62,167 bases of DNA from Myxococcota bacterium (GTDB lineage: Bacteria; Myxococcota_A; Polyangia; HGW-17), in the NCBI GenBank assembly GCA_018821305.1, contig JAHJMN010000173.1, positions 1 to 62,167 of the forward strand, in the 5' to 3' direction. Positions within the stretch are counted from its first letter, which is position 1. Every line of letters starts with the position of its first letter. The notes below the pieces were generated by a model. That model had not been told where the DNA came from, did no database searches, and worked only from the letters and a program-made list of their open reading frames with translations. The position numbers and the translations under genes are program-made. Positions 1-62,167 of this stretch are shown here, in pieces.

Positions 1-79
1 ATTCAATTTTTATCAAAATTGAGCATGTTTACGAAAACATGCTATTCAGAACACTATAATAATTTCAAGGTCTTCATTC

Positions 80-138
80 TTAATGTCCTGTGCCTGAAAT
101 CGGCGTAAACTTGAAAAGATCGTATTACAGGACATTAA
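80..138 (-). repeat. Intergenic palindromic element, copy 1
   Basis: The ends are a perfect 11-bp inverted repeat, TTAATGTCCTG at 80-90 and CAGGACATTAA at 128-138. Read on the minus strand, the interior (CCTGTAATACGATC, TTTTCAAG, CGCCGATTT) lines up with the copies at 45851, 55406 and 62021, so the core is oriented opposite to those. It lies just downstream of the frameshifted small gene at 143-363. Confidence 0.8.
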
Positions 139-142
139 CTAT

Positions 143-363
143 TTAAAATACTTTTGCGTACTCTAAATTAGTAATGAAATTAATCATATAATCTTCATTG
201 ACACAATTATCCCAATCTATTTGCAATTCAGGTTCAAATAAATTCGGGCGCAAAATACCGTCTACCGAATCAAACTCAGTCAGGTGTAATCCTCTCCATT
301 CATTGTAGCTTACCCACATATCCTGTTCTTCGGGTCCGAATTTTTTACAATTTTATAATACAT
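143..363 (-). pseudogene. Small conserved-looking protein gene with a one-base frameshift
   Basis: No family is recognised. On the minus strand an ATG at 363, preceded by AGGATAAGT as a ribosome site, opens a frame MYYKIVK that runs out, while the frame from about 346 to the TAA at 143-145 reads KFGPEEQDMWVSYNEW... and ends NLEYAKVF. The switch falls in a run of six A (341-346 on the plus strand as T). One extra A would give a continuous 73-residue acidic protein rich in Trp and Asp. The second frame alone has an ATG at 319 and could give 58 residues. It may be a genuine pseudogene or a homopolymer sequencing error. It lies just downstream of the lipoprotein gene ending at 446. Confidence 0.5.
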
Positions 364-445
364 ACTTATCCTAAAAAACACCACAGGACAACCTTTGATT
401 CTATCTAATGAGTATCCAATAGCCGCTCCCCTGATGATGCACTTT

Positions 446-2281
446 CTAAAATATTCCGGGGGTTTTCAGCATGAAGATGTCCATGCCTCCGAACCATGTG
501 CTTCCAAGAGAGTGTGATGTATTACCCACTGTGATGAGATTTCCGTCGGTATCAACCGCTGCAGATGTCGGTTTATCTTCTTCGGAGCAGCCTGCATGCC
601 TCGTTTCCGAAACAACATTGCCACCACTGACAGTAATGGCATGGAGCATAACATCGCCGACACCGGCGTTTGTCCAGTAATCATAATCCCCTTCGGACAT
701 GGCAGCGGTCATTATGTAGTCAGCGTTGCCGGAAAGGGCATTGCCGTAATCATTGCCGGCACTGCCAAATTGCCATGCGGTTATTACTGAGCCTAGGGAA
801 TTGTGCTTAGCTGTATAGGCGTCATATGCGCCGAGGGATTCGGATGCAAGATCACCCTGAGTATACCCCGTTGTCCAGATGCTTCCGTCACCGGCAATGA
901 AAACATCGTTGGCACCGTCGTTGGAAGCGGTACCAAACTGGTGAATCCATAAAAGTACCCCGCTGCGGTTAATTTTCATAAGTATTGCATCAGTGCCACC
1001 GAAATGATCCTGCCCCATTATCCCGAAAGTATATCCGGAAACAAAGGTATTGCCGATGGAATCGGACCGGACGGATGTGGGATAATCATTTTGTGGCGTG
1101 CCATGAAGTGCCGTCCACTGGCGAACTCCGCCACTTGAATACTTCACCATAAACACATCTATCCCACCAGCGTTTGTTTCACCGTCAAGATCGCCGTATG
1201 TGTAGCCAGCCACGTAGATATTACCGTCGGAATCAACGGTTACAGCTTCGCCGTAATCACCCACTGGTGTACCTGATAAGAGTCCCCAGTTTATCGCTCC
1301 CGCTGAATCAAGGGAGGCTACAAGTAAATCATCATGACCGGCAGTTGCATAGCCGTTAAACGAACCTGAAGAATAACCCGTAACGATGATATTTCCGGAA
1401 GAATCCTGTGCCACTCCACGACCACTGTCGTTGCCTTCGCCCCCTAAAAGCACTGTCCATAGAGGGGTTCCTTCGGGATTAATTTTCTTTACGAAAATAT
1501 CGGTTCCTCCGCTGTTTGTCTGACCGTCCATGTTGCCGGATGTAGTTCCGACTAAAATCAGATTGCCATCGCTGGCTCGGATAACTCTAGCGACTTCATC
1601 GTCACTTCCGCTGCCGTATTGATGTATTTCCATGCAGTTACGGAATGAAAAACTGCATTGATTACTGCAAACGAGGTCCCCTTCAATGCCCGTGAGCCCT
1701 TCGCAGGTTTCCGAATTCAGCATCTCCCCATCGCATTCTTCGCCCTGGGCAGTCTGGATTGTGTCGTCGCCGCATCTTTCACAACCGGAAACATCCCAAG
1801 TGCAGCCGGAACACTCAACTTCCCCACTGTAATGCCCGAGGTCTTCACAGGACAGAGGTGTCGTATCCGACTCGCATTCTTCTGTAGTGCCGATGAATCC
1901 GTCACCGCAGACATCGTATTGACGGCAGGAGCTTTCATCAATGGTGCACGAAGTGGTGCAGGTCAAAGTTCCACCGGTATATCCTCTGCTTTGACAACTT
2001 TGACCACCGAAATCTTCCTCGTCGCATTCTTCGGGACCATCTGCAGTGCCATTTCCGCAGGTCGAATTAAAACATCCTGCGGTATTAACAGTGCAGTCTT
2101 CGTTGCAATACAAAGTACCGCCACCGAGACCGAGAGATTCACAACTTACAGAGCCGAAATCGTTTCCGTCGCAGTCTTCGGTTCCATCACGGAGATTATT
2201 ACCACAGTAATCGGAACTGGTTGAATCTGCACATGAAACAAAGAAAATGCAGAGTATAGAGAATATTGACAGGTTTCTCAT
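446..2281 (-). CDS. Lipoprotein with Cys-rich repeats and SBBP beta-propeller repeats
   Basis: 611 residues. A lipoprotein signal peptide ends in FFVSC (Cys17), so the protein is probably envelope-anchored. Residues about 25-215 hold four or five Myxococcus-type Cys-rich repeats (CGNN..DGTEDCDG, CGNGTADGPEECDEE, CGDGFIGTTEECE), each with paired cysteines. From about 220 to the end there are around seven repeats of about 50 residues of the type 'D..SGNIIVTGYSSGSFNG...GG.DIFV.K....G...W', typical of SBBP-type beta-propeller proteins. The family is usually surface-exposed; its ligand is unknown. The start ATG follows a GGGGGTAA site. It shares strand and architecture with the next lipoprotein upstream (2311-3951), 29 bp away, so co-transcription is likely. 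Confidence 0.85.
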   Translation of the reverse strand: MRNLSIFSILCIFFVSCADSTSSDYCGNNLRDGTEDCDGNDFGSVSCESLGLGGGTLYCNEDCTVNTAGCFNSTCGNGTADGPEECDEEDFGGQSCQSRGYTGGTLTCTTSCTIDESSCRQYDVCGDGFIGTTEECESDTTPLSCEDLGHYSGEVECSGCTWDVSGCERCGDDTIQTAQGEECDGEMLNSETCEGLTGIEGDLVCSNQCSFSFRNCMEIHQYGSGSDDEVARVIRASDGNLILVGTTSGNMDGQTNSGGTDIFVKKINPEGTPLWTVLLGGEGNDSGRGVAQDSSGNIIVTGYSSGSFNGYATAGHDDLLVASLDSAGAINWGLLSGTPVGDYGEAVTVDSDGNIYVAGYTYGDLDGETNAGGIDVFMVKYSSGGVRQWTALHGTPQNDYPTSVRSDSIGNTFVSGYTFGIMGQDHFGGTDAILMKINRSGVLLWIHQFGTASNDGANDVFIAGDGSIWTTGYTQGDLASESLGAYDAYTAKHNSLGSVITAWQFGSAGNDYGNALSGNADYIMTAAMSEGDYDYWTNAGVGDVMLHAITVSGGNVVSETRHAGCSEEDKPTSAAVDTDGNLITVGNTSHSLGSTWFGGMDIFMLKTPGIF

Positions 2282-2310
2282 ATTAAAGAATTACCCCCTT
2301 TGGGATCGGT

Positions 2311-3951
2311 TTAATAAGCGCTTGAAGTCTGAGTGATGTAAGGATTGCCGCCGGAGGAAAGAGGAGTAACCGTACAGGTTACAGCACCGGTAACAGGGTC
2401 AACTTCCGTAAGAACATCAGCTACACGCCACAAATCTGAGGCACTACATACGGACCCGGAATCGGTGAAAGTAACCTGATTTGAAGTGGGATACCCGTAG
2501 GTAGCAAGTCGCTGACCATCGCAGTAAATGTTTACAACTGGGTGAGTTACCAAGGAGCCGGTCCAATAGTGAAGACCAACCCTATATGTCTGACCATCCG
2601 TGGGATAGTCAACGTTAATATTTTCTGGTATACCAACATCCCATTGGTTGTCGAGGTCTAGCCTCGGATTTTTGCAAACTCCATAATTCGTGTTGAAATA
2701 TGAACCACTCGGTGTTCCGATACAGAAATCAATAGAACTGTCTGCTTGATTCCAGGCACTCTGAGCCCAGAAGCTGTTGCCTTTGCAGTTTGCAAAGCGA
2801 CAATCTTCACTTCCACACCAGTTAGTACCATGTCCTTGCTTCATGAGGTGAAGGTCAAGGTCAGTACTGCCGGCGGTATCCCAGCAAGTTTCAACGCGGA
2901 GTCCCGGGCCTTCTACTTTAAGAATGAATGTGCATTCATAGTATTCGGTTGCATTGTAATAAACCCGCATGGTGATTGTATACCAGCCGGAAAGGTTGAA
3001 ATTGAGTGTTATCTGCTGTGTGTCAGCTACATAGTTGAGTTGATTGTTTCCATTGACGGTAAAAGCACGCTGGCCGAGTACTTCGTCGCAGGGACCGTTG
3101 GAAATTGTCCATTCCCAGCGGACTGCCGTACCAAAGTAGTAGTTGCCACCGTCAATTACAAAGTCCGTAAAGGGCATTGCACCTGAAAGTGTTGGATCAT
3201 CACTCTGGGGACAATTAATGGGCGGCAGGCAGCACAGGCCATCGTCGGCACAACCGTTACAGTCGTTATCAAGTCCGTCACAGGATTCCGGTGTGGGGGA
3301 AATTCCGCCTTCACAGGGGCCCCAGGTACCGAATTCACCGCCGGAACTGAGACAAAGTTGCTGACCATCAACGCAGGCGCCGATGTTACGTCGGTTCGGA
3401 GGTCCGAGGAAACATTGACGAACGTCGCCGGGAATGCATGATGTAGAGTTTTCGTCAATCTGGCCATTGCAGTTGTCGTCAAGTCCATTATTTGGGATTT
3501 CCGTGGCGCCGCAGCCAGACGGAACAGGGTTTGTACATTCAGCGATCATTTCAGGAGGGCAATCTCCTGCGTCCGCATCGAAATCCCAGGGATTGGTGTC
3601 GGTAACATCGCCAGCATCGTTGTTGTTGTTATTATTATTACAGCCCTGAAATGTGAGGCAATCCAGGTCGTCACAATCTACAGCCCCGTCACCATCGTCA
3701 TCGGTACCGTTATCGCAGATTTCAATATTGCTGTTGGTATTATTTACGTTATTTGTGTTGTTGCTTTGACAGGCAGCGGAGGCGGCGCAATCTGAATCAT
3801 TGCAATCGATATCACCATCACCGTCATCATCGATGTTATTATTGCATATTTCGCTGCCAGGATCGTTGTTTGTGGACTTTTTGGGGTCGCAGCCGGATAG
3901 GATAATCATGGCGAAAATCGCCGTCAGGGTAAGTGAAAGTATGCTCTTCAT
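2311..3951 (-). CDS. Lipoprotein with MopE-like metal-binding motifs
   Basis: 546 residues from the ATG at 3951, chosen because GGAGG lies seven bases upstream and the signal peptide MKSILSLTLTAIFAMIILSGC begins there; a longer frame to 3981 lacks these. After the lipobox Cys come two 'EIC.N..DDDGDG..DC.D.DC' segments separated by Asn/Thr-rich linkers, then 'IPNNGLDDNCNGQIDE' and 'ESCDGLDNDCNGCADD'. These resemble MopE-type putative metal-binding motifs common in myxobacteria. The C-terminal half (about residues 245-546) looks like a beta-rich extracellular region ('CWDTAGSTDLDLHLMK'); I cannot assign its function. Surface location and calcium or metal binding are inferences. Confidence 0.85.
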   Translation of the reverse strand: MKSILSLTLTAIFAMIILSGCDPKKSTNNDPGSEICNNNIDDDGDGDIDCNDSDCAASAACQSNNTNNVNNTNSNIEICDNGTDDDGDGAVDCDDLDCLTFQGCNNNNNNNDAGDVTDTNPWDFDADAGDCPPEMIAECTNPVPSGCGATEIPNNGLDDNCNGQIDENSTSCIPGDVRQCFLGPPNRRNIGACVDGQQLCLSSGGEFGTWGPCEGGISPTPESCDGLDNDCNGCADDGLCCLPPINCPQSDDPTLSGAMPFTDFVIDGGNYYFGTAVRWEWTISNGPCDEVLGQRAFTVNGNNQLNYVADTQQITLNFNLSGWYTITMRVYYNATEYYECTFILKVEGPGLRVETCWDTAGSTDLDLHLMKQGHGTNWCGSEDCRFANCKGNSFWAQSAWNQADSSIDFCIGTPSGSYFNTNYGVCKNPRLDLDNQWDVGIPENINVDYPTDGQTYRVGLHYWTGSLVTHPVVNIYCDGQRLATYGYPTSNQVTFTDSGSVCSASDLWRVADVLTEVDPVTGAVTCTVTPLSSGGNPYITQTSSAY

Positions 3952-4117
3952 TTGTGTCCTCCGACCTGTGATATACTTCACAGGATAAAGCAGTTTAGCA
4001 CAGTCAATTCAATTACGCCATTAATAATTTTTTAATGATTTTAGGCTCAATCCGTTGTAATTTGAACCCGGCCGACGATTATTATTCAGGTAATACCTGA
4101 AAACAAACAGTGAAATA

Positions 4118-4963
4118 ATGATTGAATTTAAAGATGTTTTTAAGATTTATGATAAAAGAAAAGTCCTTGATGGAATGTCACTCAAAATAAATGAAGGAGA
4201 GATCTTCGGATTTCTTGGACCAAACGGTGCTGGAAAGAGTACTTCCGTGAGTATTGCGTGCGGACTGAAAAAACCGTCATCCGGCTCTGTTACCATCGGA
4301 AACGGACTCAATCCTGAGTCCTCTTCTGCGAGGAAAATTCTCGGCCTGGTTCCCCAATCCATTGCCCTGTATCCGGACTTGACTGCTTCGGAAAATCTGA
4401 GTTTTTTCGCAAGCATATATGGACTTTCGGGAGCAAAATTGAAAAACAGAGTAGAATGGGCCCTTGAAGCGGCGGACCTTGTAGAGCATAAAAACCGCCG
4501 TGCAGGAGTATTCTCCGGTGGAATGCAGCGACGACTGAACATTGCCTGTGCCCTCATGCATGATCCCCAAATAATAATAATGGACGAACCTACCGTGGGT
4601 GTGGATCCACAATCTCGAAACCGGATATTCGAAACGGTTAAAGACCTGAGAAGTAAAGGGAAAACCGTAATTTATGTAACTCATTACATGGAAGAAGCTG
4701 AAAAACTGTGTGATCGCATCGGTATAATCGACATGGGAAAAATACTCGCCGTGGACACGACACAGGGTCTGATTGCTTCGCATAAACTGTCCCCCGTTGT
4801 TGAGGTTTCCTTTGGTGAGACAACAACGGTTTATGAAACGGATAATCCTCTCAAAGAGCTTGAAAAACTCCAGAAAACCGGTGGCATGACATCTTTTAAC
4901 GTAAGGCAGCCCTCGCTGGAGGATGTTTTCCTGAAAATGACAGGACATAAACTCAGGGATTAA
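4118..4963 (+). CDS. ABC transporter ATP-binding protein (ABC-2 exporter type)
   Basis: 281 residues, the usual length. Walker A is GPNGAGKST at 34-42, the signature FSGGMQRR at 132-139, Walker B IIIMDEP at 152-158, followed by a switch histidine in YVTHYMEEAE. The protein powers export by the membrane partner encoded next, whose ATG overlaps this stop codon by one base (TAATG), so the two are translationally coupled. The substrate is not visible in the sequence. The closest relatives in architecture are the DrrA/CcmA-like drug or lipid exporters. The carotenoid-type desaturases 130 bp downstream could share the transcript, but that does not establish a link. No clear ribosome site precedes the ATG. 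Confidence 0.93.
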   Translation: MIEFKDVFKIYDKRKVLDGMSLKINEGEIFGFLGPNGAGKSTSVSIACGLKKPSSGSVTIGNGLNPESSSARKILGLVPQSIALYPDLTASENLSFFASIYGLSGAKLKNRVEWALEAADLVEHKNRRAGVFSGGMQRRLNIACALMHDPQIIIMDEPTVGVDPQSRNRIFETVKDLRSKGKTVIYVTHYMEEAEKLCDRIGIIDMGKILAVDTTQGLIASHKLSPVVEVSFGETTTVYETDNPLKELEKLQKTGGMTSFNVRQPSLEDVFLKMTGHKLRD

Positions 4964-6207
4964 TGACGATGATGCGGATTTTAGCAATTGCAATCAAAGA
5001 TTTAAAGCAAATAGCAAGAGATCGAGGAACCTTCTTCTTCACCTTTATTTTCCCGGTAATTTATGCCATTGCTTTTGGCTTTTTCTTCAGCGGCCAGTTT
5101 AAAAGTGCTGGAAATCAGCAACTTCATGTTGTTGACCTTGATAACTCAGAAATTTCTGCGAAATTCATTGATGAGCTCCGAAAAAGTGGAGGGTTTATAA
5201 TTAATAAACTCACTACCGAAGTTGCACTCAAAAAAACATCCGAGGGAGCGGTTCCTGTTTTTCTCAAGATAGACAAAGGGTTCGCTCAGAACTTTGCTAC
5301 GGCCCTGATCACGGGGAATAAAAAAATATCTTTTCACTATGACCCATCAAAACCTTACATGGCCGCCTCGCTGGAAGGAATTGCCATCAAGTCATGGCTA
5401 AAACTATGGTTTTCAAGTGCAGACATCAATATTCCCATTGTTCGAAAGGATATGCTTGCCCTTATTCCTGAAAAAAGCCCCATGAAAAGCGTTATTGCTT
5501 CGTTTTTTGACGGACTTGGCGCGTTCAGCCACTACGTGGTGTCATATTCCAAAGATGCGAAGTTTGCAGCGATTCCTAAAACTCCGGTAACTATGGGCGC
5601 AAAACCGCCGGGGCCCTTCGACGTAAGTTTTCCTCAAGGGATTATATGGGGAATCATAGGATGCATCGCTGCATTTGTACTTGGGTTCGTTATTGAACGC
5701 ACAAGTGGAACCCTGAGCCGGATTCGTTCCGCCCCTATTACACTGTGGGAGTTTATCGCAGGCAAAGCTCTCGCATCCATTTTTACAATATTCCTCATCA
5801 GTGTAATGATGGCACTGTTTGCAAAAATACTTTTCGGACTCAGGATTTCCAGTATTCCACTGTTCCTGTTGAGTTCTCTTTTTGTTGCGATCTCATTTTC
5901 CGGAGTTATGATGCTTATGGCTTCTGTTGCAAAAACAGAACAGAGTGCCGGAGCAATCACATGGCCAGCATTTATGATTCTTGCCATGTTCGGAGGAGGT
6001 ATGATTCCCCTCCATTTCATGCCTTCATGGATGGTTACGGCAAGTCAGTTTTCCCCGGTGGGATGGGCAATTCACGTCCTTGAAGCAACAACCTGGCGGG
6101 GTACGCCCTTCTCTGCCGTCTGGCATTATTTTGTTTTCCTCGGTGGTCTCGGTCTTCTTTCTTTTATTGCCGGCACGATATTGCTGAAACGCAGTTTATG
6201 TGATTGA
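4963..6207 (+). CDS. ABC-2 type transporter permease
   Basis: 414 residues. The layout is that of ABC-2 permeases with a large extracytoplasmic domain: an N-terminal membrane helix (about 23-43, FFFTFIFPVIYAIAFGFFFSG), an external region of about 180 residues, and a cluster of about five helices between residues 225 and 410. The motif 'RTSGTLSRIRSAPITLWEFIAGKALA' is characteristic of the coupling region. It is the membrane subunit for the ATPase encoded immediately upstream, with the start overlapping that gene's stop codon by one base. A second possible start is the ATG at 4969. The pair probably forms a homodimeric permease with two ATPase subunits. The substrate is unknown. Confidence 0.92.
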   Translation: MTMMRILAIAIKDLKQIARDRGTFFFTFIFPVIYAIAFGFFFSGQFKSAGNQQLHVVDLDNSEISAKFIDELRKSGGFIINKLTTEVALKKTSEGAVPVFLKIDKGFAQNFATALITGNKKISFHYDPSKPYMAASLEGIAIKSWLKLWFSSADINIPIVRKDMLALIPEKSPMKSVIASFFDGLGAFSHYVVSYSKDAKFAAIPKTPVTMGAKPPGPFDVSFPQGIIWGIIGCIAAFVLGFVIERTSGTLSRIRSAPITLWEFIAGKALASIFTIFLISVMMALFAKILFGLRISSIPLFLLSSLFVAISFSGVMMLMASVAKTEQSAGAITWPAFMILAMFGGGMIPLHFMPSWMVTASQFSPVGWAIHVLEATTWRGTPFSAVWHYFVFLGGLGLLSFIAGTILLKRSLCD

Positions 6208-6334
6208 TCATAATTTTACCCAATGACATTGTTGCTTGATTATACTAGACTACCCAAAATCATAGTTTGAATTTGCTCGAAAGTTTTCGAAGTCATTGTT
6301 ATGTGTTGAAATATGGTTGAAATGGAGAAGTAAG

Positions 6335-7819
6335 ATGAAAAAATTTATCGTAATCGGAGCCGGTCTTGGTGGTATCAGCGCTGCCGTCAGTCTGAAAACT
6401 GAAGGTCATGATGTAGTAATTTTCGAAAAAAACAGCCACACCGGGGGCAGGCTTAATATTCACAGCGAAGAAGGTTTTTCATTTGATCTTGGCCCCTCAA
6501 TAATCATAATGCCAGAAATTTTCAGAGAGCTTTTCCGTAAGGCTGGTAAAAAACTTGAAAACTACATGACATTTGAAGAACTTAATCCGCAGTGGCGAAA
6601 CTTCTGGCCTGACGGCACAGTGTTAGACCTCCACTCTGAAATTTCCGCCATGGAAAAAGAACTCCGTCGTCTTGGCCCTGATGCCGGCGATGGTTTTTTC
6701 AATTACGTTGAATACTCCCGTAAATTATTCAACTATGCGGAAAAATCTTATTTCAAACCAGGAAATGATACTTTCACCTCGTTTGTCAAGAATCAAAAAT
6801 TGCTTGATATCGCAACTAAAACAGAGTTTTACCGTTCAATGCAATCAGGAGTGGACAAATTCGTAAAAAACCCATATCTGCGCGATATGCTTGGTTTTTT
6901 TATAAAGTATGTGGGTTCATCTTCCCATGATGCCCCGGGAGTATTAAATCTACTTCTATATTCACAACTTGAAGGTGGCCTCCAGTATGTAAAAGGCGGA
7001 CTGTATAATATGGCCAGAGGTTTTTCGAAACTACTGTCCGACATTGAAATTCCCGTTTTCCACAACTCAAAAGTCGTTGAGATAATCAGGCAAGGCGATC
7101 TGGTAAAAGGCGTTGTCCTTGAAAACGGTGAAAAGCATTTTGCCGATGCCGTGATTTCAAATCTTGAAATCATACCTGCTATGAAAACACTCCTTGGCAA
7201 TGATCCCAAACATGTTAAAAAACTTGATAAATTCCAGCCTGCATGCTCAGGACTTGTTATCCATCTTGGAGTGAAAGGCACTTATCCGCAACTTACGCAC
7301 CATAACTTCTTCTTTTCCAAATCAACGGCGGACCATTTTAAAACAATTTTTCATGACGGAAAACTACCATCAGATCCAACAACGTATCTTGTTTGTCCAA
7401 CGGTATCCGATAAATCAATTGCCCCGGAAGGTCACAGTATAATCAAGATTTTACCGCATGTTCCAGTATTGCCCGAAGATGGCTCCCTGCCTGATTATCG
7501 TGCTCTTGAAGAACGCGTTTACGACAAACTTGAAGAAATGGGACTTGTGGACCTTCGCAAACGCACAGTTTATAAAAATGTCCTCACCCCGGCGGATATC
7601 CATTCCCTTTACGGCTCAAATCGTGGAGCAATTTACGGCGTCGTAAGTGATCTTAAAATGAATCTCGGATTTAAAGCCCCACGTCGATCAACCATGTGCC
7701 GCAATCTTTATTTTACCGGTGGTTCAGTAAATCCCGGTCCGGGCACCCCCATGGTCACTCTGTGTGGCCAGATCCTTAGTGCTGAAATTATTAATGATAT
7801 AAATAAAGGAGAATTCTGA
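6335..7819 (+). CDS. CrtI-type FAD-dependent phytoene desaturase-like protein
   Basis: 494 residues from the ATG at 6335, preceded by GGAGAAGTAAG; a longer frame from 6296 has no ribosome site. The N-terminus carries the dinucleotide-binding fold (VIGAGLGGISAAVSL, residues 5-19, then a terminal acidic residue in VVIFEKN). The C-terminus has YFTGGSVNPGPGTPMVTLCGQ-like residues, the conserved FAD end of CrtI enzymes. The family desaturates or isomerises phytoene and related carotenoids at the membrane. The next gene encodes a second, divergent family member and overlaps by one base. Paired CrtI proteins are known in myxobacteria, where two desaturases act together. No crtB or crtE is in this window, so the exact substrate is open. 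Confidence 0.88.
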   Translation: MKKFIVIGAGLGGISAAVSLKTEGHDVVIFEKNSHTGGRLNIHSEEGFSFDLGPSIIIMPEIFRELFRKAGKKLENYMTFEELNPQWRNFWPDGTVLDLHSEISAMEKELRRLGPDAGDGFFNYVEYSRKLFNYAEKSYFKPGNDTFTSFVKNQKLLDIATKTEFYRSMQSGVDKFVKNPYLRDMLGFFIKYVGSSSHDAPGVLNLLLYSQLEGGLQYVKGGLYNMARGFSKLLSDIEIPVFHNSKVVEIIRQGDLVKGVVLENGEKHFADAVISNLEIIPAMKTLLGNDPKHVKKLDKFQPACSGLVIHLGVKGTYPQLTHHNFFFSKSTADHFKTIFHDGKLPSDPTTYLVCPTVSDKSIAPEGHSIIKILPHVPVLPEDGSLPDYRALEERVYDKLEEMGLVDLRKRTVYKNVLTPADIHSLYGSNRGAIYGVVSDLKMNLGFKAPRRSTMCRNLYFTGGSVNPGPGTPMVTLCGQILSAEIINDINKGEF

Positions 7820-9306
7820 TGAAAAAGAAATCTGTTGCTGTAATAGGAGCTGGCCCCGGTGGCCTGAGTGCTGCAATGATCCTTGCATCCAAGGGTTATG
7901 ACGTAAATGTTTATGAAAAAGAGGCCATTGTTGGCGGACGTAACGGGTACTTTCAACTGGGGAAGTATCGTTTTGACATAGGTCCTACATTCCTTATGAT
8001 GCGCAACGTTCTGGATGAAATTTTCGAAATAACAGGGCGAAACAGTGAAGATTATATGGAATTTACTGAACTTGATCCCATGTATCGTCTGGCTTTTGGC
8101 AACGGAAAAACGTTTTTTCCAACGCGAAACAAAGAAAGCATGAAGCAGCAGTTGGAATCCCTGTGGCCCGGTTCCTGGGACGGCTACGAAAGATACATGA
8201 AAAGGGAAGCTAAAAAATATGAGAAACTCATACCCTGTCTGCAGAAACCCTATGGAACCATTCGTGAAACACTGAATCCAAATCTGTTTCTAGCTACACC
8301 CTACCTCGACGGGCACATCAATCTGTTTAAATATCTTGGGAAATACTTCAAACACGACGATCTTAAAATTTCCTTTACATTTCAAGCTAAGTACCTTGGG
8401 ATGAGCCCATGGGAATGCCCTGCAACATTTTCTATAATCAGTTATCTCGAGCACGGTTTCGGTATCTGGCATGTTAAAGGCGGACTCAATCAAATGAGCC
8501 AGCAGATGGCAAAAGTCCTTGAAGAAGAAGGTGGAAAAGTCCATCTGAATACTCAAGTAAAAGAAATTATTGTTGAAAACGGCGCGGCAAAGGGACTTAT
8601 TCTCAGCGACGGTAGCGAAATCAGATCTGATTATGTTGTGATTAACGCTGATTTTGCCCACGCAATGAACAACCTGATTGCTCCGGAGCACAAACGTAAA
8701 TACACTCCATCTCACCTGTCGAACATGAAATACAGTTGCAGTACCTGGATGATGTACCTCGGAGTAGATAAATTATATGATGTCCCTCATCATAACATCA
8801 TTTTCAGCCCCGATTACAAAAAGAACGTGGATGAGATAACCAAGTCCATGACAATATCACCGGAACCGAGCATTTATATTCAGAATGCCGCCATCACGGA
8901 TCCGACATTAGCACCCAAAGGACACAGTACTATTTACATCCTGGTTCCGGCTCCGAATAATAAAAGCGGAATCAATTGGGCCGACTATGAATCTGATTTC
9001 AGAGAAAAAATCCTTGATATTGCAGAGCAACGGGGCGGACTTCCGGATCTAAGGCGGCATATTGTCACGGAAAAACTCTTCACGCCAAACGATTGGGAAG
9101 ATCAAATGGCGGTTTATCGTGGTGCTACTTTTAATCTGGCACACAATATAGGACAGATGCTTTATTTCCGCCCACATAACAAATTTGAAGAGTTCGAAAA
9201 CTGCTATCTCGTTGGAGGTGGAACTCACCCGGGAAGCGGTATCCCCACCATTCTGGAATCCGGAAAACTCAGCGCATCAATGATCCTCAAACGCGACTTC
9301 ACCTGA
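7819..9306 (+). CDS. Second CrtI-type phytoene desaturase-like protein
   Basis: 495 residues, nearly the same length as the upstream paralogue. The FAD-binding motif is VIGAGPGGLSAAMIL (residues 8-22), and the C-terminal signature is YLVGGGTHPGSGIPTILESG, closer to classical CrtI/CrtN than the upstream protein. The ATG overlaps the preceding stop (TGATG), so the two products are probably made in equal amounts. Two coupled CrtI-like proteins suggest sequential steps of one carotenoid pathway, or one desaturase plus one ketolase, cis-trans isomerase or neurosporene-stage enzyme; sequence alone does not decide. The last eight bases overlap the 3' end of the convergent lipoprotein gene. Confidence 0.88.
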   Translation: MKKKSVAVIGAGPGGLSAAMILASKGYDVNVYEKEAIVGGRNGYFQLGKYRFDIGPTFLMMRNVLDEIFEITGRNSEDYMEFTELDPMYRLAFGNGKTFFPTRNKESMKQQLESLWPGSWDGYERYMKREAKKYEKLIPCLQKPYGTIRETLNPNLFLATPYLDGHINLFKYLGKYFKHDDLKISFTFQAKYLGMSPWECPATFSIISYLEHGFGIWHVKGGLNQMSQQMAKVLEEEGGKVHLNTQVKEIIVENGAAKGLILSDGSEIRSDYVVINADFAHAMNNLIAPEHKRKYTPSHLSNMKYSCSTWMMYLGVDKLYDVPHHNIIFSPDYKKNVDEITKSMTISPEPSIYIQNAAITDPTLAPKGHSTIYILVPAPNNKSGINWADYESDFREKILDIAEQRGGLPDLRRHIVTEKLFTPNDWEDQMAVYRGATFNLAHNIGQMLYFRPHNKFEEFENCYLVGGGTHPGSGIPTILESGKLSASMILKRDFT

Positions 9307-9835
9307 TTGCTTTTACAAGTTTTTTAGTGCCCGCTGTTGATTTTCCCATTTCCCCAAAGTTTTTTTCTAATATTTTGTATTCATTACGTAATTCTATAAA
9401 TCGGTCAAGATTTCTGATATCCGGTGCCCAATCCCTGTTCTGAGCTATTTTCCTTACAACTTCCACCTGATCAGAAATATTCTGAATAATTTCTTTAAAA
9501 AACGTTATAAGCTGGCTGTAATCTTCGCCTTCGATAGTAGATGCATTGATTTCCTTCTGAAGTCTCTCCATCTGAATCAGCAGGAGTGAACATCTGCGGT
9601 TGAAATCAACTATCTTAACATCATCCAGAAAGTGAACGTTGTTTATAAGTTCTTTTAAATAATGGATAGCCGTTGAAATCTCTTTATGAAAAACTTTTAT
9701 AAATTCATTGGAGTTCTTATATGTGACTTTTTCCGCCGGCAAAGAAGGTTCGTTTGACTGAGTCTCCTCAGGTCTACTTTTCCCGCTGCAGGAGATGATA
9801 GATAGGAATAATAAAAATAAGATAATACTTTTCAT
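9299..9835 (-). CDS. Small lipoprotein of unknown function, helical
   Basis: 178 residues. The signal peptide MKSIILFLLFLSIISC ends in a lipobox with Cys16, so the mature protein is a predicted lipoprotein. The remainder is charged and looks mostly alpha-helical, with heptad-like Leu/Ile spacing between about residues 45 and 165 and no cysteine except the lipidation site and one at about 91. I do not recognise a family. It converges on the desaturase gene, overlapping it by eight bases, so it is an independent unit. Its promoter should lie in the AT-rich spacer at 9836-10111, where no gene, repeat or clear promoter could be identified. Confidence 0.7.
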   Translation of the reverse strand: MKSIILFLLFLSIISCSGKSRPEETQSNEPSLPAEKVTYKNSNEFIKVFHKEISTAIHYLKELINNVHFLDDVKIVDFNRRCSLLLIQMERLQKEINASTIEGEDYSQLITFFKEIIQNISDQVEVVRKIAQNRDWAPDIRNLDRFIELRNEYKILEKNFGEMGKSTAGTKKLVKAIR

Positions 9836-10111
9836 ACACGTTCCCTTTTAAACCGCTTTACAATAGCATATTTATCGACCTCCTACCTCTTCCTTTTTTT
9901 GCAAAAGACCATGCTTAGTTGATTTTATATAGTATTTCCTTTTCCTTTTTTTCCTATTGTAAGTCATCATACAAATAAATATTTTTCATTGCAATCGCCA
10001 CAAAGAGGAGTATATTACATTTTCTGATGGTCGGTGAAAACATTTTTTCGCAATGATTTCAACACACTTTTGAGACTACGCCCAGAAATTTCGGGGAAGG
10101 ACCAGTTTGAA

Positions 10112-11140
10112 ATGCGTTCATTTCTAGTAGTTCTAATAACTTCAATTTTATTTTTTTCATGCGATGACGATCCATCCACGTTGTGTGGGAACAGTTCCGT
10201 CGATTCAGGCGAAGAGTGCGATGGGGATGACTTAAGTGGCAAGTCATGCACTTCCCTTGACGGTTACAATTTCCGCGATGGCATCCTTCTTTGTAAAAGT
10301 GATTGTACTTTTGACACGACAGGCTGTATTGAAGCAGTCTGTGGAGATGGAGTTGCCGAGGGTATTGAAGCTTGCGATGGTAATGATTTTGCAGGGAAAT
10401 CATGCAGTGACTTTGGCTTTCTATCAGGAAATCTTGGATGCATTGACTGTGCTGTAGATACAACAGAGTGTTCTAATATATCTAATTGTGGTAATGACAA
10501 TATTGACGAAGATGAAGTATGTGACGGAAATAATCACAATAATAAGACTTGTGTAGATTTCGGTTATTCTTCAGGCTTTTTAATTTGCAGTACTGACTGT
10601 TCTGAATTTTTTCTTGGAAGTTGTCACAATAACGGTGGAACTTGCGGTGACGGTATATTAGATGATTTGGAGCAGTGCGATGGTTCCGAAGTCTGGCATT
10701 CCTGCACAGAAGCAGGTTTTACAGGAGGAGACGACCCCCAGTGCAACGTCAACTGCACTTATGATTACTCAACTTGTGAAGGGGATATTTGCGAATTAGC
10801 TGGCTTTTATAATGACGGTTTCTGCATGGGGTGCGAGTTTATGAACGGTCATGTTGACCCCGACTGTGCGACAGTTTGTCCGGTTGAAGATGGCATCTGT
10901 CGTTCAGTTTTTGTTAAAGAATACGGTACTTCCAGTTGCATTTATCAAACAGGAAGTGAAGATCCCGACTGTGGCACCTGCGGTGACGGAGTATGGAATA
11001 AATTCGGCGGAACCGGCACTATTCTTGAACAATGCGATGGAGATGATTTGGGCGATGTAACCTGTGAGGATCATTCCTATTCCGGTGGGATTCTTCGATG
11101 CAGTCCCAATTGCCGCTACGATTTCAGCGAATGCATCTGA
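10112..11140 (+). CDS. Lipoprotein made of Myxococcus-type Cys-rich repeats
   Basis: 342 residues from the ATG at 10112. This start is chosen because it begins the signal peptide MRSFLVVLITSILFFSC with lipobox Cys17 and follows GGGGAAGGA; the open frame extends back to 10034 without signal features. After Cys17 the protein is almost entirely Cys-rich repeats of the pattern 'CG(D/N)G..(D/E)..E.CDG.D..G.SC...G...G.L.C...C..D...C', about six copies. A variant between residues 230 and 290 has more cysteines. The fold is expected to be disulfide-stabilised and surface-exposed. Its role is unknown. It resembles the N-terminal part of the 446-2281 lipoprotein and the short repeat of the amidohydrolase at 45985. 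Confidence 0.82.
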   Translation: MRSFLVVLITSILFFSCDDDPSTLCGNSSVDSGEECDGDDLSGKSCTSLDGYNFRDGILLCKSDCTFDTTGCIEAVCGDGVAEGIEACDGNDFAGKSCSDFGFLSGNLGCIDCAVDTTECSNISNCGNDNIDEDEVCDGNNHNNKTCVDFGYSSGFLICSTDCSEFFLGSCHNNGGTCGDGILDDLEQCDGSEVWHSCTEAGFTGGDDPQCNVNCTYDYSTCEGDICELAGFYNDGFCMGCEFMNGHVDPDCATVCPVEDGICRSVFVKEYGTSSCIYQTGSEDPDCGTCGDGVWNKFGGTGTILEQCDGDDLGDVTCEDHSYSGGILRCSPNCRYDFSECI

Positions 11141-11147
11141 AATTACA

Positions 11148-11340
11148 AGCAGACAGGAATTCAGGAAAACAGGGGTCAGGAGCAGGGCATTTACTTTGAA
11201 GGTGAGCGTTTTTGTGGCATAAAGACCGCTTTCGTAAGCGGTCAAGATCGATTTCAATTCAGTATTTGCATACACCTTCAGGAACAAGCCCCTGTATCCT
11301 GATTCCTGATTCTGCTCCTGTTTCTGACTCCCTGAATATT
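11148..11340 (-). repeat. CAGG-rich intergenic repeat, inverted copy
   Basis: Read on the minus strand, this stretch contains the words AAACAGGAGCAG, ATCAGGAATCAGG, ACAGGGGCTT and TTCCTGAAGG in the order in which related words occur at 48140-48195. The left part (11148-11187) carries the same CAGG words in the opposite orientation, so the whole is a loose large inverted repeat around the hairpin at 11225-11244. It follows the repeat that begins at the stop codon of the AMMECR1 gene (11372-11415). Confidence 0.6.
11225..11244. terminator. Perfect hairpin between convergent genes, possible terminator
   Basis: GACCGCTT-TCGT-AAGCGGTC forms an 8-bp GC-rich stem with a tetraloop between two convergent genes. 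On the minus strand it is followed only by a short TTTAT, so it is at best a weak intrinsic terminator. Its arm resembles the AAGCGGTCTAGCG end of the repeats at 47.8-48.2 kb, so it may instead belong to that repeat family. Confidence 0.35.
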
Positions 11341-11371
11341 TTTACTAATACTTATTATTCTTATTTTTGTC

Positions 11372-11415
11372 AACAATATCAACTAATACGCCTTAACCGA
11401 ACAGCATTGGGTCTA
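11372..11415 (-). repeat. 44-bp repeat starting at a stop codon, copy 1
   Basis: On the minus strand the sequence begins with the TAG stop codon of the AMMECR1 gene, TAGACCCAATGCTGTTCGG, and continues to ...GTATTAGTTGATATTGTT. It matches 61764-61807 on the plus strand at 42 of 44 positions. There too it begins at the TAG stop of a gene, the PilZ protein. The coding sequences upstream are unrelated. Confidence 0.85.
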
Positions 11416-11976
11416 TTCCTCGTGGAAAACGTCTGCAGTAAAGGCTTCGAGTACAGCTTCTTTATGAAGGTGAGTTCCGGGAGGAAGATGGGCTTTGAGG
11501 CATAATTCATCCAGATATTCTTGAAGATCCCAGCCCCACTCCACTGGAACTTGAGGTAAAAAGACCCCTCCAAAATGCCTGAATGTGAGATACAGACCAT
11601 GTTTTCCAATTTCAATTTCATCGGGTTTTACAGGAAAAAGTTCTGACAGTACGCTTATTTCTATTTGTATATCAGACAGCTCATCTTCTGTGACCGGTTC
11701 AAATCGGTTGTCTTCAAACGCCGCTGCCAGTGCCATATTGTAAATATTATCAATTAGAGGAGTTTGACTTCTGAAGTTACCAATACATCCACGCAAGTCC
11801 CCGTGCTTTTTAAGAGTTACAAAAACACCGCATGGAGCATTTAACTTTTCGGATATAACTGAAGAGCGGGCTTCCTTTTTGGAATATCCCCCGGCAAATT
11901 TCGAGGAAATCGCTTTCCGAACCACCTTGATCAAAAAAGCTTTATCTTCAACTGACAGTGCTGTTTCCTTTTCCAT
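11413..11976 (-). CDS. amrA: AMMECR1-domain protein (AmmeMemoRadiSam system protein A type)
   Basis: 187 residues, the normal size for the family. It contains the AMMECR1 core 'GVFVTLKKHGDLRGCIGNF' at about residues 50-68 with the conserved RGCIG, followed by 'NMALAAAFEDNRFEPVTEDEL..IQIEISVL', the second conserved block. In many genomes this protein accompanies a Memo-like protein and a radical SAM enzyme; neither is present here. The biochemical role is not established. It is the last gene of the minus-strand operon and overlaps the upstream lipoprotein gene by 29 bp. AGAGGAG precedes its ATG. Its TAG stop is the first codon of a dispersed 44-bp repeat. Confidence 0.9.
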   Translation of the reverse strand: MEKETALSVEDKAFLIKVVRKAISSKFAGGYSKKEARSSVISEKLNAPCGVFVTLKKHGDLRGCIGNFRSQTPLIDNIYNMALAAAFEDNRFEPVTEDELSDIQIEISVLSELFPVKPDEIEIGKHGLYLTFRHFGGVFLPQVPVEWGWDLQEYLDELCLKAHLPPGTHLHKEAVLEAFTADVFHEE

Positions 11977-14026
11977 TAGCAGTTCTCCTCTTTTCCCGAT
12001 GGAAAAGAATTCTGAGTTTCATGTTATTTACATAATCTGCGCCGGCTTCTTCGAGTTTTTTCACGGATTTCATTAATTTCTTAAGCACATCAATCCCGGG
12101 ATTGTTTTTTTCCATCCAGTGGATAAGCTCTCCTCGTCCTTCGGGAGACGCTTTTTCATAAATATCAATAATCCTGACCGCATCGTCTTTCTTTGCTAAA
12201 TTGCGGAACATGCGGGCAGCTTTTACTTTCACTTCAAGATCAGGTGCAGTTTTTATTTCTTGCGCATAACAGGAAACAGTACTTTCACACTTTTTTAAAA
12301 GCAAGTGTATCGCATTAAATTTATTGATATTTTTTTGAATTATAGCCTTTATTGAGTCCTGGCGCCCGGCTTCTTCGGTAGTCCATGGTTTTCGAACAAG
12401 TTCAAGACCAGTAGCATCAGTTGTTTCCGTGTTTTTATCCAGAATATCCGTGACTTTCACTTCAGCTAGAAGTTTTGCACCTTCGGCGTCACAATACTTC
12501 CAACCAGCGCGCAAAGCGGAAAGACGGAACAACTCAGACGGAGTAAAGCAGTGTTCTCCTGAAGTGCAGTCTTTAAAATACTTCAGTTCTTTCAGAAGAA
12601 ACTTCACCCAGATATGTCTGGTTTTCTGCCACTGCGTCTTATTAGTGGTTTCTTTGTTCCAGATACGACTGAGCTCTGCAGAAACCGACTGGTCCTCCAA
12701 AGCAGCATTCAGGGCACCACCACGAAGCACGCTGTAATATATGGATTCAGTAACTTCAACAGTACCATTTCTGGCAAGTAACTGAAAAACATTTGAAACA
12801 TCTTTATCCGGTGGCAACATGGAAAGTGCTTCAACTACGGGCATTTGTATAGTTGTATCCTTGCCAACAGTGGCATATTTTAAGAGTTCGTCACGAAGCA
12901 TACCGTTTTCAGCTAGAGTTATCATCAATTCGTTCCGGATTGCCAGATCCCTGTCGAAAGATGGAATACTGTCGCGGCGAAGTGCAAGTTTCGCAAGATC
13001 TGGGTTTTCCATGGTTTTCATTGTATAGGAATAGAGTTCTTTAGCCCATCGCTGGGTCAAAGAGTCCCCACTCCACGATGAATAAAGGGACATTATTTCT
13101 TTAAATTCACCCATGAAATTCAGGGCCCTGATTGCTGTAGATTCAAAGAGAACAGTATTTGAACTGAGTTGACCAGAATAAATTACGTCCTTAAAAACAT
13201 TGCAGAGATTTTTTGACTCCTTACCGAAAACAGCAGGACACCCCGCGGGATTTTCAATAATATCGCCAGCTTTAGTAATGATACTCCTCAAAACTGCAAT
13301 CCCGGTTTTGCGAGCATTCCCCTGAGCTGCACTGAGAGCCATTGAAGCATAGACTGCCCCACTCTCGCCATCTTTTACCATGTAAAGCATCGGGATTATT
13401 ATCATTACAATGTTATCAGAATCAAACCCGGTCACACTGAGTCCTTCAACAGCCTGACAGTCAACGGAAAATCGACGGGGAGATGAAGAAAGCAGGATGT
13501 GTTCGAAAACGGTCCTTGCCTCCACAGAAGAAAGATATTCAAGGCTGTACTTTATAATACCGATCTTAACGCGATTCAGCGGGTCAACGAATTCATTCAT
13601 GTTATCAATAACATTAAGTACGCGTTTTAAGGCCTGTTTTTTTAATTTTTCCTCACCGTATTTTAAAATATTTTTCAGAGCCAGTTCAAACATTTGATCA
13701 TCTCTGGGTGGATAGTAATCCTCCGCAGGGTATTTGTTTAGAAAGTCTGAAAAGATGTTCAGCAGATTATTATCCGGTTTTTCCCGAAGAAGAATATTTG
13801 TAACTGAAACAGGGAACCAACTTGCTCTGCTTTTAAGATATTCAAGCAATAAAACACGAGTTTGAGTATTGACAACCATTTTAGGGTTTTCTGTCAGAAT
13901 TTTGATAGCTTTCTTTGCTTTAAATCGATCATTCAATCCATTTTTAAGTTTTTGTTCCAGAGAAAAGTCTTTTTTAGAAGAACAACTGAGAGATAGAGTA
14001 AGAATTAAAAATATTATTTTTTTCAT
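11948..14026 (-). CDS. Large alpha-helical lipoprotein of unknown function
   Basis: 692 residues. The signal peptide MKKIIFLILTLSLSC has a lipobox with Cys15. The mature chain lacks recognisable catalytic motifs and is built of amphipathic helices with runs such as 'RFKAKKAIKILTENPKMVV...RVLLLEYLKSR', giving the impression of HEAT- or ARM-like helical repeats. Periodic 'LA...N..LRDELLKYA' and 'AAR.FRNLAKKDD' segments fit this. Six or more cysteines are spread over the C-terminal half (GEHCFTPSE, KYCDAEG, KKCESTVSCY), suggesting disulfides and an extracytoplasmic location. Its ATG overlaps the stop of the preceding membrane protein gene by four bases (ATGA), indicating translational coupling. 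A scaffold or docking role is a guess. Confidence 0.7.
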   Translation of the reverse strand: MKKIIFLILTLSLSCSSKKDFSLEQKLKNGLNDRFKAKKAIKILTENPKMVVNTQTRVLLLEYLKSRASWFPVSVTNILLREKPDNNLLNIFSDFLNKYPAEDYYPPRDDQMFELALKNILKYGEEKLKKQALKRVLNVIDNMNEFVDPLNRVKIGIIKYSLEYLSSVEARTVFEHILLSSSPRRFSVDCQAVEGLSVTGFDSDNIVMIIIPMLYMVKDGESGAVYASMALSAAQGNARKTGIAVLRSIITKAGDIIENPAGCPAVFGKESKNLCNVFKDVIYSGQLSSNTVLFESTAIRALNFMGEFKEIMSLYSSWSGDSLTQRWAKELYSYTMKTMENPDLAKLALRRDSIPSFDRDLAIRNELMITLAENGMLRDELLKYATVGKDTTIQMPVVEALSMLPPDKDVSNVFQLLARNGTVEVTESIYYSVLRGGALNAALEDQSVSAELSRIWNKETTNKTQWQKTRHIWVKFLLKELKYFKDCTSGEHCFTPSELFRLSALRAGWKYCDAEGAKLLAEVKVTDILDKNTETTDATGLELVRKPWTTEEAGRQDSIKAIIQKNINKFNAIHLLLKKCESTVSCYAQEIKTAPDLEVKVKAARMFRNLAKKDDAVRIIDIYEKASPEGRGELIHWMEKNNPGIDVLKKLMKSVKKLEEAGADYVNNMKLRILFHREKRRTANGKGNSTVS

Positions 14027-14583
14027 AATCTTTCACGTTTCAGAGCAATCTTAAGCACATAGTAACCAAGCACTAAAGTCAGTACAGCGCCGGGCAGGCG
14101 ATAGAGCCAGGGCATATAACTTGCGTAATAAAAAGTAAACTGGGACAGGATGTATTTAACTATTCCATCTACCACATGAACCATAATATACATTGAGATA
14201 ACAGATGTTTTAAGTGGAATATCGGTAAAGCGCCCCATCATATATAAAATGAGCAGGGTCATCACAAAAAAACCGAACTCAAATGAAATGGGCATAATAA
14301 TATATTTTAATAATGTCTCATTTATGGAAGTGTGGTGTTTCAGAATTGTAGTATTAATTACCAGATCAATAAAACCTGAAAAAAACCAGACAGCGATTGC
14401 TCCGAAAAAAATCAGAGCGCCGATTCTTGCACTTCCCATAAAAGATCGCGAGGAAGCTTTCTTAATTGCCTCATCCCGTAAATCCGGAAAAAGTTTTGAC
14501 TCGATTTCAGCCTTCTGCTTTGATTTCGTTTCACTTTCAGCGGTTTCTACATTTTTTTTAAGAGCAGAGTCATCCGTTTTCAT
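14023..14583 (-). CDS. Polytopic membrane protein of unknown function
   Basis: 186 residues from the ATG at 14583; a GTG one codon earlier is the alternative. The first 55 residues are charged and cytoplasmic in character (Lys/Glu-rich, 'ETKSKQKAEIESKLFPDLRDEAIKKA'-like). Four membrane segments follow, at about residues 57-80, 90-118, 123-145 and 155-180, and the tail KIALKRERL is positively charged. I recognise no family. It sits in a run of overlapping genes: 25 bp downstream of truA, and its stop overlaps the start of the large lipoprotein gene by four bases. The coupling suggests it works with, or helps to localise, that lipoprotein. Confidence 0.65.
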   Translation of the reverse strand: MKTDDSALKKNVETAESETKSKQKAEIESKLFPDLRDEAIKKASSRSFMGSARIGALIFFGAIAVWFFSGFIDLVINTTILKHHTSINETLLKYIIMPISFEFGFFVMTLLILYMMGRFTDIPLKTSVISMYIMVHVVDGIVKYILSQFTFYYASYMPWLYRLPGAVLTLVLGYYVLKIALKRERL

Positions 14584-14608
14584 CACAGGTATACTAAACT
14601 ATCAGGAC

Positions 14609-15385
14609 TTAAAAGAAAAGAACTGAAGTGTCCTCGTCTGGATAGATGATTTTTTCCAGTGTCAAACCGCAAGCCGGTGCAGTCATACCTGCCTGAGTGC
14701 GATCTTTCGATTCAATCAGTTGTTTAACATACTCAGGATTTCTAAAGCCGCGACCGACATCAACAAGCGTACCCGAAATTATCCTCACCATGTTTTTAAG
14801 AAAAGCACTGCCGGATATCTTTATTTCAATCGTGTACCCACATCGATCAACATTTATTGAGTAAATGGTACGTGTTGTATTATCTCTTTCACAGTCAGCG
14901 GCCTGAAAACAGTCAAAATCGTGGGTTCCTTTTATATAAGTTGCTGCTTCAATCATTCGGCCCATGTCAAGAGAATGGAAATAATGCCAGTGCCATCGAA
15001 TCTCGAAGGGATCACGCACAGGATGAAGATTTATACGATAAATATAGACCTTCCCCGCCGTAAGCCTTGGATTGAAATCGACAGGAACCTTCCGCACGGA
15101 AACTGCAGATATATCCCTCGGTAAAACTGTATTGAGCCCCTTCATGTATCCCGTTTCAGGAATATTATTAGGTGTAGTGAAAAAGAGGCGCTGACCCCGG
15201 GCATGAACGCCACTGTCAGTCCGCGAGGCTCCTTTTACTCTTATAAATCGTTTTTCCAGGGTAGATATTGCTTTTTCCAGTGCAGCCTGAACAGTTGGAC
15301 CGTTTTCCTGATACTGAAATCCACAATAAGCAGTGCCGTCGTAAGCTACTTCCAGCAAAACACCGTAAAGGACTTCCCGTTCCAT
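14609..15385 (-). CDS. truA: tRNA pseudouridine(38-40) synthase
   Basis: 258 residues from the ATG at 15385, which follows the upstream stop codon by one base; a TTG at 15397 is a less likely start. The enzyme isomerises uridines 38-40 in the anticodon arm of many tRNAs. The catalytic Asp57 lies in the motif GASRTDSGVHARGQ, and 'AAYDGT.YCGFQ'-like and 'FLKNMVRIISGTLVDVG' blocks match the family. The length is typical. A housekeeping gene inside an operon of envelope proteins is unusual; its expression is presumably tied to theirs through the short intergenic distances. Confidence 0.95.
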   Translation of the reverse strand: MEREVLYGVLLEVAYDGTAYCGFQYQENGPTVQAALEKAISTLEKRFIRVKGASRTDSGVHARGQRLFFTTPNNIPETGYMKGLNTVLPRDISAVSVRKVPVDFNPRLTAGKVYIYRINLHPVRDPFEIRWHWHYFHSLDMGRMIEAATYIKGTHDFDCFQAADCERDNTTRTIYSINVDRCGYTIEIKISGSAFLKNMVRIISGTLVDVGRGFRNPEYVKQLIESKDRTQAGMTAPACGLTLEKIIYPDEDTSVLFF

Positions 15386-15386
15386 C

Positions 15387-16097
15387 TCAAAATTCAAACC
15401 CCAGACCGAAAAGGAAATAATCTCCTCCCACCGAAAGAGCTTTGTCTGCCCCGAATTTATCGCTGGAATTGTAAACCCATTCGGCGAATAGATAAGTAGC
15501 GTTTATCCCGGTTTCAATATCCAGATTCCGGGCAGAGGAGGGATCGAAAATATTCAGTTGCAAAGCCAGGCCAGCTGCAAATTCCCATCCGTAAGTACCA
15601 CCACGCGCCTTAGCACCACCCTCCGAAAACTCAGCTATACTGCCGTCACCTTCTGTAACAAACCAGAATGTGTAAAGTAGACCAAGTTTGACATAGGGAA
15701 CAAGGGGTACTGACCATCTTTTCAGGAACTCATCAAAGCGATAGGTAACTTTGATTCCAACGGGAAATAACCACAGTGCCGTTTCATCATCACTTTTTGT
15801 ACCATCCAAAAGCAATGCTTTACCGCTAATCCAGTAGAACCCTGCCTGACTACCGATATAAAGTGAGCCGAAACCTTTAAAAATACGGTAGTCCAGCTGC
15901 ATGTTATACAACATGGAGCCCCCAGTACCAAAAATATCCTTGAAAGGCCCGCTTCCACCGAACTCTTTGTCAACATTCGGGACAAATTTGCCTGCTTTGA
16001 ATTCAAAAAACATATCGGACGGAGACTCGAGAGTGTCCGCAGCAAAAACTTTTGTGGGAACCAGTGTTAGAATTATTGCAAAAATAAGTTTTTTCAT
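15387..16097 (-). CDS. Outer-membrane beta-barrel protein (MXAN_2562-like)
   Basis: 236 residues from the ATG at 16097, selected because it overlaps the upstream TGA in an ATGA arrangement. The signal peptide MKKLIFAIILTLVPTKVFAA ends in a type I cleavage site. The mature chain alternates polar and hydrophobic residues in aromatic-rich strands ('FFEFKAGKFVPNVDKEFGG', 'LQLNIFDPS', 'LFGLGFEF') and ends in Phe, as outer-membrane barrels do. The combination with the CFI-box protein upstream resembles the adjacent MXAN_2561/MXAN_2562 families of Myxococcus. This is recalled similarity and was not tested. It could be a pore, an anchor or a secretion partner for its neighbour. Confidence 0.75.
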   Translation of the reverse strand: MKKLIFAIILTLVPTKVFAADTLESPSDMFFEFKAGKFVPNVDKEFGGSGPFKDIFGTGGSMLYNMQLDYRIFKGFGSLYIGSQAGFYWISGKALLLDGTKSDDETALWLFPVGIKVTYRFDEFLKRWSVPLVPYVKLGLLYTFWFVTEGDGSIAEFSEGGAKARGGTYGWEFAAGLALQLNIFDPSSARNLDIETGINATYLFAEWVYNSSDKFGADKALSVGGDYFLFGLGFEF

Positions 16098-17383
16098 GGG
16101 CATACCGCCAGTTTCTTTCTGCGGTTAAAATACCAGTATAATCCTCCGGTTAAGAGCATAAACATCAACCAGGGAGGAATAACAACTGTTATTGCAGCGA
16201 GTAGCACTACAGGAACAAGTAAAACTTTAACAATAAATAAAAGTACCGGGTTTGAACCGATCGAAGCGGCCCAGCGCGGACCGTTTTTATAATAAAACTT
16301 TACAAAAGCCCTTCCTGCAGAACTTGTCATGAGGTTTTTATCCCGGAAACGTCGCAGCACTTGAACGAAGGGATGCTCAATATCACCAAATACTGCTGTA
16401 GCGATAAAACAGTAGTCACCATTTGCATCACCACCAGATTCACGGTAATGCTCTGCAAAATCAGTCGTGGGAACAGGAGTTCCATCCACAACTTCACTTA
16501 TGTCAGAAACATTAAGATGATCATCTACTGCAACTACAGCAACAGAATAGACCGCTTCATTTTCCAGACCCTCAATCCTGACACTGTTTGATGTCGCGGC
16601 AACACTTCCGCATACAAAACATTTTGAGGGAGAGCCTCCTTCAACCACAGCTCCGTCAGGACAGTCGTCTTTCCAGTTTGTTTTTGCGGAATCGGTGGTT
16701 AAAACTTTGCCGCAAACTTCCTGAGTGGAGACCCAGTTTGCTTTTGACTCACTGCTTGCTTCTGATGGAGAATCTTCTCGCATACAGAGAACATTATAAA
16801 AAAGAACACTTTCATCCGTGGCCAGGGAATTATCCCAATTTACAGTGAGAGCATTTTCGCCGGGCTTTACAACAATGTCTGTCGGTGCAGAAGGTGGTTT
16901 AGTGTCATAAGCTATGGACACACTGTAGGCAACCGTCTTGCCTTCAAGTTCTGAAAAAACATAGAAGGTGGAAGAGCCTGTTTTTTCTGTGCATACTCCA
17001 TCTTCCGGATCCACAAGGTAGTTAATGGGCACTTCAATTGGGACATTATCCGATGAAAATGCATTTTCATTCCAGACACCGACTTCCATGCAATCATTAA
17101 GGGAAACAGAGGCATTCGCGCAATCGTTTCCTATATATACGTAAACATCATCACTTTCGTAAGGCCCGGTGTATTTTACCTCAAAATAATAACTGTACGT
17201 TTCACCATCTTCGATGTTCTGATCACACAGACATCGAGCAAGATTCTGATGCCTGCCCTGCCCTACAGAATCAAGGGAATTATCGTTTCCAGGGTAGCCA
17301 TCATACTGAGCATATATTGACCACTGCGCACCAGCACTACCCGAAAGAGTCATCATAAAAGCAAAAATTAAAAAAAATTTCAT
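16094..17383 (-). CDS. Exported fibronectin-like protein with C-terminal CFI-box anchor (MXAN_2561-like)
   Basis: 429 residues. A type I signal peptide (about 1-19) precedes a Cys-containing N-terminal domain ('RCLCDQNIEDG', 'IGNDCANASVSLNDCMEVG'). A fibronectin type III-like module spans about 160-300 ('PSAPTDIVVKPGENALTVNWDN'). Residues about 325-385 form a C-terminal module beginning CFIATAVFGD and containing 'VQVLRRFRDKNLM', the CFI-box found at the C-termini of surface proteins in delta-type bacteria. A membrane segment (about 385-420) and a short basic tail follow, which fits processing or anchoring at the C-terminus. It is the first gene of a six-gene minus-strand run (to 11413) whose members overlap or lie within 25 bp. 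A surface or adhesive role is inferred. Confidence 0.78.
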   Translation of the reverse strand: MKFFLIFAFMMTLSGSAGAQWSIYAQYDGYPGNDNSLDSVGQGRHQNLARCLCDQNIEDGETYSYYFEVKYTGPYESDDVYVYIGNDCANASVSLNDCMEVGVWNENAFSSDNVPIEVPINYLVDPEDGVCTEKTGSSTFYVFSELEGKTVAYSVSIAYDTKPPSAPTDIVVKPGENALTVNWDNSLATDESVLFYNVLCMREDSPSEASSESKANWVSTQEVCGKVLTTDSAKTNWKDDCPDGAVVEGGSPSKCFVCGSVAATSNSVRIEGLENEAVYSVAVVAVDDHLNVSDISEVVDGTPVPTTDFAEHYRESGGDANGDYCFIATAVFGDIEHPFVQVLRRFRDKNLMTSSAGRAFVKFYYKNGPRWAASIGSNPVLLFIVKVLLVPVVLLAAITVVIPPWLMFMLLTGGLYWYFNRRKKLAVCP

Positions 17384-17410
17384 ACTGCACCTGCTGTAGA
17401 ATATTCAGTC

Positions 17411-17489
17411 GTTGTCCTGAAGCGTGTTTTTTTCAAGTCCAGATTTAAAACACACAAAGACTTGAAGAGAACGTATTTCAGGACATAAC
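17411..17489 (+). repeat. Intergenic palindromic element, long variant (copy 2)
   Basis: The ends are GTTGTCCTGA at 17411-17420 and TCAGGACATAAC at 17478-17489, pairing with a small bulge. Inside there is a second nested inverted match, TTTCAAGTC near 17431 and GACTTGAA near 17459, so it is longer (79 bp) than the usual copies. It lies in the spacer between divergently transcribed genes (17383 minus, 17684 plus). The rest of this 300-bp spacer shows no gene. Confidence 0.65.
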
Positions 17490-17683
17490 TAACTAGCACA
17501 GATTTACGGATATTCCCAAAAAGAAAATTCTATTTTCAACTTCAGGATCAAACGTGATTTTATATTAACACCGCCCTTTCAGTTCCGTACTTTTTTGCAA
17601 AGTACAGATTTCTGTTGAAGATATAAAGGATAGTGTCGTATAACTTCTATGCTTTCAACCTTTAACATTTATAGGGTATCCAC

Positions 17684-18544
17684 ATGAAAACTGCAATTTT
17701 CTCACTGATTCTGGTATTGTCGGTCTTTTCATCCGGGCCTGTAACCGCAAAACACGGTATCTCTGCAAAAACAATTAATCAGGTGACAAAGGATCTGGGC
17801 GAAAAACCAGACATTCTTATAACAATCAATATGCGAAATATTAAATCCAGTTATTTTTACAGCAAACTGCTTCCATTAGCTACACAGCAGGCACAAAAAG
17901 AAAAGGAAATGTGTTTTGATAAAATCAATATGAAAAGTATTGACTACGCTCTCATTACGGGGCGCGTAAAAAAACCAAATGTTAAAGAAGCGGTTGCGGT
18001 TGTAGTAAGTGGGTCTTTTAATTCCGTTGCTTTTCTTGATTGCGTTGCAAAACGAAACAAACTTGTTACTTTTCGTAAAGATGGTGTCAGTGGATATCGT
18101 GAAAAAAAAGGCCAGAACTATGCATTCGCCGTTGGTCCAGGGTCCATCCTTATGATACAGGGGGATTATATTAATAAAATCAAACTCAAAAAGGGAAGCC
18201 TTGGAACAGGGTCCATATCCTCGATGGTTTCCAGACACGCAGTTTCTGCAAAAGTTGACCGTATGGAAAAAGGTTCTGAAATAAAATCACTTTCAGGGCG
18301 AGTTGAAATAAAAAATGATATCAAAGCAATAGGAAACTGTACTTGGAAATCACTGAAAGAACGCAATGATTTTGATAAAAAAATGAAGGAATTTCAGAAA
18401 TCTCCCTTCGTTTCAACCTTCATGACTGGCCTTAAATATACATTTTCCGGCACAAAAATGGATCTTTCCTATTTACTTACAAAACAACAATTTGATGCCC
18501 TCTTTTTCCTCTCAAAATCCCTCATAAACAAACCTAAAAAGTAA
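17684..18544 (+). CDS. Exported protein of unknown function
   Basis: 286 residues with a type I signal peptide (MKTAIFSLILVLSVFSSGPVTA, cleavage after about residue 22). The mature part is basic and has no family I recognise. It opens with 'LGEKPDILITINMRNIKSSYFYSKLLPLA', and later has 'AVAVVVSGSFNSVAFLDCVAKRN' and 'YAFAVGPGSILMIQGDYINKIK', giving an alternating alpha/beta impression with three Cys after the signal. A downstream PAP2 phosphatase gene starts 12 bp after the stop, so the two are probably co-transcribed and act in the periplasm or envelope. No strong ribosome site is visible before the ATG, only a weak AGGGTATCC. Confidence 0.65.
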   Translation: MKTAIFSLILVLSVFSSGPVTAKHGISAKTINQVTKDLGEKPDILITINMRNIKSSYFYSKLLPLATQQAQKEKEMCFDKINMKSIDYALITGRVKKPNVKEAVAVVVSGSFNSVAFLDCVAKRNKLVTFRKDGVSGYREKKGQNYAFAVGPGSILMIQGDYINKIKLKKGSLGTGSISSMVSRHAVSAKVDRMEKGSEIKSLSGRVEIKNDIKAIGNCTWKSLKERNDFDKKMKEFQKSPFVSTFMTGLKYTFSGTKMDLSYLLTKQQFDALFFLSKSLINKPKK

Positions 18545-18556
18545 ACGGTTTTTTCA

Positions 18557-19342
18557 ATGACTGCACTGCTCTACCTGACTTTGGTATTTCTCCCGGCCCA
18601 GACAACTGGGAGTCAAGAATACATATTTCATCCTCTAACTGACGGAATTATTACTGGTATTGGAGCTGGTGGTTCCCTTGTCCTTGAATTAAAAAAAGAA
18701 GATACGACAAGTGATGTTTGCACCTGGTGTCGGCAAAACCGCTTTGATGAATACTTCCGCAGAGAGCTCAAGTGGAAAAACATCAATAAAGCCAGGACGT
18801 TGAGCAATATTTTTCTTGGATTGTCCATTGGGGGCAGCAGTTCAGTTATGGTATTAAGTACGCTAACGAATTACGATATAAAACAATCGCTTACAAGATT
18901 TGCAATATTCGGTGAAGTCATTTTCACAAGTGTATTATTGAATTCCGTTGCAAAAAGGGCCTTTTCAAGAGAAAGACCCTATGTGAGAGATCTTACTGAT
19001 ATACCACAAGATACAGATTACAATGTTTCATTTTACAGCGGACACACATCAACAGCGTTTACCTTTGTTTCAGCAGCAGTAGCCTTCGTTTTCCACGACA
19101 TTTCCCCTGTTCTTCGATGGTCGCTCATTGGAACAGGAGTAATGTTTGCATCCCTGACCGGTTATTTCAGAATTGCCGGAGATAACCACTATTTCACGGA
19201 CGTACTTGCCGGAGCTGCAGTAGGAATGGCTCTCGGAATATTGATCCCTGCCCTTCACAAAAAAACTTCATCAAAACATGTATCATTTTTTGTATTGCCA
19301 TCTCAAAATGGCGCACTTACAGGACTTTCCGGGACCTTCTGA
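18557..19342 (+). CDS. PAP2-family membrane phosphatase
   Basis: 261 residues. The three active-site motifs of the type 2 phosphatidic acid phosphatase superfamily are present: KRAFSRERP at about 135-143, YSGHTSTAF at about 160-168 (Tyr replaces the usual Pro/Ser before SGH), and RIAGDNHYFTDVLAG at about 200-214. Several membrane segments surround them. Family members remove phosphate from lipid carriers such as undecaprenyl pyrophosphate or from phosphatidic acid, with the active site usually outside the membrane. An N-terminal hydrophobic segment could be a signal peptide or first helix. Co-transcription with the exported protein upstream is likely. The exact substrate cannot be read from sequence. 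Confidence 0.88.
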   Translation: MTALLYLTLVFLPAQTTGSQEYIFHPLTDGIITGIGAGGSLVLELKKEDTTSDVCTWCRQNRFDEYFRRELKWKNINKARTLSNIFLGLSIGGSSSVMVLSTLTNYDIKQSLTRFAIFGEVIFTSVLLNSVAKRAFSRERPYVRDLTDIPQDTDYNVSFYSGHTSTAFTFVSAAVAFVFHDISPVLRWSLIGTGVMFASLTGYFRIAGDNHYFTDVLAGAAVGMALGILIPALHKKTSSKHVSFFVLPSQNGALTGLSGTF

Positions 19343-19624
19343 AATCATCAACAAAAAACTATTACTTCCCTTTTTTTCCGGGGCCGGGAATAATTGCATT
19401 TCCTTAGATTGTTATTATACCGGTAATGTCCTGAAACACTGTTTTCTGTGTTTTCTACTGTCTATACCGTTTTCGGAGTAATAAGATTGTGTTGAAATTT
19501 CAAAATATCATTCAATTTGACACTCGCAACAATTTGTTTTCGATCCTTTTAATCCGAAAACGGTCTGACATTCAGGACTCTAGCATATGAAAAAGGTCCC
19601 GGTGGACTGGAAAGGGAGTTGTTT

Positions 19625-20917
19625 ATGAGGAAAGCACTTTATTTCTTCTTACTTATCACTTTAGTATCAGGGTCATGCGGAGGAAATTCTGAGTCTAAAT
19701 CAACAAAACAAACTTCTGATACGGCACTTGCAGACCCCGGTAAAAAAGATATGACCGTTACTGCAAACTCAGCCCCGGATGTTCACAATCCACCGAAAAA
19801 GACAACCGTTATTAATTCATCGCGGTTTTCCGCCCCCGCCGCCCCCCTCGATCCTCAAATAATTTCGACTACCGCGGAAAAAGCAGTACAGAGTGTTGTT
19901 TTTATAAGTAGTCAGAAAAACTATGGTTTTCCCATGGGTGGTTTTGGGGCCCGCAGACGTGGAGGAGCTCGTCCTCATTCCACCGGCAGTGGCGTAATCA
20001 TAAATACTGACGGTACAATAATTACAAATCACCACGTTATTGCCGGAGCTTCTGAAATTTCAGTTCGCCTTTTTAATGATAAAAAATTCAAGGCAAAAAT
20101 AGTCGGTAGTGACCCACGCACTGATATTGCAGTGATTAAACTTACCAATCCTCCTGATAACCTTAAACCAATGATATTTGCCGATACTGCTCGCATTCGC
20201 CTGGGAGAAATTGTTCTGGCGATCGGCAATCCTTTTGGCCTTGGAGGCAGTGTAACGATGGGTATTGTAAGCGCAAAAGGTCGCGCCAACGTCGGTATAG
20301 TCGAATATGAGGATTTTATTCAAACGGATGCAGCTATTAATCCAGGAAATTCCGGCGGTGCCCTCGTAAACCTGCGCGGGGAACTGATTGGAATCAACAC
20401 TGCAATACTTTCCAAAACGGGAGGTTATCAGGGTATTGGTTTTGCAATTCCATCAGAAATGGCTGAAACGGTCATGAAAAATCTGATACGAAATGGCCAT
20501 TTTACCCGTGGCTATCTTGGAGTTGTAATCAAAGATCTGGACGATCGCACAGCGAAATATGCAAATCTTCCATCCTCTGCGGGAGCTGTAGTAATGGAGG
20601 TTGGTCCAAACTCTCCTGCAAGTACTGCAGGCCTCAAATCCGGCGATATTATACTTTCACTTGATGGTAAACCTGTTAAATCGTCAGGGGTACTTCGAAA
20701 TAAGGTCGCCATGACCAAAGTCGGAAAACCCGTTGTTTTAGATGTAGTAAGAAACGGTAAAACCACAAAAATTACTGTAACAATTGGAAAAAATGTTGAT
20801 GATCAAAGACCATGGAGTTTCTCTTCCCCCTGGAAGAAAAACCGTGGCAAAAATAATCCTCCTGTAAATCCACGAGGTCGAGGCAGAAACCCCTGGGAAG
20901 ATTATGACGACGAATAG
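19625..20917 (+). CDS. HtrA/DegP-type serine protease lipoprotein with one PDZ domain
   Basis: 430 residues from the ATG at 19625 (GGAAAGGGAG upstream; a TTG at 19619 is less likely). A lipoprotein signal ends LVSGSC. A Ser/Thr/Pro-rich linker leads to an S1C trypsin-like domain (about 80-290) with catalytic His137 (TNHHVI), Asp167 (RTDIAVIKL) and Ser243 (GNSGGAL). A single PDZ domain follows (about 295-395), then a basic, Gly/Pro-rich tail. Such proteases degrade or refold misfolded envelope proteins. Lipid anchoring and a single PDZ differ from E. coli DegP, which is soluble with two. It is transcribed alone; the next gene is convergent, with a 5-bp gap. Confidence 0.93.
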   Translation: MRKALYFFLLITLVSGSCGGNSESKSTKQTSDTALADPGKKDMTVTANSAPDVHNPPKKTTVINSSRFSAPAAPLDPQIISTTAEKAVQSVVFISSQKNYGFPMGGFGARRRGGARPHSTGSGVIINTDGTIITNHHVIAGASEISVRLFNDKKFKAKIVGSDPRTDIAVIKLTNPPDNLKPMIFADTARIRLGEIVLAIGNPFGLGGSVTMGIVSAKGRANVGIVEYEDFIQTDAAINPGNSGGALVNLRGELIGINTAILSKTGGYQGIGFAIPSEMAETVMKNLIRNGHFTRGYLGVVIKDLDDRTAKYANLPSSAGAVVMEVGPNSPASTAGLKSGDIILSLDGKPVKSSGVLRNKVAMTKVGKPVVLDVVRNGKTTKITVTIGKNVDDQRPWSFSSPWKKNRGKNNPPVNPRGRGRNPWEDYDDE

Positions 20918-20922
20918 AACCT

Positions 20923-23900
20923 TCAGGCCTCTAAAACACTTCTTATTTTCCCCGAAATGATCTGAGGCGTATAGGGTTTTACAATAAAACTAATACCTTC
21001 TTCAATGACGCCGTGATGAGCAATTGCATTTTCAGTATAACCAGATGTGTAAAGCACCTTCATTGTCGGTCTCTCGATAACGAGAATCTCTGCCAGCTGC
21101 CGACCGTTCATTCCTGGCATTACAACATCAGTGAGTAGAAGGTGAATTTGCCCGTCAAAATCACGGGATTTTTTAATTGCCTCGAACCCATCGCCGGCGG
21201 AAAGAATGATATATCCAAGGCGAGTCAGGGTTCTAATAGCCATATCTCTCACAGACATGTCATCCTCCACAAGAAGAATAGTTTCAGTCCCACCAACAAG
21301 TGCAACTCTCTCTTCTTTTTGTGGAATATCATCTATTTCATCTTTTACTGCAGGAAGATATATTTTAAAGGTAGTACCTTTTCCGGATTCAGAATAGACT
21401 TCAACACTTCCACCAGCCTGTTTTACAGCACCGTAAATTGTTGCAAGCCCAAGTCCTGTTCCGCGCCCCTGGGGTTTGGTTGTGTAAAATGGTTCAAAAA
21501 GATGTTTCTTGACCTCATCGGACATACCTGTTCCCGTGTCGCTGACGGCTATCATTATGTGCCGGCCAGCGTTAGAATCCGGATGAGTATTTACATATTC
21601 GGCATCAAGATCAACTCGTGCGGTTTCAACAATTAGCTTACCCCCGTCAGGCATTGCATCTCTGGCATTTACAGCAAGATTAACCAGTATTTGCTCAAAC
21701 TGCCCTGGGTCTATTTTTACATTAAGGTCATATTGTCGTTGAATCGTGCTTAATTCAACATCCTCTCCAATTATTCTAACCAGCATACGATGAAGCGACC
21801 CCAGTAGTTCATTTATATTAATAATTCGTGGCTCAATAAGTTGCTTTCGTGAAAATGCCAATAATTGCCTTGTAAGTGAAGCAGCACTATCTGCGGCCTT
21901 TCCGATTTCTTCCACAAGCTCTGAAACGGGATGTTCGGGTAGTAAGTCCATTCTGGCAAGTTCAACATTGCCCACTATGCTTGTTAAAAGATTATTAAAA
22001 TCATGTGCGATTCCCCCTGCAAGACGGCCAACCGCTTCCATTTTCATTGCCTGCTGAAGTTGAGTTTCAAGTCTGTCCTTTTCAAGAACCGATGCTCTTC
22101 GCATTTCATAAATAAATAACTGGGAAATGAAAGATGCTATTGTACTTACAAAAGATTCTTCATCAGAAAACCACTTTCGTTTTGATATGGCATGTTCGCA
22201 ACAAATGAGTCCATAAAGCTTTCCATCCAGCATAATTCCGCAATCAAGAAGGCTTTGAACGCCAAATGGCTTAAGATAGGTATCTGCAAGTTCCAAAGTA
22301 CGAGGATCAGTGAGGGCATCTGATACATATATTCGCCCTTCATCTTCCAGCGCTTTAAAATAAACGGGATAAGCGGACCTCCGGAGATACAGGTCGTCAA
22401 CATCCGCAATTTCTCCGAGTTCCAAAGCGGCAATGCACTTCATATCGGGACCGTTATCTGTACGTCTCCAGATGCTTACGCGAAACAAATCCAGAGTTGA
22501 ATTAACTATTTCCAGAATTTTCTGCAGGGAATCATCCAGATTTGAATCAGTGAGATCTGTGTCAAGCATAATGGAAGTGATAGCCAGCCGCTGCTCAGAA
22601 GCGCGTTTTTCCCGAGCGTTGATTTCTTCATCAAGCTCAATTTCTTTTGTTATATCAATTGCATTACCTACAAACATTTTAAGTCTGGAGTTTTCATCGA
22701 AAACCGCCGAAAAAACGGAATGGTGAACCCGGGCATTTTTTTCACTGTCAAATATCGTGTATTCAACTCCTTCATCAAAAGTGTTTCCTTCAGATGTTTT
22801 AGAAAGAAGTTTTCTTACATCTTCGGCACTCTCTGGAGTTAGCATAGTATAAAAGTCTCGACCATACAGACTCCCGGGATCTGATCCCAGATGCTTTTTC
22901 CAACTTGGTGAAACAAAAAATATGACGCCTTCAGGAGAAAGTGCAAATATTATACTCTGACTGTAATTAATGAGGTATCGATATTTTTCTTCTGCTTCCT
23001 GCAGAGCATTTTCTGCATTCTTTCTTTCGGTAACATCATCAAATAGTGCGACCACATCACCGGAAGGAAGTCTGAAAATCCGATTTTCGCGCCAGCCTTC
23101 TCTGGTTGCATCTTTATAATAAAATGGGGCAAGTCGCTCGGGCACTCCCGAAAGCCAGACTCGACGCAGCGCCGCAGGAAGTGCGGTTCGATCCATGTTT
23201 GGAAAAAGAGTGAAAAGCCGCCTCCCAAGAGCGTCGGCCCGCTTTATCCGGGTCATTTCCTCTGCTTTTTTATTGAAAGCAAGGAAAATGAAATCCTCCC
23301 CATTATCCACAACCCGGTATACTGCGGCCCCGGATGACATGTGCTCAAACAATGAATTAAACCGTTCCTCAGACTTATTCAATTGTTCATTAGCAATATG
23401 AGTATCCGTTGTATCAATCGTAAAACCTAAAAAGTTCTCTTCATCTATTTTTGTTGCAGATGCAAACCACCATCGATTTTCACCATTTTTGCGCTGATAT
23501 GAAACTTCCCCCTCGGAAAACCCATCTTTTAGAAGTCGCAAAAAGTGGTCTCTACCGACGTCTGCCTTCTCCGGGTTCATTAAAGTCGGAATATCCATTT
23601 GAAGTAATTCGTCTTTTGAATACCCAGTGCTTTTCTCCGCGGCGGGGTTTACATCCAGAAAATGCCCCGTATTGTCTGTGACAAAAACACCGTGAGGAGA
23701 GTTTTTAATGTAATCTCGATATTTTTTCTCACTTGCTTTCAGTGCATTTTCCGTCTGAACCCTGCTTGAAACATCACGGATTTGGCCAACGGTGCCCGAT
23801 ACCATCCCATTTTCTAATAAAACAGAAGAACTGAGCTCTCCATTAAAATAAGTTCCATCCACTTTTTTCATTATCAGGGAAAAATTAATAACCTTCTTCC

Positions 23901-24513
23901 CGTTTACTATGGCTTCCGTAAATTCCGCCATTGCAATGGGCACCTGATCTTCCCGGAGAAACCCAATAAATGGCTTTCCGATCATAAATTCCGGAGGCGC
24001 TCCAAAAAATTTTTCGCAGGAGGGAGAAATGTAAGTAGATACTCCCTTAGAGTCAGTTATAAAAATTACGTCAACGACATTTTCAAGTATTTTATCAAAT
24101 CGACTTACTGATCTTGCCAACTTCTGGGATTCGTTGTCCTTTTCTTTAGCCACCTGTTTCAGTTTTGAACTGAGATTAACAATTTCTTTAACCATTGGAA
24201 AAGTGTTGTGAGCATTTTCAATGGTTTTGTGCCAAACATCTGCGTCAAAGCCCTCAATACACCCACTTATTCCCAAACTGTATAGCTCTGCATTTTCCGG
24301 TGCCGGCCCCAGCAGTATGACAGGAGCATCCCATTTTAAGACCAGTTCGAGAGCTTTTTCATAACTTGTCCCAAGAATTATGACATGGGGTTTTTCTTCC
24401 GGAGAAAAATGCATTATGTTAACAAGGGGGTAATGATCCATATGGATCTGACCCATGATTTCACTAACTTCACTATCCGAATCGCAACAAATTAGAATAT
24501 GCCTGTTTTCCAT
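20923..24513 (-). CDS. Cytoplasmic hybrid histidine kinase with four PAS, GAF and receiver domains
   Basis: 1196 residues without membrane segments. In order: a receiver-like N-terminal region (1-110) that begins ILICCDSDSE and lacks a convincing acceptor site; four PAS-type domains (about 135-260, 265-380, 385-500, 510-630); a GAF domain (about 655-805); a dimerisation domain with phosphoacceptor His837 in LAGGIAHDFNNLL; an ATPase domain with N-box 'LVNLAVNARDAMPDGG' and G-box 'DTGTGM', 'GRGTGLGLATIYG'; and a C-terminal receiver with Asp1129 in LLTDVVMPGMNG. It senses a soluble or redox-type signal and relays phosphate. No separate response regulator is adjacent, so it is an orphan. It stands alone between the convergent protease and the giant TPR gene upstream. 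Confidence 0.93.
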   Translation of the reverse strand: MENRHILICCDSDSEVSEIMGQIHMDHYPLVNIMHFSPEEKPHVIILGTSYEKALELVLKWDAPVILLGPAPENAELYSLGISGCIEGFDADVWHKTIENAHNTFPMVKEIVNLSSKLKQVAKEKDNESQKLARSVSRFDKILENVVDVIFITDSKGVSTYISPSCEKFFGAPPEFMIGKPFIGFLREDQVPIAMAEFTEAIVNGKKVINFSLIMKKVDGTYFNGELSSSVLLENGMVSGTVGQIRDVSSRVQTENALKASEKKYRDYIKNSPHGVFVTDNTGHFLDVNPAAEKSTGYSKDELLQMDIPTLMNPEKADVGRDHFLRLLKDGFSEGEVSYQRKNGENRWWFASATKIDEENFLGFTIDTTDTHIANEQLNKSEERFNSLFEHMSSGAAVYRVVDNGEDFIFLAFNKKAEEMTRIKRADALGRRLFTLFPNMDRTALPAALRRVWLSGVPERLAPFYYKDATREGWRENRIFRLPSGDVVALFDDVTERKNAENALQEAEEKYRYLINYSQSIIFALSPEGVIFFVSPSWKKHLGSDPGSLYGRDFYTMLTPESAEDVRKLLSKTSEGNTFDEGVEYTIFDSEKNARVHHSVFSAVFDENSRLKMFVGNAIDITKEIELDEEINAREKRASEQRLAITSIMLDTDLTDSNLDDSLQKILEIVNSTLDLFRVSIWRRTDNGPDMKCIAALELGEIADVDDLYLRRSAYPVYFKALEDEGRIYVSDALTDPRTLELADTYLKPFGVQSLLDCGIMLDGKLYGLICCEHAISKRKWFSDEESFVSTIASFISQLFIYEMRRASVLEKDRLETQLQQAMKMEAVGRLAGGIAHDFNNLLTSIVGNVELARMDLLPEHPVSELVEEIGKAADSAASLTRQLLAFSRKQLIEPRIININELLGSLHRMLVRIIGEDVELSTIQRQYDLNVKIDPGQFEQILVNLAVNARDAMPDGGKLIVETARVDLDAEYVNTHPDSNAGRHIMIAVSDTGTGMSDEVKKHLFEPFYTTKPQGRGTGLGLATIYGAVKQAGGSVEVYSESGKGTTFKIYLPAVKDEIDDIPQKEERVALVGGTETILLVEDDMSVRDMAIRTLTRLGYIILSAGDGFEAIKKSRDFDGQIHLLLTDVVMPGMNGRQLAEILVIERPTMKVLYTSGYTENAIAHHGVIEEGISFIVKPYTPQIISGKIRSVLEA

Positions 24514-24672
24514 TATTGCTCCTTCAGGCTGGAATCACTACCGACAATTGTATTATCGACCGGAATTCCATAAATTCAAATGCCTTGAATATAACTTATT
24601 TTCTTACTATCTGTTTATTACGAGAGGATGTCAACAGATCTTTTGCTGTTGGAGATTCAGGTATAGTGAGGA

Positions 24673-27600
24673 TCAGGAGGCTGGTTTCAGTTTATTTCGC
24701 ATCTGAATTAGAGTGTCAGAAATCTGGAACGTAACGATGTCTTTAACTGCAGGAATTTTCTCCATATATTCTCTCAGTTTATCAATAGTTACCGTCCCGT
24801 TGGTAACGTCACCACTCTCTTCAAAAATGAGAATACGAAGTACTTCTCTGAGATCACCGCAAAGCAGCAGGCCCGTGCGGTTTCCAACCATCCAAACATT
24901 TCTCCGCCAGTAACCGGAATTAAATTCCTGATCACCCTTTTCGGTGAGCATATCGATTATTGTTTTACTGACACGGTATGGAACCTGATTTTTAAGATTT
25001 TGAGCTTTCTCATCAATTGGGTCCAGAGTTTTAAATTGTCTGCGAGAATATCTCGGGTGGAAAGCCCGCATGAGGGAACTGATAAACTTTGAAAATTCCT
25101 CAGGGTAGAAGCCCGCTGCCATGATAAACTTGGGATTGGCCAGCATAATGCTCCTGGAAAGAAGGAACCGAAGCGTGGGTGCCGGATTGTTTATCGTATC
25201 TTCCCCGATGACAATCATAGGAGGCGCATGACAAGCTACTGTAACTCCGCTGTACCGCGAACGTCCATGATAAAGCCCGGTTTTGCGATCCCCGAGTACC
25301 TTTGATACTTCACTGTATATTACCGCCAGATTGGATTTATCCACGGGACTAATCTTGTCTGAAGAACTTAACCCCAGAGAAGTGAGATCCGTACCAAATA
25401 TAGCGGGAGCGGCTTCCCAAAGTGCTTCAAAAATATTACTCATTGAGTGGATATCGGTGCCAAGAGCCATAGCATCCCGATCTTCCTGATCAAGCCTTCC
25501 ATCGAAGCTAAGTTCAAGCTTTTTATATTCAGCAAGATTTTCATTATAGAAAGCTACATCTTCGTCATCGGTCAATGCCTGCATTACATCAAGCAACTGG
25601 AGATAAATCATTCGGAGATCATTTCGACCAGCGGTTTTTGCCCCATCAGCCATATCTTTTATTAGATCTGGTCTCAGAGCATCAATAGCCAGAAGTTTCC
25701 GTCGATACATGTCCAGTTTTTCAAAATTCATTGCATTTTTAGCCAGAATTTCCACTAGAGTTTCAATATACACCATGACGGATTTGTTAATTTCAACTCC
25801 AACAAGGCATTCTTCAAGAGCTTTTGCTGCTTTTTCATCCATACCCAGACGATAATAAATTTTGCCCAGTCTACCTTTCAGATTATTACGTCGCTCATTT
25901 TCAGCCATGATCCCAGTTTTGCGATCGAGTAAAGTCTCAATGGAAACCATGGCCTTTTCGAGTTTTTCATCCTTTTCGTAAAGCTCTGATAACGCCAGCA
26001 GGACTTTCTCGTGGGCGGGAGCTCGCTTCTGTGCATCCTCAAGCCACGTTGAAGCTTCAGACACCAGTCCCTTGGCCAAAGCCACTTCGCCGGCCATTAT
26101 GATGTAGTTGAGCTTTTCATTCTCCGGCGTAAGAGATATGAGATCTTTCAGTATTTCATATACTTCAATTAATCGACCAGTATCGGATGCAACGGTAGCA
26201 ATGGTCTTGATCAAATCAAGTTCATCTTCAGTTATATAATCCAGAAGATTGTAGCATTCCAGATAGCAGTCAAGAGCCTGTGACGGTTTTTTCAACTTTT
26301 TAGAATACAAATCACCAAGGGATTTGAATAGTTTACTTCGAGATTCCGGACTGGTTGCAACATCCGCCTGAGCCTTCAGATATGTAGCTGCCTCAACTTC
26401 CTCTCCACGACTTAAATGGAATTCAATCAGTGATTCAATAGCTGGAAGATAATCAGACTTTATTTTTACAGCAGCTTCCCAGAGTTCCCGCGGTAGAAAA
26501 CCTTTTCGTTGTTTCATTTCGGATTCCGCTGCCATACACAAAGCTGCGGCAACCTCTTCTGGATATTGATTTACCGATGGGTGATCCTGAATACCACTGA
26601 GAATCTTCACCGTTTCTCGCCATCTGCCAGATTTGAAACGAATTTCACCCAACGTAAGCTTGATCAGGAGTTCGTCGGGGTACTTTCGATCAAGCTCCTG
26701 AAGCAGCGTCACAGCATTTTCACCCTTGCCCTGCATATCCATCAACTGAGCATACCTGCGTCCCAGCCTGGCAACCTTATCGGGCTCATCTTTTGTCTTT
26801 TTAAGGGCATTTTCCAGAAGTTCTGCTGCCTGGGCCCATTCTTCTCTGGCCTGAGAGAGATCCGCCAGGGTTAAAATAGCCTCAACGGAGCTCTGGTCGA
26901 GGTTCAGAGCTTCAGTAAGAAGATTGTAAGCAAGATCGGTGTCATTAAAATGATTCAGCGCAATATATGCCTGAGAGCTCAACAATCGGGCATGCTCTGG
27001 AGCATCTTTGACATAATTTATCTTCATTCCCAGAATTTCGAAAACTTTATCAAAACGTTTACCCATCTCGTAGATATTCTGAAGAGATGAAATTGCCTCG
27101 GAATGAGATGGAAGTAATGATAAAATATTGCGGAAGAATTTTTCAGAACGCTCAAGATCCCCCAGTTCATCGAGGCTGGTTTTTCCTGCAATGTACAGAG
27201 CGGATATCCGGTCATCTGTATCCGTAGAGACTCTCGCTAAAAGCTCTTGAGTATCCACATATTTTTCCCATTCCAGAGTGTCTCGCTGAATCTCCGCCAG
27301 AAGTTCCAGAGTCTCCACGTGATATGGTGATAGCCCCAGAGCATTTTCCAGGGATCTTCTTGCATTAACCAGATCATTCAGTGAGCGTTTCTGAATAAGG
27401 GCAAGATTTGTCCACATGCTTGCCTTCTCTTCAGCGGAATAATCGGTGTTTTCTGCCTGAAGGAGATTTGAAAGAATCTCAACACCCCGGGATGGCTCTC
27501 CCATTTCCATATACATATTCGAAGCTCTCACCGCATATCGGGTTTCCCCTGTTTGCTCCCATAATTCATTATAAATTACAGCAGCTTCATCTTCCCGGTC

Positions 27601-30600
27601 CAGTTTTTCAAGAACATTGCAGAGTCGATCCTTAACGTCCTTTGAAATTTCCGGAGGAAGTTCCATCGCGGAAAGTTTTATGAGAATGTTTTCAAGTTCC
27701 TCCCATAGTTCATGACTGGTATACAATTTGTCCAGAGCATTGAGAGCCTTCATGTTCTTTGAATCAATGGCGATGATTTCCCTGTAAACATTGATAGCCT
27801 GATCCGGAAGTTCCAGTTCACCTTCAGAAATCCTGGCAAGCTCCATTAGAAGTTCCATACGTTCATCATCAGAATCCGTTATATCACTGAGTTTCCGCAG
27901 AGCTTCGGAAGTGCGACCCCAGGCTTTCATGCGACTTCCCAGTTCAATAACTTTCCTGAGTGATTCCACGTGATCCGGTTCGTTTTCGAGGTATTTCAAA
28001 CGGAAAATCATTGCACTTTCATAATTTTCAGTTTTCTCTTCCGTGAGTCTTGCCATTTCAAGGTAAAATGCGTGCAGCTCCTCAAAGGGCATGGAGTCTC
28101 TGAATTGCTCAAAATGCCAATCCATAAGAGCTACGAGGTCCTGCCAGGCATTTTCGAGTTTCATTTTTGAAACCAGATCATTATATGCTTTTTCATTTGA
28201 CGGTTCGATGGCTAAAATCGCCCTCAAGGCATTTTCTTCTTCAACCGTCAATCCGGCAACATGGAAGTAAGTCGCTGCAATATCATATAGTTCCGTGGCA
28301 ACAGAAGCCGGTGATTCTGAACCGACTTTCATGTACAACACGGCAAGTTTGTCAATCATTCCGTTTCCGGAGGCTACGGTGTACAAACCTTCCCGGATTT
28401 CTTTATCTCCCGAGGCCAGGGTAAAAGCTCTACCTAAAACATTGAATCCGCGATTGTGGTCTTTTGCACCTTCGATCCAGATACGGGCAATCTCCTTGAG
28501 ATGCTCGACTCTGGTGGAAATTTCCGCATGGGGTAACATGGCATAGGCTCTGGCCATTTCTTCCCAGGGTGTAAGGGGAGGAGCAAGCTGTTCTGAAGCC
28601 CCGCCGATAACAGTTCCAAGTTCCGCTGCTGCCTTTCGGACTTCAGTATTAGATAGATCACCTTCATACTCTTCAATGAGTTGACTTGGTTCAATTTCTC
28701 TGAAACTGCCACTTTCCTCTTTTCTCGCTTCCAGTAAATCCTGCATGGTTAGCGAATGAGTAGGGCCGGTCATCTCAGCTTTGGCAAAGTAATCATCTTC
28801 CTCAGGTTCAAATTCATTAAAACTGGGTTCGAGCTCCTCAAAGTCTTCAAAATCAACTTCCTGAGTTACTTCAGGTTTGCGCACCTGAGGTTTTGAAACC
28901 ATTTCCATGAAACGGTCTTCCCCTCGCAGCCAATCCCGCACTCCGGACATAACAAGGCTGTCACCCTTCAGCGGTTGTTCAAGGCGTTCTTTTTCATCAT
29001 ATTTATTAATGGATTCAGCCAGCCTCCAGAGATTATCAGTAATTTTATCATTACCGGGTTCCATAAGGAATGCGTGAAGATAAACGCGGAAAGCTTTAAC
29101 CGGGGCGTTGGCCTCTTTCTCCATTATGGTTCCAATTTTTACCAGATGGTCGACTTTTTCCAGCGGGTCCAGCATTCCCGATAATTGTGGAATCTGAATG
29201 GCATTGAAAAGTTCCCACTCTCCAAGAGCTCTTGAAAGTCGTTCTACTTGAGAAATAATACCGTCTGCAAAGGGATGGGAACGGAAAGCGCGCTCATACC
29301 GGCGGAGAGCGCTTTTTGCATCGGCCATTTCCTTCTCACACATTACCGCAGCTTTTATCAAAAGGGCAGCCTTGCGGATACGATCCTGCATATTATTTAT
29401 TATGTGCTCGTACAGAGAGAGGAGACTTGCAAGACCCCCGTCAAAAGTCCGGGCAATACGCTCAGCTTCCACGAGAAGTTCTTCATCGTCCGGATATTTC
29501 ATCACATACCTTGACAAAGTATCCATGGCAGTTTGAGCATCCTTTTGCTTAACTTCTATAACTTCGATAAGTCGGTTAATATATTCCTTTTCGACGTAAG
29601 GATCCCGGCTTCGACCAATCATATAATTGTAGAATTTTATCAGTTCCGGGAAAAGTTGATGCTCTCTGGCAATTTTTTCAGCTTTTTCTGAAATTTCTTC
29701 CAGATGAGGTGCTCGTTTATATGCTTCAAAATAATTAGTAAATGCCGGCAGGGGCTTTTCGAGGTTGACGCCATATAAATCTCCGAGTTTCTCCAGGAGG
29801 TCAACAGTCAGAGATTCATCACTTTCCACTTCCAGAAGTTTTTCAAGAATCTGGGCCAGACGTTCATAACGGCCTTCATCTTCACAAAGTCGCTTCTGAA
29901 GCATGAGGACTTCATAATTTGAAGGGTCGATTAAAAGCGCATTATCCAGTGTTTCTCCGGCTTTTGCCGGGTCACGGATGTCATTCAGATACATTTCGGA
30001 CATATTTATGAGTAGTTCGACTTTATCCGCTGTATTAGTACACTGATTGAGCCACTTTTCGTACAATTTCAGTGCTTTTTCCGGTTCAGAAAGCATTCGG
30101 TACAGATCAGCTTGCTGCCGCTCAAGATCTTCATTCCGCTGGTCTTCGGGAATTTGCTCAATAATTCTGAGAGCATCATCGGGTTGGGATAGTTTATTAA
30201 GATAAATATCCGCGAGTTTTGAAAGAAGATTAAGTTTCTGATCCGGTGATTCAGATAGAGAAATTTGTTTTTCCATCGTCTCTGCAAGGGAGTCCCAGCG
30301 TTCAAGGAAATAACTGATCCTTGCAACAGCAATCAAAGCGTCGGAGTCATCCGGAGCACTGTCTAAAAGCCTCATCCAGCACTCGAGAGATTTCTCAAGG
30401 TTTTCAAGACGGCGTTCGTAAATCGTACCGAGTTTTTTCCAGTATTCGCTCTCCTGCTGCACGTTCAGTTCAAGCCAGTCCCCGGCAATTGCACTTTCCA
30501 GAAGTTGAGCATACTCGGCATATTGATTGTTTTTATCGTAAATTTCAAGGAGTTGAGGCACTGTTTCCTTAAGAAAACCACCTTCATTTACGACATTCTG

Positions 30601-32757
30601 AAGAAGTCGCGCCGTTTCATTCAAATTTCCAAGGCGCTTTTTGTATACTTCGGCAGATTTCAGCAGATACGTGCACTTTTCCTCCCTATCATAAAGGGAG
30701 TTTGCAAAACGCTCAAGTACCGCTGCAAGTTTTGGCCAGTTTTCAAGAGCTTCCAGGCTTTCAATCAGGGCTTTGAGGGCATCCTCGTGTGAAGGATCAA
30801 TTTCCAGAAGTTTTGCTGCGGTTTTTCCAACTCTCATGGGATCCATGAGCTTATTCCGGGCAATGTCAAACATTGACGAAAGAATTTCCTCCGCCTGTTC
30901 GGGAGTGGCCCCCTGCATTTTCATTTCATACATGCGGTACAGGCTCTCCATGTCCCCTTCACGGTTGAAAAGTTCTTCAAGCCCATAAAAAGCGTCTTCA
31001 TCATCAGGATCCATGGCAAGGATCTCCTGATAAAGCTTGATGTTCATTGAAACATCCAGTTTGCGCTCCATCAGGGCAGTGGCCAGATTTTTCATACCAT
31101 AAAGTTTATCGGCATCTGTAGCGGCATTCTGGATATCTGCCATGAGATCCGCTTTGTAGCCTTCCCACATTTCACGTTTCTGAACGGTTTTTGCCAGAGC
31201 CTGCTGATATCGGGGATTCTCCGGTTCAGCTTTCGTCAGCAGAGCAAGACAACGCTCTGTTTTGTGAAGATCGCCAAGGTGGCGATGGTAAATGTCAGCC
31301 ATTTCCTTGAGAAGATTCACAAGATACTCTCTTGAGGCCCGCTGTTTCCGAGCAGCTTCCAGAGCGAACTCCATTGTATCAACCTGAGATCGGCGATCGC
31401 CTTTTTCCCGGAAATGATCAATGTAGAGATCCAGAGCTTCAAGGTTTTCTGGATCTACTTTCAGTATTTCGTGTATCTGTGCTGCGGAGCGATCGGGACG
31501 ATTCAGGTGATCTCTGTAAAGCCTGATAAGTTCCAGACGAGTTTGAACGATCTTTGCTACATCAGCATATATCTGCAATTCCTTCTCGCGGAGTCTTGCA
31601 AGCTCCACCCAGTTTTCCTCTTTTTGAAGATTGAGAACAAGGTTAGGAATCACACTTTCCGGTGCCAATTCAAGGAGTTCAAAGTAAATTGACCTTGCTC
31701 CAGCGGGATCTGTGAGATGTGTTTCCAGAATTGTGGCCCTCTTCAGCATGAGGCGGACTTTTGTCTGCCCCTCAAAAGAATTTCCACCACGGTCCAGAAG
31801 TTCCGAAAGGAGTTCAAATTCACCATTTTGCTCATAAATTGTCGCAAGAAGGCTAAAACTCTCATCCAGAACTGGATCCATTGAAATGGATTGTTTTAGC
31901 GCGCTGATAGCCTTTTCCTGTTCTCCAGCGTTCATGTGCATTCGTGCAATATTAAGGAAAACCCGGGCGTTTTTAATCAGACCCTCTTCCTGAGGATAAC
32001 GCCTGTCGGAATAGATCTCACCTAGTGTATACAAATAACTGATGTGTTCCGGAGCGAGACTGATAGCTTCTTTGAGTGCCGCTTCCGCCGCTTGCACGTC
32101 TCTGATATGCTCGAGTTTGATTCGGCCTATGATATCAAGCTTCTTTGCCCGTTCCGAGGGTTCTCTCAGGGATTTCATCTGGTATTCAAGAAGAGGCAGA
32201 GCTTCCTCAAACATTTTTTCACCCACCAGAATGTCTGCGGCCCGATTAAGTGCATCTATATTCTGGTTATCATAGCGGAAAGCTTCCCGATAGTGCTTTA
32301 AAGCATCAATGTTTCGACCACCAAAAGAAGCGAACAACTCGGCGCATTCAAAGTGGAGCTGGCCAATACCGCGTTTATCGGTGCCCTGCTCCTCTAAAAG
32401 CTTGAGTTCCTGTTCAAGAACACCGAGATACCGGGTATTATCGCCAGTTTCTTTAAGTAAATCCTTAAGGCGGCGGGAATTTCTTCTGTGTTTTGGATCG
32501 AGTAAAACACCTTCGTATAAAGCAGAAATCCCCTCGGCATTTTTCCCGAGTTGATCCAGATAAAGCTCTGCTGCTTTGAAGTACATATCAGCCCGACGGT
32601 TTTCCTCAAGGGGGGCTTTCGCTCTTTCAATATAAAGCCACGCCAGATCTTCCCAGCGTTCTTCTCCCTGAAAAGTTCTGCGAAGGGCGCTGAATGCTTC
32701 CATGGATGTGGGGTCGTTTACAAATGATTCTCTTAATTCAGCTTCAGTTTTTGCCAC
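24673..32757 (-). CDS. Giant cytoplasmic TPR-repeat protein
   Basis: 2694 residues, starting MAKTEAELRESFVNDPTSMEAF with no signal peptide or membrane segment. Nearly the whole length to about residue 2290 is TPR-like 34-residue helical hairpins ('A..LY...L...P....AL..L...Y.....W.EL..L'). The solenoid is split by an acidic, probably disordered linker at about 1290-1370 (VDFEDFEELEPSFNEFEPEEDD). The last 400 residues are not TPR; they contain a conserved-looking block with 'YHGRSRYSGVTVACHAPPMIVIGEDTINNP' and 'FYPEEFSKFISSLMRAFHPRY'. Such proteins occur in myxobacteria and probably act as large cytoplasmic scaffolds; the partner is unknown. A CTAGGAGGTAGAGC region precedes the ATG as a ribosome site. 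Confidence 0.9.
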   Translation of the reverse strand: MAKTEAELRESFVNDPTSMEAFSALRRTFQGEERWEDLAWLYIERAKAPLEENRRADMYFKAAELYLDQLGKNAEGISALYEGVLLDPKHRRNSRRLKDLLKETGDNTRYLGVLEQELKLLEEQGTDKRGIGQLHFECAELFASFGGRNIDALKHYREAFRYDNQNIDALNRAADILVGEKMFEEALPLLEYQMKSLREPSERAKKLDIIGRIKLEHIRDVQAAEAALKEAISLAPEHISYLYTLGEIYSDRRYPQEEGLIKNARVFLNIARMHMNAGEQEKAISALKQSISMDPVLDESFSLLATIYEQNGEFELLSELLDRGGNSFEGQTKVRLMLKRATILETHLTDPAGARSIYFELLELAPESVIPNLVLNLQKEENWVELARLREKELQIYADVAKIVQTRLELIRLYRDHLNRPDRSAAQIHEILKVDPENLEALDLYIDHFREKGDRRSQVDTMEFALEAARKQRASREYLVNLLKEMADIYHRHLGDLHKTERCLALLTKAEPENPRYQQALAKTVQKREMWEGYKADLMADIQNAATDADKLYGMKNLATALMERKLDVSMNIKLYQEILAMDPDDEDAFYGLEELFNREGDMESLYRMYEMKMQGATPEQAEEILSSMFDIARNKLMDPMRVGKTAAKLLEIDPSHEDALKALIESLEALENWPKLAAVLERFANSLYDREEKCTYLLKSAEVYKKRLGNLNETARLLQNVVNEGGFLKETVPQLLEIYDKNNQYAEYAQLLESAIAGDWLELNVQQESEYWKKLGTIYERRLENLEKSLECWMRLLDSAPDDSDALIAVARISYFLERWDSLAETMEKQISLSESPDQKLNLLSKLADIYLNKLSQPDDALRIIEQIPEDQRNEDLERQQADLYRMLSEPEKALKLYEKWLNQCTNTADKVELLINMSEMYLNDIRDPAKAGETLDNALLIDPSNYEVLMLQKRLCEDEGRYERLAQILEKLLEVESDESLTVDLLEKLGDLYGVNLEKPLPAFTNYFEAYKRAPHLEEISEKAEKIAREHQLFPELIKFYNYMIGRSRDPYVEKEYINRLIEVIEVKQKDAQTAMDTLSRYVMKYPDDEELLVEAERIARTFDGGLASLLSLYEHIINNMQDRIRKAALLIKAAVMCEKEMADAKSALRRYERAFRSHPFADGIISQVERLSRALGEWELFNAIQIPQLSGMLDPLEKVDHLVKIGTIMEKEANAPVKAFRVYLHAFLMEPGNDKITDNLWRLAESINKYDEKERLEQPLKGDSLVMSGVRDWLRGEDRFMEMVSKPQVRKPEVTQEVDFEDFEELEPSFNEFEPEEDDYFAKAEMTGPTHSLTMQDLLEARKEESGSFREIEPSQLIEEYEGDLSNTEVRKAAAELGTVIGGASEQLAPPLTPWEEMARAYAMLPHAEISTRVEHLKEIARIWIEGAKDHNRGFNVLGRAFTLASGDKEIREGLYTVASGNGMIDKLAVLYMKVGSESPASVATELYDIAATYFHVAGLTVEEENALRAILAIEPSNEKAYNDLVSKMKLENAWQDLVALMDWHFEQFRDSMPFEELHAFYLEMARLTEEKTENYESAMIFRLKYLENEPDHVESLRKVIELGSRMKAWGRTSEALRKLSDITDSDDERMELLMELARISEGELELPDQAINVYREIIAIDSKNMKALNALDKLYTSHELWEELENILIKLSAMELPPEISKDVKDRLCNVLEKLDREDEAAVIYNELWEQTGETRYAVRASNMYMEMGEPSRGVEILSNLLQAENTDYSAEEKASMWTNLALIQKRSLNDLVNARRSLENALGLSPYHVETLELLAEIQRDTLEWEKYVDTQELLARVSTDTDDRISALYIAGKTSLDELGDLERSEKFFRNILSLLPSHSEAISSLQNIYEMGKRFDKVFEILGMKINYVKDAPEHARLLSSQAYIALNHFNDTDLAYNLLTEALNLDQSSVEAILTLADLSQAREEWAQAAELLENALKKTKDEPDKVARLGRRYAQLMDMQGKGENAVTLLQELDRKYPDELLIKLTLGEIRFKSGRWRETVKILSGIQDHPSVNQYPEEVAAALCMAAESEMKQRKGFLPRELWEAAVKIKSDYLPAIESLIEFHLSRGEEVEAATYLKAQADVATSPESRSKLFKSLGDLYSKKLKKPSQALDCYLECYNLLDYITEDELDLIKTIATVASDTGRLIEVYEILKDLISLTPENEKLNYIIMAGEVALAKGLVSEASTWLEDAQKRAPAHEKVLLALSELYEKDEKLEKAMVSIETLLDRKTGIMAENERRNNLKGRLGKIYYRLGMDEKAAKALEECLVGVEINKSVMVYIETLVEILAKNAMNFEKLDMYRRKLLAIDALRPDLIKDMADGAKTAGRNDLRMIYLQLLDVMQALTDDEDVAFYNENLAEYKKLELSFDGRLDQEDRDAMALGTDIHSMSNIFEALWEAAPAIFGTDLTSLGLSSSDKISPVDKSNLAVIYSEVSKVLGDRKTGLYHGRSRYSGVTVACHAPPMIVIGEDTINNPAPTLRFLLSRSIMLANPKFIMAAGFYPEEFSKFISSLMRAFHPRYSRRQFKTLDPIDEKAQNLKNQVPYRVSKTIIDMLTEKGDQEFNSGYWRRNVWMVGNRTGLLLCGDLREVLRILIFEESGDVTNGTVTIDKLREYMEKIPAVKDIVTFQISDTLIQMRNKLKPAS

Positions 32758-33069
32758 GCTCTACCTCCTAGGGCCTGGAAGTTTTCAGTAAAAATACCGA
32801 ATACAAACAAATTTCACAATTTTTCACTGTTTTGAAGGCTCGCTTACATAAAAACAACCACAGAGATCTGAAAAAACGATGTAAGACAGATCACATGGTA
32901 TTCATGAATCAGATCCTTTCAAACGCGTGCCGGAAAGCGACAGTCACCTTGCCAAGCTGTTAAAATAAAAGTACTTTTCAGGATACTTCAATACGAACCA
33001 AATTGGCAATTATTAACCTGCAGGCAAATTAATAACACAATAACCTTATAATATTAATATTTTTCTTAG

Positions 33070-33130
33070 TGTCTATCCGGAAAATCGAAAAAGCCAGGCT
33101 TTTAATTGTCTTTAAAGGCCGGATAGACAC
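33070..33130 (+). repeat. Palindromic element with altered ends, first half of a composite repeat
   Basis: The ends form a perfect 12-bp inverted repeat, GTGTCTATCCGG at 33070-33081 and CCGGATAGACAC at 33119-33130. The size (61 bp) and its position directly before the 83-bp unit match the TGTCCTG-type elements at 52060 and 62021, but both ends have changed together. The spacer 32758-33588 (830 bp) holds no gene, only this element and the repeats listed next. Confidence 0.75.
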
Positions 33131-33133
33131 CAC

Positions 33134-33216
33134 AAGGTGTTGAATTTATTGTAGTGGACTGTTAGGATTTTTAATAAAATCCTTCGCGAAGCGAATTACA
33201 GGACACGAACGAACTA
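33134..33216 (+). repeat. 83-bp unit of the composite repeat, copy upstream of hutU
   Basis: It runs from AAGGTGTTGAATTTATTG to CACGAACGAACTA and matches 52121-52203 at 79 of 83 positions. Internally, AGGATTTTTAATAAAATCCT and TTCGCGAAGCGAA form two hairpins enclosed by CTGTTA and TTACAG, so a branched folded structure is possible. It is separated from the 33070-33130 palindrome by three bases. Confidence 0.85.
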
Positions 33217-33301
33217 CGTAATTAAGGCTTTTTCTCACCAAATTGCTTGCGAATCCTTACCGGGCATATGGTGTAAATACTCGGTGTTCTTGCAGACCCG
33301 T

Positions 33302-33496
33302 ACCTGACATATCAGGTAAGCATTTGCAAATTCGACAAATTCTTACTTTGATACTGATCTTCGCATTGTAAAAACTTGCAAATGCGAAAACCGATCTTCA
33401 GGTTCGCGTCAGAAAATAAATAATATGCCTGGCCTGCATATCAGGTAAGCGTTTGCAAGGCCCGGTGTCATTTCTTACATGCAGATATTTTCTGAC
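33302..33496 (+). repeat. Nested direct and inverted repeats in the hutU upstream region
   Basis: A 22-bp sequence, CATATCAGGTAAGC then A/G then TTTGCAA, occurs at 33308-33329 and 33437-33458 with one difference, 129 bp apart. Each copy sits on a hairpin (ACCTGA-CATA-TCAGGT at 33302-33317). GCATTTGCAA at 33320-33329 is mirrored by TTGCAAATGC at 33376-33385, and GTCAGAAAATA at 33408-33418 by TATTTTCTGAC at 33486-33496. The function is unknown; it could be a leader structure or decayed mobile elements. Confidence 0.6.
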
Positions 33497-33588
33497 AGAG
33501 CAAATGTGTAATGGATATGGGTTGAAATTTTTCCCGATTTCATACAACCTGTTTTCCGTAATGACTTTTCCTTTCGGGAGCGACACAA

Positions 33589-35622
33589 ATGAGTGATACA
33601 AATATAAAAGAATTTCAAAATCTTATCCGAGAAGGCATTGGAAGTATACTTCCTCCTCCTGCACAACTTGACAATTCCGTTAGCCATGCCCCCTGCAGAA
33701 AACAGGTTCTTTCAGACTCAGAAAAAATTCTGGCTCTCAAAAATGCCCTGAGATATTTTCCTGAGGAATGGCACAAGGAACTCAGTAAAGATTTTGCTCA
33801 TGAACTGATGACATACGGGCGTATTTACATGCTTCGTTTCAAACCACGCTATGCCATCAAAGCCCGCCACATCGACGATTACGGAGCAAAAAGCCGCAAA
33901 GCTGCAGCTATCATGCTCATGATCCAGAATAATCTCGATAATGCCATTGCCCAGCACCCCCATGAACTCATCACATACGGCGGAAATGGTGCCGCATTCC
34001 AGAACTGGGCACAGTACCTTATCACAATGAAATATCTTGCGGAAATGAACGATAACCAGACTCTGGTGTTATATTCCGGGCATCCCCTTGGGCTTTTCCC
34101 CTCATCTCCCGGCGCCCCAAGACTTGTTGTTACAAATGGAATGATGATTCCAAACTACTCCACCAGAGATGATTACGATCGTTTCTCAGCTCTTGGTGTT
34201 ACATCCTACGGTCAGATGACCGCTGGAAGTTTCATGTATATCGGACCTCAGGGGATCGTTCACGGTACAACAATTACCCTGCTCAACGCTGGAAGACTCT
34301 GGCTGGATACAAAAGAAAATCTTGCGGGCAAGGTTTTCGTAACAAGTGGCCTTGGGGGCATGAGTGGAGCTCAGGGAAAAGCTGCTGTAATAAGCGGTGC
34401 CGCCTGCATCATAGCTGAGATAAACATAGCTGCCGCACGTAAACGACACGCCCAGGGCTGGGTTGATGAAATAACATCTGATGCGGATGTGGCTATTAAC
34501 TCCTGCGCCGAAGCCGCCGAACAGAAAAAAGGCAAAGCAATAGCCTACGTTGGCAATATCGTCGACTTGTGGGAGCGAATCATTTCACGGAATTTCCATG
34601 TGGATCTCGGAAGCGACCAGACTTCGCTCCACCTTCCCTTCAGTGGTGGATACTACCCCGCAGGACTTTCTTACGATGAAGCCAACAACCTCATGGCGCG
34701 GGATCCTGAACGATTTAAAAAAGAAGTCCAGTCCAGCCTGCGCAGGCATGTAGCGGCAATCAATTCCCTGTGCGAACGTGGAATGCACTTCTGGGATTAC
34801 GGCAACGCCTTCTTGCTTGAATCCTCCCGGGCCGGTGCGAAAATTACTAATACTGACGGCTCATTCATTTACCCGTCATATGTGGAAAATATTATGGGTC
34901 CCATGTGTTTTGACTACGGATTCGGCCCATTCCGCTGGGTTTGCACCTCATGCAAAGACGAAGATCTCGAAATAACCGACCGTATAGCTGAGACCGTCCT
35001 CATATCCCAACTTGAAAGCGCTCCGGAAGACATCAAGCTTCAAATATCGGACAACATCAAATGGATCCATGATGCAGGCTTCAACCGCCTTGTGGTAGGC
35101 AGTAAAGCTCGCATCCTGTATGCGGATTCTCATGGACGCATTTCCATTGCAAAGGCATTCAATGATGCTATCCGAAATGGCAAACTCTCTGCCCCCGTTG
35201 TACTCGGTCGCGATCATCATGACGTTTCCGGTACTGATTCCCCCTGGCGTGAAACGGCAAACATCTATGACGGTAGCCGCTTCACAGCAGACATGGCAGT
35301 TCACAACGTAATTGGCGATGCTATGAGGGGAGCCACCTGGGTAAGTCTCCATAACGGCGGAGGAACGGGCTGGGGTGAAGCCATTAACGGCGGTTTTGGT
35401 CTAGTCCTCGATGGCAGCGAAGAAACGGATCGCATTTTAGATTCCATGCTTTTGTTTGACGTGAACAATGGTATCGCTCGTCGAGCATGGGCTCGAAATG
35501 AAGGAGCCATCAAAACGGCCAGAAGAACACAGAGCACAACGGAAAATCTGCAGTTTACAATTCCGCATATTGTTTCTAATGAAAATATGCTCATTGAAGC
35601 TCTTAAAAATACAGGTAAGTAA
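33589..35622 (+). CDS. hutU: Urocanate hydratase
   Basis: 677 residues. The enzyme converts urocanate to 4-imidazolone-5-propionate, the second step of histidine breakdown, using bound NAD. Family motifs seen are YGGNGAAFQNW, 'MTAGSFMYIGPQGIVHGT', 'TSGLGGMSGAQGKAA' (NAD site), and 'FGPFRWVCTS', which carries the catalytic cysteine; 'HNGGGTGWGEAINGGFG' lies near the C-terminus. At 677 residues it is the long variety, with about 120 more than the E. coli/Pseudomonas-type enzyme. hutH, hutI and hutG are absent from the window, so it is an orphan within this segment. The ATG follows TTCGGGAGCG. A 318-residue ABC ATPase gene starts one base after the stop, so they probably share an mRNA. Confidence 0.95.
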   Translation: MSDTNIKEFQNLIREGIGSILPPPAQLDNSVSHAPCRKQVLSDSEKILALKNALRYFPEEWHKELSKDFAHELMTYGRIYMLRFKPRYAIKARHIDDYGAKSRKAAAIMLMIQNNLDNAIAQHPHELITYGGNGAAFQNWAQYLITMKYLAEMNDNQTLVLYSGHPLGLFPSSPGAPRLVVTNGMMIPNYSTRDDYDRFSALGVTSYGQMTAGSFMYIGPQGIVHGTTITLLNAGRLWLDTKENLAGKVFVTSGLGGMSGAQGKAAVISGAACIIAEINIAAARKRHAQGWVDEITSDADVAINSCAEAAEQKKGKAIAYVGNIVDLWERIISRNFHVDLGSDQTSLHLPFSGGYYPAGLSYDEANNLMARDPERFKKEVQSSLRRHVAAINSLCERGMHFWDYGNAFLLESSRAGAKITNTDGSFIYPSYVENIMGPMCFDYGFGPFRWVCTSCKDEDLEITDRIAETVLISQLESAPEDIKLQISDNIKWIHDAGFNRLVVGSKARILYADSHGRISIAKAFNDAIRNGKLSAPVVLGRDHHDVSGTDSPWRETANIYDGSRFTADMAVHNVIGDAMRGATWVSLHNGGGTGWGEAINGGFGLVLDGSEETDRILDSMLLFDVNNGIARRAWARNEGAIKTARRTQSTTENLQFTIPHIVSNENMLIEALKNTGK

Positions 35623-35623
35623 A

Positions 35624-36580
35624 ATGGCTCACCTCCCCCTTGAAATTATCAATCTGGAAAAGTCGTTTGGAACGGGCTTTCTCAATCTAAAGAAAGTTAA
35701 ACCAGTTAAAGGGATTTCTTTTGAAGTAAAGGAAGGGGAGATTTTCGGGCTTTTGGGACCAAACGGTGCCGGAAAAACCACCACACTGAAAATGATTACC
35801 GGCCTGATTTTCCCCGATGCTGGCACCATTTCCATTTTCGGTAAATCTTCGCTTTCTGCTTCTTCCCGGAAACGAATCGGCTTTCTGCCGGAGAATCCAT
35901 GGTTTTACGAGTACCTCACCGCCCGGGAATTTCTCAAAATGACGGGAGGAATTTTCTCTATTCCATCTTCGGAAATCCGTCAGAGAACTGATTCCCTGCT
36001 TGAGCGCCTCGGTATCGCCCACGCGGCGGACACGCAAATGCGCAAGTTCTCCAAAGGCATGCTTCAGCGAGCCGGTCTTGCACAGGCGATTATCAACAAC
36101 CCGGACTTCATCATTCTTGACGAGCCTCTGAGCGGTCTTGATCCCATCGGGCGCAAAGACGTTCGCCAACTAATCATTGATCTCAAAAAAGAAGGAAAGA
36201 CAATCCTGTTTTCAAGCCACATTCTTTCTGATGTTGAAGATGTCTGTGACAGCGTAGTAATACTGAATTCCGGGCTTATCAAGCAAAAAGGCCGCCTTTC
36301 GGATTTAACCGCGACAAGCGCGGGAACCGTGGAAATCCAGACTCAGGGCCCGGAGATGAAGCTCTCCGATTTTCCGGAAAAACTCCGTGATTCCATACAG
36401 ATAGAATCAATATCCCGGGGAACAAGGCTCATTTTCACCGAAGAAAATGCCAATAAGAATGAGATTTTAAGTTTCCTGATTGATGCCGGTCAGAATATTG
36501 ATAAAGTATTTAAGCACAACAGAAGTCTCGAAGATATCTTCATGGAAAATAGCTCCGAATCTAAGCAGCAGGAAAACTAA
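35624..36580 (+). CDS. ABC transporter ATP-binding protein
   Basis: 318 residues from the ATG at 35624, which lies one base after the hutU stop; the open frame extends back into hutU, but AGGTAAG just before this ATG supports the choice. Walker A is GPNGAGKTT at 45-53, the signature is FSKGMLQRAGLAQA (Lys in place of the second Gly of SGG), and Walker B is FIILDEP. The switch region reads FSSHILSDVEDVC. It is the ATPase of an ABC-2 type exporter whose permease gene overlaps by one base (TAATG). The substrate is unknown. A short C-terminal extension of about 90 residues is common in this group. Confidence 0.92.
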   Translation: MAHLPLEIINLEKSFGTGFLNLKKVKPVKGISFEVKEGEIFGLLGPNGAGKTTTLKMITGLIFPDAGTISIFGKSSLSASSRKRIGFLPENPWFYEYLTAREFLKMTGGIFSIPSSEIRQRTDSLLERLGIAHAADTQMRKFSKGMLQRAGLAQAIINNPDFIILDEPLSGLDPIGRKDVRQLIIDLKKEGKTILFSSHILSDVEDVCDSVVILNSGLIKQKGRLSDLTATSAGTVEIQTQGPEMKLSDFPEKLRDSIQIESISRGTRLIFTEENANKNEILSFLIDAGQNIDKVFKHNRSLEDIFMENSSESKQQEN

Positions 36581-37371
36581 TGGGCGCAATACTTTCTATT
36601 TCCATCAATACTTTCCGTGAGGCAATCCGGAACAAAATCTTTTATGCTCTGGCATTTTTTGCCCTGCTCATCATCGTCACAGGACATTTTTTTGCCGACA
36701 TTTCCCTTCACAATGAAAAACGCGTTTTGTGGGACATAGGCAGTGGACTTATAAGCTTTTTTGCCCTGGCCCTGAGCATTTTTACATCCGCAAGCATCAT
36801 ACATAAAGAAATCGATAAAAAAACAATCTATCTCGTTTTATCAAAACCCGTTGAGCGCTGGAAATTCATTGCGGGAAAAACCCTTGGCCTTTTAGCCACG
36901 GTCTACAGTGTAATCACAGCAATGCTGCTTATTTTCATAGTGGAAATGCTTTTGACCGGCGTTTCCCCCGGGGTAAACATTTTTAAAGCTTTTATCCTGA
37001 TTATGGGTGAAGTACTGCTGGTGGTGAGCGTTTCCATACTTTTTTCCTCCTTCAGTTCACCTTTTATCACGGGAATGATGACTATCGGCGCCGTATTTAT
37101 CGGTCGTATGCTCCCGGATTTAAAGCAGATTCTGTTTATGAAGTACGAGCATGATTTTTGGCGAAACCTCGCGGAAAGTCTCCTGCAGGTGTTTCCCCAA
37201 CTGTATCTGTTTATTCCCAATGGGCACGATTTCAACGGCTATCATGTGTCAATTACAACGGATTTTGTCACCTGGGGCTTCATCGGATGGAGCATGGTTT
37301 ACACGCTGACATACAGTTGTGTAATTCTTGCCATTGCCAGTTTAATTCTTTCAAAACGGGATCTTACCTGA
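36580..37371 (+). CDS. ABC-2 type transporter permease
   Basis: 263 residues with six predicted membrane segments: about 18-38, 57-77, 108-130, 142-165, 172-188 and 235-258. The opening 'GAILSISINTFREAIRNKIFYALAFFALLII' and the motif 'IDKKTIYLVLSKPVERWKFIAGKTLG' are typical of NosY-like or YhaP-like ABC-2 permeases. It forms the channel for the ATPase encoded upstream. Its ATG overlaps the ATPase stop, and its own stop overlaps the start of the next small membrane gene (TGATG), so four genes from hutU onward are coupled or touching. The substrate is unknown. Confidence 0.9.
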   Translation: MGAILSISINTFREAIRNKIFYALAFFALLIIVTGHFFADISLHNEKRVLWDIGSGLISFFALALSIFTSASIIHKEIDKKTIYLVLSKPVERWKFIAGKTLGLLATVYSVITAMLLIFIVEMLLTGVSPGVNIFKAFILIMGEVLLVVSVSILFSSFSSPFITGMMTIGAVFIGRMLPDLKQILFMKYEHDFWRNLAESLLQVFPQLYLFIPNGHDFNGYHVSITTDFVTWGFIGWSMVYTLTYSCVILAIASLILSKRDLT

Positions 37372-37862
37372 TGATGAAGTGGCCTTCTCGCAATCTCCTT
37401 AAGAATGCACTGATTGCAGTGTCGGTGACGGTGGTTTTTTTCTCAATAATAACTGCAAGAGTTATCTATCTGCGTTCCTCAGATCGGGCAGTAAAAGGTT
37501 CCTATACTCAATGGTTTAAGGCTTCCCAGCGCCTTCCTTTTTCCACTACAACGGAAAATGAACTAATCAATTTTGTTAAATCAAACACCACGCCACAAAA
37601 TCAAGTGCTTTTATCTCTGGCCCGGGGGCTATCACTGGGACGCAGTTGCGAAAGTTCCGCGAAAATTGCTCCGCGAAGTCCATCACGATTATATGCTTTT
37701 ATAAGTGCAACAGGTCTTGTAATTTTTATTTACGCTGTAATACTGACCATATTCCGGGTATTCAATGCCAATCTGGATTTTAATCCCCGACTGATGCGGC
37801 GTTATGCGCCCATTTGTCTGGTGTCACTCATTGTGTGGTTGTTTTTTGCAAGGATTACATAG
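37371..37862 (+). CDS. Small membrane protein, operon partner of the ABC exporter
   Basis: 163 residues from the ATG at 37371, whose A is also the last base of the permease stop; a second ATG follows at 37374. An N-terminal membrane helix (about 12-31, LIAVSVTVVFFSIITARVIY) is followed by an external or cytoplasmic loop of about 70 residues, then two helices (about 107-128 and 142-160). I do not recognise a family. Tight coupling suggests an accessory subunit of the exporter. A longer frame begins inside the permease gene at 37158, but that start lies within coding sequence and is not credible. Confidence 0.7.
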   Translation: MMKWPSRNLLKNALIAVSVTVVFFSIITARVIYLRSSDRAVKGSYTQWFKASQRLPFSTTTENELINFVKSNTTPQNQVLLSLARGLSLGRSCESSAKIAPRSPSRLYAFISATGLVIFIYAVILTIFRVFNANLDFNPRLMRRYAPICLVSLIVWLFFARIT

Positions 37863-37864
37863 TT

Positions 37865-37919
37865 ACTGTCCTGAAATACAGGTTTTCAAAGTTTTCGCCG
37901 ATTTTTCACTCAGGACAGT
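37865..37919 (+). repeat. Intergenic palindromic element (copy 3)
   Basis: Perfect 10-bp ends, ACTGTCCTGA at 37865-37874 and TCAGGACAGT at 37910-37919, with the core GAAATACAGG, TTTTCAAAG, TTTTCGCCGA that it shares with 62021-62079. It is followed at 37922 by AGGACACGAAC, the final bases of the 83-bp unit, as if the middle of a composite element had been lost. It lies three bases after the small membrane gene and 80 bp before tdk. Confidence 0.85.
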
Positions 37920-37999
37920 GTAGGACACGAACAAATCTTCCTTAACGTTTTCAGTATCAATAGAAAATGCTAAGGAGTACACGATAAAAGAGGTGTTTC

Positions 38000-38563
38000 A
38001 TGTTTATTGCTCCCCGAGATACGGGATGGCTTGAGGTTATCGCAGGCCCCATGTTCAGTGGTAAAACCGAAGAATTAATCCGGCGGCTTCGCCTTGCCAT
38101 GTACGCTCGCCAGCGTGTTGTGGTTTTCAAACCAGCTTTAGATGACCGCTTCAGTTCATCGGAAATTGTAAGTCGCAATCAGATGAAACTGGAGAGCATC
38201 AGTTGTGCCGACACATCCGAAATTCTACAGATTTCAGAGTCCAAAGACGTCGTTGGGATTGATGAAGCTCAGTTTTTCGACGAATCCATAGTAGAAATAG
38301 CTGAACGCCTTGCAGCCATGAAAAAACGTGTAATCATAGCAGGACTCGATCTTGATTTCCGGGCAGTTCCTTTCGACAATGTATCCCGGCTCATGGCCAG
38401 TGCCGAATACGTAACAAAAACCCTCGCCATTTGTATGCAGTGCGGAAATCCCGCCTCCCGCTCCCAGCGTCTTGCAGGTAAAGGCAGCGAACGCATTGTT
38501 GTCGGTGACGTTGAAAGTTATGAAGCTAGATGCCGCCGATGCTTCTCCCCGGATCCCCACTGA
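38000..38563 (+). CDS. tdk: Thymidine kinase (type II)
   Basis: 187 residues, normal for TK1-like enzymes. The enzyme phosphorylates thymidine with ATP in the salvage pathway. The P-loop GPMFSGKT is at residues 16-23, the DEAQFF motif at about 92-97 provides the Mg-binding aspartate, and the lid includes the zinc site CMQC with CRRC near the C-terminus. 'VESYEARCRRCF' matches the thymidine-binding end of the family. It is preceded by the repeat element at 37865 and by AAAGAGGTG before the ATG. It appears to be a single-gene unit; the next gene starts 242 bp later, a spacer with no recognisable gene. Confidence 0.95.
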   Translation: MFIAPRDTGWLEVIAGPMFSGKTEELIRRLRLAMYARQRVVVFKPALDDRFSSSEIVSRNQMKLESISCADTSEILQISESKDVVGIDEAQFFDESIVEIAERLAAMKKRVIIAGLDLDFRAVPFDNVSRLMASAEYVTKTLAICMQCGNPASRSQRLAGKGSERIVVGDVESYEARCRRCFSPDPH

Positions 38564-38805
38564 GTTGGTTTTCCATTTTCTCCAAATTTTCACCCCGATT
38601 TTAGAAAGTTATTTCCTGCGCCGCCTACTTCATCACTGTCTGGAAATTGTAATTGATCTTTTTTGCACAAATATGTTAGAGCAATTCCAGATCCTTGATG
38701 TGGTAGTCATAAACCGCCGATTTGGAGGCAACTGGAAATGCTTCCTTAGTAAAAGGATCGAACGAACCGATCGCAAACGCCTATGGATCTTAATCTGGAG
38801 ATTTT

Positions 38806-39465
38806 ATGAAAAAACTCGTCACACCAATTTATATATTAATTCTTGCAGGTATTGCCTTTACCCTCAGTTTCGGCCCAACCCGGGACAAGTTTGTTTCACT
38901 AACCCGTTCGTTCCCGTTTTTATTGGGTTTCATTAAAATTGCCCTTCTGGGCACCATGGGAGAGCTCCTTTCCGGGCGTATTGTCACGGGAAACTGGAAA
39001 TTCAGTGGAATCCGTCTTCATCAGCGGGTTTTAGTATGGGGATTTCTCGGGATTCTCTTTACAGTAGTCTTTCCAATCTTTTCCATCGGCACAACAGGCC
39101 TCGTCATGTCCGGGCTGCTTCCGGGAAAAGGTCACAATCTGGCTGTTGCTTTCTGGTCCAGCTTTTTCATGAACATGATTTTCGCTTTCCCCATGATGGT
39201 TTTCCATCGCATCACCGATACTCTGATTGACCGCGGTCAATTATTCACTCCATGGCCCCTCGTTGAAGTCTACACTGGTATCGACTGGAAAAATATGTTT
39301 CACATTGCCGGGTTTTCATGCATCTGGTTCTGGATTCCCGCCCACACCTTCACTTTCATGCTCCCCCCGGAATTCCGCGTCGTATCAGCTGCGTTCCTTT
39401 CCCTCGCTCTCGGTCTCATTTTAGGATACGGTAAAAGAAAAGCATTCCTGAAAAGCAAAGAGTAA
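38806..39465 (+). CDS. Mpv17/PMP22-like integral membrane protein
   Basis: 219 residues with about five membrane segments: 5-22, 35-50, 72-100, 108-132 and 160-210. The C-terminal part 'FTPWPLVEVYTGIDWKNMFHIAGFSCIWFWIPAHTFTFMLPPEFRVV' has the spaced W-P, W-PAH and P...RV residues of the eukaryotic Mpv17/PMP22 family, and bacterial members are known. The resemblance is partial and is judged by eye. The function of the family is unsettled; channel or transport activity has been proposed in eukaryotes. CTGGAGATTTT precedes the ATG. An imperfect stem at about 39479-39511 lies downstream. Confidence 0.6.
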   Translation: MKKLVTPIYILILAGIAFTLSFGPTRDKFVSLTRSFPFLLGFIKIALLGTMGELLSGRIVTGNWKFSGIRLHQRVLVWGFLGILFTVVFPIFSIGTTGLVMSGLLPGKGHNLAVAFWSSFFMNMIFAFPMMVFHRITDTLIDRGQLFTPWPLVEVYTGIDWKNMFHIAGFSCIWFWIPAHTFTFMLPPEFRVVSAAFLSLALGLILGYGKRKAFLKSKE

Positions 39466-39543
39466 GCTCAAAATACAACGAGGAAAAGTCCTTGTTTTGT
39501 AGAATAAAAAAATAGCTTTTTTTTAGAATCGGGAAAAATTCAA

Positions 39544-39573
39544 TTGACAAACTAAGGGGTGTAAGCATATACA
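39544..39573 (+). promoter_or_regulatory. Sigma-70-like promoter for the LCCL-domain gene
   Basis: A consensus -35 box TTGACA at 39544-39549 and TATACA at 39568-39573 are separated by 18 bp. Transcription would begin near 39580, about 38 bp before the start codon at 39618, which leaves room for the AAGGAG ribosome site. This is a sequence match only. Confidence 0.5.
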
Positions 39574-39617
39574 GTCATTTGGGAATAAAGATAATTAACT
39601 GTTTAAGGAGCATCATT

Positions 39618-40637
39618 ATGAAGTCAACTGTTCTATCAACTATAACCGCGATAATTCTTCTGTCAGCAGGGCCAGTTTCCGCTTATGAAGTCACTGATAA
39701 GCCACATGACCAACAATCTGACCATCAAAAAGAGCAAATTAAAAAATGGAGAAAAGTTAAAGGTTCGTTGTATAAAAAACTTATGAAAGAGCAGCAAAAA
39801 GGAAATTGCGTTTTCAGCACCAGCCCCCTCTCCCATCAAGAAAAAAGATCTGATGTCATTATGGATAGTATTGATATTCGAGATATCACAACAATGGAAA
39901 TAGGCCGAAATAAATGGAAAGCAGCAAAGACGCTCTATATCAGATGCCATTTTTATCCTGGCCGAAGAGTTTATAAATATGATTTCAATGTTCGAATTGA
40001 TGTGGATGGAAGGCAAGCCTCGGGAATGTCCGTACCCCGCAGTAAATATAAAAATGGAAGCATAGTGTTTACTCTAACTCCAATTGCAATTAAAACCCTT
40101 GGAAATAAAGCCTTAACCGGTGCTGAAGTAATGTTCAATATAACTCAACGCGACGGCGGCGTTGCGAAAAATAGTGTTTCCAATTGCCTCAAAGGTTGGT
40201 GTGAAATGAAAACCGGTGGATGGTTTGCAGTTGGCAAATTCCGTTTCACAGGAATGGATCGCAATGGTATAACCAAATCTGCAAAAGAAAGATTTGCCGA
40301 CAAATCTTCAAAACGTAGAGTAAGACCAGTTCCAGTCAAGCAGGCAAATTGCAATACCTATATAAGTGGTTATGATGCGAAAATTTATAAATTCGTATGT
40401 CCTTCAAATTGCAGAGTTACTGGAGCAACAACGCTAAAAGGTACAGACGAATACAGCAAATATACATCAGTGTGTCTTGCAGCAGTACATGCTGGAGTTC
40501 TTAAAAAAGGTCAAGGCGGCGAAGTTACAATTCAGGTGAATCGTGGTCGTTACAGACAATATACTGGAAGTAAAAGAAACGGATTAACTTCAACATCCGA
40601 TGGTACCAATGGTGAATCCTTTACATTTGTAAAATAG
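39618..40637 (+). CDS. Exported protein with a C-terminal LCCL domain
   Basis: 339 residues from the ATG at 39618, which has AAGGAG upstream and begins the signal peptide MKSTVLSTITAIILLSAGPVSA; the open frame reaches back to 39579. The middle (about 80-230) looks beta-rich, and I do not recognise it. Residues about 245-339 fit the LCCL domain: 'CPSNC..TGATTLKGTDEYSKYTSVCLAAVHAGVLKKGQGGEVTIQVNRG' followed by 'YTGSKRNGLTSTSDG...SFTFVK', with the conserved Cys, AAVHAG and NG residues. LCCL domains occur in eukaryotic cochlin and Limulus factor C, and in some bacterial secreted proteins, where they may bind ligands such as lipopolysaccharide. A secreted binding role here is an inference. Confidence 0.8.
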   Translation: MKSTVLSTITAIILLSAGPVSAYEVTDKPHDQQSDHQKEQIKKWRKVKGSLYKKLMKEQQKGNCVFSTSPLSHQEKRSDVIMDSIDIRDITTMEIGRNKWKAAKTLYIRCHFYPGRRVYKYDFNVRIDVDGRQASGMSVPRSKYKNGSIVFTLTPIAIKTLGNKALTGAEVMFNITQRDGGVAKNSVSNCLKGWCEMKTGGWFAVGKFRFTGMDRNGITKSAKERFADKSSKRRVRPVPVKQANCNTYISGYDAKIYKFVCPSNCRVTGATTLKGTDEYSKYTSVCLAAVHAGVLKKGQGGEVTIQVNRGRYRQYTGSKRNGLTSTSDGTNGESFTFVK

Positions 40638-40783
40638 TTCGCCTTTTCACTGATATTAAAAGTCTACTACTCGAGAATAGGGGCGGTTTGGAAGCATGGG
40701 ATTTCAGACACCATTCCCATTGCTGGAATTGTGCTGCGGGCTTCTGGATTTTTCGTTTGAGTTGTGTTAAAAAATTGGGGTTT

Positions 40784-41515
40784 TCAGTCTTCGTTTGCTA
40801 CGTAGAATAAGATGAACGTAATATTATCCTCACCACCGCGGCGCAGGGCAGTATCAAGCAGAATTTCAGGAATTTTACTGTAGAAATTATACTTTATGAG
40901 TCGTTCCAGTTCTTCAATCTGAAAATAATTGGAAAGCCCATCGGAACACATAAGATAAACGTCTCCCGGAGTGCAATTGATCATCTCGAGATCAGGTCGG
41001 ACGGTTTTCTCAAATCCGACACTTCTTGTAATGACGGATTTAAAGCGCGAGACTTTCGCTTCTTCAGGAGTTATGTAACCTGCCCGGAGTTGTTCTGCTA
41101 CCCAGGTATGATCGGAAGTAAGTTGATCCATACTGCCGTCACGATATCTGTAAAGTCGGGAATCGCCAACATGGATAAAGTGCAGATGATTATCCCGTCT
41201 CCAGACACCTGTGAAAGTTGTCCCCATACCTTTTAGTTCAGGATTATCTATTGCAGCCTGGTAAATCTTAAAATTTGCTTCCGTCAGAGCACGACTGAAG
41301 AGCTCTTCATGAGAAAGTTTGTCATTCTCAATATTCGAAAAAATATAATCTTTTACTGCTTTTACGGCGATTGAACTTGCCTGTTTACCGCCGACGTGCC
41401 CCCCCATTCCATCTGCGAGTAAGAATAAATCGAGAGATGGATCTACAAGGTAGCTGTCTTCGTTATTTTCTCTGACTTTGCCAGGGTCGGTCTGAGCCCA
41501 CCAGATTATCTTCAT
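40784..41515 (-). CDS. PP2C-family Ser/Thr protein phosphatase
   Basis: 243 residues from the ATG at 41515, since MKIIWWAQTDPGKVRENNEDSY starts the family fold; the frame extends to 41539. Metal-binding motifs are ENNEDS near residue 17, LLADGMGGH near 40, 'HVGDSRLYRYRDG', 'MCSDGLSNY', and 'GGEDNITF' at the C-terminus. These are the complete set of PPM/PP2C residues coordinating Mg or Mn. It is cytoplasmic. It removes phosphate from Ser/Thr and is the natural counterpart of the kinase encoded at 42536, with the transglycosylase gene between them. It is transcribed away from them; a 10-bp perfect inverted repeat lies just upstream of its start. Confidence 0.93.
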   Translation of the reverse strand: MKIIWWAQTDPGKVRENNEDSYLVDPSLDLFLLADGMGGHVGGKQASSIAVKAVKDYIFSNIENDKLSHEELFSRALTEANFKIYQAAIDNPELKGMGTTFTGVWRRDNHLHFIHVGDSRLYRYRDGSMDQLTSDHTWVAEQLRAGYITPEEAKVSRFKSVITRSVGFEKTVRPDLEMINCTPGDVYLMCSDGLSNYFQIEELERLIKYNFYSKIPEILLDTALRRGGEDNITFILFYVANED

Positions 41516-41538
41516 TAAGCAAGATCCCCGAAATAACA

Positions 41539-41582
41539 CATATTCTGAAAACAGCAGACTGCCAGGATATTATCAGAATATG
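41539..41582. promoter_or_regulatory. Inverted repeat upstream of the phosphatase gene
   Basis: CATATTCTGA at 41539-41548 and TCAGAATATG at 41573-41582 are perfect inverted copies, 24 bp apart, in the 262-bp spacer between the divergent phosphatase and transglycosylase genes. It may be an operator or an RNA stem. No protein is known to bind it. Confidence 0.4.
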
Positions 41583-41722
41583 GAAAGCACGGTATTAAAA
41601 TTGCTCTTTAATATGACTGAAAATCATGAATCTTACTAAATAAAGAGCACAAATGAAATAATATCCGAGCCAATAAAGTTAAACAACATTATCAGAGTTA
41701 TCAGGATAGTAAAGCTGAAGTC

Positions 41723-41750
41723 TTGATTTTTTCCTGATGTGCGATATAGT
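41723..41750 (+). promoter_or_regulatory. Possible sigma-70-like promoter of the transglycosylase gene
   Basis: TTGATT at 41723-41728 and TATAGT at 41745-41750 are 16 bp apart and lie 28 bp before the start codon at 41778, with GGAGG between. The match is fair but not strong. Confidence 0.4.
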
Positions 41751-41777
41751 AACACATGTAGTACCCTGGAGGTTCTG

Positions 41778-42464
41778 ATGTTTTATAAAACTTTTTTCAA
41801 ATATATGGTCCTGATTGCCGTTTTTATAATACCTGCTTCTTCAATGGCTGATATTTACAAGTACGTTGATAAGAATGGTAAAGTTCATTACACAAATAGA
41901 AAAACCGGTACAAAAAAATGGACACTGGTTGTTCGGGAGTATAACAAAGGTTCCAGGACTACCTCCTCCAGTGGCTTACCCGCCGGAAATAAAAAAAACA
42001 ATGTAAAGTGTCCAACCTGTGATGTTATTCCAGCTACAGACAGCAGTCCTGAACGATTCACCCGGTATGATCACTGGATAAAAGAGGCCTCATCTCTTTA
42101 TCAGATCCCCGTAGCCTTGATTAAAGCTGTTATAAAAGCTGAATCGGACTTCGATCCGCGAGTTGTCAGTTATAAAGGGGCAAAAGGACTTATGCAGATT
42201 ATGCCTGAAGTTCAAATAGATATGGGCATAAAAAGAGTCTTTGACCCACGGGATAATATACTTGGAGGAACCAGGTTACTCCGTTACAACGCGAATATCT
42301 TCAAGGGAGACATTATCCTGACCATCGCTGCTTACCATGCGGGACCTAATGCCGTGAAAAAGTTCAAAGGAATTCCACCGTTTAAATCAACAAGAAAATA
42401 TGTACCAGCTGTGCTCAGGTACTATTATTATTTCAAAAATCAGGAAAAAAAATCAGTCAAGTGA
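41778..42464 (+). CDS. Lytic transglycosylase with N-terminal DUF4124-like domain
   Basis: 228 residues from the ATG at 41778 (GGAGG upstream; an in-frame start at 41739 is less likely). The signal peptide ends around PASSMA. A short 'DIYKYVDKNGKVHYTNRKTG' segment matches DUF4124, found in envelope proteins. Residues about 100-225 are a Slt-type transglycosylase domain: the catalytic Glu lies in IKAESDFDP, with GAKGLMQIMP, 'NILGGTRLLRYN' and 'AAYHAGPNAV' following. The enzyme cleaves peptidoglycan to give 1,6-anhydro ends and works in the periplasm. It is flanked by PP2C phosphatase and Ser/Thr kinase genes, so envelope remodelling may be under their control, though nothing in the sequence proves it. 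Confidence 0.92.
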   Translation: MFYKTFFKYMVLIAVFIIPASSMADIYKYVDKNGKVHYTNRKTGTKKWTLVVREYNKGSRTTSSSGLPAGNKKNNVKCPTCDVIPATDSSPERFTRYDHWIKEASSLYQIPVALIKAVIKAESDFDPRVVSYKGAKGLMQIMPEVQIDMGIKRVFDPRDNILGGTRLLRYNANIFKGDIILTIAAYHAGPNAVKKFKGIPPFKSTRKYVPAVLRYYYYFKNQEKKSVK

Positions 42465-42535
42465 TGGAAAATCCTTTTGTCTTTCCATAGTTTGCAGAGT
42501 TGGCAAATATTCATTGAATTTATTTCAGATTTTAT

Positions 42536-45500
42536 ATGGACAATAAAAGGTGTCTGATAAATAATAACGGCATGAAAGAGTGCCCATCCTGTGGATTTTC
42601 AAGTCCGGATACAGTTTTAATATGCTCCAATTGCGGGGTAATTCTACCAATATCTTCCATTCCTAAGGATACTTCCGATCCTCTAATCGGAAAGAAAATC
42701 GATAACAAATACATCATTGAGGAATATATCGGCGAAGGTGGGATGGGGCGTGTTTACAGGGGAAAACAACGATTCCTTGATAAACTCGTCGCCATAAAAA
42801 TTCTTCACGGGGATAATACTGAAGATGAACGCGCCGTTGCCATGTTTTATCGGGAAGCCAGACTTGCGGCAAAGCTTAACCACCCGAATTCCATAACTAT
42901 TTATGATTTCGGTCAGACTGATGAGGGAATCATCTATATGGTAATGGAGTTTCTCCGGGGGGAAAGTCTGTCCAATATAATCAAACACGAAAAATCGATT
43001 CCATTAAACTCAGTTGCATCATGGGTTCGACAGATCCTTCTGGCTCTGGAAGCTGCCCATCGAATCGGCCTCGTGCACCGGGATCTTAAACCTGAGAATA
43101 TCTTTGTTGAAAAACTTCAGGATGGCTCGGATCATGTCACTGTTCTCGACTTCGGCATAGCTAAACAGCTCGATTCCAGTGACAATTCACTTACAAGACC
43201 CGGAATGGTATGGGGAACACCAGAATACATGTCTCCAGAGCAGGCTACAGGAAAGGCTCTTGACGGAAGAACTGATTTGTATTCCCTTGGCATCATGTTT
43301 TATGAAATGGTTTGTGGACGACCTCCTTACGTAAGTGAGAACCCCACGGAAGTTCTGATAAGCCATGTTCATGAAAAACCAGCGCCTCCATCTAAATTTT
43401 CAAATAGAAAAATCCCTCCGGCCCTCGAAGCAATTATCATGTGGTCAATTGAAAAAAAGAAGGATGACCGAATCACGACGGCAGCCGAATTCCGCAGGAT
43501 TCTTGAAGGATGGATGGCTGTTTCCTCCGCAACGGATCTTTCCGTATGCCCTATATGCAGCAATTCATTGCCTCCATCATGCTCTGTTTGTCCCTCATGC
43601 CTTCATGCTATTAATATTCCATCTGTTTCAAATCAAATTATCACTATGAACACCCTTGATATAGTGGAAGTTGATGATATCGTTGAAGATGAAACTTCAC
43701 GTGAGGACAGTTATGACTGGCTGGAATCCATCGAGATTCCACTGAATGATGAAGTTGATGATTCTTCCAGCAAATCAGGCAAGAAGAAATCTGTCACGGG
43801 GCTTTATACATCTGAATCCAGTGGCGAACTAAAAACGCGTTCGGATCACATCGCAAGGCCACATCAAGTCAAAGAGCTTGAAAAACTTATTAAAAGCTCA
43901 AGAAATATTCATGTAAGAGGTATTGATGGCTCCGGAAGGACTTTTGTGATTGTATCTGCCCTGGAAAACTGTGGAAGTACATATTACAACATAAACCTGG
44001 AAGAATCCGGGCGAGGTCTTCCCTGGAGTCTTGAACGAAGTCTTATAACCGAATTCCTGGGTATGGATTTCATTACAAGGTATTCGGAAAAAGCCGGCAT
44101 CTATTCCAGATATATTTTTGAATTACTGTCCTGCAACCCACAGGTTTCAAACATTCGGACGTGGAAACTTCAATGTCGTAAAGCAATCTGTTTATTTGTA
44201 GACATGAAACTCCGCAAAGAAAAAACCCCTTGTCAGATTCATATTCACGGAACCAGCGACTACCAACTGGATATTGACTTCATTGAACAACTATCTGATA
44301 TTTTTAATAATAATAAATCAGTTTTAATAATTGAATCCCTTCCGGATTTGACATCGCTTCCCGGTTTTATTGACTTTAAACTCGATGAATTATCCGATAG
44401 CGAATCCGTTGATCTTTTCACTCGATTCACAGGACACAATCCATCAACAAGTGAACTGCGCAGTCTCCTCAACATGAATGGCAACATCCTCTACATGATG
44501 CAATTCATTGATCTTCAAGGGGAAGAACAGATGCCGGCAGTTTTGAATAATCCGTCGGAATTACTGGAAATCAGGTATTCAAGACTCCCCGAAAGAATGA
44601 GAGAGATTTTAGGGCTTACTTCCCTTGTGGATGGCGGGTTCAGTACCGATGAATATGCCAGGATCCTTGACACCGAGGAAGACAACCTGCGGATGCCCTT
44701 AAAACTTCTCGAATCCCGGGGGCTTATTTATCGCAGGAACGACACGTGGAATATAAGCCATTCCCATTTGAGACAGGTTATTTCTTCTCAAATCCCCATG
44801 GAACTTAAAAGAAATTTCTGCAGCGAACTGACAAAAATGCATGAAACAGGTATAATTGAAATATCACCGGCGGTTATAGGTGATCTATATTTTGAAAGTG
44901 GCGACTATGCGAGAAGTTTTGAAATTTACGCTGAAATTGCATCAAATTACAAAACCTGCAGCGACCATTCCGAAATAAAATACCTGAAAAAAGCCATTTT
45001 AAGTTTCAAAAAACACATCTCATCCCACGGCGAAGTTTACAAAAGAGATATTAATACTCTTTATACTTCAGTTGAGTCATGGGTAAATATCCTCAATAAT
45101 GAGGGACACTTTTCAAAAGTCGAGGCGGCTCTATTGGAGATTCTTAATCTTCTTGAAAAAGAGAAGCATCTTCACCTCCGTTTTCTGATGCTTTTATTCA
45201 CTACCTACATAGATCAGGGTGAATTTACCAAGGCAAAGGAAGTTTTTGATATTATTACTACCCTCGAATCAACAGAAATGGACTACCCTGCCCATTTCAT
45301 TCTTTCCGCCCAAAAGCTGTTCCAGGAGTCCGGCAGTGTGGATAACTGGTGGAATTTCTTATCTCAAAGGTTTTCGGATATTTTCAAAACCAGTCTGATG
45401 ACGGAAATCTTTCTCAATTCTGCATCGGGGTTTTCATCTAATAGTGAGGTTAACGAATTATGGATGAAAACAGCATGGCTATGTTCTTTTGACAATCTTG

Positions 45501-45778
45501 ACGCAAGGGTGCTCATGGAGGGTCATCTCTCCCGAACCCTTATTGAAAAAGGCAGTACTGATATTGCCGTTTTACACACTCTCCAAATAATTTCGGAGTA
45601 CGAAAATAACGATATGCTGGTTGAGGTTTTTGAAACAATTTCTTCTCTATTAAACCTGCTTTATAACACCGAATTACCCGTTGTTCAGGAACTACTCAAA
45701 AAAGCTGAACAAATTGCCGATGATTTGAACTGGAAAAAGGGACAACAAAATCTCTTAATGTGGAAATCAATGCGGTAA
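42536..45778 (+). CDS. Ser/Thr protein kinase with zinc ribbons and a degenerate ATPase-like region
   Basis: 1080 residues if the ATG at 42536 is used; an ATG at 42572 is the alternative, and neither has a clear ribosome site. An N-terminal zinc ribbon (CPSCG...CSNCG, 17-33) precedes a Hanks-type kinase domain (about 60-325) with a GEGGMGRVY loop, Lys88, catalytic HRDLKPEN (Asp183) and DFG (205-207). A second ribbon (CPIC...CPSC) follows. The remaining 700 residues include a P-loop-like GIDGSGRT and helical, TPR-like stretches, giving a STAND-like outline with degenerate motifs. No membrane segment was found. It phosphorylates proteins on Ser/Thr. The adjacent PP2C gene suggests a kinase-phosphatase pair. 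Confidence 0.9.
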   Translation: MDNKRCLINNNGMKECPSCGFSSPDTVLICSNCGVILPISSIPKDTSDPLIGKKIDNKYIIEEYIGEGGMGRVYRGKQRFLDKLVAIKILHGDNTEDERAVAMFYREARLAAKLNHPNSITIYDFGQTDEGIIYMVMEFLRGESLSNIIKHEKSIPLNSVASWVRQILLALEAAHRIGLVHRDLKPENIFVEKLQDGSDHVTVLDFGIAKQLDSSDNSLTRPGMVWGTPEYMSPEQATGKALDGRTDLYSLGIMFYEMVCGRPPYVSENPTEVLISHVHEKPAPPSKFSNRKIPPALEAIIMWSIEKKKDDRITTAAEFRRILEGWMAVSSATDLSVCPICSNSLPPSCSVCPSCLHAINIPSVSNQIITMNTLDIVEVDDIVEDETSREDSYDWLESIEIPLNDEVDDSSSKSGKKKSVTGLYTSESSGELKTRSDHIARPHQVKELEKLIKSSRNIHVRGIDGSGRTFVIVSALENCGSTYYNINLEESGRGLPWSLERSLITEFLGMDFITRYSEKAGIYSRYIFELLSCNPQVSNIRTWKLQCRKAICLFVDMKLRKEKTPCQIHIHGTSDYQLDIDFIEQLSDIFNNNKSVLIIESLPDLTSLPGFIDFKLDELSDSESVDLFTRFTGHNPSTSELRSLLNMNGNILYMMQFIDLQGEEQMPAVLNNPSELLEIRYSRLPERMREILGLTSLVDGGFSTDEYARILDTEEDNLRMPLKLLESRGLIYRRNDTWNISHSHLRQVISSQIPMELKRNFCSELTKMHETGIIEISPAVIGDLYFESGDYARSFEIYAEIASNYKTCSDHSEIKYLKKAILSFKKHISSHGEVYKRDINTLYTSVESWVNILNNEGHFSKVEAALLEILNLLEKEKHLHLRFLMLLFTTYIDQGEFTKAKEVFDIITTLESTEMDYPAHFILSAQKLFQESGSVDNWWNFLSQRFSDIFKTSLMTEIFLNSASGFSSNSEVNELWMKTAWLCSFDNLDARVLMEGHLSRTLIEKGSTDIAVLHTLQIISEYENNDMLVEVFETISSLLNLLYNTELPVVQELLKKAEQIADDLNWKKGQQNLLMWKSMR

Positions 45779-45850
45779 TTTTTAAAATTCGACTAAATTT
45801 CAATTTATTGGACATCGTATTTGACACTACGCATTTTTCCGGGATAATGA

Positions 45851-45912
45851 CTTAATGTCCTGTAATACTATCTTTTTCAAGTTAACGACGAAATCCAACG
45901 CAGGACATTAAG
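45851..45912 (+). repeat. Intergenic palindromic element (copy 4)
   Basis: Perfect 12-bp ends, CTTAATGTCCTG at 45851-45862 and CAGGACATTAAG at 45901-45912. The interior TAATACTATC, TTTTTCAAG, CGACGAAAT aligns with the reverse complement of 80-138. It lies in the 206-bp spacer before the amidohydrolase gene and overlaps no gene. Confidence 0.85.
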
Positions 45913-45939
45913 AATGAGATTGTGTGTTTAAATCAACTT

Positions 45940-45961
45940 GAATGCGATTATGAACGCATTC
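45940..45961 (+). promoter_or_regulatory. Hairpin just upstream of the amidohydrolase start
   Basis: GAATGCG at 45940-45946 pairs with CGCATTC at 45955-45961 across an 8-base loop. It ends 23 bases before the start codon, so in the mRNA it would lie next to the translation start. No ribosome site better than GAAAGATAAC is visible. Confidence 0.35.
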
Positions 45962-45984
45962 GCATAGAACCGAAAGATAACTGA

Positions 45985-47724
45985 ATGAAAAATTCAACAA
46001 TTCTCCTTGCAGTTTTTTTAACCTTCTTCGGGTGCCGTGATCCCAAAAAGACTTCGGTTAATAACACAAACAATACAAATAACACCAATACAAATAATAC
46101 CAATAATACAAATAATACTACATCTGTTTGTGGAAATGGCGTTATTGAAACAGGGGAAATCTGTGACGCGACAAATCTCGCTGATCAGACGTGCATAACT
46201 ATTAACACAGGCTATACGGGGGGTACACTGCTATGCGGTGACGATTGTACGGCCTTTGATACTACCGGTTGTACGTTCCAATCGGGAGAAACTGTAAAAA
46301 GTCCCCCGGCACAGGTTCTGACCCCAGGCTCCGGCGGCTATCTACTGAAAGGTGTTGTTCTGGCTCCCGACCGCGTAATTAATCCCGGCGAAGTTCTGAT
46401 TATTAATGATATCATTACATGTGTTTCTGAAGATTGTTCACAAACGACGGGGGCCGATACAGCAACGGTAATTCAAACCAACGGAGTCATCAGTCCCGGT
46501 CTGATTGATGCTCACAACCATATGTCTTACAATTTCCTCCCGGAATGGATTCCTGATCCTCCCAGACTGTTCGGTAACCGCTATGAATGGGCTGAAGATC
46601 CTCAGTATGAGCTTCATATCCTGCCTTATTCAAAGCATCGCTCCTCCAACGACCATTTCTGCCCGGCTTCAATCTGGGGCGAACTTCGATCTCTCATTCA
46701 CGGAACAACGACTATGCAGGGCCAGCCCAGTGCTTCCGGTAGTTGCATTAATGGCGGAGTGCGAAATGCAAATCGATACCACGATCTCGGAGCCGATCAT
46801 ATGACGGGAAGTATTGCCAGTGTCAGAGACATAACCGATGCTGACGCCCAGGACATGGTTGCTGATTTCACAGGAGATCCTGCCATTACCAGACACCACG
46901 TACACATGGCAGAGGGTTACGAAGGTAACTATATTACCGAAGAATTTGATTCCTACGCAGGTCTGGATCCACGCGAAAATCGCCATAATGGAGTTAATCT
47001 TCTTGAATATGGTACATCTATTCTAATCCATTCCGTTCCGCTTTTTGATCGCCAGATACAGGATTGTGTTGACTATGAAGCAAAAATAGTCTGGTCTCCA
47101 TCTTCAAATATTGCCCTTTACGGGGTGACTGCTCCCATTAAAAAATTCCTTGATGCCGGACTCACCATCGCCATAGGCCCTGACTGGACCCCCTCCGGTG
47201 AAGACGACATGCTCTCGGAAATGCGCTACGCCTGGGCTTATGGACAGACCGAAGGAATCACGGAACTTACTCCGGAAAAAATCTGGCGTATGTCAACAGC
47301 TGATGGGGCTGAAGTACTGGGTCTTGCGGACCACATCGGAACCCTTGAAGTGGGAATGAAAGCAGATATCACTGTTTTCGGCCGCATGGGAGACAACCCC
47401 TATCAGGCAGTTCTGGATTCTGATTCCTCCGATGTCAGACTTGTATTCATTAGTGGAACAGGAATGTATGGCGATGCAAATCTCAAAGATGCCACTTCCA
47501 GGGATACAGAATGTGAGCAACTCACTTTCTGCTCCGGAGATAAATATGTCTGCGTTTCCGGTACATTCTCCGGTGATTACTCTACCTGGAATTATGATGC
47601 TTTCTATCAGGCTCTTTACAACATTCTCGAAACACCGGAAACCTATGATGTCAGCAAGCCTCCCTACGAAGGCGGTCGAGGTGATGAACTCCTTCCCCTT
47701 GATTCCACCTGTAACGCCCAATAA
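45985..47724 (+). CDS. Lipoprotein amidohydrolase with a Cys-rich repeat
   Basis: 579 residues. The signal peptide ends FFGC (Cys17); a (Asn-Asn-Thr)n linker to about 47 and one Cys-rich repeat (CGNGVIETGEICD, 49-94) follow. The rest is a metal-dependent amidohydrolase: H177/H179 in 'DAHNH', a further His in 'TSILIHSVP', Asp in IGPDWTPSG, and the C-terminal 'GTLEVGMKADITVF'. Family members remove amino groups or open amide rings of nucleosides, imidazolones and triazines. As a lipoprotein with surface repeats, it should act outside the inner membrane. I cannot assign the substrate. A linker plus enzyme is an unusual lipid-anchored form. Confidence 0.87.
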   Translation: MKNSTILLAVFLTFFGCRDPKKTSVNNTNNTNNTNTNNTNNTNNTTSVCGNGVIETGEICDATNLADQTCITINTGYTGGTLLCGDDCTAFDTTGCTFQSGETVKSPPAQVLTPGSGGYLLKGVVLAPDRVINPGEVLIINDIITCVSEDCSQTTGADTATVIQTNGVISPGLIDAHNHMSYNFLPEWIPDPPRLFGNRYEWAEDPQYELHILPYSKHRSSNDHFCPASIWGELRSLIHGTTTMQGQPSASGSCINGGVRNANRYHDLGADHMTGSIASVRDITDADAQDMVADFTGDPAITRHHVHMAEGYEGNYITEEFDSYAGLDPRENRHNGVNLLEYGTSILIHSVPLFDRQIQDCVDYEAKIVWSPSSNIALYGVTAPIKKFLDAGLTIAIGPDWTPSGEDDMLSEMRYAWAYGQTEGITELTPEKIWRMSTADGAEVLGLADHIGTLEVGMKADITVFGRMGDNPYQAVLDSDSSDVRLVFISGTGMYGDANLKDATSRDTECEQLTFCSGDKYVCVSGTFSGDYSTWNYDAFYQALYNILETPETYDVSKPPYEGGRGDELLPLDSTCNAQ

Positions 47725-47805
47725 CCCCCCTCCCCACTTGCATTCCGCTGCGCGAAATTGGGAAATTGAATTAAAAATTACGTTATTTTTAATTATTAAT
47801 TTATA

Positions 47806-48003
47806 TTGAATGGTTACGCCCTGAGCCTGACTGCTTGCATTCCGCTGCGCGAAATTGCGTGCCTGTTTTCCTGACTTCCTGATTACCTGTTAAAAAAATC
47901 AGGAACACAGGTAATCAGTAGCAGAAACAGGAAAATCAGGCTATATCCTGAAGCATTTCTTTAAATTAAGTTACTATCGTATTACATCGAAAGCGGTCTA
48001 GCG
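47806..48003 (+). repeat. CAGG-rich intergenic repeat, unit 1
   Basis: Imperfect direct copy of 48072-48241. Shared words include TTGAATG.TTACG, AATCAGTAGCAG, ACAGGAAA.TCAGG, CCTGAAGCATTTCTTTAAA, ATCGTATTAC and AAGCGGTCTAGCG. It carries TTGCATTCCGCTGCGCGAAA at 47833, which also occurs at 47738. The 613-bp spacer 47725-48337 contains only these repeats. Confidence 0.75.
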
Positions 48004-48071
48004 CATGAGTAAAAGGATCGAAACGGGAAAAGTGAATATTTGCTTCCAGTCTTTGTAATTATGCTTTGATG

Positions 48072-48241
48072 TTGAATGTTTACGTCCTGCGCCTGGCCCT
48101 GTTTGCCTGCCTACCTGAGTCCCTGTTAAAAAATTTCAGATAAACAGGAAATCAGTAGCAGGAACAGGAAATCAGGGGCTCTTTCCTGAAGCATTTCTTT
48201 AAAATAACTCACAATCGTATTACTTAGGAAGCGGTCTAGCG
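48072..48241 (+). repeat. CAGG-rich intergenic repeat, unit 2
   Basis: Second copy, about 28 bp shorter than unit 1, ending just before the gene at 48338. The order of the conserved words is the same as in unit 1. Part of it, AAACAGGAAATCAG to TTCCTGAAG, also matches the inverted copy at 11148-11340. Confidence 0.75.
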
Positions 48242-48337
48242 GAATGTTTTCGATGCCGCAGGCGTGGGGCTCAGCAATGAGTATAATCCCTGTTTATTTA
48301 TTTTTTTATAAGAGAGGAAAAGGGGAGAACGGAAAAA

Positions 48338-51178
48338 CTATCTTCCGGTTTTGTGTCTTACGCCCATGTTACGGGGATCTTTTTGGGGGTTCTTGGGGTT
48401 TTTCTTGGGAGTATTGGCATTTCCAGCTTTAACACAGCGGCCACCACGATCGATTGTACCGTTCGGGCATTCACAGCGATCGCCTTTTTTTACTTTGCCG
48501 TTTTTGCATACGAGGGGTTTTACACAGCGGCCGTTTTCGACCTTCTGACCAGCGGGGCAAACACAACGGTTGCCAGCTTTAATCATACCATTTTTGCACT
48601 GAACAGGCTTCATGCAGATCTGACCCTTCTGTTCCATACCAGCGGGGCATTTGCATTTGTTGCCGACTTTTACCATGCCGTTTTTGCATACGAGGGGTTT
48701 TACACAGCGGCCGTTTTCGACCTTCTGACCAGCGGGGCATGCGCATTTATTACCAACTTTTACCATGCCGTTTTTGCACTGAACAGGCTTCATGCACATC
48801 TGACCCTTCTGTTCCATACCAGCGGGGCATTTGCATTTGTTGCCGACTTTTACCATGCCGTTTTTGCATACGAGGGGTTTTTCACAGCGGCCGTTCATTT
48901 CGACCATGCCAGCGGCGCATGCGCATTTGTTGCCTTTTTTAACCATGCCTTTGGGGCACATAAGGGGTTTTTCACAGCGGCCGCGTTTTTCGATCATACC
49001 CATGGGGCATTTGCATTTATTACCAACTTTTACCATACCGTTCATACAGCGAACGGGTTTTACACACTTTTTACCCAACTGTTCCATGCCAGCGGGACAT
49101 GCGCAGGTGTTGTTCGCCTGACGAACCATACCGTTGGTGCATCTTGCGGGTTTTTCACAACGACCATTCATTTCGATCATGCCAGCGGCGCATGCGCATT
49201 TGTTGCCTTTTTTAACCATGCCTTTGGGGCACATAAGGGGTTTTTCACAGCGGCCACGTTTTTCGATCATACCCATGGGGCATTTGCATTTATTACCAGC
49301 TTTTACCATGCCGTTCATACAGCGAAGTGGTTTAACACAACGATTACCCTGCTGTTCCATGCCAGCGGGACAAGCACAGGTGTTGTTGATGAGGCGAACC
49401 ATTCCATTGCGGCAAACAACGGGTTTAATACAACTTCCGTTGATGAGAGTTTGTGTTCTTGCACATACACATTTGCCTCTTACAAGTTTTCCACCGATAC
49501 AACGAGGAGCTGTTTCGATTCTGCGGATTACGCATCTGCGAACGGTAGCGTCATATACTTTGCCAGCAGGACATGTAACGGGTTTGAAGGGATCGTATTT
49601 TGGGCGAATTTTAACGCATCTGTTAAGAACAGCGTCATAACGGGTATCAACGGAACACTTGGGTCTGTGAACTTCTACAACCCTTTTAACGCAGCGGTTA
49701 GCTTTGCCGTTCCAGTGAGTTCCAGCAGCGCACTGACAGTGACCACCAGCATTAATCATATTTCCGGGGCAAACGAGCTTAGAAACACAACGTTTTGCGT
49801 TGAAATCATAATGTTTTCCAGCGGGGCATTTGTAAGCACTGACACAGCGGTCAGCGCGATAATCGTATTTCATACCCATGGGGCAGGAAAGAACACGACG
49901 ACACTGACGCTGTGATGCGTTCCAGAATGTTCCAACCGGACATACGCATTTGTTGTTTGAGAGCATCATGTTACCGGGGCAACGGAGAGCGCTGACACAA
50001 CGTTTTCCAGCAGCAGACCAGATTTCGCCAGCGGGACATGCGCATTTGTTGTTTTTCCAGATAGCGCCACCGGGGCATGTAATCTCACGTACTTTACATT
50101 TGTTGAATCTGTAACTCCAGAGAGTTCCAGCGGGACATGCGCAGCGGCCATTTTGCCATACAGCACCACCGGTACAACGGTAGGGTCTGTTGATACATCT
50201 GCCTGCAGCGTAGTAGGTGCCGGAAGGACAAGTGCATTTGTTTCCGGTCATAATCATGTTACCGGGACATTTAAATTTAGCAGCGCAAGCACGACCGGTC
50301 CAATGAGTTCCCGAAGGACAACGGCATACGCCATTGATAAGTCTTGTATTAGCCGGGCATTTTGGAAGTGGACGAGTGCAGTAGTTGGAGGATGAATTCC
50401 AGTATGTGCCCTTCGGACATACGCATTTGTTTCCTCTTAACATTGTACCGCGGGTACAAACGGGGATACGTTTATTAACGCAACGTCTGGCAGCTCTATT
50501 CCAATATGTATTTGCGGGGCAAGCACAAACGGATCCGTTCCATACTGTTCCTCTGGTACAAGCAGGACGCGTTGCAGTAGAAAGACACCATCTGGCCTTT
50601 GTATCCCAGTATTTTCCATAAGCACATGCGCAGCGGGTACCATTCCAGGCACTGCCGTTAGTACAGAGTCTGGGAATTAAAGTGGCTCTTGTAACGCATC
50701 TGGAAGAGAAGCGGCTCCACAGTGTTCCTGGAGGGCAAATGCATCTTCCTTTATATTTATATGATCCACCGGGACAATATGCATAGTTCGGAGGAACGAT
50801 CTTCACATAATCGATCTGCGGAGGAAGGTAATCATCAGGAATAGTAGTTGTTGTAACAACTGTATCCTGAGGAGGCTCAACTACGGTAACAGTTTCTTCT
50901 CCAGCAGGGGGAGCTATATCTGTTTCAACAACAACCTGTTCAGGCTGAGCGGGAGGTTCCGGAAGTTTGACTTCAATCACAACATCCTGCTGAATAATTT
51001 CAGGCTGAACTTCTTCGGGTTTGGGTGGTTCAGGCACCTGGATCTCCTGTGGAGTCTCAACCTGACCCTGACCCTGGGGATCTGTTCCCTGCTGATTTAC
51101 CGGCTGTGGACCTGGACAACCGGAAAACAGAAGACTCATTGCGAATAACGCCACAATAAAACTCAATTTTAATTTCAT
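48338..51178 (-). CDS. Lipoprotein with about 26 tandem Cys-rich units
   Basis: 946 residues. The signal peptide ends SLLFSGC (Cys21). A Pro/Glu/Val-rich stalk (about 25-125) leads to about 26 units of 19-38 residues with the pattern 'C..GM.K.GNKC.CPAG....GRC.KP', each with three to four cysteines, so every unit should be disulfide-bonded. The first 15 units vary; the last 11 are near-identical. Units 22-23 and 24-25 repeat at 180 bp in the DNA, and units 16-18 and 19-21 at 273 bp, which points to recent duplication. The tail is basic (NTPKKNPKNPQKD). A surface fibre or adhesin is plausible. A ribosome site AAGGAG precedes the ATG. Confidence 0.85.
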   Translation of the reverse strand: MKLKLSFIVALFAMSLLFSGCPGPQPVNQQGTDPQGQGQVETPQEIQVPEPPKPEEVQPEIIQQDVVIEVKLPEPPAQPEQVVVETDIAPPAGEETVTVVEPPQDTVVTTTTIPDDYLPPQIDYVKIVPPNYAYCPGGSYKYKGRCICPPGTLWSRFSSRCVTRATLIPRLCTNGSAWNGTRCACAYGKYWDTKARWCLSTATRPACTRGTVWNGSVCACPANTYWNRAARRCVNKRIPVCTRGTMLRGNKCVCPKGTYWNSSSNYCTRPLPKCPANTRLINGVCRCPSGTHWTGRACAAKFKCPGNMIMTGNKCTCPSGTYYAAGRCINRPYRCTGGAVWQNGRCACPAGTLWSYRFNKCKVREITCPGGAIWKNNKCACPAGEIWSAAGKRCVSALRCPGNMMLSNNKCVCPVGTFWNASQRQCRRVLSCPMGMKYDYRADRCVSAYKCPAGKHYDFNAKRCVSKLVCPGNMINAGGHCQCAAGTHWNGKANRCVKRVVEVHRPKCSVDTRYDAVLNRCVKIRPKYDPFKPVTCPAGKVYDATVRRCVIRRIETAPRCIGGKLVRGKCVCARTQTLINGSCIKPVVCRNGMVRLINNTCACPAGMEQQGNRCVKPLRCMNGMVKAGNKCKCPMGMIEKRGRCEKPLMCPKGMVKKGNKCACAAGMIEMNGRCEKPARCTNGMVRQANNTCACPAGMEQLGKKCVKPVRCMNGMVKVGNKCKCPMGMIEKRGRCEKPLMCPKGMVKKGNKCACAAGMVEMNGRCEKPLVCKNGMVKVGNKCKCPAGMEQKGQMCMKPVQCKNGMVKVGNKCACPAGQKVENGRCVKPLVCKNGMVKVGNKCKCPAGMEQKGQICMKPVQCKNGMIKAGNRCVCPAGQKVENGRCVKPLVCKNGKVKKGDRCECPNGTIDRGGRCVKAGNANTPKKNPKNPQKDPRNMGVRHKTGR
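48497..48856 (-). repeat. Tandem 180-bp coding repeat inside the Cys-rich gene
   Basis: A block that starts GCCGTTTTTGCATACGAGG on the plus strand occurs at 48497 and 48677, and its beginning recurs at 48857, an exact 180-bp (60-codon) spacing with very few differences. The high DNA identity suggests a recent duplication. Confidence 0.85.
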
Positions 51179-51349
51179 TAATATCTACTCCTTTACTGCA
51201 GAATAAAACCTGCAGGCCCACATACGGAATGGGCAGTTTTTTATTCAAAACAACGCGAGGGAGAATATCAGAAAATTCTTTGCAGGAAAGCTGAATTTTG
51301 GTGTTTTAGATACAATAAAGATCTATTAGCAAATTACTGAATTTACAAC

Positions 51350-51844
51350 CTACTTACTATTGAAAATAGATGGATTTTCTTTATATTTTTCATAATCACC
51401 GTCTGTGTTTCCGGATTTAGCTCCGGAATACTGAGTCACCAGGCGATCTAAAAGATAATCTGCATCTTCGTTGTCACATATAAAATTATTATTCCGCCCT
51501 TTTCTATCCCAGGTGTACACTATGCGGAAAAAGGAACCGGTGTTAGTTTTTGAATCCCCAGTATAAAACCAGACGACGTCACCGTTTCCATCAATAATAT
51601 TTTTTAGATTTCTTCCGCCGGGCAGAAAAACTCGGATACTCCTGACAAACGACGCAGCTCCCACAAATAATGTAACCAAACCCATACCCATGGATAAATA
51701 CTTTGAAATCACACCTTTCAAATGAAAAGACAATAAAAACATAAAGATCCCTAAACTACCGAAGATTATAGCGGTAATTAAAAGAACTCTGAAAGTTTTT
51801 AAAATTATTTTTCTATTTCTCTTTACATCAATAAAGTCTGACAT
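51350..51844 (-). CDS. Membrane protein of unknown function
   Basis: 164 residues from the ATG at 51844; a GTG at 51883 directly preceded by AAGGAAG would give 177 and is a real alternative. Two membrane helices (about 18-40 and 48-70) are followed by a soluble domain of about 90 residues containing 'VVWFYTGDSKTNTGSFFRIVYTWDRKGRNNNFICDNEDADYLLDRL'. I recognise no family. It stands alone, with no gene within 160 bp on either side. The spacer to the Cys-rich gene (51179-51349) and the part of the right-hand spacer outside the repeat contain nothing identifiable. Confidence 0.65.
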   Translation of the reverse strand: MSDFIDVKRNRKIILKTFRVLLITAIIFGSLGIFMFLLSFHLKGVISKYLSMGMGLVTLFVGAASFVRSIRVFLPGGRNLKNIIDGNGDVVWFYTGDSKTNTGSFFRIVYTWDRKGRNNNFICDNEDADYLLDRLVTQYSGAKSGNTDGDYEKYKENPSIFNSK

Positions 51845-52059
51845 GCCTGAATTTTTATCCCAAGTGTTTCTAACAACTTCCACCTTCCTTATAAAGAAAA
51901 ATAGATCATAAAGAATGGACTTTTATTATTTTTTGGTTATTTTGACTCATTCGGGAGAACGGGAGTGACAATTTCGCCCCCAATTGCCTGAATTTTGCAG
52001 TGACTGTCCTTTTGATTTTCCACATTTTTTCAGCGTGGAGCAATAGTCACAAACAAGTT

Positions 52060-52114
52060 ACTGTCCTGAAATACAAGTAATCAAATTTTTAATCGATTTT
52101 TTACTCAGGACAGT
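52060..52114 (+). repeat. Intergenic palindromic element, first half of a composite (copy 5)
   Basis: Perfect 10-bp ends, ACTGTCCTGA at 52060-52069 and TCAGGACAGT at 52105-52114, with the interior GAAATACAAG, ATCAAATTTTTAATCGATTT. It is followed by the 83-bp unit six bases later, and the composite ends 17 bp before the secA start codon. Confidence 0.88.
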
Positions 52115-52120
52115 GACCGC

Positions 52121-52203
52121 AAGGTGTTGAATTTATTGTAGTGGCCTGTTAGGATCTTTAATAAAATCCTTCGCGAAGCGAATTACAGGTCACGAACAAA
52201 CTA
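52121..52203 (+). repeat. 83-bp unit of the composite repeat, secA copy
   Basis: It matches 33134-33216 at 79 of 83 positions. The 3' end reads CAGGTCACGAACAAACTA and is followed by ATCTCGAGGATAACAAC, which includes the secA ribosome site, so the unit is probably in the secA leader mRNA. Confidence 0.88.
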
Positions 52204-52220
52204 ATCTCGAGGATAACAAC

Positions 52221-55200
52221 ATGGGTCTTAAAGAACTTTTCGGTACATCGCACGAACGAAAAATGGCATCACTTCAACCGAGGGTTGATGCGATTAACAT
52301 GCTGGAGCCTTCATTCCGTAAGCTTACTGATAAGCAGCTCAAGAATAAAACCAAAGAATTCAGGGAAAGGCTAAAAAAGGGAGAAACCCTTGATCAACTG
52401 CTCCCGGAAGCATTTGCCACGGTTCGCGAAGCAGGCATCAGAGCTCTGGGAATGCGTCATTTTGACGTTCAGTTAATAGGCGGGATGGTTCTTCATGAAG
52501 GATCCATCGCCGAAATGAAAACCGGTGAAGGTAAAACCCTCGTTGCTTCTCTCCCCCTTTATCTCAATGCATTGACAGGAGACGGAGCACATCTTGTTAC
52601 GGTAAACGACTACCTTGCAAGCCGCGACGCCGACTGGATGGGTAAAATATATAATTTTCTTGGTCTTACGGTAGGTAAAATTATCCACGGTCAGTCTGAC
52701 CATGAAAAACAACAATCATATCGCTGCGATATTTGTTACGGAACAAACTCAGAATTTGGATTTGACTATCTCCGTGACAATATGAAAGATTCCATCGAAA
52801 GATACGTACAGCGCGTTCTTAATTATGCAATTGTTGACGAAGTTGACTCCATTCTCATCGATGAAAGCCGCACTCCACTTATTATCAGCGGCCCTGCGGA
52901 AGGACTTGCAAATCTTTACGTTCAAGTTAATGATGTCATTCCCTTCCTGAAGCGAGACATTGATTTTACAGTGGATGAAAAAGGCCACACGGCAATGCTC
53001 ACAGACCACGGCGTTGGCGTTGTAGAAGACAAACTGGAAATTGAAAATCTCTATGATCCTAAAAATATTGAGTGGCTTCACCATGTAAGTACAGCACTTA
53101 AGGCTCACAGCCTTTATAAGCGCGATGTAAACTATCTTGTTGAACGCGGCAAAGTAGTTATTATTGATGAATTTACCGGTCGTAAAATGGAAGGTCGTCG
53201 ATGGTCTGATGGTCTCCACCAGGCAATTGAAGCCAAAGAAAATGCTGAAATTGAAGAAGAGAATCAGACTCTTGCTACTATTACATATCAGAACTTTTTC
53301 CGTATGTATAAAAAACTCGGTGGTATGACTGGTACTGCGGAAACGGAAGCTGCAGAGTTCCAGAAAATCTATAAACTGAATGTTTTTGTAATTCCCACCA
53401 ACCGCCCCGTTATCCGTATTGACCATGATGATCTTATTTACAAAAATGAAGCTGCCAAATTCAGGGCTGTTGCTGCGGATATTAAAGACTGTCATGAAAG
53501 AGGGCAGCCGGTACTTGTGGGTACGGTCAGTGTAGAAAAAACCGAAGTTCTGAGTCGAATTTTAAATCGATACAATGTACCTCACGAAGTTCTGAACGCT
53601 AAAAACCACTGGCGGGAAGCAGACATCGTTGCTCAGGCCGGTCGAAAAGGTGCCGTAACCATATCCACCAATATGGCGGGTCGTGGAACCGATATTCATC
53701 TCGGAGGCAACCCGGAGTTTCTCGCCCGAAAGGAAGTCCCGGATGAGGAAGAGCTCGAAAAATACAATGAGGCACTTGAGAAGTATCGGGGGCAATGCAT
53801 CGCAGAGAAAAAAGAAGTGCTTGATGCAGGTGGCATGTACATCCTCGGAACCGAACGCCATGAGAGCCGTCGTATCGATAATCAGCTCCGTGGTCGTGCA
53901 GGGCGTCAGGGCGATCCCGGAAAGAGCCGTTTTTACATAAGCCTCGAAGATGACCTTATGCGTATCTTCGGAGGTGACAGACTTCAAAGAATGATGGAAT
54001 GGCTTAAGATGCCCGAAGATGAGCCGATTCAGCATCGCTTCGTTTCACGTTCCATTGAAGACAGTCAGCGAAGAGTTGAAGCTCAGAACTTCGATATCCG
54101 CAAAAACCTTCTCGAATATGACGATGTTATGAATAATCAGCGTCAGGCAATATACAAACTTCGAAGACAGGTTCTTGAAGGATACTATGCCCTGGAAGAT
54201 CTAAGCCCTGAAGAAGTAAAAGCTGGAAAAACTGCCCGCGTTCCTGATATCAGTGGTCCCTGGACTACGGAATCCCTTGGGGAACGAATCAGGCCCTGGT
54301 CCGAGAGAATCATTGATTTCTTTATTGATGACAAGAAGAAGGAAATTGCAACAAAACGTGGAATTGATTGGGAAAATAATCCTGACGATATCCCGGATAT
54401 CCCATTTGCAGAGTTGAAACTCGAACCCCTGCGGATCAAACATGAACTCTACAGGCATTTCGGAGCAGTTGTTCCCCTTGAAGACGAACTTTCCCCAAGT
54501 GGATCAAGAGAAAGTGCCATAGAGAAATGCGTAAGTGTAATTTCGGCATCACTTATCCAGCAAAGGGAACGCATTCTCGATCTAATCGATGAGCACCTTG
54601 GTAATTTAATAGGACAGCACTGTCCACCGGAAGTTCATATTGAAGACTGGAAAATTAACGAACTGTTAAAAGAACTCAAAAATGTCTTTAAACGGGCAGT
54701 TGAGATACCAGCCGGATTGGCTGCGGATCCAGGGATTTATGCCAAACACATTTTCGGTCTTGTGGAAAAGGATATCATTAAAAAAGAAGATTCCATGGGA
54801 ACCATTCAGTTCCTGTTTTTCGCACGACATTACTATCTTGATGAAATCGATGAACAATGGATTGAACATCTCCGCCGCATGGATCACCTTAGAGAAGGAA
54901 TTGGCCTTCGTGGATATGCACAGAAGGACCCCAAGCTTGAGTATAAAAAAGAGGGATTCAATCTCTTTGAAGAAATGATGGCTGATATTAAGCGGAAAGT
55001 AATTCGTCGAATATTTGAAATTCAAATTGAAGAAGAAACTGATGAGCTTCCAGAATATGAGCATAAACAACACTCCGGTTCCGCACGACTGAGTGGTGGT
55101 GGTCGTGATGGCGCTGATGCCACTGGGGAGAAACCAGGCAAGCTGGAATATCGAAAGCTTCTCAAACGTGTTCCGAGAAATGGGCCATGTCCCTGCGGTA

Positions 55201-55289
55201 GCGGTAAAAAGTATCGAGTATGCCACATGCATAAAGATGAAGCTGCGGTACGCAAGGGCGAAGCTCCTGAATGGCTTGACGAGACCTGA
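52221..55289 (+). CDS. secA: Preprotein translocase ATPase SecA
   Basis: 1022 residues, about 120 more than E. coli SecA. The motor drives secretory proteins through SecYEG. Walker A is in MKTGEGKT (G102-T106), Walker B in DEVDSILIDE; the preprotein cross-linking region and the second ATPase domain ('GTVSVEKTE', 'NMAGRGTDI', 'GRAGRQGDPG') are complete. A C-terminal zinc motif CPCGSGKKYRVCH (Cys990, 992, 1001, His1002) binds SecB and lipids in related proteins. The extra length is mainly between about residues 650 and 780, within the helical wing/scaffold part. The gene is alone and preceded by a composite repeat. AGGATAAC before the ATG is the ribosome site. Confidence 0.97.
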   Translation: MGLKELFGTSHERKMASLQPRVDAINMLEPSFRKLTDKQLKNKTKEFRERLKKGETLDQLLPEAFATVREAGIRALGMRHFDVQLIGGMVLHEGSIAEMKTGEGKTLVASLPLYLNALTGDGAHLVTVNDYLASRDADWMGKIYNFLGLTVGKIIHGQSDHEKQQSYRCDICYGTNSEFGFDYLRDNMKDSIERYVQRVLNYAIVDEVDSILIDESRTPLIISGPAEGLANLYVQVNDVIPFLKRDIDFTVDEKGHTAMLTDHGVGVVEDKLEIENLYDPKNIEWLHHVSTALKAHSLYKRDVNYLVERGKVVIIDEFTGRKMEGRRWSDGLHQAIEAKENAEIEEENQTLATITYQNFFRMYKKLGGMTGTAETEAAEFQKIYKLNVFVIPTNRPVIRIDHDDLIYKNEAAKFRAVAADIKDCHERGQPVLVGTVSVEKTEVLSRILNRYNVPHEVLNAKNHWREADIVAQAGRKGAVTISTNMAGRGTDIHLGGNPEFLARKEVPDEEELEKYNEALEKYRGQCIAEKKEVLDAGGMYILGTERHESRRIDNQLRGRAGRQGDPGKSRFYISLEDDLMRIFGGDRLQRMMEWLKMPEDEPIQHRFVSRSIEDSQRRVEAQNFDIRKNLLEYDDVMNNQRQAIYKLRRQVLEGYYALEDLSPEEVKAGKTARVPDISGPWTTESLGERIRPWSERIIDFFIDDKKKEIATKRGIDWENNPDDIPDIPFAELKLEPLRIKHELYRHFGAVVPLEDELSPSGSRESAIEKCVSVISASLIQQRERILDLIDEHLGNLIGQHCPPEVHIEDWKINELLKELKNVFKRAVEIPAGLAADPGIYAKHIFGLVEKDIIKKEDSMGTIQFLFFARHYYLDEIDEQWIEHLRRMDHLREGIGLRGYAQKDPKLEYKKEGFNLFEEMMADIKRKVIRRIFEIQIEEETDELPEYEHKQHSGSARLSGGGRDGADATGEKPGKLEYRKLLKRVPRNGPCPCGSGKKYRVCHMHKDEAAVRKGEAPEWLDET

Positions 55290-55405
55290 TTTTAAAGTCT
55301 CTTAAGCGTTGATCCCCTTTCTCTTCCATCCTTTCATTCAAAATACCCTAAAAAATATCCCAAAGATTGACGAAAACTATATGAGTGTTTATCTTTGTCC
55401 TTGCA

Positions 55406-55458
55406 ATGTCCTGTAATGCACTTTTTTCAACTTTTCGTCTATTTCTTGCTCAGGACTA
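55406..55458 (+). repeat. Intergenic palindromic element (copy 6)
   Basis: The ends are ATGTCCTG at 55406-55413 and CAGGACTAT at 55451-55459, so the terminal symmetry is slightly broken. The core TAATGCACTTTTTTCAACTTTTCGTC matches the family in the same orientation as 45851. It lies in the spacer between secA and the small lipoprotein gene. Confidence 0.7.
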
Positions 55459-55553
55459 TGATGAGGGCATCTGCTAAGCAGCTGTCTGTCGCCTCCTCAC
55501 TTCACTTTGTGAGAGAGATTTTTTGAAACTATCGTCGTTTGGAGGAATACCTT

Positions 55554-55934
55554 ATGAAAAACTTTCTGATCCTGGCTATTACTATCCTGGCAATTTCATG
55601 CTCAGGTTCCGGGGGCAAAACCACCACAATGCCTGTTCAGAAATCGCCTCCGGAAGCTATTTTGAACACTTTAAAACCAACTTTAAACATGGAATCCCCC
55701 AGTGGAATGGTTAGAGAAGGCAAAGAAACAGCTACAGATATTAAAAGTGCCTTGTCTCTGGCCCTTAATCTATATCCTCAGTATAAAGAAAAAATTGAAT
55801 GCTGGACAACGGTCGATAATTTTTTTCTTTTTTCCCTTAAAACCAATGATGAAAAGCTTCCACCCTGCAGTTATGTCCAAATACTTTTCGTAAAAAAGGG
55901 AAGTTCAAAGGTTTTCTATTATTGGCCACTCTAG
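55554..55934 (+). CDS. Small lipoprotein of unknown function
   Basis: 126 residues from the ATG at 55554, chosen for GGAGG eight bases upstream and because it begins the signal peptide MKNFLILAITILAISC. After the lipobox Cys the mature part contains 'SALSLALNLYPQYKEKIECWTTVDNFFLFSLKT' and ends 'SKVFYYWPL', with two further cysteines. I recognise no family. The Nudix gene begins 24 bp downstream on the same strand, so co-expression is likely, but a functional relation is not evident. Confidence 0.68.
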   Translation: MKNFLILAITILAISCSGSGGKTTTMPVQKSPPEAILNTLKPTLNMESPSGMVREGKETATDIKSALSLALNLYPQYKEKIECWTTVDNFFLFSLKTNDEKLPPCSYVQILFVKKGSSKVFYYWPL

Positions 55935-55958
55935 ACACTGAGAATCCTGATCGAAACA

Positions 55959-56411
55959 ATGTTTAAATTTATATCATCCAGACTTATTCCTGCAACTGCC
56001 CAGACTTTTGGAAAACTTATAATTCCTTCGTATCGCGTTGGTACTGCGGTTATGGTAATCAATCCTGACAACCGGGTTTACCTTCAGAAACACCGCTTCT
56101 GGAAAAACCAGATGTGGGGGTTTCCAGGAGGTTATGTTGAAAAAGGCGAAGATGTTTTTGATGCCGCTCGAAGAGAAGTCTTTGAAGAAACGGGTTTGAT
56201 TCCAGTTGATTATAAACTGCTCGAAGTGAATCAGTATTCTGAGGGAGCCATCACAATTGTTTTTTCCGCCTTTACATCTTCCTCGGATTTTAAAATCCAG
56301 AAATTTGAAGTAATAGAAGGGGATTTCTTCGATCCCTGGTCACTACCCGATCCTGTTTTAAAAGTTCATCGTGAGCTTATCCTGAAACACCACCCGGTAT
56401 TTTCTGAATAA
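55959..56411 (+). CDS. Nudix hydrolase
   Basis: 150 residues. The Nudix box GX5EX7REUXEEXGU is complete: GGYVEKGEDVFDAARREVFEETGL, split here as GGYVEKGEDVF and DAARREVFEETGL, at about residues 51-74. Such enzymes cleave nucleoside diphosphates linked to another moiety, using Mg. The strand 'VGTAVMVINPDNRVYLQKHRFWKNQMWGFPGG' before it fits the fold. The specificity cannot be predicted. The start ATG has no strong ribosome site. The rhomboid gene converges on it with a 4-bp gap. Confidence 0.92.
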   Translation: MFKFISSRLIPATAQTFGKLIIPSYRVGTAVMVINPDNRVYLQKHRFWKNQMWGFPGGYVEKGEDVFDAARREVFEETGLIPVDYKLLEVNQYSEGAITIVFSAFTSSSDFKIQKFEVIEGDFFDPWSLPDPVLKVHRELILKHHPVFSE

Positions 56412-56415
56412 TTCT

Positions 56416-57111
56416 TTAGGGTTTTCGTTTTTTATCAATTCCCGCTGTTAATTGAGCGCAATATTCAATGTTCCTGCGAAGGATTTCTTTTCTTTTAATA
56501 AAACCATAAATCAGTCCTGCAACCAAGCCCGCGAGCATCCCGATGTAATGAGTTCTATAACTTGTTGAAGGAGAAAAACCCATGGGCCATAAAAGCATTA
56601 ACGCGACACCCACTGTTTTAAGGTTCTTCCGGAAAGGACTCTGGTGAGCTGTTGCAAATCTGAACATAACAATCCAGAAGGGAATGAGAATGAACACAAG
56701 CCCGGAAGATCCAACAAGTTGCACACCTGGAGGATAAGTAAGAAGAGAAATACCGTGCACTGAAACGGCGACAGGGACCAGCAATGCCCAGAAAACGCGA
56801 TGGCCGAACCATCCCGTTATTAGAGCAGAGAATATTCCGATATACATCATGTTTGAGACATAGTGCGAGAGAGAGCTGTGGGCAAAAACACCCCATACAA
56901 GGTTCACAAGCTTGCCCTGATAAAAAACAGTGTTCCCGTCACAACGCATTGCATTAGCAACGGGGGGAACATATAGAAACAACAAAGTAACAACCCAGGC
57001 AATTGAGGCATAGGCAACAAAAGATAAAAGCAGGCTATATTCTGGATTATTACTTAGAAAACTGTTTCTATCCCAGATTTCTGAATCAATTACAGGTTTG
57101 TGGTCGTTCAT
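56416..57111 (-). CDS. Rhomboid-family intramembrane serine protease
   Basis: 231 residues, with six membrane segments predicted. The catalytic Ser136 is in VGSSGLVF and His188 in 'SYRTHYIGMLAGLVAGLIYG', both in the family's usual positions, together with the 'FAHSSLSHYVSNM' block carrying the HxxxxHxxxN-like motif. Rhomboids cut transmembrane segments within the bilayer. The N-terminal cytoplasmic segment (MNDHKPVIDSEIWDRN) is short. Active-site replacement of GxSG by GSSG is conservative. It stands alone on the minus strand; the 299-bp spacer to 57411 has no other gene or recognised element. Confidence 0.87.
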   Translation of the reverse strand: MNDHKPVIDSEIWDRNSFLSNNPEYSLLLSFVAYASIAWVVTLLFLYVPPVANAMRCDGNTVFYQGKLVNLVWGVFAHSSLSHYVSNMMYIGIFSALITGWFGHRVFWALLVPVAVSVHGISLLTYPPGVQLVGSSGLVFILIPFWIVMFRFATAHQSPFRKNLKTVGVALMLLWPMGFSPSTSYRTHYIGMLAGLVAGLIYGFIKRKEILRRNIEYCAQLTAGIDKKRKP

Positions 57112-57410
57112 TAATCACCATGGCAATCAGTCTCCATCCCTGGTCAGGTTCCGAAAATCTATTGAAGACATTACCTTTCTGCCACGAACAAAGTAAGAAC
57201 ATTTCAAGAAAAGGCAAGTTTGCAAAACAGAATAAATATTGGACTTTCAGATCCGTTAACATTATGATTCAATTAAATTAATTTCTTTGTGCATAAATCG
57301 GAAAGAAGTTGACCCAAAAATATTCTTACAATAAACAACAGTTTATTTTGAAAACATTTGACTTTCATTGTATCTTTTCGCAGATAACAGCATAAGGTTG
57401 TACTTTTTGC

Positions 57411-58538
57411 ATGCTTGATTTAAAAAAACTCATACCAGGCTACAGTTTCTGGACCGGCAACGGAACACCGGTTACTATTACTCAACTCAGTGATCAACTT
57501 TCTACTCTCGGGTATTCTTTCACTGTAAGTAAGAACTATATAAAAAATCCAAGTTATGACTGCATTATGAGTGCTGATGGTATGCCATTAGTTTTATTAG
57601 GCTTTCACCGTTCAGACAACATGCCGGGAATGGTTAAAAATGGTTTCGGTGACGTAAAAAAAGATATCGTCAGTCAGTTCCACTATGACCTGCTTTTTAC
57701 TCCTCAGGCGAGTCTTTTGCCATCCATTGCCTCGTTAAATGTCCTTGCCAGTCTGTTCCGCTTAATTGATGGAATAGCTCTGGACCTCAAAGCCCAGCGT
57801 ATTCTTACTGAAAATAATATTAAAGCCATGCTGGGAAAACAGAAATTCGGGGCGGAAGACTTTGTCAGTATTCACTACATTGATTCTGCTGATGGTCGGG
57901 GCTGGGTCCACACCCATGGAATGGAAAAATTTGGGTTAAACAATCTTGAGACTTACTCCCTCAAAAAAGAGAATGTTCTTGATTGTATACAATTATTCAA
58001 TGATCTTACTTCGCAATTTATGTCGGGAAATCCTGCAATCCCGAATACACCCATTAATTTAAAAAACGGTGTAATAACAATAATGTATTCATACGATGTG
58101 AGGCCGTACCTCACCCGTGAAAACGAAATCCTGATCAAAGAACACATGGAAGATTTTTTCAGTGTAATTGATTTTGATACTGTTGGTGATATCTCTTCGG
58201 CTATTGATGGGTATTTTCTTGAAAAACGACTTGGCAGCAATGTTATCCGAACTGTCCCTGGCCCTGACACCATCCCCCTTGAGACACTATTAAAGCTGCC
58301 AGCCATGGGTTTCACTGTTTACAGTCGAGGTACTACAAATGGGGAAGATGATCACGTCTTTACCGAGCTGGTAATTGGAAAAGATGGTATGGTCCACTGG
58401 GAAGTCCTCATTGACAGCATCTTCAGTCCCGCCCTTGAAAAGGGAAATCAAATAGCCACCGACTCCTTTGAAATTGATTTTATTATCGTTTATAAGGATG
58501 GCAAAATGATAAATCCCACTGATATTCAGGTTAAATGA
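57411..58538 (+). CDS. Cytoplasmic protein of unknown function, partner of the kinase-like membrane protein
   Basis: 375 residues with no signal peptide or membrane segment. I cannot assign a family. A stretch 'DGRGWVHTHGMEKFGLNNLE' at about 163-182 resembles a motif I recall from several DUFs of bacterial cytoplasmic proteins (W.HTHG...FG...LE), possibly a nucleotide- or metal-binding site; this is a memory-based impression. AAGGTTG precedes the ATG. The last four bases overlap the ATG of the membrane-kinase gene (ATGA), so the two are translationally coupled and likely work together. An uncertain promoter, TTGACT near 57358, lies upstream. Confidence 0.7.
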   Translation: MLDLKKLIPGYSFWTGNGTPVTITQLSDQLSTLGYSFTVSKNYIKNPSYDCIMSADGMPLVLLGFHRSDNMPGMVKNGFGDVKKDIVSQFHYDLLFTPQASLLPSIASLNVLASLFRLIDGIALDLKAQRILTENNIKAMLGKQKFGAEDFVSIHYIDSADGRGWVHTHGMEKFGLNNLETYSLKKENVLDCIQLFNDLTSQFMSGNPAIPNTPINLKNGVITIMYSYDVRPYLTRENEILIKEHMEDFFSVIDFDTVGDISSAIDGYFLEKRLGSNVIRTVPGPDTIPLETLLKLPAMGFTVYSRGTTNGEDDHVFTELVIGKDGMVHWEVLIDSIFSPALEKGNQIATDSFEIDFIIVYKDGKMINPTDIQVK

Positions 58539-60745
58539 AAAGTGAATTTATTACTGACGAACGGGACCCTTTTGCCCTTTTCGCCGGTTTTTTATTCCTC
58601 TCGACACTGGCAATTTACTTCCTTATAAATACTAACGATTGGGTCTATCCCATTGAATCAATACATAAAACAAATTGGCTTTTCGCATCGGGATCTGTTA
58701 AGAATGCTCTGTTATCAGCGTTTCCAATCTGGAATCTGGCCCATTTTGCGGATTCTTTAATAAAATTTCCAGTTATCCTGATCATTAATTTTATTTTCGC
58801 CATTACCCTCATTGGCATTATAAATTCAGAACTGAAATCTTTTAAAATCAGTTATATTTTTCTTTTCTGTGCTGGAATCTTTTTCATCAGACTTCCGCAT
58901 TTAGTAATTTCCGGCTCACCGGTAATTTTATCTGTACTTCTTCTCACTTCTCTGAATAAGGCATGGGAACAAAGTTCACTGGTTTTCCTGCCCCTGGCTT
59001 TTTTCTCCGTCTTATGGTCTCCGTTGTTTCTTCTTATCCTGCCATTTGCCATATTTGACGATAATCACAGCCATTTTCACAGGTTCCTTCTCTTTACTGT
59101 CATGGTATTTCCAATTTTCATTCTGAGCCAGTATTTGATTCTTACTTTATCGAGTCCTTTTCCAGCCATTTTACGAAGTTTTCTACGTCCTGAGCCTTCT
59201 TCAGGAATTTATTCCTTACTTTTAATATTCCTTGGCATTGCTCTACTTTTATTCAGAGAAACCTCTTCTCGCAAAGCTCAATTTCTGGGTATATTTGCCC
59301 TTTGCGGTGCAGTCATCCACCCATTTTCCACCTCAATTCTGGCGATTGCAACAATCAGTTCATTACCGTTTCTGCTTAAGATGTTTATTGAAACCCGAGG
59401 GAATCTCGTTCTTTACTCATCGTTATTAATGATAGTTTTTACCTTTGTGTCTGGAGTGAACATCCTTTCATTAAAAAAATCCAGCCAATACCTTTCCGGA
59501 TGCCGGAAAGCTGCGTTGGTTTTGCAAAAACAAACAACCACGCCCTGTTTTAAAAACTCTGAGGTCCTGAAATGGTTTTACAACAAAAAAACAAACATTA
59601 ATGCTCCTTGCGCTTTTCTTATTGCAGGCACCCCTGCAAAACCTGAGAGTAACTGGATTAGAACAGCGGATTTTGTAATTGAAGGAAAGGTTTTCCGGAT
59701 TTATTCACGGGATCCTGAGAAAGCGCACTCACTTGCAGGGGCACTGCAGGGATTTTTCGACATAAAAGGCATTAAAATAAAAATTGAATACTCCCCTGCC
59801 CTTCCGGATGAATTATCTGCTCCGCGAAAGGATATTCTGACTCCTGACATCCCCGTTTACGAACAGAACATGGTGTGCAAAGAGATCAATTCCGGGTACT
59901 TTTCAGGTCTTAATATGGGAGCGGTCTTAGATATACTTAGTTATGAACGATTAAGCAGGATCTGGCTTGCCCAAACCGGCGGGCGAACCGTTAAATTCAG
60001 GTTCAATGTAAATGCACCCAAAAACACAGGAGTGGATTTTTTGGGTGTTTTCAAGCCAGCCCATCGAAAAATGGATTTTGCAAACTGGAAAGGTGAGATT
60101 GCTGCATTTCGACTTGCAAAACTTCTGGGAATTAACAACATACCACCCGCCACAGTTCGTCAGGTTTCCACAAGCACACTTAGAAATATTGTATCAAATC
60201 ATCAAGATCAGAAACTTCAGGAAATATTTAAAAAACATGTATTAACGGAAGAATCCTGGATAAATGGTGCTGCAATTGTCTGGATAAGTGATGCTACAAA
60301 CTGGGAGCCTGATGAAAATATAATGAGTCTTTTATCTTCGCCATCTGCTTCCGAAAGTACTGATCTGAAACTACTCAGACAACTTAGTGATATGATATTA
60401 ATAGATTTTTTGACAAACAATTATGACCGGTTTTCCGGAGGCAATCTCCTCAGAGATGGTGGAGATAATTTATATTTTATTGATAATGGAGCAGCCTTCA
60501 CTCCGGAGCAGGAATGGAAAAGAAACTGGAGATTCTATCTTCTTAAAAAGATTACAGTTCTGAACACAAAAACCTGGTCCAATTTAATAAAACTCAAGAA
60601 ATCTGACATTAATAATTGTCTGGGGGCTCTTTTAAATCGTCGTCAGTTTGAAGGATTGATTATGCGGATCAATGAACTGGCTGCTTATGGTTCTTCTCTC
60701 AAACTTCGCTGGGGAGACAGAATGTTTTTTCCCGAAAAAGATTAA
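58535..60745 (+). CDS. Polytopic membrane protein with C-terminal Fam20C-like kinase domain
   Basis: 736 residues. About ten membrane segments occupy residues 12-315. A Cys-containing soluble region (about 320-495) follows. Residues about 495-735 carry a kinase-like set: Lys507 in GVFKPA, Glu521 in 'WKGEIAAFRLAKLLG', Asp631 and Asn637 in 'LTNNYDRFSGGN', and Asp650 in YFIDNGAAF. The order and spacing fit the Fam20C/HipA-like atypical kinases ('N.DR', 'DNG'), in which Asp acts in catalysis and the later Asp binds metal. Fam20C phosphorylates secreted proteins in animals. Which side of the membrane the domain lies on is not resolved. It could also be a degenerate or lipid kinase. Translationally coupled to the 57411 gene. 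Confidence 0.75.
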   Translation: MKSEFITDERDPFALFAGFLFLSTLAIYFLINTNDWVYPIESIHKTNWLFASGSVKNALLSAFPIWNLAHFADSLIKFPVILIINFIFAITLIGIINSELKSFKISYIFLFCAGIFFIRLPHLVISGSPVILSVLLLTSLNKAWEQSSLVFLPLAFFSVLWSPLFLLILPFAIFDDNHSHFHRFLLFTVMVFPIFILSQYLILTLSSPFPAILRSFLRPEPSSGIYSLLLIFLGIALLLFRETSSRKAQFLGIFALCGAVIHPFSTSILAIATISSLPFLLKMFIETRGNLVLYSSLLMIVFTFVSGVNILSLKKSSQYLSGCRKAALVLQKQTTTPCFKNSEVLKWFYNKKTNINAPCAFLIAGTPAKPESNWIRTADFVIEGKVFRIYSRDPEKAHSLAGALQGFFDIKGIKIKIEYSPALPDELSAPRKDILTPDIPVYEQNMVCKEINSGYFSGLNMGAVLDILSYERLSRIWLAQTGGRTVKFRFNVNAPKNTGVDFLGVFKPAHRKMDFANWKGEIAAFRLAKLLGINNIPPATVRQVSTSTLRNIVSNHQDQKLQEIFKKHVLTEESWINGAAIVWISDATNWEPDENIMSLLSSPSASESTDLKLLRQLSDMILIDFLTNNYDRFSGGNLLRDGGDNLYFIDNGAAFTPEQEWKRNWRFYLLKKITVLNTKTWSNLIKLKKSDINNCLGALLNRRQFEGLIMRINELAAYGSSLKLRWGDRMFFPEKD

Positions 60746-60882
60746 GACGGATAAAACTCAGTAAAGAAATTCAAATCTCTGCCGAAAATAGGAAACATAT
60801 GGATTATTTTATCTCCGGTTTCACTGCCGATGATAACTCATAATCTCATGGGTCATAGTTCTGAGAATACGATTCCAGTTTC

Positions 60883-60900
60883 CAGGACACGAACGACCTA
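60883..60900 (+). repeat. 3'-end fragment of the 83-bp repeat unit
   Basis: CAGGACACGAACGACCTA differs from 33199-33216 at one of 18 positions. Only this tail is present. It ends 11 bp before the PilZ gene ATG, with CAGGAGTCAAT following as the ribosome site, the same layout as at secA. Confidence 0.7.
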
Positions 60901-60911
60901 CAGGAGTCAAT

Positions 60912-61766
60912 ATGCTTTTTCGAGAAAGACGATTTGAACGATTTGAATATGAGGCCCCCGTTCTGTATCAAACGAGCAGTATGAGGGCCTGGAATTATGG
61001 CATAATCCTGGATGTAAGCCTTGGTGGGCTGCTCATCAAATCCCCGAATCTTCCCAAGGCAATGGAGCCTATGGAAATCAGGCTAGCCAATATGGTTGAT
61101 GGCAACCTGATACGACTGGAGGGAAAAATTGTCCGTTTTGTTGATCCACCCCGGGGTCCTGCCATGGGCATTGAGTTTATTATTCCTGAAAGCAGTTCAG
61201 AACTTAAGAAACTCATCGAAAATATCAAAAGCACAATGAAACCCATCGTTGACGGAAAAACCGTTACGGCAGAGCAAAAGGACGACGCCGTTAAAGTTGC
61301 CCGGGAGCTTCTGGAAAATGCAACTTTCATGGATTACTATGGAACATTAACTTTAAGCTTCAATGCCCTTGATGAGGAGGTCCGAAAACGCTGTGATGAC
61401 CTCATCAGACAGCTTTCAATTCAATTTCAGGGGATACCTGAGCATGAATCAAGACTACTCCACGATGGCATCGATCTTGTAAAAAGACTTTCCGGTGTCC
61501 TTGGCAACCCTGAACGCCGCATAGGTTATGATTTGTCTCAGGGTCGAGTTTATCCGGCTGTTATTGAGCTCTATGCAAAAAGGTACAACATAAATCTCCA
61601 GAGTTTCATCCCGTATTACAATCAAAAATTCCCGGATAAAGTCAAAAAACACGAAAAACTAATGGAAAAAGCCCATAAGGAACTGAACTCTGGAAACGTC
61701 GAAGAAGGAATCCGCCTCATGAACGAAGCTAAATCCCTCGCCCCCTTCCACTTCATATACAACTAG
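60912..61766 (+). CDS. PilZ-domain protein
   Basis: 284 residues. The PilZ domain (about 1-110) has an N-terminal RRFERF arginine motif and 'DVSLGGLLIKSP' (D.S..G), the residues that bind cyclic di-GMP, so it probably responds to that messenger in motility or surface control. The C-terminal part (about 120-284) is helical and ends 'AHKELNSGNVEEGIRLMNEAKSLAPFHF', a TPR-like hairpin. No membrane segment is visible. The gene starts 11 bp after the tail of a dispersed repeat and ends in a TAG that is also the first codon of another repeat. It appears to be monocistronic. Confidence 0.9.
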   Translation: MLFRERRFERFEYEAPVLYQTSSMRAWNYGIILDVSLGGLLIKSPNLPKAMEPMEIRLANMVDGNLIRLEGKIVRFVDPPRGPAMGIEFIIPESSSELKKLIENIKSTMKPIVDGKTVTAEQKDDAVKVARELLENATFMDYYGTLTLSFNALDEEVRKRCDDLIRQLSIQFQGIPEHESRLLHDGIDLVKRLSGVLGNPERRIGYDLSQGRVYPAVIELYAKRYNINLQSFIPYYNQKFPDKVKKHEKLMEKAHKELNSGNVEEGIRLMNEAKSLAPFHFIYN

Positions 61767-61807
61767 ACCCAATGCTGTTCGGATAAGCCGTATTAGTTGA
61801 TATTGTT
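61764..61807 (+). repeat. 44-bp repeat starting at a stop codon, copy 2
   Basis: It begins TAGACCCAATGCTGTTCGG at the PilZ stop codon and ends GTATTAGTTGATATTGTT, matching 11372-11415 (minus) with two differences. Further downstream, CATTCAGGAAGTC at 61840 resembles ATTCAGGGAGTC, which follows the first copy, so the similarity may extend as a looser composite. Confidence 0.85.
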
Positions 61808-62020
61808 AATAAAACAGCATATTTAAATAAAAGCAAGAACATTCAGGAAGTCCCTTCAGCATTTTAAGAAAACAGTTTATGTTCTGAAGGTTTCGTTTTC
61901 TTTCACCTGAAATGCGGTTTGACTCATGGGGGTATTGACGTTAATATATCTCCTGCGTTTTGAATGATTTGTTCCTTTTTGATTCGAGTGTTGTTAGCTC
62001 GATTTTCGATAATGACTTAG

Positions 62021-62079
62021 TTACTGTCCTGAAATACAGTTTTTCAAATTTTTCGCCGGATTTTCGCTCAGGACAGTAA
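62021..62079 (+). repeat. Intergenic palindromic element, first half of a truncated composite (copy 7)
   Basis: Perfect 12-bp ends, TTACTGTCCTGA at 62021-62032 and TCAGGACAGTAA at 62068-62079, with the interior GAAATACAG, TTTTTCAAA, TTTTTCGCCGGA. It follows a 250-bp stretch without a gene and precedes the 83-bp unit by four bases. Confidence 0.88.
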
Positions 62080-62083
62080 CCGC

Positions 62084-62131
62084 AAGGTGTTGAATTTATT
62101 ACTAGTGGCCGGATAGAATTTTTAATAAATT
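62084..62131 (+). repeat. Truncated 83-bp unit, right-edge copy
   Basis: AAGGTGTTGAATTTATT then an altered run with GTGGCC, GGATAGAATTTTTAATAAA; the hairpin and tail present at 33134 and 52121 are missing. The gene start follows within 14 bases. Confidence 0.7.
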
Positions 62132-62144
62132 GATTGGAGATCTC

Positions 62145-62167
62145 ATGAAACTTGGAATAACCGGTGG
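62145..62167 (+). CDS. Start of a gene, probably NAD(P)-binding Rossmann type (partial)
   Basis: The ATG at 62145 has GGAGAT six bases upstream. The window ends after eight codons, reading MKLGITGG, which resembles the first strand and glycine-rich turn of NAD-dependent epimerases or dehydrogenases. With only eight residues this is a weak indication, and the function is not assignable. Confidence 0.4.

Follow-up and report, generated by a model that had tools for sequence, protein, structure and literature searches.

The question raised by this locus is what a kinase-like domain does at the end of a polytopic membrane protein, and what part is played by the gene that overlaps its start. The two genes lie on the plus strand of the window, the whole 62,167-nucleotide stretch of Myxococcota DNA analyzed here, and encode proteins of 375 (P0001) and 736 residues (P0002). 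Mononucleotide shuffles of the region gave no open frame longer than 178 codons, so both reading frames are well above chance expectation. They lie exactly where the earlier note had placed them, and the stop of P0001 overlaps the start of P0002, an arrangement that suggests translational coupling. The observation of an overlapping gene pair, whose second product joins a membrane part to a kinase part, is confirmed. Table 1 gives the coordinates of the features discussed below.

Table 1 Features of the P0001/P0002 locus, in window coordinates.
Feature	Position	Strand	Support
P0001, DUF4026-type protein	57411..58538	+	Pfam DUF4026_C match, close homologues, AlphaFold
SuFu-like segment (tentative), P0001 residues 149-263, with WxHxHG motif (W165, H167, H169, G170)	57855..58199	+	VIA
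ATGA stop/start overlap of P0001 and P0002	58535..58538	+	Sequence; same ATGA in congeneric G001, ATGGCTGA in G009
P0002, polytopic membrane protein ending in a Fam20-like kinase domain	58535..60745	+	ORF, AlphaFold, fold comparison
Membrane domain, P0002 residues ~13-313, 9-10 hydrophobic helices	58571..59473	+	Hydropathy; low AlphaFold confidence
Small alpha/beta domain linking the membrane part to the kinase part, P0002 residues 361-419	59615..59791	+	AlphaFold secondary structure, pLDDT ~60-71
Fam20-like kinase domain (predicted), P0002 residues 448-736	59876..60742	+	AlphaFold; PDB fold matches
C448, candidate disulfide with C695	59876..59878	+	Invariant in 7/7 subclade members
K507, beta3 Lys, aligned with Fam20C K285 region	60053..60055	+	K 45, R 4, gap 5 among 54 homologues
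E521, alphaC Glu, aligned with Fam20C E311	60095..60097	+	52/52 ungapped homologues; Fam20C alignment
D631, catalytic Asp of N-x-D-R	60425..60427	+	54/54 homologues
N637, candidate second metal ligand	60443..60445	+	50/54 homologues
D650, metal-binding Asp of DNG motif	60482..60484	+	54/54 homologues
C695, candidate disulfide with C448	60617..60619	+	Invariant in 7/7 subclade members

Structural comparison of the predicted C-terminal domain with known kinases provides the first part of the answer. In the AlphaFold model of P0002, built on a 20-sequence alignment, residues 450-736 have pLDDT values mostly above 90 (mean for the whole chain 66.8, with low confidence in the membrane part). A Foldseek search of the PDB ranks Fam20C, Fam20A and a hydra Fam20 first (E from 3.9e-9 to 2.8e-6), followed by PI4KII. 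VIA scores the Fam20 entries at Z 20.8-21.8 over 260-276 residues and PI4KII at 17.5-18.4; actin-fragmin kinase follows with 12.3, and HipA, together with a related bacterial kinase complex, lies at 10.3-12.0. A sequence profile of the seven closest homologues returned significant E values for Fam20A/B/C chains only (1.6e-9 to 5.1e-7), with PI4K chains next at an E of 1.5. P0002 itself scores 20.5 bits against the Pfam Fam20C family (PF06702), below the cut-off of 26.8, and its congeneric orthologue passes this cut-off with 36.9 bits; a protein above it is present in 42 of the 193 genomes of the class and in none of 14 control genomes. Neither HipA_C nor PI3_PI4_kinase matched P0002 at E 1, the former giving a weak match in one of 20 homologues and the latter in seven of them. 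Sequence similarity is also detectable to the SCO1664 family (NCBIfam TIGR03843; residues 519-717, E 3e-9), yet P0002 is not an equivalog of it, since its score of 36.6 bits lies below the 172.4-bit cut-off. Where the earlier note had proposed a kinase of the Fam20C/HipA type, the kinase fold and its Fam20C-like character hold on fold, profile and invariant residues (Z about 21-22), but HipA, which has the broad fold in common, is far more distant (Z about 11-12).

The active site agrees with this placement up to a point. Like the secretory pathway kinases Fam20A/B/C, P0002 has the NxDR and DNG motifs, the alphaC Glu and the beta3 Lys; its catalytic-type residues are K507, E521, N629-x-D631-R632, N637 and D650-N651-G. 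The earlier note had read the Lys, Glu, N-DR and DNG residues correctly, with the right numbering of Asp631 and Asp650, and it had made its assignment depend on the conservation of these two aspartates. Both are invariant, together with D624, R632 and G635, across 54 distinct homologues, in which the residue following D650 is Asn, His or Gln. Human Fam20C relies on D458, D478 and the K285/E311 pair, and in addition on the Fam20-specific E306, which coordinates Mn, is indispensable in Fam20C and is Gln in Fam20A, an inactive protein (PMC4421793). Counterparts of the first four are present in P0002 as D631, D650, K507 and E521. Position E306, however, aligns in the HMM alignment with A516 and is never Glu, nor any acidic residue, in the aligned homologues. 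In ordinary kinases a catalytic-loop Asn serves as a metal ligand, and by analogy the conserved N637, at D+6, may stand in for the ligand that is missing relative to Fam20C. Because E306 is absent from every aligned homologue and the conserved N637 is found instead, we term P0002 Fam20-like and not a Fam20 member; since this metal ligand is absent, activity cannot be assumed. The alignments thus indicate a bacterial family that has the Fam20 fold and the core catalytic residues in common with Fam20C, but not its metal site. P0002 further differs from Fam20 in that it scores below the Pfam cut-off, is fused to a polytopic membrane part and comes from a bacterium.

On which side of the membrane the kinase domain resides is best approached through its relatives. 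P0002 has matches in 48 of 59 related genomes, and strong matches occur in 41 of the 284 genomes of a phylum-wide sample, 39 of these 41 belonging to the class of the window; where close relatives have named records, these are metagenome assemblies labeled Myxococcota, Polyangiaceae or Deltaproteobacteria. By a home-made hydropathy and lipobox test, with 98 ORFs of the same regions as controls, an N-terminal lipobox, signal-like or anchor segment is found in 43 of the 51 non-polytopic homologues, compared with 40 of the 98 controls, and several of the eight export-negative homologues fall just under the threshold. The closest subclade comprises seven sequences including P0002 (support 98/94). 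The cysteines C448 and C695 are common to all its members and occur together in none of the 13 other homologues of the main alignment; in some other branches another pair of cysteines is seen, spaced by about 63 residues. The nearest sisters of P0002, the kinases of G002, G004, G006 and G007, are lipoprotein-like. Since the homologues mostly carry export or anchor signals and the subclade has this Cys pair, the kinase domain of P0002 is probably extracytoplasmic, as Fam20 kinases and most P0002 homologues apparently are. A second Fam20-like kinase, a solo one, is encoded in the window's own genome (L044 8977-10008, contig C112); the gene after it overlaps it at the start and encodes a HEAT-repeat protein. 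Two longer proteins, L086 (926 aa) and L087 (740 aa), one of them from Lujinxingia vulgaris TMQ2, match the kinase profile weakly in their C-terminal part.

The membrane part itself gives a less direct answer. Hydropathy predicts nine helices, or ten at a looser cut, which bears out the "about ten" of the earlier note, and the domain has no match in Pfam or NCBIfam. A GT-C glycosyltransferase identity, suggested by the layout, was considered and dropped, given the lack of a Pfam or NCBIfam match and a model that is too weak. With nine or ten helices and an ambiguous positive-inside charge balance, the side of the membrane is not settled by topology. The membrane domain of the G009 kinase showed no significant homology match to that of P0002, a result compatible with independent fusions of the two.

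Conservation of the pair is real and narrow. Among the 59 relatives searched, six have a P0001-like gene; the genome of the window is among those listed. In four of the seven subclade genomes (G000, G001, G002 and G009) this gene stands directly upstream of the subclade kinase, with overlapping frames in G000, G001 and G009. The pairing that the earlier note wished to see surveyed is therefore conserved, but only within part of the kinase's own subclade. G004, G006 and G007, whose kinases are lipoprotein-like, have no P0001-like gene, and in the subclade genomes without it the gene before the kinase, where checked, encodes a TPR protein whose start is lipoprotein-like. The DUF4026-like gene adjoining the kinase in G002 (L036 1429-2067) contains an in-frame TGA and may for this reason be decaying or misassembled. 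Downstream of the kinase, G002, G004 and G006 carry genes for an NtrC-type response regulator and an ABC1-family kinase (L040 and L041 at about 6740-10844, L043 14009-18213), a conserved neighborhood that the window lacks; the domain assignments were confirmed for G002 and G004.

The earlier note had left the first protein unassigned, a description that is now superseded. P0001 passes the curated cut-off of Pfam DUF4026_C (PF22789; 28.7 bits, cut-off 27), a family without known function that is also matched by five of five close homologues. Its AlphaFold model has a mean pLDDT of 78.8, and neither a signal peptide nor a transmembrane helix is evident. In the family profile search DUF4026_C alone was matched, with no HTH or HipB match. 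Neither a PDB sequence search with the P0001 profile (no significant match) nor Foldseek with the model (no match at E 0.001) returned a relative. In VIA, residues 149-263 weakly resemble the Neisseria SuFu homologue 3k5j (Z 7.1) and human SUFU entries (Z 5.6-6.3), all below the caution level of Z 8, and the WxHxHG motif of this segment is at least 90% conserved in 15 P0001 homologues. Two P0001 relatives match DUF2314 weakly. SuFu-like and DUF2314 domains are catalogued as immunity-type domains of polymorphic toxin systems (PMC3482391), a resemblance that we treat as a lead only. What distinguishes P0001 from other DUF4026 proteins is its pairing with a Fam20-like kinase: no kinase match was found in the flanks examined of other DUF4026 loci in the phylum. 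The phylum holds many diverse DUF4026-type proteins (L051-L079), some with a lipoprotein-like N-terminus and a DUF2314-like C-terminus. No mention of DUF4026 was found in the openly licensed literature, where absence is weak evidence.

Taking these observations together, we favor, by a modest measure, an extracytoplasmic Fam20-like kinase that is anchored in the inner membrane, serves envelope or secreted substrates and is modulated by a cytosolic DUF4026 protein. The membrane domain of P0002 would keep the kinase domain in the periplasm, at the outer face of the inner membrane, where it would phosphorylate envelope or secreted proteins, or glycans; phosphorylation of envelope substrates, which the earlier note had raised, remains plausible. 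D631 would be the catalytic base, D650 and N637 would bind the metal, and K507 and E521 would form the ion pair. P0001, produced by coupled translation, would remain in the cytoplasm and modulate P0002 through its assembly, its activity, or restraint of the kinase before membrane insertion. Several points weigh against this reading. The topology of P0002 leaves the side unsettled; a kinase in the periplasm needs a source of nucleotide beyond the cytoplasm, and none is evident; a kinase domain in the cytosol would be the simpler match for a cytosolic partner; the lipoprotein-like kinases of G004, G006 and G007 occur in genomes that lack a P0001-like gene; and the Glu306 metal ligand of Fam20C is missing. 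The kinase domain could instead face the cytoplasm, with the membrane part sensing an envelope signal and P0001 acting as cytosolic regulator or substrate; the fused form and its exported relatives would in that case lie on opposite sides of the membrane. ATP is cytoplasmic, P0001 has no evident export signal while its gene overlaps P0002, and ten helices with the N-terminus inside would leave the C-terminus of P0002 inside as well. We nevertheless hold this arrangement to be somewhat unlikely, as the homologues are mostly exported, the Cys pair is common to lipoprotein-like members and the four nearest sisters are themselves lipoprotein-like.

The nature of the activity admits further alternatives. 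PI4KII lipid kinases belong to the same fold group and come second to Fam20 in fold and sequence, seven of the 20 homologues match the PI3_PI4_kinase family weakly, and a kinase domain located in a membrane protein could act on a membrane lipid from its anchor. Fam20 is nevertheless better by both fold and profile, P0002 itself does not match PI3_PI4_kinase at E 1, and its relatives mostly have no polytopic domain, which makes a lipid kinase improbable. We give as little credence to a pseudokinase, that is, a module with a binding or regulatory role, for which Fam20A would be the parallel. The E306 position is non-acidic throughout the aligned bacterial family, as it is in inactive Fam20A, where it is Gln (PMC4421793), but full conservation of the catalytic and DNG aspartates and near-complete conservation of N637 would be unexpected had catalysis been lost. 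The toxin-like regulator mentioned in the earlier note is not supported. For P0002 as a HipA-type toxin and P0001 as its antitoxin one may cite the small overlapping gene that precedes the kinase, the HipA folds among the structural matches, and the listing of DUF2314, weakly matched by two P0001 relatives, as an immunity domain (PMC3482391). Yet Fam20 is far closer (Z about 22 compared with about 11-12), P0001 matches DUF4026_C and not an HTH, so that P0002 has no HipB-like partner, and the homologous kinases are mostly exported and solo. On fold ranking and partner identity we reject this pairing as very improbable.

A further bacterial protein for comparison is CotH, a spore coat kinase of Bacillus that resembles Fam20C. 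Unlike P0002 it is not polytopic, and the spore coat is where it acts. CotH is a Ser/Thr kinase that targets CotB, a structural protein of the surface (PMC7821199). According to a 2021 review, Fam20 is conserved throughout animals, and no discussion of bacterial relatives was found there (PMC7948968); a 2022 kinome survey places FAM20 among the eukaryotic- or Metazoa-specific clusters (PMC9758233). No description of a myxobacterial Fam20 family was found in the openly licensed literature, which is weak evidence of absence. Because bacterial proteins exceed the Pfam Fam20C cut-off, the existence of a Fam20-like family in bacteria is in itself no novelty; the unusual features are the fusion of the kinase to a polytopic membrane domain and the pairing with a DUF4026 protein.

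The family is a common one in a single bacterial class, with a predicted Fam20 fold, invariant catalytic residues and mostly exported members, and P0002 may be a bacterial counterpart of the animal secretory pathway kinases. Were it active, Fam20-type phosphorylation of extracytoplasmic targets would exist in bacteria, the question of how ATP reaches an extracytoplasmic kinase would be raised, and the origin of the animal Fam20 metal site could be put to the test. A broader proposal, which we consider unlikely as a whole, is that Myxococcota-type bacteria operate an extracytoplasmic phosphorylation system based on exported Fam20-like kinases. This operon would be its membrane-integrated form, in which a polytopic protein both anchors and controls (or feeds) a periplasmic kinase and is partnered by a cytosolic DUF4026 protein. 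An older metal site, with the catalytic-loop Asn, would persist in the bacterial family, and the Glu306 site of animal Fam20 would derive from it. The P0001/P0002 operon offers a defined two-gene unit for testing.

Two other genes of the window encode proteins of note. LCCL domains are mostly known from eukaryotes, and a protein with such a domain is encoded at 39579-40637. On the minus strand, positions 48338-51178 encode a Cys-rich protein of 946 aa with many repeats, which matches the EB module and DUF5874.
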